Positions 1-43,105 are shown, counted from the stretch's first letter. The stretch: DNA of 43,105 bases from a virus (IMGVR_UViG_3300037119_001971:1-43105); one strand, 5' to 3'. Numbers and translations: made by a program. Notes: generated from the sequence alone by a model not told the origin.

Positions 1-22
1 ATGCCTGCCATTGCATCTCTCC

Positions 23-1810
23 TTACGCTGCGAGCAGTTCTTGGAGCTGCTCGGTTGTCTCTTGGAACTTGACGGGGGTCATTCGCTTCTGCGCCTTCTT
101 CAACATCGACGGGAGGTCCTGGAGGACGATCTCGTCGGGGTTCTGGTTGAGCGCCTTGCACAGCCGGCCGATGGCTGCTGCTTGTCCGGGTGTCACCACG
201 ACGGACTCTTCTGCGGTGTCGTGCTCGGGGATCCAGTCCCAGTGGCGACGGGGGTTGTTGGCCAACACCCATTGCACCATGAGGAGCTTGTCTGCGGGGC
301 TCGTGTAATAGACCCGCATGTAGAAGCCAAAGCCGGTCTCCTGGTTGGCCATGGCGAACACGCCCTTGTTGCGGGTGATGTCGGGGATCATGTGGGGGCC
401 GAAGTTCTTCGATGCCACCGAGCCCATGGCGACACCGGATGCGCTCTGGTCCTTGAGCCGGCCCGCCATGGCGAGGTCCACGTTGATGGAGATGTTGCGG
501 GGCAGGTCCTTGGCCGTGGCGTACTGGGTGGCGTTGACGGCGTAGATGCCCAGTGCCCGGCCCCGCTGGAATATCTTCGTCCAGTAGTCCATGGCCAGGT
601 CCGGCCCGCCGTTCTTGGCCGCCGGCAGCTCCTGGGTCTCGTCTCCCACCACCACGATGGCCGGCAGGGCCGGTGTGGCCTCGGGCAGCCATTCCAGGCC
701 CTGGGCCTTCATGAGCGCCGCCCGGCCCTCCATCTGGTCGTGGACGGCCCTCAGGCACTCCGTGGCGCCCTCGGGGGTGACCACGAGCCAGTCGATGCCG
801 GGCTCCCACTTGGCATGGTGCAGGCCCCACTTGCAGTCGATGACGATGACGATGACCCGGTCGGCCGGCAGCAGGCACAGGTTCATCAGGATCGTGTCCA
901 GCAAGACGCTCTTGCCCCAGCCGCTCTTGGCCATGATCGACCAACGGCTGATCATCGCCGTGATCTCCTGGCCCCACCGGTCACGGCCCAGGATGACGGG
1001 GAACGGCAACGCCACCCGAGCCCAACGCTCGTGGTAGAGCGGCAGGGGGATGTCCAGGCGCTTCCACAGCGGGTCGGTGCGCAGCAGGGTGATGGTGCCG
1101 TGGCCCGAGCGGATGTCGGTCTCGTCGTCAGGAGAGGCCTGCAGGCGCTCCAGGGTGGTCTGCACGTCGATGGCGGCGAAGTGCAGCTCCTGCTGCACCT
1201 TGGCGTGGCACAGGGCGGCGTAGAACGTCTTGGACTTCTCCAGGTGGCGGTTGAGGGTGGCCGCCAGGCGCTCGTCCTTGTCGCCGGGCTGGGCGGTGAG
1301 GTCGTCGATGCGGCCGAGGCTGGAGCCCTCCGACGCCGTCAGGTCGGCTTGAAGGCCGAAGACTTCGTCGTCGTGGTCACGGACCCAGTGCCAGTTGGTG
1401 GTGGAGGGGTAGTGCTCGAAGCCTCGGGGGTCGTCGTAGATGGTCTCGGTGAAGGTGGCCCAGGTGCGCTCCATGGCTGCCTGCAGCTCCTTGAAGAGGA
1501 AGGCGTCACGGAAGCCGCCAGAGGCCCCCAGGAAGCGCTGTATGCGCCTGACAGCCCGGAACAGCACCCACAGGGCCAGAGCGGCCAGGAGGGGCCGTAG
1601 CGTCTTGCTGGCAGCCCACAGAGCCAGGCCCACCATGAAGCCGGTCAGGCGCAGCAGGACCCACAGGAACTTGGAGTGGCCCGCCTTGCGGCTGGAGCCC
1701 CGGAACACGCCGGTGAGCTTGCGCCAGGTGCCGCTGAGGACCTTGACGATGAACCAGCCGGCGATGCCCAGGCCGATGAGCACGGCGATGAGGAAGCCCT
1801 CGATGCCCAT
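23..1810 (-). CDS. Membrane-anchored FtsK/SpoIIIE-type DNA translocase
   Basis: 595 aa. Three N-terminal hydrophobic segments (about residues 6-23, 49-67, 70-86) precede a soluble ATPase domain with Walker A AKSGWGKS (294-301) and Walker B VIVIVIDCK (319-327), the layout of FtsK/SpoIIIE/Tra motor ATPases that pump double-stranded DNA across a membrane. The ATG at 1810 shares one base with the stop of the upstream gene (TGATG), which fixes the start; an in-frame GTG 14 codons upstream lies inside that gene. It closes a run of membrane-protein genes. In actinomycete plasmids and ICEs, FtsK-like Tra proteins move double-stranded DNA between cells. In a phage the role is unknown: DNA transfer, plasmid-like segregation or a virion function are all possible. 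The ATPase assignment is strong; the role is inference. Confidence 0.85.
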   Translation of the reverse strand: MGIEGFLIAVLIGLGIAGWFIVKVLSGTWRKLTGVFRGSSRKAGHSKFLWVLLRLTGFMVGLALWAASKTLRPLLAALALWVLFRAVRRIQRFLGASGGFRDAFLFKELQAAMERTWATFTETIYDDPRGFEHYPSTTNWHWVRDHDDEVFGLQADLTASEGSSLGRIDDLTAQPGDKDERLAATLNRHLEKSKTFYAALCHAKVQQELHFAAIDVQTTLERLQASPDDETDIRSGHGTITLLRTDPLWKRLDIPLPLYHERWARVALPFPVILGRDRWGQEITAMISRWSIMAKSGWGKSVLLDTILMNLCLLPADRVIVIVIDCKWGLHHAKWEPGIDWLVVTPEGATECLRAVHDQMEGRAALMKAQGLEWLPEATPALPAIVVVGDETQELPAAKNGGPDLAMDYWTKIFQRGRALGIYAVNATQYATAKDLPRNISINVDLAMAGRLKDQSASGVAMGSVASKNFGPHMIPDITRNKGVFAMANQETGFGFYMRVYYTSPADKLLMVQWVLANNPRRHWDWIPEHDTAEESVVVTPGQAAAIGRLCKALNQNPDEIVLQDLPSMLKKAQKRMTPVKFQETTEQLQELLAA

Positions 1811-2403
1811 CACTGCACCTCGAAGATGCGGCCGCCGTTGTGGACCCGGCAACGGCTGCGAGCAAAGGCCTGACGGCCGCTGCGCTTGGCGATGTGGTTG
1901 GCCTCACGAGGACCGCCCTGCACGCACAGGGTCCCGTCGGGGTTAACCACACCCTGTGCATGGCCCTGTGGACGGGCGGCGTCGGGGCGCTCCCAGTCCT
2001 TGCCCCAGATCTTGCGCTGCGCACGGTCCGACCGAGGTGCTGCCCGCCCGCCGACGGTGGCGCTGACCCGTTGGTGCGCAGCCGTCCAGGTGGTGCGCAG
2101 GAAGCTAGCCAGGATCAGCAGCACGGTGATGAGCAGCACGATGAAGATGAGCTTGAGGTGGCTCATCATCCAGAAGCCGACGTTCATGAACCGTTGCAGC
2201 ACGTTGAACGGCAGGGTGAGGAAGTTGGCGAGGCCACTGGGCATGCCGTCGAGCACGGCCAGGGTGGTCTTGGCGCCGGCCTCCGACGCTGCCATGGTCG
2301 CCTGGGAGACGTGCACGGCAGCCTTCACAGCAGCGACAGGCGGCCCCAGGGTGGCGTTGTAGACGAAGTGCCCGATGTCCGCCGGGCTCGGGACGATGCT
2401 CAC
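1810..2403 (-). CDS. Single-pass membrane protein of the FtsK cassette
   Basis: 197 aa, starting at a GTG whose last two bases overlap the upstream stop (GTGA). The first 80 residues are Ala/Val-rich and amphipathic, residues about 84-102 (LIFIVLLITVLLILASFL) form one clear membrane helix, and the C-terminal half is basic and Arg-rich (SDRAQRKIWGKDWERPDAARPQG). I do not recognise the family. Its stop overlaps the translocase start, so the two are probably translationally coupled and may form a membrane complex. A longer reading upstream would overlap the GIY-YIG gene in another frame and is rejected. Confidence 0.75.
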   Translation of the reverse strand: MSIVPSPADIGHFVYNATLGPPVAAVKAAVHVSQATMAASEAGAKTTLAVLDGMPSGLANFLTLPFNVLQRFMNVGFWMMSHLKLIFIVLLITVLLILASFLRTTWTAAHQRVSATVGGRAAPRSDRAQRKIWGKDWERPDAARPQGHAQGVVNPDGTLCVQGGPREANHIAKRSGRQAFARSRCRVHNGGRIFEVQ

Positions 2404-2960
2404 GACAACTGCTCCACGGTGACGGGGGTGGCCCACTGGGCCTCGGGGAAGAACCAGCCCTCCAGGAAGTAGAAGGGCAGGAACACTGCGGCCACGGCCC
2501 ACTCCCAGGGCTTCACGCCTCGGCGGGTGTCCCGTGGGGTGTTGGAGATGTTGTGGATCTGGCGGTGGACGCTGCTGCCGGCGGCCTCCCACACGGCGAA
2601 GCACAAGAAGATCGACAGCGTGCGGCGGCGCTCGATGCGCATGGACTGGCGGTAGGTCCAGCAGTAGCGCACCACGGTGGAGGCGGGGATGTAGACCAGC
2701 GCCTTCCAGTTCTCCTTGCGCACACCGTCTGCAGCGTGCTGGTCCCAACGCCGGTCCTCGTTGACGGTCTGGCCGACGTAGAGCATCCAGCCGTGCTGGG
2801 TGCGCAGGTAGTAGATGCGCTCGACAGCGATGTGCGCCCAGGCCAGGACCCGCACGTCCTTGGAACAAGCGGCCTCGCAGGCGTATCGCTCCACGAGGTG
2901 TACGCCAGTTGCGAGAACCGAAACGACCATGAGCACAATGGCTACGTAGAAGATGGTCAT
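2400..2960 (-). CDS. Membrane protein with GIY-YIG nuclease-like core
   Basis: 186 aa. An N-terminal membrane helix (about residues 3-20) is followed by a soluble segment with GIY-YIG landmarks: I49-Y50-Y51 in the GIY position, L60-Y61-V62-G63-Q64-T65 for YIG, R70-R71-W72-D73-Q74-H75 with the usual catalytic Arg, and E110 as candidate metal-binding Glu. Two further hydrophobic stretches (about 115-131 and 154-173) follow. GIY-YIG enzymes cut one DNA strand through an Arg/Glu centre; a membrane-embedded one is unusual. It sits two genes from an FtsK-type translocase, so nicking DNA at the membrane is an attractive but unproven idea. The ATG at 2960 is followed at once by the hydrophobic segment. 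Confidence 0.75.
   Translation of the reverse strand: MTIFYVAIVLMVVSVLATGVHLVERYACEAACSKDVRVLAWAHIAVERIYYLRTQHGWMLYVGQTVNEDRRWDQHAADGVRKENWKALVYIPASTVVRYCWTYRQSMRIERRRTLSIFLCFAVWEAAGSSVHRQIHNISNTPRDTRRGVKPWEWAVAAVFLPFYFLEGWFFPEAQWATPVTVEQLS
2908..2924 (-). repeat. Family-2 17-bp palindrome, site 1
   Basis: Reads GTTGCGAGAACCGAAAC on the plus strand, one mismatch from GTTNCGG-N3-CCGNAAC. It lies about 35 bp inside the 5' end of the GIY-YIG gene. Confidence 0.55.
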
Positions 2961-2961
2961 G

Positions 2962-3681
2962 TCAGTCCTGGTTTGGGGTCCCAAAGTTGGTGTTGCGACG
3001 GTTGGCGACGTGGCGTGGCGCAGGCCGGCTGGAGCGGGGCACCTCGATGAAGGGCACGTCCTCGGGCTCGTCGTCGAGGTGCGGCGACCACGCCGGGGGC
3101 ACGAACGGTGCGGCAGGCTTGAGGTGGAGGTTGCGGACCGGGTAGTGGCTGCCGTCGAACTCGAAGCCGACGGAGTACTGGCCAGCCTTGACCTTGGTGG
3201 CCTTGGCGATGCCGATGCCGTGGCCCTCGCCGGTGAGGCGACGGGGCCGACGGTTGCCGTTCATGTACAGCTCGATGAGGTAGTCATCGGTGAGGTTGAA
3301 CGGCGGCTTCCGCTTGATGGCGTCGACCACCATGGACAGGAAGTAGTGGCCCGAGGTGGAGTCGTGGTAGCCCGCCGGGCCGATGTAGTCGAGCCGCACC
3401 GAGCGCAGCCACAGGCCCGTCAGGGCCTCCTTCTGGTCGAAGTGGAAGCTGACCTTGTCGACCAGCGGGCGGGGCACGAAGTTGCCGGTGGCGACGTTGA
3501 CACCACGGGTGCTGTTAGGCACGAGGCGGGACACCTGCACGGCGGGGATCGCCGTGGCCCAGGCCCAGTCGTTGGGGACACCACGGGCGCCGGCGTTGGC
3601 CAGGTCCACCATGGCCTCGGGCAACGCCCTGCTGTCGGTGGCCCAAACCTGGCCGGTGAGCTTCTCTGCGTGCAGGCTCAT
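2962..3681 (-). CDS. Unknown protein with DVP-x-IEVP C-terminal tail
   Basis: 239 aa; start ATG overlaps the upstream stop (ATGA). No signal peptide, membrane helix or known motif is visible. The body looks globular (AIPAVQVSRLVPNSTRGVNVATGNF, then SVRLDYIGPAGYHDSTSGHY around the middle). The last 45 residues are disordered-looking and contain EDVPFIEVPRSSRPAPR, similar to the tail of the next gene upstream and of the 152-aa protein at 28.0 kb. The final codons (NFGTPNQD) are written over a family-1 palindrome. It belongs to the membrane cassette by position and overlap; function unknown. Confidence 0.7.
   Translation of the reverse strand: MSLHAEKLTGQVWATDSRALPEAMVDLANAGARGVPNDWAWATAIPAVQVSRLVPNSTRGVNVATGNFVPRPLVDKVSFHFDQKEALTGLWLRSVRLDYIGPAGYHDSTSGHYFLSMVVDAIKRKPPFNLTDDYLIELYMNGNRRPRRLTGEGHGIGIAKATKVKAGQYSVGFEFDGSHYPVRNLHLKPAAPFVPPAWSPHLDDEPEDVPFIEVPRSSRPAPRHVANRRNTNFGTPNQD
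2972..2985. repeat. Family-1 palindrome TTTGGG-GT-CCCAAA, site 1
   Basis: Perfect 6-bp inverted arms around GT. It covers the last codons of the 239-aa gene, 8 bp before its stop and 12 bp upstream of the GIY-YIG start. Confidence 0.85.
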
Positions 3682-4205
3682 AGGTTCCTCTTGCCGGGCC
3701 GCAGCCGTAGCGGCCTGTTGGTGGAGCGGGGCACCTCGATCACCGGGGCCGGGACATCGGTGAAGATGTGGGCGGGGACCACGGCAGCGCCGCCCACGAC
3801 AACAGGGGGCTGGGCGGTGGTCAGGTCGACCTCCCAGCCACTGCCCCGCAACCGGTAGCCCAGGATGACCAGACCGTCGAGCACCGTGGTGTTGGTGCCT
3901 CGGCCGATGTGCGCCACCACGGCGACATCGGTACGGCCGCAGTAGTGGTTGAGCGTGTCCACAAAGCCGGGGATGTCCACGACGGCGAAGTAGCTGCCCG
4001 GTTGCAGCAACGGCCGGTGGGCGACGTAGAGGTTGACGGTGGTGCCCCGGTCGACGTAGTGGGTCGTGCCTCCCCAACTGCTGGCGTCGACCAGGTCCCG
4101 GTCGACGTTGCACGAGAAGACCGTCCAGTCGGTGCTGGCGTTGAACACCGTGGCCGTGCCGTTGGGGAACCACAACGTCACCGGGACCTCGGACACCTCG
4201 ATCAC
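3678..4205 (-). CDS. Unknown protein, beta-rich, with LRLRPGKRNL tail
   Basis: 175 aa from a GTG at 4205 that follows the upstream stop by one base and has a strong Shine-Dalgarno AGGGGAG four bases before it. An alternative ATG at 4328 would give 216 aa but overlaps the upstream gene by about 120 bp, so I prefer the GTG. The sequence looks beta-rich (VPVTLWFPNGTATVFNASTDWTVF) and ends FTDVPAPVIEVPRSTNRPLRLRPGKRNL. That tail resembles the ends of the 239-aa neighbour and the 152-aa protein at 28.0-28.5 kb. No known family recognised. Confidence 0.7.
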   Translation of the reverse strand: MIEVSEVPVTLWFPNGTATVFNASTDWTVFSCNVDRDLVDASSWGGTTHYVDRGTTVNLYVAHRPLLQPGSYFAVVDIPGFVDTLNHYCGRTDVAVVAHIGRGTNTTVLDGLVILGYRLRGSGWEVDLTTAQPPVVVGGAAVVPAHIFTDVPAPVIEVPRSTNRPLRLRPGKRNL

Positions 4206-4206
4206 G

Positions 4207-4920
4207 TCACTCCCCTGCGGGCTTACCGGGAGCTGCAGCACTTCCAAGCGGGGGAGCGGTGCCACCAGGTCCAGCAGGGACCGTCGTGGGCGCCGCTTGA
4301 ACAGGCGGGACATACGCACCGATGGCATCCCTTGAGCAGAGGAAGACGGGGACAGGAGCTTCGACGGTCCAACGGACCTGGAAGGTCAGGGTGATGTAGA
4401 CGTCCTTGTTCATCCACAGGTCGCACGGCGTGGCGAGCTGGACGCTGACCACCTTGCCGTTGAGGTCCCTGACCTCCTGGCGGGTGTCGACGATCTCCTT
4501 GACCTTCTTGGCCACCACCAGGCGGGCCTCACGGGTGGGGCCGATCAGCTCCCGGGCGGTGTCGGTGTACTCGGGGTACCAGACGTTGGGGGAGACCTCG
4601 GCCAGCTCATCGGGAGCACCCTCCAACGTCGTGGAGGTGGAGGACTTCGTGCCACCGTCACCGCTCATGCCGCCGAAAGCGACACCGCAGCCGACGACGA
4701 GCAGCAGGGGGATGCCGATCAGCAGCCCCACCAGCCGCCAGTTCACGCCCTTCCCTTGAGCCCTGGCGGGCTCCTGAGAAACGGACGGAGAGCCCTGCGG
4801 GCGCTCCGGGCCGGCACTGCGTGCCGGGACCTGCGGGAGCTGGACGTTGACGCCGACTACCGGCGGAGGAGGCGGCGGCGGGACCGCCGGCTCCTGCGCC
4901 TCAACGGCTACATCAGTCAT
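4207..4920 (-). CDS. Single-pass membrane protein with proline-rich cytoplasmic arm
   Basis: 237 aa. Residues 1-60 are Pro-rich with a run of seven prolines (14-20). One membrane helix spans about 62-84 (LVGLLIGIPLLLVVGCGVAFGG). An outer domain of about 130 residues has two cysteines (ATPCDLWMNKD, VFLCSRDAIG), followed by a Pro/Ala/Gly-rich end. The start ATG has a good Shine-Dalgarno (GAGG, six bases before it), but that site lies in one arm of a 10-bp inverted repeat. First gene of the cassette that ends with the FtsK-like motor. The topology resembles bitopic channel components, but no family is recognised. Confidence 0.8.
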   Translation of the reverse strand: MTDVAVEAQEPAVPPPPPPPVVGVNVQLPQVPARSAGPERPQGSPSVSQEPARAQGKGVNWRLVGLLIGIPLLLVVGCGVAFGGMSGDGGTKSSTSTTLEGAPDELAEVSPNVWYPEYTDTARELIGPTREARLVVAKKVKEIVDTRQEVRDLNGKVVSVQLATPCDLWMNKDVYITLTFQVRWTVEAPVPVFLCSRDAIGAYVPPVQAAPTTVPAGPGGTAPPLGSAAAPGKPAGE

Positions 4921-4987
4921 GGGTCACCTCAGCAAGCTGGTCGGGCGCCGGCCGGCGGGAGCCGGCGGCGGGCTTCGGGTGACCCAT
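4919..4987 (-). promoter_or_regulatory. Leader stem that would mask a ribosome-binding site
   Basis: Ten-base arms ATGGGTCACC (4919-4928) and GGTGACCCAT (4978-4987) are perfectly complementary. On the minus-strand transcript the 3' arm contains the bases between Shine-Dalgarno and start and the first two bases of the ATG of the 237-aa gene; the loop holds further GC-rich inverted repeats. Folded, this would hide the translation start of the cassette. Confidence 0.5.
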
Positions 4988-5231
4988 CGCCGCTTGCGGC
5001 GAGGTGGGCTCACCCGGGAGCGTAACGCAGGCGTCAAGCCTGGAAGGCACAGCCCGGACGGGCTTTGCCTGAGAGGCCCCTGGACGGCCCTGTGGGCCGT
5101 TCTGGGCGCCCTGGGGCACTGCGGGAGCGCAGAGCGCTCCTGCGGCGCTTAGACGGCCGTACAGCGGCCTCTGGTGCCCAGCGGGCACCAGGGACGCCGT
5201 GCCGACCGGTGCGGCGGCGTGGACGATGCCG
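4988..5231. other. Non-coding gap made of consecutive GC-rich hairpins
   Basis: Between the 237-aa membrane gene and the 83-aa gene I find no convincing gene. The gap holds short perfect hairpins: TCGCCGC/GCGGCGA (4987-5002, loop TT), ACGGCCC/GGGCCGT (5084-5100, loop TGT), GGAGCGC/GCGCTCC (5124-5140, loop AGA) and CTGGTGCCC/GGGCACCAG (5171-5191, loop AGC). It could be a terminator cluster, a structured RNA or a protein-binding region. Confidence 0.55.
5171..5191. terminator. Strong 9-bp hairpin downstream of the 83-aa gene
   Basis: CTGGTGCCC-AGC-GGGCACCAG, nine pairs with a three-base loop, about 40 bp beyond the stop of the 83-aa gene. No T-run follows, so terminator activity is a guess. 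Confidence 0.35.
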
Positions 5232-5483
5232 TCAGGCATCGACCTTGCCCGACGCCAGGCGCTGGAGCTTCTGCTCCATCGTCTCGGCCTTCACATCACC
5301 CACGTTCCGCTTCAGCGCCATCAGCGCCGCACGGATCGTCTCGTCGTTGGTGGTGCCGCACTGCGCCCGCAGCTCCTTGAGCAGGCCCCAGGTGGTGTCG
5401 TAGATGACGACAGGACCCTTGCCCTCCTTGGGCGCACGGTCGGGCTTGCCGTTGGCGGTGTTCGTGTCGGTGGTGGCGGTCAT
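5232..5483 (-). CDS. Small protein, possible ribbon-helix-helix regulator
   Basis: 83 aa; ATG at 5483 with Shine-Dalgarno AGGAG nine bases upstream. A charged, disordered N-terminus (about 25 residues) precedes VVIYDTTWGLLKELRAQCGTTNDETIRAALMALKRN, a strand-helix-turn-helix order reminiscent of ribbon-helix-helix DNA-binding proteins, then a Gln/Glu-rich end. The gene stands alone between a terminator and the hairpin gap, which fits a separately transcribed regulator. A small hairpin GATGCC/GGCATC (5225-5240) overlaps its stop. Family assignment is tentative. Confidence 0.7.
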   Translation of the reverse strand: MTATTDTNTANGKPDRAPKEGKGPVVIYDTTWGLLKELRAQCGTTNDETIRAALMALKRNVGDVKAETMEQKLQRLASGKVDA

Positions 5484-5522
5484 GGTGCATTGCTCCTGCA
5501 TCGGTAGTGCAACGGGGGTGTA

Positions 5523-5558
5523 TGTGACTAGTACACCATGAACTTCGGGATTAGTGAA
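5523..5558 (-). promoter_or_regulatory. Possible promoter for the 83-aa gene
   Basis: On the minus strand TTCACT and TGTACT are separated by 17 bases, a weak match to -35/-10 boxes, in the gap between the terminator at 5571-5590 and the gene. A promoter is expected here because the upstream operon is terminated; these boxes are only a candidate. Confidence 0.3.
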
Positions 5559-5570
5559 GCCAACAAGAAA

Positions 5571-5590
5571 GGGCGGCCTTTCGGCCGCCC
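5571..5590 (-). terminator. Intrinsic terminator ending the tail operon
   Basis: GGGCGGCC-TTTC-GGCCGCCC, eight GC pairs with a four-base loop, followed on the minus strand by TTTCTTGTTG. It lies about 33 bp after the stop of the 106-aa gene and is the best intrinsic terminator in the window. Confidence 0.8.
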
Positions 5591-5593
5591 AAC

Positions 5594-5607
5594 TTTGGGA
5601 CCCCAAA
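5594..5607. repeat. Family-1 palindrome TTTGGG-AC-CCCAAA, site 2
   Basis: Perfect arms around AC on the plus strand. It sits between the stop of the 106-aa gene and the terminator hairpin. Confidence 0.85.
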
Positions 5608-5622
5608 CTGTGTATCGAGCTG

Positions 5623-5943
5623 CTACATGTTGTCGAGCGCCCGGCGCTTGTGCCGTTCCCATGCCTCGGGCGTGGACTCTGCTCGCAGCTTCTCCTGGAT
5701 CTCGGGGGGCAGGAGCATGGGGTTCAGCAGCCGTGCCTCCCGACGGTTGTGCGCCCTGATCTCTTCCTCGGTGCGTGGCGACTCGTCCTCGTCCGTCTCG
5801 GGCACCTCCTTGGGGAATGAGGACGCAGGCTCTCCCGGGTAGCGGGTACCCAAGCGCCCGATGCCGCCTCCCATGTTGTCCAGTGCGGTGTCGACCTTCT
5901 TGGCGAGGTCGGAGATCGCATCGTCGGCGTCTTCGTGTCCCAT
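5623..5943 (-). CDS. Small acidic protein, unknown
   Basis: 106 aa; the ATG overlaps the upstream stop (TGATG) and has Shine-Dalgarno AAGGGA. Charged throughout (EVPETDEDESPRTEEEIRAHNRREARLL), with an N-terminal helix HEDADDAISDLAKKVDTALDNM. Last gene of the long tail operon, directly before a family-1 palindrome and the terminator. No family recognised. Confidence 0.75.
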   Translation of the reverse strand: MGHEDADDAISDLAKKVDTALDNMGGGIGRLGTRYPGEPASSFPKEVPETDEDESPRTEEEIRAHNRREARLLNPMLLPPEIQEKLRAESTPEAWERHKRRALDNM

Positions 5944-7364
5944 CACGTCCCTTTCGTTACCCACGGCGGGAGCCCCTTGATGCCGGCCGGTGTGCCGGAA
6001 CCTGCTCCACTCGTTGCAATGCCTGGCAACTGTACCCGCAGTGCCTCCACCAGTCCCTGGGCCTCGGCGTGGCCGATGTCCCCGTTGCCCTCTCTGGTGC
6101 GGATGCGGGCGATGGACTCCATGACCCACTTCTTCTTGGCCGTACGGGGCCACAGGGCACGCTGGCCCTCCCACGTCACGGCCTGGATCTGGTTGGTGTT
6201 CTCGAACCGGGCGGGGTCCTCTCGGGCCACTCGTCTGTTGGCCTCCACGAACAGCGGGTACACGCCGGACACGCCCGCTTTGGTGGACTTGGGCTGCCCA
6301 AAGAACTTGTTGATCATCGGTTCACTGCTGCTCCACGGGATCCCCACGCCCATGCCCAGTGCGTGGGTGTCGATGGTGGCGTCGTCGAAGCCGCTGGTGT
6401 TGTGGGGGTCACGCAGGTTCTCGTAGAAGCTGCGGATCTTGTGCTGCTGCCCGAGGATCTCGTGGGCGGTCTGTGGCGTGGGGTCACGGATGATGCGCAT
6501 GGCCTTGCCCATGGAGTCGAATGACTGCCACGAGATGCCCGGCATCTGCCCGCCGGGGGTGACCACCGGTGTGCCGTCGATGTTGATGGTGTGGTTCTCA
6601 CCTCGCAGCACCGTGAGGGTGCGCACCATCTCCCCCGCCAGGATGTCGTCCAGGTCGCTCAAGCGCTTGCCCACCAGCTTGGAGGAGGACAGGACCTCGG
6701 GCGGCGGGATGTTGGGGTTCTTCTTGTCGATCCACGAGGCCTGGCGGATGTTGTTGGCGATGTTGACGGCGTCATAGTCGATGACGGGGTCGGCGGCGTA
6801 GGTGCGTGCGAATGCCCGTGCCATGGCCAGGTTGTGGAACCAGTCCTTCTGTGGGCTGAGCCGTGCGGTGACGACGTGCATGACGTCGGACGGCAGACCG
6901 TTGGCGTTGGCTTCCTCGATGTTGAACTTGTTGCCCAGCGGGTACCAGCTCTTGGCCAGTGTCTCCAACTCGGGGGTGACCGTCTGCAGGGCGTCCCTGA
7001 TGTTGGCGGACAGGGCCTCCACGACGTCCTCGTGGGACTTGGCCTTCTGCAGCCCCGGCACCTGGCGCATCATCTCCAAGGACCGCTCGCCCCACTTGGG
7101 GTCGGTGCGCAGGATGTCGTCCAGGTCCATGTGCAACGTGGCGGGGTCGCCGTACTTGGCTGGGTCCTTGGGCTGGCGCACACCGACACGGCCGATGGTG
7201 TCGTGCCCGTAGCGGCCGAAGCTGTCGTAGTGCTGGGGCAGACCGCCGGCCCCACGCTTGGTGCCGTCCTTGTCGATGACCTGGCACAGCTCATAGCTGC
7301 TGCGGATCACGGGGATGAGGCCCAAACGCTTGCGCAGCTCTTCCCGTTGCTGGTCGGTCACCAT
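5943..7364 (-). CDS. Conserved-looking phage protein with SPQKDW and TIDTHA motifs
   Basis: 473 aa. The middle contains WYPLGNKF, LSPQKDWFHNLAMARAF and later KIRSFYENL...DDATIDTHALGMGVG. I recall this series (WYp, SPq..W..N...A, K...FY.nl, TiDTHa) from a domain common in actinophages and mobile elements, perhaps the family named DUF7178; this is from memory and was not searched. The TIDTHA box resembles the VDTHV box of HhH-GPD DNA glycosylases, which is my inference. It lies after the tail genes in the same operon; there is no signal peptide or membrane helix. ATG 7364 lacks a clear ribosome site. Confidence 0.75.
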   Translation of the reverse strand: MVTDQQREELRKRLGLIPVIRSSYELCQVIDKDGTKRGAGGLPQHYDSFGRYGHDTIGRVGVRQPKDPAKYGDPATLHMDLDDILRTDPKWGERSLEMMRQVPGLQKAKSHEDVVEALSANIRDALQTVTPELETLAKSWYPLGNKFNIEEANANGLPSDVMHVVTARLSPQKDWFHNLAMARAFARTYAADPVIDYDAVNIANNIRQASWIDKKNPNIPPPEVLSSSKLVGKRLSDLDDILAGEMVRTLTVLRGENHTINIDGTPVVTPGGQMPGISWQSFDSMGKAMRIIRDPTPQTAHEILGQQHKIRSFYENLRDPHNTSGFDDATIDTHALGMGVGIPWSSSEPMINKFFGQPKSTKAGVSGVYPLFVEANRRVAREDPARFENTNQIQAVTWEGQRALWPRTAKKKWVMESIARIRTREGNGDIGHAEAQGLVEALRVQLPGIATSGAGSGTPAGIKGLPPWVTKGT

Positions 7365-7432
7365 CGCCCGAGCATGGCAGCGGCCCCTGCCCTGGAGGGG
7401 TTGGGGGCGGGGACCGCTACTCGTGCGTGACG

Positions 7433-8197
7433 CTACTCCTCGGAGTCGTCGCTGTCTTCCTCATTGACGCCACCGGGGAACAGGTTCTCCATCACCGCAT
7501 CCGTCAGCTCGTCAATGGACTTGCCCGCTACAGGGATGAAGAACCGGTCGACCGGCTTCAGGCTGTCGTCTGCTGCCTTGCCCATTGCTTCTCCTGTGCC
7601 TCCGGTGTCGATCTCTTCCTGGTCGTGCAAAGAATAGATCGCCTTCTGATTGTGCGCTATCGCATCTGCGATGGCCGCCTGGCGGGAGGACCGAGGGTGC
7701 ACCACGCTGAAGTCGACGTAGACCTGTCCGCTGTCGGTGTCGTGCCAGCCGCCGATGTGCACACCGGGCACCGACAGCATGTCCTGGTTGGACCGCAGCC
7801 ACGTGCGGATGTTGCGGGCCACCCGAGCTGGTGGCACGCCACTGGCCTTGAACACCAGGCTGCGCTCGGGCCACTTGGACACGGCGAAGCCCTCGCTGGG
7901 CTCGTCGCTCGTCACCGGGTGCACGGTGAAGCCACCGAACTCCGCAATGCGTGACGTGGCCAGATGAGCCGCCCCACCGCCCTCTGCAGACCACCGGCCC
8001 CGCTTGTCCCTCTGCTGGGACGGGTCGTACTTGTCCATCGGTGAGCCCAGCCGTCGCTGCAGTGCGTACAGCTCCCAGGCGGTTCGGTTACCGAAACGCT
8101 TGCGCAACACCCGTCGTCTGTCTGCCCGGTTGTCCGGCAACACACGTTGCTCGCCCTTATGCCCGAACCGTCCGTTGGCGTCTCGTGGCTGGTCCAT
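7433..8197 (-). CDS. Structural-type protein with QPRxxxGRF/W linker motifs
   Basis: 254 aa; ATG overlaps the upstream stop (TGATG). It begins MDQPRDANGRFGHKG and repeats the theme at KYDPSQQRDKRGRWSAEGGG (about residues 54-74). This Pro-Gln-Arg...Gly-Arg-aromatic motif also occurs twice in the 523-aa protein near the portal. The middle part looks globular (NIRTWLRSNQDMLSVPGVHIGGWHDTDSGQVYVDFSVVHP) and the end is acidic (NEEDSDDSEE). I infer a virion-associated protein; function unknown. A weak CCCCT/AGGGG hairpin (7384-7400) lies in the 68-bp gap after it. Confidence 0.75.
   Translation of the reverse strand: MDQPRDANGRFGHKGEQRVLPDNRADRRRVLRKRFGNRTAWELYALQRRLGSPMDKYDPSQQRDKRGRWSAEGGGAAHLATSRIAEFGGFTVHPVTSDEPSEGFAVSKWPERSLVFKASGVPPARVARNIRTWLRSNQDMLSVPGVHIGGWHDTDSGQVYVDFSVVHPRSSRQAAIADAIAHNQKAIYSLHDQEEIDTGGTGEAMGKAADDSLKPVDRFFIPVAGKSIDELTDAVMENLFPGGVNEEDSDDSEE
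8081..8097 (-). repeat. Family-2 17-bp palindrome, site 2
   Basis: GGTTCGGTTACCGAAAC on the plus strand, one mismatch from the family-2 consensus. It is inside the 254-aa gene, about 100 bp from its start. Confidence 0.5.
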
Positions 8198-8553
8198 CAG
8201 ATCACCTTCAAGACGCTCGGGCCGAAGACGGGCTTGTCGGTGCCGGTAGTGACCCGTGCCCAGCACAGCCAGTTGCCGGCAGTGAACGCGATGACGCCAC
8301 CGGGGCCGACCTCAACCTGGGCCAGGTAGTACTCCAGGCCGTCCTCGGGGTTGACCCACGGTGTGGTCGAGCGCCATATGGCCGGCTTCCAGTCGGTCTC
8401 GTCGGGGTCGTCGTCCAACTTGAAGGCGACCTCTACGGGCAACGTGGAGAGGTTCTGCACGCCAGACATCGGGTCCTCGGAACGGCAGGAGACCCAGATG
8501 ATCTCGTTGCTCTTCTGGGAGATCCCGGCGAGCTGGCTTGGGTAGATGGCCAT
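8197..8553 (-). CDS. Small tail-region protein, unknown
   Basis: 118 aa; ATG 8553, about 20 bp after the stop of the repeat protein. The sequence suggests a compact beta-sandwich (EIIWVSCRSEDPMSGVQNLSTLPVEVAFKLDDDP, then YYLAQVEVGPGGVIAFTAGNWLCWARVTT). Such small beta proteins often follow tail-fibre genes as fibre partners or assembly factors; here that is inferred only from position. Confidence 0.75.
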   Translation of the reverse strand: MAIYPSQLAGISQKSNEIIWVSCRSEDPMSGVQNLSTLPVEVAFKLDDDPDETDWKPAIWRSTTPWVNPEDGLEYYLAQVEVGPGGVIAFTAGNWLCWARVTTGTDKPVFGPSVLKVI

Positions 8554-8573
8554 GGCGTTCTCAGTCTTCCTCG

Positions 8574-11500
8574 TCAGCTCAGAACTAGGACGGTCCGGTG
8601 ACTGGTCAGGACGGGGGCGGACCGGTGGCTGTGCAGGGTGCCGCCGGTGCTGTGTTGGGCGTAGAGCAGCGACGTCGAGTGGGTGGCGTGCAGGACGCCA
8701 CCGACCTGGCGCAAGGCGTAGAGCACCGGCCCCATGGAGGGGTTCAGGTAGTAGACGAGGACCAGCGGTGCGTGGACGGCGCCATTTGCCTGGACGGCTG
8801 TGGGGGTGGCTGTCCCGCCGTAGCGCACTGCTGGTGTCTGGACAGCGCCGTCTGCGTTGACCGTCTGGGGCGTGATGGCCCGGGAGACGGAGATGACCGG
8901 TGCCCGCACCAGTGCCAGCGCTGCGATGACCGCAGGGGCACCGACCGCACCTCCGGCAAAGCTGGGCAGGTTGACGGTGGCCTGGCCCACGATGACCGTG
9001 GGGGCCGCTACCGACGTTGCGGCGAAGGAGGCAGCCCCCACGGTTGCCACTGCCGTGACAGCAACGGGAGCGACGATAACAGCGCTGGTGATGTTTGGGG
9101 TCCCAATGTTGCCGAACGCCGCAACTGCAGACGGCGTGACCACCGCTGTGGCCCGCAAGACAGGGGCCTGCACCACAGCCGTTGCAGATACCGCAACAGG
9201 GAAGGCGACAGCAGGCTCGGAAACCAGCAGCGTGGGAGCACATACTGCGCCGGCTGCGTTGACGGGGGCGGGGACCAGGTTGATGGCCAGCAGCAGCGCC
9301 GGTGTCTGCACAGCGCCGGCTGCGGCCACCACGACGGGGGCGACAGTCGCTCCTGCTCCAGTCAGAACGGACGGTGCAAGGACGTTCCCGACACTGCTGA
9401 CCGTGGCAGGGATGACGACTGCCGCCGCACTGATCGTAGGCCCACGCACCGCACCGGAGCCGCTGACTGGAGCGGGTGTGGTGGCGACCTGGACTGTAGG
9501 CGCTTGGACGACGCCCACTGCGACGACAGCCGTCGGGGTCACCTTAGCGGTGGTGACCACCACAGGAGATTCCACGGTGCCTGTTGCGGCGACCGTGGTG
9601 GGCAGGGCGACCGCTCCCCCGGCAAAGGACGGCAGTCGCACCTGCCCGACGCCAACGATAACGCTGGGGGCGACAGTGGCAGAAGTGGTTAGGACGTAAC
9701 CGGGCTCGATGTAGGCGGTGACGTTGATCGTGGCCGGTAGCGCTGTGGCCGATGCGGAAACCGAAACGACGGGAGCCTGCACCAGACCGACAGCGGCGAC
9801 CATGGCCGGCAGGGCGACAGCTCCACCGGCGAACAGTGGCAGGTTGACCGTGCCCAGGGCGACGACAGCGCTGGGGGTGACAGCCGCAGTCGAGCTGACA
9901 GTTGGCGCCCCAACCGAGCCCAGGCCCGTTACTGGTCCGGGGAGGACAGTCAGGAGGACGGTCGGGGCGCCAACAGTGCCGACGGCGACCACGGCGGACG
10001 GGAGTGACCGGATGACCGTCGTCGGCACCCCGACATTACCAAGGCCCACCACGGCGCTGGGGAGTGCCTTGGCGGCGATGCCGGGGACCGGCACGGTACC
10101 AGTGGCCCCCACGACAGCAGGCGTGGCTCCCGCCGTCGTGGAGACCGCCGGCAACGGTACCGAGGCCACGGCGGGGACCACCGCAGGTACGCCGACTGCA
10201 CCCCCAGCGAAGCTGGGTAGCCCGACCGAGCCCTGAGCGGCGACGACCGCTGGCGTGATGGTCTGGCCACTCCCAGCGATCACCACAGGGGCCTGTACGG
10301 CCGCCAGAGCCCCGACAGGCACTGGGACCGGGGTCAGGAGGGTGGAGGGGCTTAGAACGGCTCCTGGGGCCGTTACAGGGGACGCCAGGACCAGGGCTGT
10401 GGCTGCCAGGGCGGGGGCGGGGACCGCACCAGGGGCGCTAACGGTGCTCGGGGTGACGTTGGCCGGGGCCAGGAAGCTCGGGGCTCGCACGAGGCCCACG
10501 GCGGCCACCGGGCTGGGGGCGGCCTGGGCGCCGGTGAGCAGTGCCGGCGCAGGGACCGCAGCGGGCGCTACAAGGGCGCTGGGGGCCACGACAGCCGTGG
10601 CAAACACCACAGGGGCCTGGACGGCCCCCGGGGCGCTCACAGTGGCAGGGAGGGCCTTCTCAGCGATCCCGGGGGCCGGCACCGCACCGGTACCCACGAC
10701 GGCGGCCGGTGACACATTGGCCGGGGCCAGGAACGTGGGGGCTCGGACAGCACCGGTGGCGGCCACCGCAGAGGGGGTGACGAACGCTGGCGCCAGGAAC
10801 GTGGGCGCCCCGACAGTGCCGACCCCGGTGACCACCGTGGGGATGACGTTGGCAGGGGCGAGGAACGTCGGGGCTCGTACGGCGCCCACTGCAGTGACGA
10901 CCGCTGGGGCGACCGTGAGAGGCGCCAGGAGGGCCGGTGCCCGTACCTGGCCCACGCCGGTGACAACAGACGGGGCAGCGCCTGAGGGGAAGCTGGGGAG
11001 CCCGACGGCGCCGATGCCGGTGACGGTGGTGGCGGGGATGACCCCGACGGACAACTTCCAGCGGCGGGCCGGTCCCGAGGCCCAGTTGCGGGTCGGGGTA
11101 GGCGAGGCCGCCCAGTGCCTCGTGCGGGTGTAGAGCTGGCCGACGTCGACCGCCGGTGCCCGTACTGCACCAGTTGCGGAAACCGCAACGGCGGTGACGA
11201 CAGCGGTTGCCTTGGGGGTGGGGGCCTGGACAGTACCGGTGGCGGCGACAGCGGCGGGTGCTGCAGTGGCTGCCCCGCCGCCGGCCGGTGGGACGTTGAC
11301 GTTGTCGAAGACGATCGAGCCCGTGCCGCCGGTGGCGGTAGCGGTGACGTCGAAGTAGGGGTCGATGGTGTTGTACCAAGTACCCGACACCGTGCGGGTT
11401 ACGCCAAAGGGGTTCGACCACGTCGTGCCGTCCGGTGACGTCTCGTACGTCATCGTCGTGCCGGAAACCGAAACACGCCACCAGCGGTGGTTAGTGGCGT

Positions 11501-12848
11501 TGTAGGGGATCGCCGTACCGGCGTAGTCGTTCGATGTCCCGCCCTGGCGGAAGTAGAACATCATGTTGCCGTTGGCGATGCCCATCTCGGTGTTGTTGGC
11601 CGAGTTCTGCCAGAGCATCAGGAGGCCCTTGTGGGTGCCTCCGCTCATCGTGTAGGACGGCACCTCTACGTAGACGGAGCTGGCCGCCATGTCGAGCCCG
11701 GCGGTGAGCCGGCCGAACCACCACTCGCCTCCTGCGGTGGTGGGCGTGTCCATCGTGAGCTTGCCGCTGCCCCACGTCCAACCGCTGCCGCCCACGTCGG
11801 TGTACCAGGCATCCTTGGTGCCAGCGGCGAAGTCCTCTCGCCAGGTGTCGATCTTGGCGCCGCTCGATGGGTAGTTCGGCACCGTCCCACCGGGGACGAC
11901 GGCGGTAGGTGCTTGGACTGTTGCGGTTGCCGCAACGGCCGTAGGGGCGACGATGGTGCCAGCGACAGCAGTGGGAGCAGGGACAGCACCGACACCGGCA
12001 ACGGCAGACGGCTGGACCTTGGCGGCGATACCAGGGGCCGGCACAGCGCCAGTGGCAGCGATGGCCGTGGGATGGGTGAGGGGAAGGTTGGGGATGGGGA
12101 CCAGTGCGGTGGCCGACACCGCAGACGGCAGCGGCGAGATCGCCTTGACCGGTGCCTGGACAGCGCCTGGTGCGTTGACGACGGCAGGCGTGCCGGGTCC
12201 GGCGCTGATGGCGACGGCGGCCAGCTCCAGGGCGACACAGCCCCACGCAGCGCCGGTGGCCCCTGTCATCGTCGGTGCCGTCACGAACGACGACGTGCTG
12301 CGGGACATGCCGAAGCTGTGGGCGGGGCTGTTGGCGGCGAACTCACCGAGCAGCGTCATGGAAGCCCCGGCGGCCACTGCCTGGTTCACGAGGTGACCGG
12401 CGGCCATGACGGTGCGGGAGTCAGTGTTGACCGCCGAGCCCAGAGTGGTGGCGGTGAAGGTCGTGCCGGTGCCGATGGCCACGGCCGACGTCTGGGGCAC
12501 CGGTGTGGTGAGGTGCTGCCCGGACACCTTGGTGACGCCCCAGTGCATCTGCTGCACCGAGCCGCTCTGCGTGATGGTCAGCGTGCCGCTGAAGCCACCA
12601 GCGCCGGCCTTGGCCGAGTGCAGCGAGATGGTGTCGCTGACGGTGTCGTAGGAGCCCTCGACGTGCTTGGTGAACGTGAGCCCCGAGCCGGTGACGAGAG
12701 AAGTACGGCCCGACGAGCCGTTGACGCAGGTGACCCCGACCAGGATCAGCTCGTCCGCTGCCACCGTGACCGTGGCCGTCGTGATCGGCGTGGTGAGTGC
12801 AGCAGGGTCGGCCGACGTGAACAGTTGGGTGAAGGTCGCTGCGGCCAC
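8574..12848 (-). CDS. Giant Ala/Val-rich repeat protein, probable minor tail or fibre protein
   Basis: 1424 aa from a GTG eight bases after the spike gene's stop. Residues 1 to about 215 form a non-repetitive beta-rich head (TATVTVAADELILVGVTC). Then come roughly 40 copies of a unit of about 20 residues with consensus P-x-x-V-x-A-x-G-x-V-x-A-P. One globular domain of about 190 residues interrupts the array (IDTWREDFAAGTKDAWYTDVGG to GSIVFDNVNVPP), rich in Trp/Tyr and resembling a concanavalin/LamG-like jelly roll. The C-terminus is His/Ser-rich (LHATHSTSLLYAQHSTGGTLHSHRS). Similar A/V/P repeats occur in actinophage minor tail proteins. I infer an extended fibre with one carbohydrate-binding domain. 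It contains five family-2 palindromes and one family-1 site. Confidence 0.85.
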   Translation of the reverse strand: MAAATFTQLFTSADPAALTTPITTATVTVAADELILVGVTCVNGSSGRTSLVTGSGLTFTKHVEGSYDTVSDTISLHSAKAGAGGFSGTLTITQSGSVQQMHWGVTKVSGQHLTTPVPQTSAVAIGTGTTFTATTLGSAVNTDSRTVMAAGHLVNQAVAAGASMTLLGEFAANSPAHSFGMSRSTSSFVTAPTMTGATGAAWGCVALELAAVAISAGPGTPAVVNAPGAVQAPVKAISPLPSAVSATALVPIPNLPLTHPTAIAATGAVPAPGIAAKVQPSAVAGVGAVPAPTAVAGTIVAPTAVAATATVQAPTAVVPGGTVPNYPSSGAKIDTWREDFAAGTKDAWYTDVGGSGWTWGSGKLTMDTPTTAGGEWWFGRLTAGLDMAASSVYVEVPSYTMSGGTHKGLLMLWQNSANNTEMGIANGNMMFYFRQGGTSNDYAGTAIPYNATNHRWWRVSVSGTTMTYETSPDGTTWSNPFGVTRTVSGTWYNTIDPYFDVTATATGGTGSIVFDNVNVPPAGGGAATAAPAAVAATGTVQAPTPKATAVVTAVAVSATGAVRAPAVDVGQLYTRTRHWAASPTPTRNWASGPARRWKLSVGVIPATTVTGIGAVGLPSFPSGAAPSVVTGVGQVRAPALLAPLTVAPAVVTAVGAVRAPTFLAPANVIPTVVTGVGTVGAPTFLAPAFVTPSAVAATGAVRAPTFLAPANVSPAAVVGTGAVPAPGIAEKALPATVSAPGAVQAPVVFATAVVAPSALVAPAAVPAPALLTGAQAAPSPVAAVGLVRAPSFLAPANVTPSTVSAPGAVPAPALAATALVLASPVTAPGAVLSPSTLLTPVPVPVGALAAVQAPVVIAGSGQTITPAVVAAQGSVGLPSFAGGAVGVPAVVPAVASVPLPAVSTTAGATPAVVGATGTVPVPGIAAKALPSAVVGLGNVGVPTTVIRSLPSAVVAVGTVGAPTVLLTVLPGPVTGLGSVGAPTVSSTAAVTPSAVVALGTVNLPLFAGGAVALPAMVAAVGLVQAPVVSVSASATALPATINVTAYIEPGYVLTTSATVAPSVIVGVGQVRLPSFAGGAVALPTTVAATGTVESPVVVTTAKVTPTAVVAVGVVQAPTVQVATTPAPVSGSGAVRGPTISAAAVVIPATVSSVGNVLAPSVLTGAGATVAPVVVAAAGAVQTPALLLAINLVPAPVNAAGAVCAPTLLVSEPAVAFPVAVSATAVVQAPVLRATAVVTPSAVAAFGNIGTPNITSAVIVAPVAVTAVATVGAASFAATSVAAPTVIVGQATVNLPSFAGGAVGAPAVIAALALVRAPVISVSRAITPQTVNADGAVQTPAVRYGGTATPTAVQANGAVHAPLVLVYYLNPSMGPVLYALRQVGGVLHATHSTSLLYAQHSTGGTLHSHRSAPVLTSHRTVLVLS
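9094..9107. repeat. Family-1 palindrome, site 3 (one mismatch)
   Basis: TTTGGG-GT-CCCAAT, last base mismatched. It lies inside the repeat-protein gene, where it encodes part of NIGTPNIT, and abuts an imperfect family-2-like sequence at 9108-9125. Confidence 0.65.
9181..9197 (-). repeat. Family-2 17-bp palindrome, site 3
   Basis: GTTGCAGATACCGCAAC on the plus strand, one mismatch from consensus, inside the repeat-protein gene (VAVSATA codons). Confidence 0.5.
9751..9767 (-). repeat. Family-2 17-bp palindrome, site 4
   Basis: GATGCGGAAACCGAAAC on the plus strand, one mismatch from consensus, inside the repeat-protein gene. Confidence 0.5.
11173..11189 (-). repeat. Family-2 17-bp palindrome, site 5 (perfect)
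   Basis: GTTGCGG-AAA-CCGCAAC, perfect seven-base arms, inside the repeat-protein gene. Confidence 0.6.
11458..11474 (-). repeat. Family-2 17-bp palindrome, site 6
   Basis: GTGCCGGAAACCGAAAC on the plus strand, one mismatch from consensus. It is in the globular inserted domain, not the Ala/Val repeats, so protein repetition does not explain it. Confidence 0.55.
11920..11936 (-). repeat. Family-2 17-bp palindrome, site 7 (perfect)
   Basis: GTTGCGG-TTG-CCGCAAC, perfect seven-base arms, inside the repeat-protein gene. Confidence 0.6.
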
Positions 12849-12855
12849 GGTCGGC

Positions 12856-14319
12856 TCAGAGGTTCACGACAGAAGCGGTCTGGACGAAGTTGGTGCCGTT
12901 GTAGATGAACTCGATGCTGTTGATCTTGTTGGCGCTGGTGTTGGGCGTCCAGTTGGTCTTGTACTGGCTGTTGAACGTCGTGGTGCGCCCGCCGGTGGCG
13001 TCCTGGGTGAAGATGAAGCGGATCTCCATGCCCTGGAGGGGCTCGGCCACGGCGTTGACGGTGACGTTGCCGGCGCCGAAGGTCATGGCGATGGTGCCGC
13101 CCTTGTAGGGGTCTGGCGTGATGGCGCTGGCGTAGGTGACGGTCTGCCAGGCGTCCCGGTAGTTGTTGTCGAAGGTGGCCCGGCAGTCCTGGGCGCCCGT
13201 CGAGCGGCGCCAGTGGCCGACGATGTGGCCTTCGCTGTGCAGCTCGAAGTCGCAGCCGATGCCAAGGTTGCGGGTCCACAGGCCGTAGCGGAAGTTCACG
13301 CCGAAGTCGGCCGACAGGTGGGTGCAGCCCCGCAGGATCACATGGTTCGGCAGGTTCGATGCGCCGTCGTCTTCGATCCAGAAGGCGGACCGTTCGTTGT
13401 CGGTGCCGTTGGCGCAGCGGTAGACCTGGCAGCCGTCGAGCGTGATGTGGGAGCTGCTGGTGACGGTGAAGCCTTGCATGGACGTGTCCTCGGCCTGGCA
13501 GTTCACCAAGCCGATGGCCTTGGAGTAGCCGACCTTGAAACCGCAGGGGCCGCCGAAGGCCTTGCAGCCCCGCACGTAGGCACTGGTGGCGGCGTACCAC
13601 TCGAAACCGTTGCCGCTGTTGTTCCCGGACACGCAGCCGTCGATGGTGCAGTCGGTCTTGAGGTAGTAGCCCTGGGCGGTGCAGTGGTAGGCGTAGCAGC
13701 CGAACAGGCGCACCGTGGTGGCGCCCCCGGCGAGGTTGAAGCCGATGCCCTGGCACTCGTCGACCAACACGTTGCGGCACATCAGGCCGCCGTCGTAGAC
13801 CGGTGGGCCGCTGCCCTCTGTCGTGCCACGACCGAAGTCGACACCGTGGCTGGCGTTGTTGGTGTCGGTCTGGTTGGTGCTGTTGCCGTAGAGGGCGATG
13901 TCCTCGATGGTGATGTAGTTGGTGTTGGCCTTGGCCTTCACCATCGGCTTGGGTGAAGCAGCGGACGCCGAGCCGTTGGCCAGGTACAGCTTGCTGTTCC
14001 AGCCCCGGCCCGCCAAGGTGCATCGTGACCCGATGTTCAGGGTGTCGTTGATGTAGCAGAGCCCTCTGGAGGGGATGACCACCCGGGTGCCGGTCCCGCC
14101 TGAGCCCAGCGCCTCGGCGTAGTCGAGCGCTGCCTGGATCGCAGACGTGTTGGCCCCGGCGGAGCCCGAGCTGTTGAACACCAGGCCGGAGACAACGATC
14201 TCGTTGTCGACCCATTCAAGAGCTTCGGTGCCATCGCCGGGGCCGGACAGCTTGACCCGTTCGACCATGCTCCGGTGGAGCGCTGCGTCCACGTCCGTCG
14301 AGAGCGGCGTGTACGCCAT
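12856..14319 (-). CDS. Tail spike with right-handed beta-helix (pectate-lyase-like) fold
   Basis: 487 aa with a near-ideal Shine-Dalgarno (AGGAGGAACC before ATG 14319). The N-terminus carries NTSAIQAALDYAEALG, a typical cap of phage pectin-lyase-fold spikes. About 250 residues follow in short turns with regular Gly/Asn/Cys spacing (VLVDECQGIGFNLAGGATTVRLFGCYAYHCTAQGYYLKTDCTIDGCVSG). The C-terminal 100 residues look like a beta-sandwich trimerisation or binding domain (GGTIAMTFGAGNVTVNAVAEPLQGMEIRFIF). Such spikes bind and sometimes cut host surface polysaccharide. I cannot identify catalytic residues, so depolymerase activity is uncertain. Confidence 0.85.
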   Translation of the reverse strand: MAYTPLSTDVDAALHRSMVERVKLSGPGDGTEALEWVDNEIVVSGLVFNSSGSAGANTSAIQAALDYAEALGSGGTGTRVVIPSRGLCYINDTLNIGSRCTLAGRGWNSKLYLANGSASAASPKPMVKAKANTNYITIEDIALYGNSTNQTDTNNASHGVDFGRGTTEGSGPPVYDGGLMCRNVLVDECQGIGFNLAGGATTVRLFGCYAYHCTAQGYYLKTDCTIDGCVSGNNSGNGFEWYAATSAYVRGCKAFGGPCGFKVGYSKAIGLVNCQAEDTSMQGFTVTSSSHITLDGCQVYRCANGTDNERSAFWIEDDGASNLPNHVILRGCTHLSADFGVNFRYGLWTRNLGIGCDFELHSEGHIVGHWRRSTGAQDCRATFDNNYRDAWQTVTYASAITPDPYKGGTIAMTFGAGNVTVNAVAEPLQGMEIRFIFTQDATGGRTTTFNSQYKTNWTPNTSANKINSIEFIYNGTNFVQTASVVNL

Positions 14320-14336
14320 GGTTCCTCCTGGCTAGG

Positions 14337-14786
14337 TCACGGGAAGTCGAGCGTCCAGATGCCGGCAACGGCCCACTGGATGGTGAACACGCCAGAGGTC
14401 ACGGAGTAGTCGGCACCGAACGTGATGCCGGCGATGCCGGGTTTGGCCACCGGAGAGGCGATGGTGTCGTCGTAGAGCAGGCCGCCACGGATGTTGGAGA
14501 TGGTCTGGGAGCCCCAGGCCGTGTCCGCAGCGTCGAAGGTGAGCACCGAGCCCGACTGCACCGTGGTGGTGGGCGACGTGAGCGCAACACCACCGGAGGG
14601 CGTGCCGACCTCGTTGGCGTTCCACGGGGCGGCGGCGTAGGCGGTGTTGGTGTCGTAGTTCGGCGTGGTCATCGAGTTGGTGAACAGCGCCACCTTGAGG
14701 GAGTCGGCCAGCACGTCGACTGCGGTGTCATTGCCGAAGATGTCCCTGAAGGTCAGGTAGAACAGGCCCGATGCGGTGAGGGTCAT
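14337..14786 (-). CDS. Small tail-tip protein with KVALFTNSMTTPNYDT motif
   Basis: 149 aa; the ATG overlaps the upstream stop (ATGA). It starts FYLTFRDIFGNDTAVDVLADSLKVALFTNSMTTPNYDTNTAYAAAPWNANEV and then turns beta-rich and Gly/Ser-rich. I recall similar small proteins beside tail-fibre genes in actinophages. It lies directly before the spike, so a role in fibre attachment or host binding is plausible but not shown. Confidence 0.75.
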   Translation of the reverse strand: MTLTASGLFYLTFRDIFGNDTAVDVLADSLKVALFTNSMTTPNYDTNTAYAAAPWNANEVGTPSGGVALTSPTTTVQSGSVLTFDAADTAWGSQTISNIRGGLLYDDTIASPVAKPGIAGITFGADYSVTSGVFTIQWAVAGIWTLDFP

Positions 14787-15163
14787 GCCGCACCTCCGTT
14801 GTCGGAACGGGAGCTTGGCCCCGTGGCCTTGGGCGCTTCCCTGGACTTCTTGCCGGTCTCGGGGTCCTGGAAGACCTGTGGGTCCTGCTTGGGCTCGAAG
14901 CCTTCCTTGTCGTGCTCGACCTTGCCGAACTGGCGAGCGCCCTCGGCGGTGGGGTCGTTCACCGCCAACATCTCACCGACACCACGCCAGTGCGCCCGTG
15001 CGGCCCGCAGGTCCGTCGCCAACGGTGCGAGCACGCTGTCCCGGAAATCTGCGATCTCCCGTGCTGTGCCCGACAGCTTGATGTCTCGATACTGCTGGAG
15101 CACGGTGTCGTACTCGACCTCCAGCTCCTGCCCGGCCTCCGGGCTGGTCGACCAGTGCGGCAT
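14783..15163 (-). CDS. Unknown helical protein in the tail operon
   Basis: 126 aa; ATG overlaps the upstream TAA by one base. Residues about 10-70 are helical and charged (AGQELEVEYDTVLQQYRDIKLSGTAREIADFRDSVLAPLATDLRAARAHW) and the last 45 are disordered (KQDPQVFQDPETGKKSREAPKATGPSS). No family recognised. Confidence 0.75.
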   Translation of the reverse strand: MPHWSTSPEAGQELEVEYDTVLQQYRDIKLSGTAREIADFRDSVLAPLATDLRAARAHWRGVGEMLAVNDPTAEGARQFGKVEHDKEGFEPKQDPQVFQDPETGKKSREAPKATGPSSRSDNGGAA

Positions 15164-15390
15164 TAGTGCTCCTCGTCTCGAACGACGGTCACATTGGGCA
15201 TGAGGCGAAGGTCCTGGCGGGTCGACGTAGCGTCCACTCGACCGTCCGCATGCTCGGTGTGGAAGCCAACTTCTTGGCCTCTGAACGTGCCTTCATCAGC
15301 GATGACGGGGGTTGTCTTGGTCTGGCGCCCCTTGGAGACTCCGATGGAACGGATGCGCTCACGGAACTGCTCGGGGGTCTCGCCTTCCAT
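15163..15390 (-). CDS. Unknown small protein
   Basis: 75 aa starting MEGETPEQFRERIRSIGVSKGR. Basic N-terminal helix, then strands (DLRLMPNVTVVRDEEH). It sits between two other small tail-operon genes; no clear Shine-Dalgarno. No family recognised. Confidence 0.65.
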   Translation of the reverse strand: MEGETPEQFRERIRSIGVSKGRQTKTTPVIADEGTFRGQEVGFHTEHADGRVDATSTRQDLRLMPNVTVVRDEEH

Positions 15391-15413
15391 GTCTGGTCAG
15401 CGTAAGAGCGCTC

Positions 15414-15692
15414 TCACTCCACCTCGGGTCCAAGGAAGATGGCGCTGGTGATCTCTGAGTCGAACGTGGCCGTGGTGCCGTTGGGCAGTGTCTGGAGCAC
15501 GTAGCGGGGCACCTCCACGATGTTGCGCTTGATCTCGTTCTCCAATGCCTTGTCGGTGTCGTGCTTCACACCGGTCTCGTACTCGAAGACATGCGCTTGG
15601 CCGTCGGCTGTCTGCACCCGGATGGTGCGCACCACAAGGTTCTGTTCCTTCTGTGGTTGCTCGACCTGTGCTTGTTGCTGTGGCATTGTCAC
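15414..15692 (-). CDS. Unknown small protein preceded by a palindrome
   Basis: 92 aa from GTG 15692 (or ATG 15686). The GGGG of the family-1 palindrome lies seven bases before the GTG and could serve as Shine-Dalgarno. A Gln-rich N-terminus is followed by LVVRTIRVQTADGQAHVFEYETGVKHDTDKALENEIKRN and a beta-rich end. No family recognised. Confidence 0.7.
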   Translation of the reverse strand: MTMPQQQAQVEQPQKEQNLVVRTIRVQTADGQAHVFEYETGVKHDTDKALENEIKRNIVEVPRYVLQTLPNGTTATFDSEITSAIFLGPEVE

Positions 15693-15706
15693 TTTGGGAC
15701 CCCAAA
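15693..15706. repeat. Family-1 palindrome TTTGGG-AC-CCCAAA, site 4
   Basis: Perfect arms, exactly between the stop of the 185-aa gene (one base away) and the GTG of the 92-aa gene (immediately adjacent). Confidence 0.85.
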
Positions 15707-15707
15707 C

Positions 15708-16265
15708 TCAGACGTAGGAGAAGGCACCGGCGGTGGTGGCTGAAGTGGCGACATCGGCACTGACACAACGGGACTGGGGGACCCAGGCGCTCCACGACGA
15801 GCCGCCGGCCACGGCCTGGAAGTCCAGGAACACCCGGTCCGGTGGCGCCAGGCGCAGCACACTGGTGGAGCCCGGTTGGTAGCGGTAGTCCTCGGGGTGG
15901 GTCTGGTAGGGGTGCAGCCACTGCAGGACGTGGGTGCCCGTCGTCGTGCGGCTGGCGCCGTCGGAGATGGAGTAGAGCCCGTCGCTGGTGCGCACCCGCC
16001 AGGTGTGGCCCACCGAGGCCAACTGGCTGAACGGCGAGTAGATGATCAGTGCGTCCTGGCCCCAGAAGCCACCGTAGGTGTAGGCATAGTTGGTGAAGCT
16101 GGTCTGGTTCAGTGGGACAAGCGCATAGATGGGGATCCACGGCTGCCAGTTGTCGCCCCGGTCGATGACGCCCTGGAGGCGGTCGAGCTTCTGCTCGATG
16201 GTGCGCAGCCGCTGGTACAGCTCCTGGTCCGGTGAGGCTGCTGGCCTGGTGTCGTAATCGGGCAT
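15708..16265 (-). CDS. Tail-tip protein, unknown
   Basis: 185 aa; ATG one base after the upstream stop (TGACATG). The N-terminal helix ELYQRLRTIEQKLDRLQGVIDR is a likely coiled coil that could trimerise the protein. The remainder is rich in aromatic residues and beta-like (YAYTYGGFWGQDALIIYSPFSQLASVGHTWRVRTSDG). A coiled coil plus a beta domain beside the hub gene suggests an accessory tip or fibre protein (inference). Confidence 0.75.
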   Translation of the reverse strand: MPDYDTRPAASPDQELYQRLRTIEQKLDRLQGVIDRGDNWQPWIPIYALVPLNQTSFTNYAYTYGGFWGQDALIIYSPFSQLASVGHTWRVRTSDGLYSISDGASRTTTGTHVLQWLHPYQTHPEDYRYQPGSTSVLRLAPPDRVFLDFQAVAGGSSWSAWVPQSRCVSADVATSATTAGAFSYV

Positions 16266-16266
16266 G

Positions 16267-17517
16267 TCAGTAGTCCGGCACGAAGAAGTCGGCCGAGCAC
16301 ACCTCGTCGCCTGCGTCGACCTCGATGGACCAGGAAGCCACTTCCATCTCCTTGTTCGCCTGCAGGAGCGGCTGCAGGAAGCTGTCCCGCACCGTTGGCT
16401 TGAGCCTGGTGCCTGGGCGCACCACGTTGAAGGGGAGCGCTCCGCCGTACTCAGAGGCCGTCCAGGACACTCTCAGGGTCACGATCGGGTAGCTGGTGCG
16501 CTTCCAGCCCGCCGTGGCCCGGTTCACCGCCTGGTCGTTACGTCGCACGCTCTGGTCGGACTCGATGAAGGCCTGCAGCGGCGCCCGTTCAGCAGGGTGG
16601 GTCGTGCCGGGGCCTCGGTACACCGCCCGCTGCTGAGACGTCCCCTGGCCGTAGCCGGCGACCACGTACTCGTTGGCGAGCTGACTGGCGTCGACCACCC
16701 AGTCGGCTGAGTGCAGAGTGCGGATGGTGCCCTGCCCGGCGTCGAGCTGATAGTTAGCCAGCTCGGGGTTCGGGTAGTAGTAGGCGTAGGGGCTGACCAT
16801 GACCACTCGGGGCTGGGGCGGGATGTTGGCGTTGGTGACGTACTCCACCCACCATTGGAACTGGAAGCCGTTGCCGCCGATCATGGAGAGCTGGGCGATG
16901 GCATCGGACAGCATCACGTTCTCGTACTGCTGGAGGCGGAAGGCCACGCTCTTGCCCAGCGTCGAGCTGTAGCCCGAGCCCACCGAGGTGTAGCGGCGGA
17001 GGTCCAGCACGTGCTGCAGGGCGGCGTAGCCGTTGCCTGTCGAGCGCCCGTACCAGGCGGAGTGCAGGGCGTTGACGATGGTGAATATATCGGCAGACGA
17101 TGTGGCGTAGGTGGTGGAGATCAGCGCCTTCTCGAAGAGATGGGTGAAGTCCTTGCACTGCACGGTGATGGAGTCGGAGCCCGCTGCGCCCCGGTAGGCG
17201 ACGACAGGGCCGGAGAAGAGCGCCACGCCGAAGCGGTACACCGTGATGATGGTGAACATCGGCGCCAGGGTGGCGGCGCCCTGGGTGTAGTAGTTGCCGA
17301 TGAGCACAGGGAAGCCACGGCTGTCCGTGCGGGGCATCTCGAACTCAAGCTCTGACGTCTGGCTCAGACGGTTGGTCAAGCGCAGACGGGCGATGGGCAG
17401 GTCTGCTCCGTAGACGCCGGCTGTGGCGTCCCAGACCATGTCCCAGGAGCTGCTGGCGTTGACGTCGGGCACCGAGGCCCGGACGGTGTAGGCGTGGAGC
17501 CTGGCTGGTTCGACCAC
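16267..17517 (-). CDS. Minor tail protein, probable baseplate-hub/tail-associated type
   Basis: 416 aa from GTG 17517 with Shine-Dalgarno GAGGAG. The sequence (ARLRLTNRLSQTSELEFEMPRTDSRG, then FGVALFSGPVVAYRGAAGSDSITVQCKDFTHLFEKALI) matches the style of hub proteins (gp27-like) in siphoviruses: a beta-barrel domain, then an alpha/beta domain and a final domain (GTRLKPTVRDSFLQPLLQANKEMEVASWSIEVDAGDEV). Its place two genes after the tape measure and next to the distal-tail protein supports this. Confidence 0.75.
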   Translation of the reverse strand: MVEPARLHAYTVRASVPDVNASSSWDMVWDATAGVYGADLPIARLRLTNRLSQTSELEFEMPRTDSRGFPVLIGNYYTQGAATLAPMFTIITVYRFGVALFSGPVVAYRGAAGSDSITVQCKDFTHLFEKALISTTYATSSADIFTIVNALHSAWYGRSTGNGYAALQHVLDLRRYTSVGSGYSSTLGKSVAFRLQQYENVMLSDAIAQLSMIGGNGFQFQWWVEYVTNANIPPQPRVVMVSPYAYYYPNPELANYQLDAGQGTIRTLHSADWVVDASQLANEYVVAGYGQGTSQQRAVYRGPGTTHPAERAPLQAFIESDQSVRRNDQAVNRATAGWKRTSYPIVTLRVSWTASEYGGALPFNVVRPGTRLKPTVRDSFLQPLLQANKEMEVASWSIEVDAGDEVCSADFFVPDY

Positions 17518-17530
17518 TGTGGGGCACTCC

Positions 17531-18409
17531 TCAGATGTTGCACTTGCGGAAGGTCAACACGGTGGTGATCGAAGTAGCGGTCCCACCGGTGCGACTGAAG
17601 CGGATGAGCGTCGTTGCCGGGTCCTGCCAGGCGGACAGGTCGAACCACACGTTGGTGTAGGCCATCCAGAAGTCGACGAGGATGGGGTCGGTGTCGTTGG
17701 CGTTGCGCCAGATGGCCGTGCGTTTGCGGCTGTCGAGCACCAGTTCTCGTGGCTGGTCGAGTGTCTGGGCGTACGTCACCGTGGGCGTGGCATTGAATAT
17801 CTGCACGGCGCTGTTGGCGGTGAGCCCGGTGATAGTGCCGTTGTTGGGCGTGATGACGGCCTGCCAGGGGCTCGGGGCCGAGGCCGTCTCCAGAGAGCTG
17901 TCGTGGGCCATGGTCAAGCTGTTGAGCGTCCAGTTGACGGCCGAGCTGGTGACGGTGACGGTCGTGTTGGAGTAGTACCGGGGGTCGAGCGCTTCCCAGC
18001 GGCACTCCACCCAGGCGAAGAAGTGGGCGGTGTCTAGCCGCACCACCTCCATGCCTCGGGGCCGCCCGAAGTACGTGAAGGTCTCGGAGCCGATCTGGAA
18101 GCACAGCTCCTTCTCCGTAGCAGACGGTGACAGGTCGTAGCTCAGCGCCTGGATCTTGGCCATGAGCTGCGCCATGGTCGTGCCGGTGATGAACACGGTC
18201 CACTTGAGCTTGCGGGTGCCGATGGTGTCGAAGCCGCCCGAGGCGCCCCAGTCCCACAGGTACGGCGTCGAGCGGTCGTTGAACGTGGGGGCGGTGAAGG
18301 GGTTCCAGTCCTGCAGGACCATGCCGTCGAAGTAGCCGCTGTTCTTGCCCAAGATGGTGGTGAGGGAGAGCTGGATCTCGCCGTCGGTCGAGAGCAGGTT
18401 GAACGGCAT
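17531..18409 (-). CDS. Distal tail protein (Dit-like)
   Basis: 292 aa; ATG overlaps the tape-measure stop (TGATG). An N-terminal beta domain (WNPFTAPTFNDRSTPYLWDWGASGGFDTIGTRKLKWTVFITGTTMAQLMAKIQAL) is followed by EKELCFQIGSETFTYFGRPRGMEV and a C-terminal beta-sandwich with a ligand-binding look (TVTYAQTLDQPRELVLDSRKRTAIW). The gene right after the tape measure in siphoviruses normally encodes the distal tail ring joining tube to hub. Confidence 0.8.
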   Translation of the reverse strand: MPFNLLSTDGEIQLSLTTILGKNSGYFDGMVLQDWNPFTAPTFNDRSTPYLWDWGASGGFDTIGTRKLKWTVFITGTTMAQLMAKIQALSYDLSPSATEKELCFQIGSETFTYFGRPRGMEVVRLDTAHFFAWVECRWEALDPRYYSNTTVTVTSSAVNWTLNSLTMAHDSSLETASAPSPWQAVITPNNGTITGLTANSAVQIFNATPTVTYAQTLDQPRELVLDSRKRTAIWRNANDTDPILVDFWMAYTNVWFDLSAWQDPATTLIRFSRTGGTATSITTVLTFRKCNI

Positions 18410-21400
18410 CAGCTCCAGCCTTCTTCGGTCTGGCCGTTGGTGCCGGCCCCGGCGCCGAAGCCTCGTGCTGCCCGCCACAGGGCCTCGTCGAACCACTGGC
18501 GGGGCGGTTCCCGGGGGATCACCGTCATGTTGCCGATGGTGACGCTGCTCCCACCGCCGCCCACGACACCGCCGGCCTGTCCGCTGAAGCCCATGTTGTG
18601 CAGTGCCCGCACCTGTTCGCCGGTGAAGACGAACTCGTTCTGGCCAGAGGCGTTCATCACGTTGGTCATCCCCGGGGTGAGCACACCGCCGGAGTCCATG
18701 ACCCGCACACCGCCACCAGCGCCCCAAATCTTCAGCAGGACGTCTGGTGCGTTGCGGGCCAGTGCGTTCTGGTACTCCATGGCGGAGCCCTGCTGCTGCA
18801 ACTGACTGGTGATCTGCTGCTCGACACCGAGGTCCCACGAGCGCAAGCCGTTCCACTGCTGCGCTTGGCCCACGGCGTTCTGGATGGCGGCATCGTTGAC
18901 CAACACGGTCATGGTGGTGTTGGCGATGGCGGGGACCTGTGCGAGCTTGACCTTGTACCAATCGAGCGCTGCGATGGCACCGTCGATGTAGACCTTGGAC
19001 TCGGTGTTGGTCTCGCTGGGGATCTGCTCCAACTGGCGGATGTAGTCCTGGATCTGAGGCTTCAGCTCGGGGTAGGTCTTCTCCAGCTCCTTCAGCTTCT
19101 CGGTCATGAACGCCGTCTGAGACGCTGCGTCTGCGCCGATCTCGCCGTTCTCCGCCAACGCCTTCGCTTCGGCCTGGATGGCCCGGACGGCGGCGATCAG
19201 CTCCTTGTTGGTGGAGCGCTTGATGTCCCGGACGTCCTTGCCCTCCAGGGCCGTGTTGGTCAGCAGGTCGACCTGGTCGTTGTAGGCGGAGTTGAGCCGG
19301 TCGATCTGCTCCTCCACGGCGTAGGTGGCTTCCTCTGCGGACAGGAACCGTCCGAGGGACTTGTCGATGGCGGCGTGGACGTCGGACAGCGTCTCTTCCA
19401 TCGTCTTGGCTGCACCGGACACGTTGTCCATGCCGGCGACGAGACCGGGGAGGGACGCTTTCAGCTCGTCGATCTTGTCGGCGGTGGCCCGTGCCATGTC
19501 GCCCACGCTGTTGCCGATGAGGCCCATGTCCGCCATGGCCTCCACCTCTTCACGGATGGTGGAGACGGACTTGATGATGGCGTCCTCCAGCAGACGCTGC
19601 TTGCGGTTCCATGTATCGGAAGACGATGCGTTCTGCTTGATGACAGCGGCGAGGTCTTCGCCGGCATCGGCCATGGCGTGGGAGGCGTTGGCGAAGCGGA
19701 TCTGCTTGCCCCACACCTCGTCCATGGCTTCACCGAAGAGCTTCAGCGGCGGGTTGTTCTTGTAGACGTCTGCGATGCGCTTGGCGGCGTCCTCGGCGTT
19801 CTTGGCCATCTGGTCGGCCTGGGTGTCCTTCTCAGGCTGCTTGGGGTAGAGGTTGCCACCCTGGCCCGCCTGGGTGATCACAGCGAGGTTCTGGGCCGCT
19901 GCAGCCGCCTCTGCGTTGGCCTGGGCGAGCTTGTCGACCTCTGTGGCCTTGGCCATGAGACTGAGCCCGAGCTTGTGCGCCGTAGGGATCGAGCTGTCCA
20001 TGAGCTTCTTGCCAAGCTCCCGCAGGCTCTTGGAGGCCTCGTTGGCCATGTTGGCCCCGAGGTTGGAGCCGGCGGCCTTGCCGAGGTTGCCCGCCGTGGA
20101 CACCAGCTCCCTGTTGGAGGAGATGACGGCGTTGAGCTGGTTCATGGCCGTCTGGCCGTACAGCAGCATGTCGGCCGGCAGCAGCTTCAGGATGTTCTGG
20201 AACTGCGTGCGCAGGCCCTCTGCGTCGATGATCTCGCCCTGGGAGATCGCCGCCCGAGCGCTGTCGATCATGCCCATCATCGCTGCGATGGCGGCCTGGG
20301 CTTCGTTCTTCTGAACGGTGCTCATGTTGGCCGAGCCCAAGATGGCCGTGGATAGGAAGTCGTAGGAGCCCTTCAGCTCATCGAGCGAGCCGATCTGGTT
20401 CTTGATGAGGTCGTCGGTCGCCTTCTGGGCCACGGCGGCTTCGTCCTTGAGCTTCTGCTGGTACTCGTCGGACTGCAGTGCCAGGGCGGCGTACTTCTCC
20501 TTGTTGTAGTTGACGATGTTGTCCGCCATGGTCTTCTGTTGACTAAGGGTGGCGATCATCTGCTTGGTCGCCTCTGGCCCCATCTGCACGGACTGGACCA
20601 TCAGGTCCTGCATGGCAGCGCCAAACTTCTCCGCCCCGCCCTTCAGCAGCTCGTCGATGAGGGACTGCGGTGCGCCGTAGGCCTTCAGCAGGTCGAGCCC
20701 GGCGAAGAACGCAGCGGTGCGTTGTAGCTGTCTGTCATAGAACGCCATGAGGTCGTCCCAGCCCTCGACCTCCTTGTCCAGCATGGCGTGGCCGATGGAG
20801 GTGAAGTCCTCCGCCCAGGCGTCCACCTGTTGGTTGATCTGAGCGAGGCTGTCCTCCAGCGCCTTGGTCATGCCGGGGGTGAGACGGCTGAAGGTGCCCT
20901 CCTGCACGCCGAAGTTGCCCACCGCCCGAGAGATGGCCTCTTGGGAGCCCTTCAGTTCCTCCACCAACTTGGCCGTGTCAGAACGCAGCGACTGGGTGCC
21001 ATCCTTCAGGTCGGAGACGATCTCCTCGAAGAAGCCCTCTGTGGCCTTCTGGATGGCCTCGATCTCGACGCCCTTGCTCCAACCTTCCCATGCCTGGCTG
21101 ATCTGAGCGAAGGGGTTGAGGTTGCCTTGGAGGATGTTCTTCATCCCCTGACCGCCAGGGATGATCGACCCAAAGATGTCCATGGCCCGCACGAAGCGGT
21201 TGTTGGTGTTGTCGATCAGGTTGACGGAGTCGTTGTACTCCTTGGTGCTGGCACTCAGTTCCAGGATGCGTTCCCGCATCACCGAGGAGACCTTCTTGAG
21301 CCCGCCCTCGGCCTTGGCGCCGGCGAAGAGTTGCTCGGTCTTCTTCTGCACGTCGGCCTGGTACTGCGCCATCTTCTGCATGGCGAAGGCGATGGCCATG

Positions 21401-23259
21401 GCAGCCACGGCGTAGACGCCTGCCATGATCGCTGCCGTCTTGAAACGGGTGGCAGTCTGGGACAGGAACCCGTTGAAGGCGTCGGTCTCACCGTTGAGGC
21501 GTCGCATGGTGCGGCTGATGCCGTCGAGCGCCGCCATGACACCGGCCGTCTTGAAGCCAGAGATGAGCGTCCCGATGAACACCTTGGCGGCGAGTGCCAA
21601 CGACAGGATGGCGAACCGTGCCGTTTCGGTACCGCCCACGAGCTGCAGCAGCCAACGGGTGAACTGGGCCAGCGGCGAAGCCAACAAGACCTGGCCCACG
21701 AACTTGATGACGGAGATGAAGGCCCGCAGCGCCGGCACGACGGTGTTGATGACCAACACGGCGAAGGTGGAGTACAGCTCGATCTGGCGGGCGATGAAGT
21801 GGGCGGCGTTGCCGAAGGCGTCGCCACTACCGCCGATGGCCTGGGTGACGCTCTGCAATGCGGGGATGAGCGCACCAGCAATGCGCTGCGCCGCCTCGTA
21901 GAGGGCGACGACAACTTCCCAGACGCCCTTGCGCAGCTTCTCATTCGAGATGATGAAGCCGGCGATCGCCACCTGCCAACCCGTGAATGGGGCGATGATC
22001 TTGCCGATGATGGGGATCATCCCCAGGAACTTGGAGCCGATGCCGGCGGCGGCGGCCATGCCCACCTTGCCGAATTCCTGGACGACACCGATGACGCTCT
22101 CGATCTTCATCAAGAACGGGGTGAGGTCGGCGCCCTCGATGAATGCCGTGAAGGACGTGGCCGCCCTTGCCAATGCGGCAGCGATCACCGTGGCCTGACG
22201 CTGGATCCAGTCGCCCAGTGGGCCTTCCTCGATCAGCGCACGGATGGCCTTGAGGAAGTTGTTGACGGCGAAGATGGACTTGGTGAAGACGGGCAGGAGA
22301 GCGTCACCAAGCGCCACCCTGACGTCGTCGATGAGACGGGGCATCGAGCTGAGCTGTTTGCCCGCCGTCTGCATGGCGGAGTCGTAGGCCCCAGCGACCT
22401 GGGGCGCCTGCTTCATCACCTCCATGAGGCGTGCTTGGAGCTTCTCCGCCTCGGTGAGGCTGTTGACCGCCTTGCCCATGGACTGGGCGGCCTTGGCGTA
22501 GGCGGTCTCGAAGGACACGTTGAGCCCGGCCACACGCAGCACGTCTGTCTGGCCCGTGGTGATGCCCCAGGTGATGCGCTGGAAGGACTCGGTGCTGTTG
22601 GTGCCGCCGATGACGGCCAGGTCCTGGGCGAGCTTGGACAGCTCCTTGATGCGGTCGAGCGGCAGGCCCGTCTTCAGGAAGTCGGTGATGCCTCGGGCAC
22701 TGGCCGCCGCCTCGATGCCGCTGACCCTCAGCTCCTCCACCTGGTCCCGCAGGAAGCCGATGGAATAGCCGCTGTTCTTGCCCATGGTGGCCAGCACCCG
22801 GTCGAGCGTCTCGACCTCGGCAGAGGCCCGTACCGCCTCCATGGCGAAGGCCTTGAGCCGGGCCACGCCCTCGGTGATGAGCGCCAGGGAGGCACCGACG
22901 CCCACCAGGTTGGTCAACTGCTTGGACAGGTCGCTGGTATTGCCGGCTTCCTTGTTGAACGCTGCCACCGAGCGGGTGGCGCCGGCCATCTCGTTCTTGT
23001 ACTGCCTGACGGCTTGCTGGTGCACGAGGTACTGCTTGGCGTTACCACCGAGCTTGTCGGTGACCCGGCCGATCTCCTCACGGAACATGCGGATGCCCGT
23101 GATTGTCTCATTGGCCGTCTTGCCGAACGCCACCGTGGACTTGGTGACGGTACGGAGGGTCTCGTTGTTCTTGAGGTTGGCCGCAGAGACCTGGGCCACG
23201 CCCTTGAGGTGGCCGGCGACGTCGGCAACGAACTTGGAAGTTACGGTCCCGATCTGCAC
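18409..23259 (-). CDS. Tape measure protein
   Basis: 1616 aa from GTG 23259, 13 bases after the stop of the G-T frameshift frame. Long helical regions (SKLAQDLAVIGGTNSTESFQ; LLQLVGGTETARFAILSLALAAK), several hydrophobic stretches in the middle third (FKTAAIMAGVYAVAAMAIAFAM) and a Gly-rich C-terminus are typical. Position after the chaperones and before the distal-tail gene is diagnostic. Using the usual 0.15 nm per residue, the length predicts a tail of roughly 240 nm. No peptidase or lysozyme domain was recognised within it. Confidence 0.95.
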   Translation of the reverse strand: MQIGTVTSKFVADVAGHLKGVAQVSAANLKNNETLRTVTKSTVAFGKTANETITGIRMFREEIGRVTDKLGGNAKQYLVHQQAVRQYKNEMAGATRSVAAFNKEAGNTSDLSKQLTNLVGVGASLALITEGVARLKAFAMEAVRASAEVETLDRVLATMGKNSGYSIGFLRDQVEELRVSGIEAAASARGITDFLKTGLPLDRIKELSKLAQDLAVIGGTNSTESFQRITWGITTGQTDVLRVAGLNVSFETAYAKAAQSMGKAVNSLTEAEKLQARLMEVMKQAPQVAGAYDSAMQTAGKQLSSMPRLIDDVRVALGDALLPVFTKSIFAVNNFLKAIRALIEEGPLGDWIQRQATVIAAALARAATSFTAFIEGADLTPFLMKIESVIGVVQEFGKVGMAAAAGIGSKFLGMIPIIGKIIAPFTGWQVAIAGFIISNEKLRKGVWEVVVALYEAAQRIAGALIPALQSVTQAIGGSGDAFGNAAHFIARQIELYSTFAVLVINTVVPALRAFISVIKFVGQVLLASPLAQFTRWLLQLVGGTETARFAILSLALAAKVFIGTLISGFKTAGVMAALDGISRTMRRLNGETDAFNGFLSQTATRFKTAAIMAGVYAVAAMAIAFAMQKMAQYQADVQKKTEQLFAGAKAEGGLKKVSSVMRERILELSASTKEYNDSVNLIDNTNNRFVRAMDIFGSIIPGGQGMKNILQGNLNPFAQISQAWEGWSKGVEIEAIQKATEGFFEEIVSDLKDGTQSLRSDTAKLVEELKGSQEAISRAVGNFGVQEGTFSRLTPGMTKALEDSLAQINQQVDAWAEDFTSIGHAMLDKEVEGWDDLMAFYDRQLQRTAAFFAGLDLLKAYGAPQSLIDELLKGGAEKFGAAMQDLMVQSVQMGPEATKQMIATLSQQKTMADNIVNYNKEKYAALALQSDEYQQKLKDEAAVAQKATDDLIKNQIGSLDELKGSYDFLSTAILGSANMSTVQKNEAQAAIAAMMGMIDSARAAISQGEIIDAEGLRTQFQNILKLLPADMLLYGQTAMNQLNAVISSNRELVSTAGNLGKAAGSNLGANMANEASKSLRELGKKLMDSSIPTAHKLGLSLMAKATEVDKLAQANAEAAAAAQNLAVITQAGQGGNLYPKQPEKDTQADQMAKNAEDAAKRIADVYKNNPPLKLFGEAMDEVWGKQIRFANASHAMADAGEDLAAVIKQNASSSDTWNRKQRLLEDAIIKSVSTIREEVEAMADMGLIGNSVGDMARATADKIDELKASLPGLVAGMDNVSGAAKTMEETLSDVHAAIDKSLGRFLSAEEATYAVEEQIDRLNSAYNDQVDLLTNTALEGKDVRDIKRSTNKELIAAVRAIQAEAKALAENGEIGADAASQTAFMTEKLKELEKTYPELKPQIQDYIRQLEQIPSETNTESKVYIDGAIAALDWYKVKLAQVPAIANTTMTVLVNDAAIQNAVGQAQQWNGLRSWDLGVEQQITSQLQQQGSAMEYQNALARNAPDVLLKIWGAGGGVRVMDSGGVLTPGMTNVMNASGQNEFVFTGEQVRALHNMGFSGQAGGVVGGGGSSVTIGNMTVIPREPPRQWFDEALWRAARGFGAGAGTNGQTEEGWS
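21623..21639 (+). repeat. Degenerate family-2 palindrome
   Basis: GTTTCGGTACCGCCCAC, two mismatches from the consensus, inside the tape-measure gene and in the opposite orientation to the others. Possibly chance. Confidence 0.2.
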
Positions 23260-23272
23260 GCCGGCCCTACCC

Positions 23273-23913
23273 TCATCGTTGGCCCATCATCGAGCCTGCG
23301 CCCTCACCTCTGAACTTCGTGCGGGCCTGGCTCTTGGCCTTGAGCCGCATCTCTTCGTTCTCTTCGTAGCGGAGCCTGGCGAGCGCTCTCCACCATGGGA
23401 TCTCGTAGGAGGGGATCCGCTCCATCAATTCGGAGACCGGCATGCCGAACTGCCATGCCAGTTCCATGAGGAGGCGGAACTCGCCGTCCTCCCTCAGACG
23501 TTTCCCGCTACTTCTTCCTCGTTGGTGTTGATGCCGGACAGCTCCTGGGCGGCGTCGATGATGCGTTGCACACCACCGGCGTCGTACTGCAGCACGTCCT
23601 CCACCGACTCGAAGATGCGCTCCCCGGTGTCGGGGTCGAAGGTGGACATGTAGGGCAGCAGGGGCCACACCGTGTTCCAGTTCACCGTGCGGATGGCCCC
23701 ATCGGTGGCCACGTCCCCGGCAATGGCTTGCATGTACTGCGCCCGGTCCACCCCGAGCAGCGAGCGCACCTCGAAGGTCATCGGCTCGCCGTCTTCGTCG
23801 GTGAACTCGGGCACGGTGACAAGCTCCTTGCGGGTCTTGCCCCGGTTGAGCTTCATCATCTCCCGGCGGGACTGCCGGTTCAACGTGTTGATAGCGCCGT
23901 CTTGGACACTCAT
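23273..23913 (-). CDS. Tail assembly chaperone G-T (made by -1 frameshift)
   Basis: Ribosomes that slip at GGGAAAC (23500-23506) leave the G frame and enter a second open frame that starts CGT CTG AGG (RLREDGEFRLLMELAWQFGMPVSELMERIPSYEIPWWRAL), ending at 23273. The fusion is 138 residues of G plus 75 of T, about 213 aa. The T part is helical and basic at the end (MRLKAKSQARTKFRGEG). In lambda and most siphoviruses G and G-T coat the tape measure and recruit tail-tube subunits. There is no independent start for the T frame in a sensible place, which supports frameshifting. Confidence 0.85.
23494..23913 (-). CDS. Tail assembly chaperone G
   Basis: 139 aa; ATG 23913 with Shine-Dalgarno AGGAG eight bases upstream. 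Acidic and helical with VPEFTDEDGEPMTFEVRSLLGVDRAQYMQAIAGD and a C-terminus LSGINTNEEEVAGNV. The stop lies only a few bases beyond the slippery heptamer, as expected for the short product of a G/G-T pair. It lies between the tail-tube gene and the tape measure, the conserved position. Confidence 0.9.
   Translation of the reverse strand: MSVQDGAINTLNRQSRREMMKLNRGKTRKELVTVPEFTDEDGEPMTFEVRSLLGVDRAQYMQAIAGDVATDGAIRTVNWNTVWPLLPYMSTFDPDTGERIFESVEDVLQYDAGGVQRIIDAAQELSGINTNEEEVAGNV
23500..23506 (-). promoter_or_regulatory. Programmed -1 ribosomal frameshift site GGGAAAC
   Basis: On the minus strand the zero-frame codons (GC)G GGA AAC form the canonical X XXY YYZ heptamer. After slipping to GGG AAA the -1 frame stays open for 75 codons. 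The zero-frame TGA follows at 23496-23494. Confidence 0.9.
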
Positions 23914-23968
23914 CAGGGTCACTCCTGGTTGTAGTAGTTCTGTCGGTTCTGGCGGTTCTGTCAGAGGC

Positions 23969-24385
23969 TCACGGGTAGGCACCTCTGGTGACGGCACCTG
24001 TCACTTGGAAGTCTGCGCTCATGCCCACCATGTCCGTCACCGAGCCCGTGTCGGTGTAGTTGGTCAAGTAGCAGGCGCCGGTGTACTTGGGGTTGGTCGA
24101 CGTGGAGCCCACGGGGCCGTACTCGAAGTTGCGGGCGGTGGCGAAGCCCAAGATGCCGTTGAGCAAGGCGTCCACGGTGGGGTCGTACATGCCGCTGACG
24201 CTGAAGGTGGCGTTGATGAAGCCCACCACGTAGCTGCGGGTGGTCGAGCCGAACGCCGTGGTCTCAGGCGTGTCGACCTCTCGGGGGAAGTTCACCTCCT
24301 TGAGGGTGTTGGAGATGTCCGTCAGGACGGTGGCAGCGGACTCGACCTTGAAGATCGTTGCCCGCCCGTGTGCGAATGTCGGCAC
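23969..24385 (-). CDS. Major tail (tube) protein, short paralogue
   Basis: 138 aa, MPTFAHGRATIFKVESAATVLTDISNTLKEVNFPREVDTPETTAFGSTTRSYVVGF, then GSVTDMVGMSADFQVTG near the end. This pattern (LKEVNFP..vDTPETTAFGS, a long strand-loop, and a terminal beta-hairpin) is typical of siphovirus tail-tube proteins. It is immediately upstream of chaperone G. It shares 19 consecutive identical residues with the next gene upstream, so the two arose by duplication. A clear start is ATG 24385. Confidence 0.85.
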   Translation of the reverse strand: MPTFAHGRATIFKVESAATVLTDISNTLKEVNFPREVDTPETTAFGSTTRSYVVGFINATFSVSGMYDPTVDALLNGILGFATARNFEYGPVGSTSTNPKYTGACYLTNYTDTGSVTDMVGMSADFQVTGAVTRGAYP

Positions 24386-24462
24386 TGTGCCTCCAGAGGT
24401 TCACTGGGAACTGGGGGCACTGGGCCACTGCTCTCTGCCATTGTCACGGACGGGGGCGCTGC

Positions 24463-24476
24463 TTTGGGATCCCAAA
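24463..24476. repeat. Family-1 palindrome TTTGGG-AT-CCCAAA, site 5
   Basis: The only copy with a fully symmetric centre. It begins two bases after the stop of the 251-aa tail-tube gene, between the two tail-tube paralogues. Confidence 0.85.
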
Positions 24477-24478
24477 GA

Positions 24479-25234
24479 TCAGGGGCTCGTCCAGCGCACT
24501 GCGGCAATGCTGAAGACGGGCGTACCGGTGGCACCGGCAACGACGATGGACACCCGCAGGTACCTGGCCAACGTCACTGCGGTGTAGGCGATGTTCCACG
24601 GTGTGCGGGCCGGCGCAACGCTGGACTGCTGGGTGGTGTAGGTGCTGTTGTCGGGGCTCGTCCTGAAGTCCATCGTCACAGAGACGTCGCTGGTGTTGAG
24701 CCCTTGCACCCATACCCGGAACGTCTTGCCCGAAGTGGGCTCACCGGCGGTGCGGTCCAGCGTCCAGGTGTGGGTGGCGTTGCCCTGCTTGGTGTCGAGC
24801 GGGTCGACCCAGAAGGTCCCGTTGCCCACAGAGTCGGCGTTCACCTGGAAGTCGGCGCTGATCGCCACCATGTCGGTCACGGAGCCCGTCACGGTGTAGT
24901 TGGTGGAGTCGCTGTAGCCGGTCTTCGCTGGGCTGCCCACAGCGCCGCCCACAGGGCCGTACAGCAGCCACCCGCTGACGGCGTTGCCCATGGAGGCGTC
25001 CATGAAGTTGTCGACCTCTGGCAGCGCTGTGGCGCCTATGGCCGAGCTGTACATGCCAGAGCCTGTGACCGTGATGGAGGGGAAGCCCACGACGTAGGAG
25101 CGTGTCGTGGAACCGAAGGCGGTCGTCTCGGGGGTGTCGATCTCCGACGCCCAGTTGACCTCTTTCAGGTACTGCCCGAGGTTGTAGCCCCGGTAGTACA
25201 CAACGGTGTTGCGACCGTGGGAGAAGGCGGGCAT
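24479..25234 (-). CDS. Major tail (tube) protein, long paralogue with extra C-terminal domain
   Basis: 251 aa. The N-terminal half (FSHGRNTVVYYRGYNLGQYLKEVNWASEIDTPETTAFGSTTRSYVVGF...GSVTDMVAISADFQVNAD) aligns along its length with the 138-aa neighbour. It then adds about 100 residues (FRVWVQGLNTSDVSVTMDFRTSPDNSTYTTQQSSVAPARTPWNIAYTAVTLARYLRVSIVVAGATG) that look like a beta-sandwich similar to discoidin/carbohydrate-binding domains often displayed on tail tubes. Either both proteins build the tube, or one is the tube and the other a cap or ring. ATG 25234. Confidence 0.8.
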   Translation of the reverse strand: MPAFSHGRNTVVYYRGYNLGQYLKEVNWASEIDTPETTAFGSTTRSYVVGFPSITVTGSGMYSSAIGATALPEVDNFMDASMGNAVSGWLLYGPVGGAVGSPAKTGYSDSTNYTVTGSVTDMVAISADFQVNADSVGNGTFWVDPLDTKQGNATHTWTLDRTAGEPTSGKTFRVWVQGLNTSDVSVTMDFRTSPDNSTYTTQQSSVAPARTPWNIAYTAVTLARYLRVSIVVAGATGTPVFSIAAVRWTSP

Positions 25235-25741
25235 CTAGCGTTCCTTGTCGTCGGCGGGCCGGTCCTCCTGCACGGTCTCGACGGGGGCGACTTCAGGGCG
25301 TTCCTCAAATGGCGTGGTCTCTTCGACGTCCACCCTCTGCTCGGGCGGGGTCAACGCCTCAACCTGTTCCGGTGTGAGGTCGTCCACCGTTGGGTCAGTG
25401 GAAGCACTGGGCGGTGGGTTGGACTCATCGGGCACCGGCTCCCCGGGCACGTACTCCGCCCACAGGGCACCTACCTGTACAGGAGGGGCGAGAAGCACCG
25501 CTGGCGTGTCTGCGGTGGCCTCCCCTGAAGCGAGCAGGCCGGTGCCTGGGTCGAACTCGTTGGGCTCCAGGGCACGTACGGGCGGTGGGGAACCCTCGGG
25601 GTACAGCGTTCCCTCCTCAACGAAGGGCGCCGCCTTGGACTGGGGCATGTCCACCACGTCCCCGTGGGCATAGGTGCGCTCCTTGTCGGTGTCGCTGTCG
25701 AGCGTGATCTTGCGCCCCTCAGCGATCTCGTACTTAGGCAC
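25235..25741 (-). CDS. Unknown acidic head/tail-region protein
   Basis: 168 aa from GTG 25741, chosen because GGAGG lies five bases before it; a GTG two codons further upstream overlaps that site. The first 50 residues look folded (PKYEIAEGRKITLDSDTDKERTYAHGDVVDMPQSKAAPFVEEGTLYPEG); the rest is Pro/Glu-rich and disordered (TVDDLTPEQVEALTPPEQRVDVEETTPFEERPEV). It precedes the tail-tube pair, so a connector-associated role is possible. No family recognised. Confidence 0.7.
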   Translation of the reverse strand: MPKYEIAEGRKITLDSDTDKERTYAHGDVVDMPQSKAAPFVEEGTLYPEGSPPPVRALEPNEFDPGTGLLASGEATADTPAVLLAPPVQVGALWAEYVPGEPVPDESNPPPSASTDPTVDDLTPEQVEALTPPEQRVDVEETTPFEERPEVAPVETVQEDRPADDKER

Positions 25742-25976
25742 TGGCACCTCCGTTGTCTTGCGCCCTGATGGCCTTGGTCACCTTGGTGGGCTCGGTACAA
25801 CGGAGCTGCCCGTCTGCCGTGGCCCAGTTGAGCGCACCACATCGTCCGCACTTGATGCGCCAGGGCGCCGTGGCCAGCTCCGCCAGCATCCTGTTGCACG
25901 CCTGGCACCGGACGGGGTCCGCCTCGATGATGACGGGAGCGAACGCCTGGGGCGGGATGTCACTGGGCGTGGTCAT
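25734..25976 (-). CDS. Com-like zinc-ribbon protein
   Basis: 80 aa, with VRCQACNRMLAELATAPWRIKCGRCGALNWA: two CxxC pairs separated by 17 residues, the last followed by Gly-Ala-x-Asn. This is the layout of the phage Mu Com family, small zinc proteins that bind mRNA and switch on translation of the DNA-modification gene mom. No Mom-like gene is visible in this window. The ATG overlaps the upstream stop (ATGA) and its own stop overlaps the next gene by eight bases. Confidence 0.7.
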   Translation of the reverse strand: MTTPSDIPPQAFAPVIIEADPVRCQACNRMLAELATAPWRIKCGRCGALNWATADGQLRCTEPTKVTKAIRAQDNGGASA

Positions 25977-26224
25977 TGACCACCTCCCATGGTCCTGAGG
26001 TCCAGCTTGTCGCCAGGTTCTGCCCCCAGGACCCCCGGATAGCCCTCTATGGCGTCGTCTAAGGCGCTCGGAGGCTCAGATGGTACCGCAGGTGCCAGAG
26101 CCTCAAGCAAGGCCGTCAGAGCGGCTTGTAGGCCCAGGAACGCACTCTCCAGCAGACGCATCGCCGCCGTGGCATCCTGCACCCGCTCCAGGGCGAAGTC
26201 GATGTGCTCCTGGGCGATGGTCAT
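25973..26224 (-). CDS. Small helical protein, unknown
   Basis: 83 aa; ATG overlaps the stop of the putative tail terminator (ATGA). Helix-forming from residue 1 to 48 (AQEHIDFALERVQDATAAMRLLESAFLGLQAALTALLEALAP), then a disordered tail. No family recognised. Confidence 0.7.
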   Translation of the reverse strand: MTIAQEHIDFALERVQDATAAMRLLESAFLGLQAALTALLEALAPAVPSEPPSALDDAIEGYPGVLGAEPGDKLDLRTMGGGQ

Positions 26225-26619
26225 GTCTCGTGGGTCACTTCAAAGTACTGGGTGAAGGTGCAGCGCTCTTTGGCGTCCCGCTCGAACAGGTGCGGGTCAT
26301 CTGTTGCGACCATGGCCAGGATCCTCATGCCGGCGACTGTCTGACCGACGATCGGGTGCAGCAGTGCTGCGACGGTTGCCGCTTTGGCCCGTGGGCCTTG
26401 GTAGTCGAGCGGCGCTCCCCGGGTCATGACCTGTACCCGGGACTCGTTGACGGGGTAGCTCTTGTCCATGAAGTAGGACGGGCCGGCGCCTGGCACCCGG
26501 TACACCGACACAACGGCGTCCACCGCATCCGGCATCCAGTCGATGTAGAGGTCGGTGCCAACGACGCCCACGCCCTGACTTGCCAGGTACGTAGCGAGCA
26601 CGTCGGCTACTTCAGCCAT
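26221..26619 (-). CDS. Putative tail terminator / minor capsid-type connector
   Basis: 132 aa from ATG 26619 (ATG 26631 is also possible; neither has a strong ribosome site). MAEVADVLATYLASQGVGVVGTDLYIDWMPDAVDAVVSVYRVPGAGP followed by SRVQVMTRG, a central helix (RAKAATVAALLHPIVG) and MRILAMVATDDPHLFERD resembles the alpha/beta tail-terminator and minor-capsid fold that caps the tube at the head-tail joint. Its position just before the tail-tube genes fits. Confidence 0.65.
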   Translation of the reverse strand: MAEVADVLATYLASQGVGVVGTDLYIDWMPDAVDAVVSVYRVPGAGPSYFMDKSYPVNESRVQVMTRGAPLDYQGPRAKAATVAALLHPIVGQTVAGMRILAMVATDDPHLFERDAKERCTFTQYFEVTHET

Positions 26620-26721
26620 GGGCGCAAGCATGCCCGCAACGAGAACGGCCCCCAGGCTCTGGGTGGAGCAACCTGGGGACCGTGGGCGGGCCTTGGGCGA
26701 GCGGCGGAGCCAACCCAAGAC

Positions 26722-26748
26722 GAGAGACGGGCGGTTGTATCGCCTCTC
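26722..26748 (-). terminator. Possible terminator hairpin between small genes
   Basis: GAGAG/CTCTC arms enclose an inner GGCG/CGCC stem in the 150-bp gap after the 122-aa gene. The transcript downstream is G/T-rich without a clear T-run. This gap holds no other gene that I can support. Confidence 0.3.
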
Positions 26749-26769
26749 TGCTCCGCCCTGTAGGAAAGA

Positions 26770-27138
26770 CTACTCCCGCAGCTTCGTGATACGTCCGTCG
26801 TGCACGATGCCGAACGGCTTGGCCATGCCCGGGGGCACGATGTGCTCAGCTCGGAGCTGCGCCGCCGCTTGGATGCGCTGCCTCATGGCTTCTTCCTTGA
26901 GCCGAGGTCCTTCCTCGGTGGCCGCCTGGATCCAGCCCTCTGCTACCCGGCACTCGAAGGCGAAGCGCTGGCCCTCCAGGGGTGCGCCCGGGTCCTCGAA
27001 GAGCATCTCCATCAACACAGGGTTGCCGTTGGGGCCACTGATGGGCACTCCGGCTGTCCGTAGGTCGTTGCCGATCTCCTGGATGCGGTCGTCAAGGCGC
27101 TTGAGGTGGGCTATCTGCTCGGGGGTGAACTCCTGCAT
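26770..27138 (-). CDS. Unknown small protein with N-terminal helix
   Basis: 122 aa starting MQEFTPEQIAHLKRLDDRIQEIGNDLRTAG. Charged and mixed alpha/beta (NPVLMEMLFEDPGAPLEGQRFAFECRVAEGW; KEEAMRQRIQAAAQLRAEHI). Weak ribosome site. No family recognised. First small gene to the right of the 150-bp gap before the putative tail terminator. Confidence 0.7.
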   Translation of the reverse strand: MQEFTPEQIAHLKRLDDRIQEIGNDLRTAGVPISGPNGNPVLMEMLFEDPGAPLEGQRFAFECRVAEGWIQAATEEGPRLKEEAMRQRIQAAAQLRAEHIVPPGMAKPFGIVHDGRITKLRE

Positions 27139-27147
27139 CGGCGCAAT

Positions 27148-27282
27148 CTAGCGCCAGCGGAACCACCACAGGGCGGAGAACACTACTGCGGCTTCCACAC
27201 CCAGGCACACTGCGCAGACCAGTAGCAGCCTGCTACCGACGTAGGCCTCTACGGGCGGGGGTGGGTCCTCCCCAGGATCCAC
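27148..27282 (-). CDS. Tiny membrane protein, 44 aa
   Basis: From GTG 27282: a short acidic, Pro-rich start (DPGEDPPPPVEAYVG), then one hydrophobic segment LLLVCAVCLGVEAAVVFSALWW and a basic end RWR. Topology suggests a single pass. It overlaps the neighbouring 45-aa membrane-protein gene in another frame. A pair of tiny membrane proteins could be a holin-type pair, but no lysis gene adjoins them. Confidence 0.5.
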   Translation of the reverse strand: MDPGEDPPPPVEAYVGSRLLLVCAVCLGVEAAVVFSALWWFRWR

Positions 27283-27386
27283 TCCAACACCTGGATCGCC
27301 GCCGCCAGGCTCACCGTGATGGTGAAGATCACCCACATGACCCCCATGAAGCCTTCAGAGCTGATGTTCATTGCGAGCGTGCCCAT
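27249..27386 (-). CDS. Tiny membrane protein, 45 aa
   Basis: ATG 27386 with a strong Shine-Dalgarno (AAGGAG, five bases before it). MGTLAMNISSEGFMGVMWVIFTITVSLAAAIQVLEWILGRTHPRP has one membrane helix (about residues 14-34) and a basic C-terminus. It is shorter than most gene finders' limits. Together with the 44-aa neighbour it forms a small membrane-protein pair; the function is unknown. Confidence 0.65.
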   Translation of the reverse strand: MGTLAMNISSEGFMGVMWVIFTITVSLAAAIQVLEWILGRTHPRP

Positions 27387-27532
27387 GTGCTCTCCTTCCA
27401 TTGCTCGTAAGCATTGGTCTTGCGCACGGGGTGACTGGGGTCGTTGTAGCGGTCACAGGTCTCGCACGTCCCGTTCTCCCCGAGGAGCACTCTGGGCTCA
27501 CCACACCAGAGGCACGTACCCAGGATGCGCAT
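27368..27532 (-). CDS. Tiny zinc-ribbon protein, 54 aa
   Basis: ATG 27532, four bases after the upstream stop. It carries two CxxC pairs, C7-x2-C10 (CLWC) and C23-x2-C26 (CETC), a classic four-cysteine zinc ribbon, followed by a polar helix (VRKTNAYEQWKEST). Its stop overlaps the start region of the 45-aa membrane gene. Metal-binding inferred from cysteines; partner unknown. Confidence 0.7.
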   Translation of the reverse strand: MRILGTCLWCGEPRVLLGENGTCETCDRYNDPSHPVRKTNAYEQWKESTWARSQ

Positions 27533-27536
27533 GGGC

Positions 27537-27866
27537 TCAATCTTCCTCGGTCACCTTCAGGCCGAATGGTGGCGGCGTCTTGGGCGTGAACTTGAAGCCG
27601 GCGTAGACGACCTCTTTGAGGTTGGCGTCATAGAGCCAGTGCTTGAGGTCTGCCAGGTCGCCTGTCTCCATGAATCGTGGTACGACATGTTCCACGTAGA
27701 CCTCGACCTCGTTGAGCATGGCGAGCAGCACGATGCAGTTCTGGCGGTAGTCGCCGGCCAGCTCGACCTTGTACCAAGCGTTGACGTCTCGGGCCACACC
27801 CATGAGGCCCTCGATGCCGAAGTGGTCCTCCAGGCCCCAAACGGTGCGTAGCTCAACTCGTCTCAC
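27537..27866 (-). CDS. Unknown protein, 109 aa
   Basis: Start taken as GTG 27866 (weak AAGG upstream), giving VRRVELRTVWGLEDHFGIEGLMGVARDVNAWYKVELAGDYRQNCIVLLAMLNEVEVYVEHVVPRFME. Helical in the middle with an aromatic-rich end (LKEVVYAGFKFTPKTPPPFGLKVTEED). No family recognised. It overlaps the 56-aa gene by 14 bp. Confidence 0.65.
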   Translation of the reverse strand: MRRVELRTVWGLEDHFGIEGLMGVARDVNAWYKVELAGDYRQNCIVLLAMLNEVEVYVEHVVPRFMETGDLADLKHWLYDANLKEVVYAGFKFTPKTPPPFGLKVTEED

Positions 27867-28023
27867 GGCGTGCCTTCTGCGTGCGGCAGGACACACAGGT
27901 CACGGGGCGGGGCTTGTCCAGGTAGCGCCAGACGTTGCGGTTGAGCCCGCACAGCGTCTTGGTGAAGCCCCGCTGCGCCCAGTGGGTGATGCCTGCTGCC
28001 GATGCCACCACGAGGTAGGTCAC
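27853..28023 (-). CDS. Tiny protein with CVSCR zinc motif, 56 aa
   Basis: GTG 28023 overlaps the upstream stop (GTGA). A hydrophobic start (TYLVVASAAGITHWA) leads to TLCGLNRNVWRYLDKPRPVTCVSCRTQKARRETS. Cys25 plus C43-x2-C46 could bind a metal. Small CxxCR proteins like this are common and uncharacterised in actinophages (recollection). Confidence 0.65.
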   Translation of the reverse strand: MTYLVVASAAGITHWAQRGFTKTLCGLNRNVWRYLDKPRPVTCVSCRTQKARRETS

Positions 28024-28478
28024 GGCGCCAGGTTACGCTTGCCCGCCCGGAGCCTCAGCGTGGATGGCTTGGGCGGGGGCACGTCGATGGTGGGCACGTC
28101 GGGTACCACCTCGGTGAGCACGAAGTGGCCGGAGGGGTCCCATGTCACCTTGAGGGTCCCGGACTTGATGATGCCGACAAGGGAGGTCAGCTCGTCCTTG
28201 ACCTGCTTCACGCCCGCCTTCCATTCCGCCTGCCGCTCTTCGGTGTAGAAGTAGGCGCCCTGCACCGTGGTGTTATGGCTCGTGAGACCACCGACCTCCT
28301 GCCAGGAACCTGCGTCCATGCGCACAGGGCCGGCCATCCCGTAGAGCTTGCCCTTGGCCTCAAGGCTGGCGTCCTGGGCACGCCGTGCTTCAGCAAGGAT
28401 GCGCAGGCGGTCCTCGGTGGAGCGCTTGCGTGCTTCTTCCCATTCCTTGGCTTCTCTACGTCGCTTGCCTCTGCCCAC
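28020..28478 (-). CDS. Unknown protein with coiled-coil start and LRLRAGKRNL tail
   Basis: 152 aa from GTG 28478. Residues 1-45 are strongly charged and helical (GRGKRRREAKEWEEARKRSTEDRLRILAEARRAQ). The core contains GAYFYTEERQAEWKAGVKQVKDELTSLVG. The end VVPDVPTIDVPPPKPSTLRLRAGKRNLAP echoes the tail of the 175-aa protein in the membrane cassette. It overlaps its upstream neighbour by 23 bp. Confidence 0.7.
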   Translation of the reverse strand: MGRGKRRREAKEWEEARKRSTEDRLRILAEARRAQDASLEAKGKLYGMAGPVRMDAGSWQEVGGLTSHNTTVQGAYFYTEERQAEWKAGVKQVKDELTSLVGIIKSGTLKVTWDPSGHFVLTEVVPDVPTIDVPPPKPSTLRLRAGKRNLAP

Positions 28479-28788
28479 TCTGTGCCTCGTTCTCTACCTT
28501 GGCCTTCCCCGGGGTCATGAGCTTGTACTCGTGGGCGTGGGCGTCGCCAATGGAACGTACCCAGTGCTCGGTGTAGTGCGCCGTGACGGTGTTCTCCGTG
28601 ACGCTGTCGAGATGGCTCATGCGCAGGAAGTCCCGTGTCTGCACAAGCCAGTGGTACCAACGGCTGTTGAACGCACCGGGGAGGATCCATGGCCCCTTGA
28701 GCAACACGCCTTCCCGGTAGAACAAGCTGCGGGCGTAGAGCCGGCGCCCATCGTCGATGGGGGTGACGAAGAGGCCCTCGCCGCTCAT
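28456..28788 (-). CDS. Unknown protein, 110 aa
   Basis: ATG 28788 overlaps the upstream stop (ATGA). SGEGLFVTPIDDGRRLYARSLFYREGVLLKGPWILPGAFNSRWYHWLVQTRDFLRMSHLDSVTENTVTAHYTEHWV: aromatic-rich, mixed alpha/beta, no membrane helix, no known motif. Confidence 0.7.
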   Translation of the reverse strand: MSGEGLFVTPIDDGRRLYARSLFYREGVLLKGPWILPGAFNSRWYHWLVQTRDFLRMSHLDSVTENTVTAHYTEHWVRSIGDAHAHEYKLMTPGKAKVENEAQSGQRQAT

Positions 28789-29054
28789 GATGGCTTGGTC
28801 GCTGCGTCGTAGCGGGCCTGCCATTCGGCCGCTTCTGCGTCGGTCCACAGCTTGTACTGGCGACCCCAGCCATCGACATCCTGCATGATGATGTCGGTCA
28901 TCATGCCGGCGGCGCCCGTGTCAGCTTCGTCGGTGAGGATCTCGTTGAGGTAGCGGTGGACCTTGATGTAGGGCTGGCGCACCTTCTCGATGGACTTGGA
29001 GTAGTCGTTGTTGTGGTAGATGACCCACATGGCCTTGGGCGGGGGAGTGGTCAT
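28785..29054 (-). CDS. Unknown protein, 89 aa
   Basis: ATG 29054 overlaps the upstream stop (ATGA). TTPPPKAMWVIYHNNDYSKSIEKVRQPYIKVHRYLNEILTDEADTGAAGMMTDIIMQDVDGWGRQYKLWTDAEAAEWQARYDAAT. The ending KLWTDAEAAEWQARYDAA resembles YRLLTEDEAAEWAVEIELAK in the 95-aa protein at 30.6 kb, so the two may be distant paralogues. Confidence 0.7.
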   Translation of the reverse strand: MTTPPPKAMWVIYHNNDYSKSIEKVRQPYIKVHRYLNEILTDEADTGAAGMMTDIIMQDVDGWGRQYKLWTDAEAAEWQARYDAATKPS

Positions 29055-29467
29055 GACACGTCCTTGGTGATGTCGGCACAGTTGCGCAGGCGCCAGGTGA
29101 TCATGGCGTTCATTGCCTGGATGGCTTCACCGATCTCTGCTTCGGGGGCGCCACCTTCGATGAGCATGCCCACCAGTGCGTTAATGACCCGGTAGTGCGC
29201 AACCTTGCCCGCCCTCAACGTGAACACCGGCTCCATGGCCAAGCGCTCTGCTTCGGTGGTCGCCGGCACGGTGTAGAGCGGCACTTCTTTGGGGTCCCAA
29301 AGTTGCTCTGCGGGCACAGTGGGTGGGTTGATGAAGCTCAGGCAGGCGCACATCTCTGCCAGGCAACCTCGGGAGCCGTAGTGGTGCATCTCCCTGCGAT
29401 GGTGGCAATGCACCCGAGCGCAGAGCTGGGCCTGCTGTTCGTCGGTGAAGCGGCGCTCCCGGGGCAT
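29051..29467 (-). CDS. Cys/His-rich small protein, probable zinc binder
   Basis: 138 aa; ATG overlaps the upstream stop (TGATG). The N-terminal part LCARVHCHHRREMHHYGSRGCLAEMCACLSF offers five cysteines and many histidines in the C...C...H..H...C...C-x-C spacing of small phage zinc domains. The second half is helical (APEAEIGEAIQAMNAMITWRLRNCADI). A family-1 palindrome lies in the middle, where it encodes QLWDPKE. Confidence 0.75.
   Translation of the reverse strand: MPRERRFTDEQQAQLCARVHCHHRREMHHYGSRGCLAEMCACLSFINPPTVPAEQLWDPKEVPLYTVPATTEAERLAMEPVFTLRAGKVAHYRVINALVGMLIEGGAPEAEIGEAIQAMNAMITWRLRNCADITKDVS
29288..29301. repeat. Family-1 palindrome TTTGGG-GT-CCCAAA, site 6
   Basis: Perfect arms. 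Unlike most copies it is inside a gene (the Cys/His-rich 138-aa protein), not at a gene border. Confidence 0.8.
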
Positions 29468-29667
29468 CAGGACTTCTCCTGCGCCGGCTCTTTGGGCACC
29501 TTCGTGAAGAAGAGCGTGAAACGGGTGCGCTCGACGTCGCCCAGAGTGGAGTGGGGGTGCAGCTCGATCTCGGTGTTGGAGCCGATGTCCAACATCACGA
29601 AGTCCACGAGGCCGTCTTTGGGGCAGCCGGCGAGTGCGGCCAGGAAGTCCTCAAGGCGCACGGTCAT
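29467..29667 (-). CDS. Unknown protein, 66 aa
   Basis: ATG 29667 overlaps the upstream stop (ATGA). TVRLEDFLAALAGCPKDGLVDFVMLDIGSNTEIELHPHSTLGDVERTRFTLFFTKVPKEP: helix then strands. No family recognised. Confidence 0.7.
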   Translation of the reverse strand: MTVRLEDFLAALAGCPKDGLVDFVMLDIGSNTEIELHPHSTLGDVERTRFTLFFTKVPKEPAQEKS

Positions 29668-29897
29668 GGTTGCCCCGGGAGAAGCGCACGCACAGCGCAG
29701 TCCTTGGTGGCGAGCAGTGCCTTGAGCGCCTCGGTGCGTTGGTCGTTGCAGGGGAGGCGGGACATGTAGTCCGCCGCCAGGTTGCGGTGCAGGAGTGAGA
29801 TGGCCTGCATCTCGCCCTCGGGTAGTTGCTTCACCTGGAAGTTGGCCTCGATGAAGGCGAAGTCGAATGCGTCACGCTGTGCGGGGGTCATGCTCAT
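29664..29897 (-). CDS. Unknown helical protein, 77 aa
   Basis: ATG 29897 overlaps the upstream stop (ATGA). SMTPAQRDAFDFAFIEANFQVKQLPEGEMQAISLLHRNLAADYMSRLPCNDQRTEALKALLATKDCAVRALL is all-alpha in character. I cannot name a family. Confidence 0.7.
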   Translation of the reverse strand: MSMTPAQRDAFDFAFIEANFQVKQLPEGEMQAISLLHRNLAADYMSRLPCNDQRTEALKALLATKDCAVRALLPGQP

Positions 29898-30088
29898 GGT
29901 GTCTCCGGGGGTGCCATGGGGTGGCCGGGCTCCTCGGGGATCACCACCGTGGTCTGCTCGACCTCGGGGGGCATGTCGGCGTAGAGCCGGCGCAGGCGGT
30001 AGGTGTACCAGAGCCGCCCCAGATAGCCCACCAAGAAGAAGCCGGCGATGAAGATGTAGCCGATGTCGTTGTCGAATCCCAGGATCAC
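29894..30088 (-). CDS. Small single-pass membrane protein, 64 aa
   Basis: GTG 30088 overlaps the upstream stop (GTGA). ILGFDNDIGYIFIAGFFLVGYLGRLWYTYRLRRLYADMPPE has one membrane helix (about residues 8-25) followed by a basic patch and a Pro-rich tail. It could be a holin-type or membrane-remodelling protein, but no lysis gene is adjacent and size alone is weak evidence. Confidence 0.7.
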   Translation of the reverse strand: MILGFDNDIGYIFIAGFFLVGYLGRLWYTYRLRRLYADMPPEVEQTTVVIPEEPGHPMAPPETP

Positions 30089-30594
30089 GCCATGCCTCGT
30101 GCTTCGTCTACCGCCTTGGCGATCTGCCGTGCTGCCTCGATGGCTGCTGCGGTGCTCAATGGTCCCACTGCGAAGCGGGGGTAGCAGGTGTTGAGGATGT
30201 GGTCAGCCTGTTCCCGGGTGAAGAGCAGGATCTCGTCGCTCAGGACGGCCTCCTTGGCCCACTGGTCGAGCGGTGAACCAGGAGTGATCTCTGGACCCGG
30301 GTCGTAGTGCTCGCCAACCCGCTCCAGCATCTCCCTGTGGGCCTCTGTGGCGCTGTCGATGGCCTCTTGGCGTAGGTCCACCACGGCGTAGACCTGGAGG
30401 CCGTCTGTGGGCGTTGTAGCGCCGTTACCGGGGCTCAGGACGGGCGGGCAGTACGTGAGGCGCCCCTTGGTGTCCAGCATGGAGGAGAAGCCGTTGAAGT
30501 GGCCGAGGGCAAGGCCCTGTACCTTGGCGATCTCGGGGCGCATCTGGAGGTGGCGTGAGTACACCAGCCCGCATTTCTCGCAGTGCTCAGCCAT
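30085..30594 (-). CDS. Unknown protein with N-terminal CxxC
   Basis: 169 aa; starts AEHCEKCGLVYSRHLQMRPEIAKVQGLALGHFNGFSSML with one CxxC pair and a later cysteine (LTYCPP). The middle is mixed (GLQVYAVVDLRQEAIDSATEAHREMLERVGEHY) and the end helical (LSTAAAIEAARQIAKAVDEARG). Overlaps the upstream gene by eight bases. No family recognised. Confidence 0.7.
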   Translation of the reverse strand: MAEHCEKCGLVYSRHLQMRPEIAKVQGLALGHFNGFSSMLDTKGRLTYCPPVLSPGNGATTPTDGLQVYAVVDLRQEAIDSATEAHREMLERVGEHYDPGPEITPGSPLDQWAKEAVLSDEILLFTREQADHILNTCYPRFAVGPLSTAAAIEAARQIAKAVDEARGMA

Positions 30595-30874
30595 GATCCG
30601 CCTCCTTCTTGGCCAGCTCGATCTCCACGGCCCATTCTGCCGCTTCGTCCTCGGTGAGGAGGCGGTACTCGGTCTTGGTGCCGTCGATGCGCTGCAGGGT
30701 CACTGAGGTGTGGTGGGCATGGCGCAACACGCTGCGCACGCCTTCGATGAACTTGTCGGGGAGGAACTCGTCGATCATGGGGTCATGGCGCATGGGGTCG
30801 GGCATCCATGGGATGGGCTCGCCGGTGCTGGAGGAGTAGATCTCCTTGCCCGTGGTGTCTGGCTTCTTGCCCAT
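30587..30874 (-). CDS. Unknown protein, 95 aa
   Basis: ATG 30874 overlaps the upstream stop (TGATG). GKKPDTTGKEIYSSSTGEPIPWMPDPMRHDPMIDEFLPDKFIEGVRSVLRHAHHTSVTLQRIDGTKTEYRLLTEDEAAEWAVEIELAKKEADHG. The C-terminal motif resembles that of the 89-aa protein at 28.8-29.05 kb. No known family. Confidence 0.7.
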   Translation of the reverse strand: MGKKPDTTGKEIYSSSTGEPIPWMPDPMRHDPMIDEFLPDKFIEGVRSVLRHAHHTSVTLQRIDGTKTEYRLLTEDEAAEWAVEIELAKKEADHG

Positions 30875-31110
30875 CACAGCCACAGCCAGTCGGTGCGCAC
30901 CCAGTTCACCCAGTCGGGGCGCATCATGAGGGTGGCGGCGTACTCCTGGGCCGCCTTGTTGCGTGCTGCGAGGATGGCAACACGAGCATCGTCGCTTTCG
31001 GCTCCGTACCACTCTGCGGAGGTGATGGCCCAGCGCTTGGTGTACTCCTCCATGGGGCTCTGGGGGATCGCCCCGGCCACAACCTCGATGATGGCTCGTG
31101 CGCTCTCCAT
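30874..31110 (-). CDS. Unknown helical protein, 78 aa
   Basis: ATG 31110 overlaps the upstream stop (TGATG). ESARAIIEVVAGAIPQSPMEEYTKRWAITSAEWYGAESDDARVAILAARNKAAQEYAATLMMRPDWVNWVRTDWLWL: all-alpha with a Trp-rich end. Function unknown. Confidence 0.7.
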   Translation of the reverse strand: MESARAIIEVVAGAIPQSPMEEYTKRWAITSAEWYGAESDDARVAILAARNKAAQEYAATLMMRPDWVNWVRTDWLWL

Positions 31111-31580
31111 CAGTCCTCCACACCGAGCCAGCCGAGTAGGTCCATCATGCTGGGGGCGAGGTAGTCCGCCATGCGGTACATGAGGTCTGGTTCCATGGGG
31201 TCTTCCAGGAGGATGGCAGTGCGCTTGCCGGCGGCTACTGCCCAGCCCAGCTCCATGTGTGCGCTCTTGCCGCAGGGCAGCACCATGACGAAGGTGTCGG
31301 CCTGCAGCATGGCGGCCATATCGTTGTCGTAGCCCTCGACGGCCCGGTCGTGGCCCAGCATCTCCAGGTACTGCTCTACCGGCACATGGTCGTCGCCCTT
31401 GGCCCTGATGCCTTCGCCGTAGGACGGGTCCACCTGGCGCCATGAGAAGCCTTCGCCATCGGGTGGGTTGCGGAAGTCGTAGTGCTCGATGCCGACACTG
31501 CGCAGGGCGGCGCACACAGCGACCTGGACAGGGTTGCGCCAGGACGATGCCACGTAGACGTACTCGGGCTTGCCGTTCAT
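31110..31580 (-). CDS. Nucleoside 2-deoxyribosyltransferase-like protein
   Basis: 156 aa; ATG overlaps the upstream stop (ATGA). YVYVASSWRNPVQ (residues 7-19) forms the first strand and substrate loop, NDMAAMLQADTFVMVLPCGKSAHMELGWAVAAGKRTAILL (87-125) holds the acidic D88, the PCGKSAHMELG loop with candidate catalytic E110, and the last strand. This is the Rossmann-like fold of nucleoside deoxyribosyltransferases and DUF4406, which cleave or swap the base of nucleosides or nucleotides. In phages such enzymes may feed nucleotide salvage, make modified bases, or act on signalling nucleotides. Substrate unknown. Confidence 0.75.
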   Translation of the reverse strand: MNGKPEYVYVASSWRNPVQVAVCAALRSVGIEHYDFRNPPDGEGFSWRQVDPSYGEGIRAKGDDHVPVEQYLEMLGHDRAVEGYDNDMAAMLQADTFVMVLPCGKSAHMELGWAVAAGKRTAILLEDPMEPDLMYRMADYLAPSMMDLLGWLGVED

Positions 31581-31936
31581 CTCTTGGTTCTCCTGTTGGT
31601 CCTCGGGGCTTTGCCGTTGCGCACCACGTGCTCGGGGTCGAGCGTGGCGATCATGGCCATGGTCTTCTCTGCCGACGTGGGTGCTTCGCCTCTGGCGTGG
31701 GTCACCCAGGCCGGCGTCCGCTTGTAGTTGCTGCGGCCCCGGTGCCCTGTGTAGTCCACCCACAGTAGGACCCTGCTGAAGCAGCGGGTGCAGCGCAGGT
31801 GGACCTCGGCCAGGTGCTCAGGGTTGCGTTCATGCCCGATGGGCGGGAACGTGTCGTCCCAGGAGTGGCCGAAGCCGCCCTGGCAACGGGTCTGCTCCAC
31901 TGAGACTTCTGTGGGGGTGTTGGGGGAAGTCGGCAT
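31577..31936 (-). CDS. Small zinc-finger-like protein, 119 aa
   Basis: ATG 31936, no strong ribosome site. RCQGGFGHSWDDTFPPIGHERNPEHLAEVHLRCTRCFSRVLLWVDYTGHRGRSNYKRTPAW: the single Cys18 plus His24 and the later CxxC (LRCTRC) form a candidate zinc site seen in many small phage proteins. The C-terminus is basic (RNGKAPRTNRRTKR). It follows the MuF-like head gene by 35 bp. Confidence 0.7.
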   Translation of the reverse strand: MPTSPNTPTEVSVEQTRCQGGFGHSWDDTFPPIGHERNPEHLAEVHLRCTRCFSRVLLWVDYTGHRGRSNYKRTPAWVTHARGEAPTSAEKTMAMIATLDPEHVVRNGKAPRTNRRTKR

Positions 31937-31971
31937 ATCACTGCCATTACAGCATGAATGTGGTGGTCATG

Positions 31972-33009
31972 TCAGGAGTGTATGGGCGCCCACATCTGCT
32001 CGACCTCTGCCTGGGTGTGCAGCTCAGGGGTGAACACCGCAATGGCGCAACGGCAGGAGGGGTGAAGTGGCGGGATGGGCAGGACCACCTCTGTCCCTTG
32101 CCTTGCCCCGGGGGCTCTCCAGGTGCCGTCTATGGGGCTCGTCTTGCCGTGCATTGGTGCGCATCTGTCGCATGTCCGGTCGTCTCTTGTGGCGATCCAC
32201 ACCCGCATCGCAGTGCCTGGGAGAAGCCCACGGGACATCTTGTCCTTGATGTACGTGTCAACCCCAAAGTTGTTCGCCATGATGGTCTCGGTGCGTGCGA
32301 TGTTGGTCGCCCGGTACTTGCGGTACCGGTGTGCGTTGGCCGTCAGGATGTCTGCGATGTGCTGGGGCTTCACCTTGTTGGCCACCATCACCTGACGCTG
32401 CTTGATGAGCGCCGCTGTATGGCTGGGGAGCAGCGGGATGAAGTCGTAGATGTCCCGGGCCATCTGTGCAGGTGTTGCATTGCCCGCCTGGCTGTTGGCG
32501 ACGATGAGGGAGATGTTGCGCCGCATGGTGTTGTCGATCCCCGTCACCAGTGCAGCACTGCGGTTCTCCGCCCAGTCCATGGCGTCTCTGTTCACCGCAC
32601 TGAAGCGGAGGTCTGCGTCCAGGCGTGCCGGTGCGTACTTCCCCGCTGCTTCCATGGCCTTGGCCCCGAACATCGTGGCGGTGTCGTGCACCGTGCGCTG
32701 CGTCCACCGTGTGAGCTTGCCCTGGAATGTGTTGAGCTGCTCGGTGAACTCGAAGTCCGCCCACTGCCTCACCGCACCGGCCATGGCGTAAGCGCTGTGC
32801 TTGGACTCGGGCACCAGCTCGTGCAGGAACCGTGTGAACGCCTTGAACGAACGGTCCACCCCGGGCACCAGTGCGGTCCACAACTCGATCAGCGCCTGTT
32901 CCAAGGCCGAGTAGGTGAACTCCTGGCCGTGGTCCACGATGTCTTGCAGTGCGCTCACTTGCCAGAAGGCCCGTTCACGCCGGAACAGCTCGTCGAACTG
33001 GGTTGCCAT
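31972..33009 (-). CDS. Head morphogenesis protein, MuF-like
   Basis: 345 aa; ATG 33009. A long helical N-terminus leads to the C-terminal MuF signature: YRATNIARTETIMANN, then RVWIATRDDRTCDRCAPMHGKTSPIDGTW (about residues 270-290) and PIPPLHPSCRCAIAVF. In SPP1, Mu and many actinophages this minor head protein enters the procapsid near the portal and may be injected with DNA. Here it is separated from the portal by the 523-aa gene and a structured gap. Confidence 0.9.
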   Translation of the reverse strand: MATQFDELFRRERAFWQVSALQDIVDHGQEFTYSALEQALIELWTALVPGVDRSFKAFTRFLHELVPESKHSAYAMAGAVRQWADFEFTEQLNTFQGKLTRWTQRTVHDTATMFGAKAMEAAGKYAPARLDADLRFSAVNRDAMDWAENRSAALVTGIDNTMRRNISLIVANSQAGNATPAQMARDIYDFIPLLPSHTAALIKQRQVMVANKVKPQHIADILTANAHRYRKYRATNIARTETIMANNFGVDTYIKDKMSRGLLPGTAMRVWIATRDDRTCDRCAPMHGKTSPIDGTWRAPGARQGTEVVLPIPPLHPSCRCAIAVFTPELHTQAEVEQMWAPIHS

Positions 33010-33018
33010 GAGGCGAAC

Positions 33019-33243
33019 CTACTTTGGGGTCCCAAACTGAAAGAGCCCGACCTGGAGGGGGTCACAGTCCCTTGAGCCCAGGCCGGGCCTCTCTTGCATT
33101 CGCACTGCCCAGTGTACCAGGACGGAGAATGCCCGGCCCTCCGGTGGCGACCATTGGACCGAGCACTCCGCAACTTCCCCGAGTCCCACAGGAGATATGG
33201 GACACCCACAGCGTATCTCATAGAGGGAAGGCCCGGCCCGCAT
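33019..33243 (-). CDS. Doubtful small protein ending in FGTPK
   Basis: From ATG 33243 the frame reads MRAGPSLYEIRCGCPISP and continues for 74 aa with three cysteines near the start, ending QFGTPK over a family-1 palindrome, the same arrangement as in the 239-aa gene at 3 kb. There is no ribosome site and third-position G+C is lower than in neighbours. It overlaps several inverted repeats. The palindrome at the stop is the main argument for it. Confidence 0.25.
   Translation of the reverse strand: MRAGPSLYEIRCGCPISPVGLGEVAECSVQWSPPEGRAFSVLVHWAVRMQERPGLGSRDCDPLQVGLFQFGTPK
33023..33036. repeat. Family-1 palindrome TTTGGG-GT-CCCAAA, site 7
   Basis: Perfect arms, 14 bp upstream of the MuF-like gene's ATG, at the left border of the 0.63-kb gap. 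Confidence 0.85.
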
Positions 33244-33668
33244 CGGATGATTGTGTCCCAACCGTGGTCCCGGACAGGCCGAGCCCTTCTCCCCCGAGGC
33301 GTCACTGTAGCTCAACGCAAAGAGCCGGTGCCCAGCGTTGCGCTACGCCTTCTCCCGGCTCCTTGAGCCACACGCTTCTGGAATGCTCCGGTGACGTCTT
33401 CCCGGCTTGTCCCTCTGAAGGGCAGCAGTGGCTGCGCACCATGGTAGCTCAGGAACGACGATGCCCCCGGGACTTCCGACCGGGGGCACCATCGCTCTTG
33501 GGGGACCTTCAGCCCATTGTTGTGCGATGGGTTGAGGTCTGTTGATCATGTCCCGGTCCACGGTCTTGCCCGAGTTGCGGCGTTTATCTCTTCACACCTC
33601 GGCCTCACCGTGATTGCCCACTCTCCCGGGCCATGACCTGTGGGCGCTCACCACCACACACCACTAGC
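33037..33668. other. Structured intergenic gap between head genes
   Basis: About 630 bp with no well-supported gene. It holds several inverted repeats: GGCCGGGC/GCCCGGCC (33081-33088 and 33131-33138), TGGGACAC/GTGTCCCA (33198-33205 and 33253-33260), GTCACTG/CGGTGAC (33301-33307 and 33389-33395) and the strong hairpin at 33462-33488. A tRNA was considered and rejected. Candidates are a structured RNA, a regulatory or packaging site, or an origin; the sequence alone does not decide. Confidence 0.6.
33462..33488. terminator. Strong 9-bp hairpin in the head-gene gap
   Basis: TGCCCCCGG and CCGGGGGCA are separated by a nine-base loop. It lies about 180 bp after the 523-aa gene. There is no T-run on either side, so it may be a structural element rather than a terminator. 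Confidence 0.4.
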
Positions 33669-35240
33669 TCAGCATGCACCACCGAAGAAGGCAAGGCGCT
33701 TGGCCATGCGTGAGACTTCCTTGTTCACCGCTGCAGCGAACTGGGCCTCGTCGAAGTCCTCCAGCGCCATGACGATGAAGCAGTCGTCGTCTCGCAGCAC
33801 TGCGTCGTCGGTCTTGGACACGGTGCTCTTGATGACCCCTGAGTGGGCCATGTAGGGCGTTGTGCGGACCGCCGAGCTTGTCGATGGGCTGGAGGCGCCT
33901 GGCGTGTTGATGGGCGTGCCGTAGGGGCTTGTGGAGCCTCTGGGCGTGGACACGTCTGCGAGGTCGAAGCTGCGTGCGCTGGGGTCCACTCGTTGGCCTG
34001 GCTGCACGGTGACGCTGCCACCGTTGCCCTTCTTGCGTACTCGTGCAGTGACGAACATGCCGGCCTTCTCCTCGGCCTGGCCCTTGAGGTGGTTGGCGGC
34101 TGCTGCTGCGGTTGCGCCTGCGGCTCTGCCCACGTCACTGCCGGCGTTGCTGAAGGTCATCTCGACACCCATCACGAGGCCTGCCATGGCCCCGGCGAAC
34201 GCTGCCTTGCCCACCGTGACCATGATGGGCTTGGCGATGTGCATCGCTGAGCGTGCGACCTTCTTGGTGTTCTTGACGTTGACCTTGCCCCGCACTGCTT
34301 GGCCGGCATGGCGTGCGGCCACACCTAGCGCACTGCCACCGACTCGTGCGAAGCGCCCGTTCTTCTCCCGTGGCTGGCTGGGGTTGTACTGCTTGCGGAA
34401 GTCGTCAAGCATCTGCTTGGCCACCACGGTGGACATGATCGCCTTGACGAACTCGTCCTTGTCGAAGCCGTCGAGCGGCATGGTGATCAGCACACCGTCG
34501 TCGGCCTTGCGCAGGAATTGGGTGTTGGGCGTTGCTCGTCCTGATGCGTCCACGCTGTAGCTCGACGTGAAGCCGGGGCCTCGTTGGCTGCGTTGGCGTC
34601 CTTCTCGTGCTGAATCCTGCCGTGCTCGTGCCGCGGTGCGTGCGGTGCCTGGTGATGCTCCACCACCGCTGTCCACGGTGAAGTGGGAGCGCACGTCGGC
34701 CCAGTCGGTGCTCGATGCGGCAAAGCCGGTCTGGACCTTGTTGCCTCGGATGTGCGCTGCGGCGTGGGTGGCGCCCTTGGGCTTGCCCTTCATCATGTTG
34801 ATGACGTCGGAGTCGAGTTTGTACGCCGTCTGCTTGGCGTTGCCTGAGTGGTAGGTGGTGTAGGCATAGGCGCCGACGATGGCACCGGCGATGGCCACCT
34901 TGCCCAGCACCTTGAGCGTGGGCTTGATGGCCCGTCCTGTGGCCTTGGCCCCTCGGCCCGCACCTCGGGCTGCGGTGGCTGCACCACGGCCCACTGCTGA
35001 CCACTTGCCGTCCTTGGCCCGTGGTTGGCCCGGGTCGTACTTGCGTAGCTCGGTCAGCCACTTCTCGACGTCGGCCTTGTCTTGGTCCTTGAAGTGCTCG
35101 ACCTGGCGGAGCCTGCGCTGAGCTTGGACCTTGGTGGCGTAGGGGCCACCGAGGTGCTTGGAGTTGTCGTGGCTCATGACATGGAAGCCGTCCTTGCGCT
35201 CCACGATGATCTTCAGGACGGGCTCCAGCGTGGTGGTCAC
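33669..35240 (-). CDS. Two-module virion-type protein with QPRxKxGRW/F motifs
   Basis: 523 aa from GTG 35240 (GTGA overlap with the portal stop). Two similar halves: KYDPGQPRAKDGKWSAVG (about residue 67) then a Gly/Ala-rich hydrophobic run (VLGKVAIAGAIVGAYAYTTYHSG) and DDGVLITMPLDGFDKDEF; and QYNPSQPREKNGRFARVG then MVTVGKAAFAGAMAGLVMGVEM and DDDCFIVMALEDFDEAQF near the end. Each half thus carries a basic linker, a possible membrane-active segment and an acidic motif. Gene position suggests an internal or ejected virion protein or prohead component; I know no matching family. Confidence 0.75.
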   Translation of the reverse strand: MTTTLEPVLKIIVERKDGFHVMSHDNSKHLGGPYATKVQAQRRLRQVEHFKDQDKADVEKWLTELRKYDPGQPRAKDGKWSAVGRGAATAARGAGRGAKATGRAIKPTLKVLGKVAIAGAIVGAYAYTTYHSGNAKQTAYKLDSDVINMMKGKPKGATHAAAHIRGNKVQTGFAASSTDWADVRSHFTVDSGGGASPGTARTAARARQDSAREGRQRSQRGPGFTSSYSVDASGRATPNTQFLRKADDGVLITMPLDGFDKDEFVKAIMSTVVAKQMLDDFRKQYNPSQPREKNGRFARVGGSALGVAARHAGQAVRGKVNVKNTKKVARSAMHIAKPIMVTVGKAAFAGAMAGLVMGVEMTFSNAGSDVGRAAGATAAAAANHLKGQAEEKAGMFVTARVRKKGNGGSVTVQPGQRVDPSARSFDLADVSTPRGSTSPYGTPINTPGASSPSTSSAVRTTPYMAHSGVIKSTVSKTDDAVLRDDDCFIVMALEDFDEAQFAAAVNKEVSRMAKRLAFFGGAC

Positions 35241-36748
35241 TTCTTGGCTCCGTTGCTCGATGCCTTGCTGGGCTTCGCTGTAGGCCGCCTAGAAGGCGTT
35301 CTGCGGCCCGGAGAGGGCTTTCGGGTACTACCCCCCTTGGCTGCCCCTGGCGGGACGCCTGGAGGCTTCACAGCGGCCACTGCGAGGGCGTTCTTGCCCT
35401 TGACCTCTTCGCCGGCTGCCATGGTGTCCATCTGGCCCTGGAGCTGCATCTCCATGTCGGCCTGCTTCTGCTCCTCCTGCATCGCTCGGACGTCGTCGGT
35501 GATCTCCGGGAAGCTCGCAAGCTCCATCAGGTGGTCCTCCAGCTCCGCATTCGGGAACAACGGGAAGTTGGCGCCGGCGAGCTTGGACACGTAGTCAGCG
35601 ATCTCGCTCAAGGGTGGTGTCTCGATGTCCCCGAACGTGAACGTGGGGAGCTTGTCCATGGGCAGGTTGTTGGCGTAGTACAGGTCAGGGATGGCCCGGT
35701 TGTTCATCTCGTCTGCGATGACGTTGAGCCATGTGCCGATGGCTTGGCTGAACAGGTTCGTCTTGTCCGAGCTGAGTGCCCATGAGCCCACGTCCTGGGT
35801 GCCCAGGAGGATGAAGTCTGCGAGCACCGTCATGGCGATGCGTTGGTCGTAGCGGGTGATGACGTCGTTGGTGTTGAACTGGCGGGCACCACCGGTGGAC
35901 ATGAGCCTGAAGTCGAAGATGAGCTTGCCGTCTGAGTTGTAGCCCATGGGGAACAGGCCGCCCTCGGTCTTGTCCCTGCGCACCTCGGTGACGAAGCGGC
36001 GCATGGCGGCGACCATGGACTTCTCGTCGTCGCTCGCTGAGTCCAGCAGGTACTCGAACGGCAGGAAGGCAACGGGGAGCCCAGCCAGGTCACGCTCGAT
36101 GCCGATGCCCTCGACCTCTTCCATGCGTGTCTTGAAGAACCAGGGCCGGTAAGCGTTGCGCAGGATCGAGCGGCCCTCGGGGTTCTGCTTGGAGGACCGT
36201 GGCACGAGGTGTAGCGCCTTGCTACGGGGCAGGAACACGTCCTTGTAGTCGGGTGGTGCCAACTGGTTCCAGCCCGTGACCCGTCCGTTGGGCGTGAAGG
36301 ACCACTCCTGCCATGAGTCCTGTGAGCGGATGGCGAACTTGGACCAGCCCGTCTTGCCGTCGTCGTGCTTGCTGTTGCGCTCGGGGTCTCGGTTGTTGCC
36401 CTTGCGCTCCTTGTAGCAAATCTCCAGCCAGCTCCACCCGAAGGGCAGCATGGACAGCATCTCCGACAGTGTCATAGCCCAGCCGGGGTCCAGGTCCTTG
36501 ATGCACTCCTCCACGAACTCGGCGTTCTTGATGTGCTCGGGGCCTTGGTCGAATGGCTCGACCCGCACCGTGGCCCGGCGCATGAGCATGTCGATGGTGA
36601 ACAGGAACGCACCCACCACGGGGTCGTTGTCCGCCATCTGTCTGTAGACCTGGATGGCCTTCTGTCCCTGCAGTGCAGGGAGGAACTCCTCGAAGATGTA
36701 CCCGCCAGCCCGCTGGAGGCCGGTGGTACCCAGTTCTGCAACAGGCAT
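35237..36748 (-). CDS. Portal protein
   Basis: 503 aa; ATG 36748 with Shine-Dalgarno GGAGGAG. The sequence has the flow of DUF935/Mu gp29-type portals: YRQMADNDPVVGAFLFTIDMLMRRATVRVEPF, ILRNAYRPWFFKTRMEEVEGIGIERDLAGLPVAFLP, RRDKTEGGLFPMGYNSDGK, DVITRYDQRIAMTVLADFILLGTQDVGSWALSSDKTNLFSQAIGTWLNVIADEMNNRAIPDL. The last 70 residues are basic and Pro/Lys-rich. It forms the dodecameric channel at the head vertex through which DNA is packaged and ejected. It faces away from the terminase, with only 48 bp between their starts. Confidence 0.9.
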   Translation of the reverse strand: MPVAELGTTGLQRAGGYIFEEFLPALQGQKAIQVYRQMADNDPVVGAFLFTIDMLMRRATVRVEPFDQGPEHIKNAEFVEECIKDLDPGWAMTLSEMLSMLPFGWSWLEICYKERKGNNRDPERNSKHDDGKTGWSKFAIRSQDSWQEWSFTPNGRVTGWNQLAPPDYKDVFLPRSKALHLVPRSSKQNPEGRSILRNAYRPWFFKTRMEEVEGIGIERDLAGLPVAFLPFEYLLDSASDDEKSMVAAMRRFVTEVRRDKTEGGLFPMGYNSDGKLIFDFRLMSTGGARQFNTNDVITRYDQRIAMTVLADFILLGTQDVGSWALSSDKTNLFSQAIGTWLNVIADEMNNRAIPDLYYANNLPMDKLPTFTFGDIETPPLSEIADYVSKLAGANFPLFPNAELEDHLMELASFPEITDDVRAMQEEQKQADMEMQLQGQMDTMAAGEEVKGKNALAVAAVKPPGVPPGAAKGGSTRKPSPGRRTPSRRPTAKPSKASSNGAKK

Positions 36749-36796
36749 GAGTGGCAACTCCTCCGTCGCAGAGTACGGCGCTACGTTCGGCCTGCT

Positions 36797-38248
36797 GTGT
36801 CCTCCATCATCGTCAAGCGCCCACCACAGACGAAGACCGAACTCTGGTGGTGGCTGAAGGCAGTCACGGGCCAGACGGTGCCACCAGTGAAGTGCTGTGC
36901 CAATCACGTCGCACCGTTGGACGTGGCCTGGGCCATCTACACCCGTCAGCACCCTGTCATCGTGATCAAGGCGAGCCGAGGCCTAGCCGGCAAGAGCCAG
37001 CTCCTGGCCACCATCGCCGTGGGGCTGTCTATCATCCAGGGTGTTGAGGTTCTGGTGCTTGGCGGTTCCATGCACCAGAGCCTCAACGTGCAGAAGATCA
37101 GCTCTGATCTTTGGGACTTCCCGAACATGCCCCGGGACCTGTTGCTGCGTGAGCCCACCAAGACCGAGTACGTGATGCGTCACGGTGGCCGTGTGCGTGC
37201 GGTACCGGCGTCACAGAAGAGCGTGCGTGGGCCTCACCCCAACATCCTGCTGATGGACGAAATCGACGAGATGGACCTGGAGGTGCTCGATTCCGCCATG
37301 GGCATGCCGATGTCCAAGAAGGGCCACCGTGCCGTCACGGTGATGTCGTCCACCCACCAGTACCCGTTCGGCTCCATGACGGAGATCCTGAACCGGGCCA
37401 ACGACAACGTGGACTGGTGGTCGGTGATGTGGTGCTGGCGTGAGTCCAGCTCCTCGCCCCATGGTTGGTTGGACCCCATGGCTGTCGAGCAGAAGCGGAT
37501 GGAGCTGTCCCGCATCATGTTCGACGTTGAGGTCGAGCTGCAGGACCCCGTGGTGGACGGCACGTTGTTCCCGCCCGAGCACGTCTATGCGATGTGGGAC
37601 GAGGCCCGTGGCACCTATGAGGGCAAGCCGTCGGAGTACCTGGAATTCGAGGAGCCACAGATCGGGGTCAAGTACGCCACCGGTGTCGACTGGGCGAAGT
37701 CCAAGGACTGGACGGTGATCACCACGAGGCGCATGGACACCTGGGAACTGGTGGCGTGGGAGCGCATGCAGCGGCTGCCGTGGCCGTTCATGATCCGCAA
37801 GGCGCTCGACAGGGTGAAGCGCTACCCAGGCTCCATGGCCCATGACGCCACCGGCATCGGTGACGTGATCGCTGACGTGTTCCCCGAAGAGGTGCGCCGG
37901 TTCCGCAACATCCACGACGTGGTGATGCGGGGCTCAGAGCGCAGTGAGCTGTTCACCGAGTACATGACAGCGCTGGAGTCCAACACCTTCCACGGTCCCC
38001 ATGTGCGCTTTGCCCGCAGTGAGCACCTGTATTGCACATGGAAGGACATCTTCACCGTCGCCGGCCACCCGCCCGACTCCATCGTGGCCGAGTGCATGGC
38101 GTGGTACTGCCGAGGCAAGTCCCAAGCCGGCAAGATGACCGATGCCGTAGTGCAGCCCCGCAACAGCTCGCCGTGGGCCGGTGGCCTGTCCACCGACCTG
38201 GCCGGCATGTCCGTGGGCTCCGACGGTTGGGGCAACTGGCAAGGCTAG
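36797..38248 (+). CDS. terL: Terminase large subunit
   Basis: 483 aa from GTG 36797. Walker A is ASRGLAGKS (59-67), Walker B NILLMDEIDEMD (149-160), with MSSTHQYP as coupling motif. The nuclease domain carries GVDWAKSKDW (D298) and AHDATGIGD (D350, D356), the RuvC-like acidic triad. This ATP-driven motor cuts concatemers and packs DNA through the portal. It is the only plus-strand gene, diverging from the portal and converging on the gene at 38.3 kb. No Shine-Dalgarno precedes the GTG, so the start is uncertain. A family-1 palindrome follows its stop with no gap. Confidence 0.92.
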   Translation: MSSIIVKRPPQTKTELWWWLKAVTGQTVPPVKCCANHVAPLDVAWAIYTRQHPVIVIKASRGLAGKSQLLATIAVGLSIIQGVEVLVLGGSMHQSLNVQKISSDLWDFPNMPRDLLLREPTKTEYVMRHGGRVRAVPASQKSVRGPHPNILLMDEIDEMDLEVLDSAMGMPMSKKGHRAVTVMSSTHQYPFGSMTEILNRANDNVDWWSVMWCWRESSSSPHGWLDPMAVEQKRMELSRIMFDVEVELQDPVVDGTLFPPEHVYAMWDEARGTYEGKPSEYLEFEEPQIGVKYATGVDWAKSKDWTVITTRRMDTWELVAWERMQRLPWPFMIRKALDRVKRYPGSMAHDATGIGDVIADVFPEEVRRFRNIHDVVMRGSERSELFTEYMTALESNTFHGPHVRFARSEHLYCTWKDIFTVAGHPPDSIVAECMAWYCRGKSQAGKMTDAVVQPRNSSPWAGGLSTDLAGMSVGSDGWGNWQG

Positions 38249-38262
38249 TTTGGGGTCCCAAA
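38249..38262. repeat. Family-1 palindrome TTTGGG-GT-CCCAAA, site 8
   Basis: Perfect arms, starting right after the terminase stop and ending three bases before the stop of the converging small gene, so it fills the whole convergent gap. Confidence 0.85.
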
Positions 38263-38265
38263 GCG

Positions 38266-38364
38266 CTAGCCGTTGATGATGACGGCAGCCCAGATGGCGG
38301 CGGCGGCAAAGACGTAAGCCGTGGGCCAAGCGTTGTACACCGCTGCCACGGCTGCCAGCGCCAC
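38266..38364 (-). CDS. Tiny hydrophobic protein, start uncertain
   Basis: From GTG 38364 32 aa: VALAAVAAVYNAWPTAYVFAAAAIWAAVIING, nearly all membrane-spanning. A CTG at 38385 overlapping the upstream stop would add RYCFFF in front. Ends at the family-1 palindrome. A holin-like size, three genes downstream of the lysozyme-like enzyme in the same direction, makes lysis a possibility only. Confidence 0.45.
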   Translation of the reverse strand: MALAAVAAVYNAWPTAYVFAAAAIWAAVIING

Positions 38365-38381
38365 GAAGAAGAAGCAGTACC

Positions 38382-38567
38382 TCAGTCTTGGTGGGCGATG
38401 TCGGTGGGTGGCAGGGACGGCACGCCCGTGGCTGCGTCGAGCTTGTCGCACAGCTCGCCGTACTGGGCAGCCCACTGCGGGCTTGCCGTTGCCCGTTGCG
38501 TGAACCGCAACGCAGTGACGATGAGCATCAGGTCGTCGTACTCGATGTGCAGCACGACACTGGTCAT
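38382..38567 (-). CDS. Unknown protein, 61 aa
   Basis: ATG 38567 overlaps the stop of the lysozyme-like gene (ATGA). TSVVLHIEYDDLMLIVTALRFTQRATASPQWAAQYGELCDKLDAATGVPSLPPTDIAHQD: one strand then helices. A family-2 palindrome lies within it. No family recognised. Confidence 0.7.
   Translation of the reverse strand: MTSVVLHIEYDDLMLIVTALRFTQRATASPQWAAQYGELCDKLDAATGVPSLPPTDIAHQD
38495..38511 (-). repeat. Family-2 17-bp palindrome, site 8
   Basis: GTTGCGTGAACCGCAAC, one mismatch from consensus, inside the 61-aa gene and far from the Ala/Val repeat gene. Confidence 0.55.

Positions 38568-43105: not shown

Follow-up and report, generated by a model that had tools for sequence, protein, structure and literature searches.

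The six genes at the left end of this phage sequence form one real, single, resident operon built on an FtsK-type motor. They lie in the same direction on the minus strand, from position 4920 to position 23 of the window (the whole 43,105-base IMG/VR record). All six open reading frames are intact, and the junctions from g1 to g6 measure 1, -4, 1, -4 and -1 bp, the tight packing that had been described earlier. FtsK proteins in phages are already known; four of the proteins here (g1, g2, g3, and g5) are unlike anything found, and the operon is a phage FtsK module in a new form, with five partners (g1–g5) not found elsewhere. It sits at the end of the structural region, by the tail genes. The operon can be considered a resident part of the genome because it has the phage's own codon usage (correlation 0.987 with the rest of the phage) and contains a copy of a phage-wide palindrome. 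Hydropathy places membrane helices in four of the six proteins (g1, g4, g5, and g6), as the earlier note proposed, and together with the domain matches bears out its picture of a motor and a nuclease-like domain that both sit at the membrane, encoded by a siphovirus-like genome.

The genome has a GC content of 65% and encodes recognizable portal, terminase, head-morphogenesis, major tail, tail chaperone, and tape-measure proteins; it is siphovirus-like. The nearest relatives of the portal protein are from a phage sequence from human faeces and from Arthrobacter phages, which makes an actinobacterial host likely; the sequence is that of a tailed phage whose host is probably among the high-GC Gram-positive bacteria. 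The record is classed as linear and is probably a fragment. No terminal repeats or circular closure were found in its 43,105 bases, and an exact search with the contig end among viral contigs gave no leftward extension. The right end carries a RecA/UvsX-like fragment (a weak match), and near it lies a protein whose match is a phage family labelled “CRISPR/Cas system associated”. The large terminase gene (36797–38248) is the sole plus-strand gene called, all others being on the minus strand. A 1424-aa Val/Ala/Pro-rich protein encoded at 8574–12848 has repeats visible in the protein, while tandem repeats were not found in the DNA, and for a gene this long the codon score is low. A 5,482-base contig of another record (L002), covering the portal-terminase region, is 100% identical in all proteins compared; from this identity it appears that the same phage was sampled twice.

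The palindrome, 14 bp in length (TTTGGGNNCCCAAA, also TTTGGGGTCCCAAA), is present in seven exact and two one-mismatch copies, where 0.04 would be expected by chance. These are at positions 2972, 5594, 9094, 15693, 24463, 29288, 33023, 38249, and 42807, several of them shortly before a gene start or where a gene ends. The copy in the cassette (TTTGGGGTCCCAAA, 2972–2985) lies in the last part of g3, with the g4 start about 12 bp further on. Exact copies are absent from the distant portal relatives. The palindrome looks like a phage-wide regulatory site, of the stoperator or start-associated-sequence kind. A chimeric contig was also considered and thought unlikely, given that the palindromes span the whole record and the codon usage of the cassette fits the rest.

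The last complete gene, g6 (23–1810), encodes a 595-aa FtsK/SpoIIIE-type ATPase with N-terminal membrane helices (residues 7–25, 48–66, and perhaps 69–87 by hydropathy). It matches PF01580 (FtsK_SpoIIIE; E=6.9e-8) and, over residues 204–470, PHROG_1358 (E=1.3e-26). The Walker A motif (AKSGWGKS, with K300) and Walker B residues (D390-E391) are intact, and G299, K300, D390, and E391 are invariant in the alignment, so that a membrane-anchored FtsK/SpoIIIE ATPase, as first proposed from the sequence, is well borne out. No match to the FtsK gamma domain was found with Pfam. The nearest solved structure is 6o1w, a TcpA-type DNA translocase coupling protein (E=9.5e-4). In comparisons among profiles, g6 scored highest with the Replic_Relax type of phages and plasmids (84 bits) and lowest with the actinomycete conjugation Tra type (41 bits). 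Between these came a three-sequence profile, from two actinobacterial loci and a viral contig (75 bits), and one of FtsK proteins that are mostly longer and presumed chromosomal (62 bits). In FtsK-domain trees it is on a very long branch, and its grouping with either side is not settled. On the basis of the profile scores and this long branch, g6 is placed, as a divergent form, with the FtsK proteins of phages, and the evidence does not lean towards the conjugative Tra type. The specific link to actinomycete Tra proteins drawn in the earlier note is thus left without support, the FtsK domain being present but scoring 84 bits with the Replic_Relax type and the tree being unsettled. An FtsK gene on a siphovirus is also less surprising than that note implied, since siphoviruses and podoviruses commonly carry them (PMC4197329, PMC3853050, PMC13299392).

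Such proteins were found, for example, in 24 of 93 Bacillus phages (PMC4197329) and in Thermobifida phage P1312 (PMC4569894), and the FtsK of phage AP-20-A belongs to PHROG_1358 (PMC13299392), a family common in Bacillus phages and also present in actinobacterial prophages. Relatives of g6 were drawn from four sources: Firmicutes phages and plasmids, viral contigs found by motif, high-GC viral contigs, and actinobacterial loci. In the Firmicutes phages and plasmids a Replic_Relax gene usually comes next after FtsK, one Paenibacillus plasmid being the exception, and in several of the phages the FtsK gene is directly behind lysis genes. A motif present in g6 brought up 39 viral contigs: in 37 of them Replic_Relax is the gene immediately behind FtsK, and two end too soon to show the following gene; the pair is close to fixed in this set. 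Several of the high-GC-type viral contigs with FtsK carry DUF2637, and the FtsK loci of actinobacterial genomes include an element with RepSA. One actinobacterial locus (L256, 191–6390) has in a row a transglycosylase-like protein, a single-pass membrane protein, an HTH protein, and an FtsK motor, and resembles a small transfer module. Among 396 genomes of the same phylum (Actinobacteria), only distant FtsK relatives of g6 were seen. None of the FtsK relatives found is accompanied by g1–g5, and a tethered GIY-YIG protein was not met in any known FtsK module.

Beyond g6, about 12 bp of a truncated seventh gene (ATGGCAGGCAT...; 1–12, minus strand) remain at the contig end. This gene is predicted to be of Replic_Relax type, because FtsK genes with the same motif precede Replic_Relax in the 37 contigs above. 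No Replic_Relax gene was found elsewhere in the 43-kb window.

Among the partners, g4 (2400–2960) is a 186-aa membrane protein with a likely GIY-YIG domain at about residues 48–126 and thus a putative nuclease. The PF01541 match is just above the curated cut-off (22.7 against 22.6 bits; E=1.2e-4), with Y50, Y61, R71, H75, and E110 as key residues. Aligned with 19 phage GIY-YIG proteins, g4 has Y50, Y61, G63, R71, and H75 at invariant positions, which is a sign of consistency rather than independent proof, as these proteins were chosen by a motif including some of the same residues; E110, the presumed catalytic Glu, falls one column away from the family Glu in this MAFFT alignment. The structure model has strands at 48–54 and 60–65, a helix at 68–77, a strand at 85–92, and helices at 93–107 and 111–126, which is the beta-beta-alpha-beta-alpha-alpha order of the GIY-YIG core. 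Its pLDDT is 80–89 at residues 51–80 and 55.8 overall. A fold search with it gave no significant match, although 1ywl, Slx1, I-TevI, and UvrC, all GIY-YIG structures, were among the top ten. Of the idea that the residues form the fold, then, the order of elements speaks for it and the significance of the fold search does not. The “three-segment” membrane protein with a GIY-YIG core described earlier keeps its core, but the count of three segments is doubtful: residues 2–20 form a strong helix (mean hydropathy 2.43) and 154–172 are likely a second, while the middle segment, 114–132, is of weak hydropathy and overlaps a predicted helix of the core. The viral contigs contain many ordinary free-standing GIY-YIG proteins, and none of the matches listed there has the layout or neighbours of g4.

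The two soluble proteins are g2 (3678–4205; 175 aa, GTG start) and g3 (2962–3681; 239 aa). Their similar tails, at the C-terminus of g2 (VIEVPRSTNRPLRLRPGKRNL) and near that of g3 (FIEVPRSSRPAPRHVANRRN), had already been noticed and are real: both contain IEVPRS followed by a basic end, with a score reached by just eight of 2000 shuffles. A third carrier, with C-terminal end TIDVPPPKPSTLRLRAGKRNLAP, is encoded outside the cassette (28020–28478, minus strand) and was identified by motif scan and by a blastp comparison of the window's own proteins (59% over 22 aa, E=0.012). The motif is absent from 2.69 Mb of other loci; it was written from its three carriers, so this absence reflects rarity and says nothing on function. 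The shared tail may be a docking or loading peptide.

The remaining two proteins each span the membrane once, as the earlier reading had it. The first, g1 (4207–4920), is a 237-aa bitopic protein with a Pro-rich N-terminal segment, a single strong helix at residues 63–81, and a C-terminal domain of no recognized family; a single-sequence structure model was uninformative, with the membrane helix alone visible. The second, g5 (1810–2403; 197 aa, GTG start), has one strong helix at residues 83–101 and a mostly basic C-terminal half. No family match was found for g1, g2, g3, or g5 in Pfam, PHROGs, or NCBIfam, and a viral contig scan with g3 alone as query returned no relative. More generally, no relatives of g1–g5 were found in phages, plasmids, viral contigs, or 13 actinobacterial genomes, where the viral scans depend on exact matches to short peptide patterns that distant relatives could escape. 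The earlier view that the gene set has no described counterpart is in keeping with this, no other instance having turned up in the collections searched. Nor was unlinking of the genes seen, as there were no relatives of g1–g5 in the collections searched.

From the features that can be read directly (operon structure, the family of g6, the GIY-YIG motif of g4, the hydropathy helices, and the shared tails) we infer a topology, a complex, a substrate, and a role for the operon. The leading explanation, put forward tentatively and with rather less than even confidence, is that it encodes a membrane-anchored DNA-handling complex on an FtsK-type dsDNA motor, an elaborated PHROG_1358 module most likely serving the phage's own genome. 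In such a complex g6 would be anchored in the membrane, its ATPase reaching into the cytoplasm and moving double-stranded DNA there. The GIY-YIG domain of g4 would be on the cytoplasmic face, where it could nick or cut DNA engaged by the motor; g1 and g5, also in the membrane, would position the motor or control it, and the shared tail would bring in g2 and g3. The substrate would most likely be the phage genome (its anchoring, movement, or segregation) rather than the host chromosome; a host-chromosome translocase is argued against by the membrane helices of g6 and the lack of a matched gamma domain. Several things are consistent with this explanation. By its sequence g6 is of the phage FtsK kind and keeps its ATPase motifs, and the GIY-YIG residues and modelled core topology are kept in g4. 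By analogy, FtsK genes lie beside Replic_Relax in phages and phage-like plasmids, and their position behind lysis genes in several phages is comparable to the post-tail place here. For Novomoskovsk and Bolokhovo, which have FtsK with Replic_Relax, the authors tie the pair to plasmid-type replication, segregation, and upkeep (PMC9658697). Against it, the presumed partner gene is off the contig, g6 is very divergent, g1–g5 are missing beside the FtsK relatives found, and in the 43 kb neither an integrase nor Replic_Relax was found and no partition gene was recognized. Precedent offers no prediction of what g4 does, since a tethered GIY-YIG partner was absent from the known FtsK modules seen.

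Two other explanations, superinfection exclusion and DNA transfer, come close behind, though each is on its own unlikely. In the first, g4 would cut incoming phage DNA, g6 would reel it in or hold it, and g1 and g5 would place the complex. A parallel is SNIPE, which is anchored in the membrane and, with a GIY-YIG domain in the cytoplasm, cuts phage DNA during injection (PMC13190303); g4 likewise has an N-terminal helix and a GIY-YIG core, and PHROGs puts phage FtsK-like proteins in its moron/host takeover category. SNIPE, however, requires DUF4041 (PMC13190303), which the 186-aa g4 lacks, its Pfam matches up to E=10 being GIY-YIG and one chance-level family. The description of SNIPE that was consulted mentions no FtsK partner (PMC13190303), a search of defence families gave no convincing match (weak ones were CorA-like, E=0.0017, and PDC-S14, E=0.014), and the SspH match of g6 is to the FtsK domain only.

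Marginally less probable again is a conjugation- or mobilization-like module, in which g6 would be a TcpA- or actinomycete Tra-like coupling protein or pump and the relaxase would be off the contig. The solved structure nearest to g6 is of this kind, and PF13814 (Replic_Relax) is listed as the MobC relaxase family, with TcpA-type genes upstream of the relaxase in mobilizable elements (PMC5357655); in Actinobacteria a single FtsK-like protein is the conjugative translocase (PMC3218068). Yet the actinomycete Tra-type profile score is twofold lower, and the record is that of a virus with terminase, portal, and tail genes. Integrase families PF00589 and PF07508 are absent from the 43 kb of this incomplete genome, and no RepSA, RepAM, or Prim-Pol replication protein is among the Pfam-scanned proteins, which take in part of the small genes of a contig fragment. 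The cassette has no Pfam match to a T4SS ATPase or peptidoglycan hydrolase family. Conjugation is possible, without special support.

That the genes are a loose run of unrelated accessories, in which g6 is just another phage FtsK and the tethered nuclease g4 has a use of its own, is improbable: g1–g5 have no relatives found and the FtsK relatives lack them, but starts and stops overlap or abut across all six genes, four membrane proteins share one operon, and g2 and g3 share a tail. Least probable is an aid to DNA entry, with a motor made early or carried in the virion pulling the phage genome into the cell; the operon adjoins tail genes and the authors on podophage Pony guessed at such a role in injection for its FtsK (PMC3853050), but a membrane-integral complex expressed in the host would come too late for first entry, and the presence of any of the g1–g6 proteins in the virion would be conjectural.

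In broader terms the operon may represent a new way of handling DNA at the cell membrane. It is doubtful, though conceivable, that it encodes a phage machine whose FtsK-type pump and tethered GIY-YIG nuclease cooperate on DNA that crosses or touches the membrane, for transfer, entry, or exclusion, and are assembled via a C-terminal docking tail peculiar to the phage; the search turned up no described system of this composition. Many phages of Gram-positive bacteria carry FtsK-type motors, and the operon offers a concrete set of genes for asking what their job is: upkeep of the phage genome, transfer from cell to cell, or exclusion of rivals at the membrane.

Among known systems, the PHROG_1358 proteins of Bacillus phages Andromeda, PM1, Pascal, and Pony and Sinorhizobium phage AP-20-A are, like g6, FtsK-type ATPases on tailed phages, often with one N-terminal membrane helix and often behind lysis or structural genes, a comparable arrangement to that here. 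The Bacillus phage FtsK proteins share with g6 the motif TQY-x-T-x4-LP, but those of Bacillus phages and plasmids are about 390–450 aa long, against 595 aa and more membrane helices in g6, and are followed by Replic_Relax without g1–g5; here g1–g5 are present and the next gene is truncated. Actinomycete AICE Tra proteins and prophage FtsK proteins near DUF2637 are also membrane-anchored FtsK-type ATPases, with an RGRALG motif shared with g6, small membrane proteins nearby, and high-GC hosts, as is likely here. In this window, in contrast, no DUF2637 or integrase was found and no RepSA recognized, and the actinomycete Tra profile gives g6 half the score of the phage/plasmid type. TcpA of plasmid pCW3 is likewise of FtsK type and structurally the nearest to g6, whereas no type IV secretion genes were recognized in the window. 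SNIPE resembles g4 in its N-terminal membrane helix and a GIY-YIG domain toward the cytoplasm, the facing we infer for g4; g4 differs in being much shorter and without DUF4041, and in having a probable extra C-terminal helix and an FtsK-type motor in the same operon.
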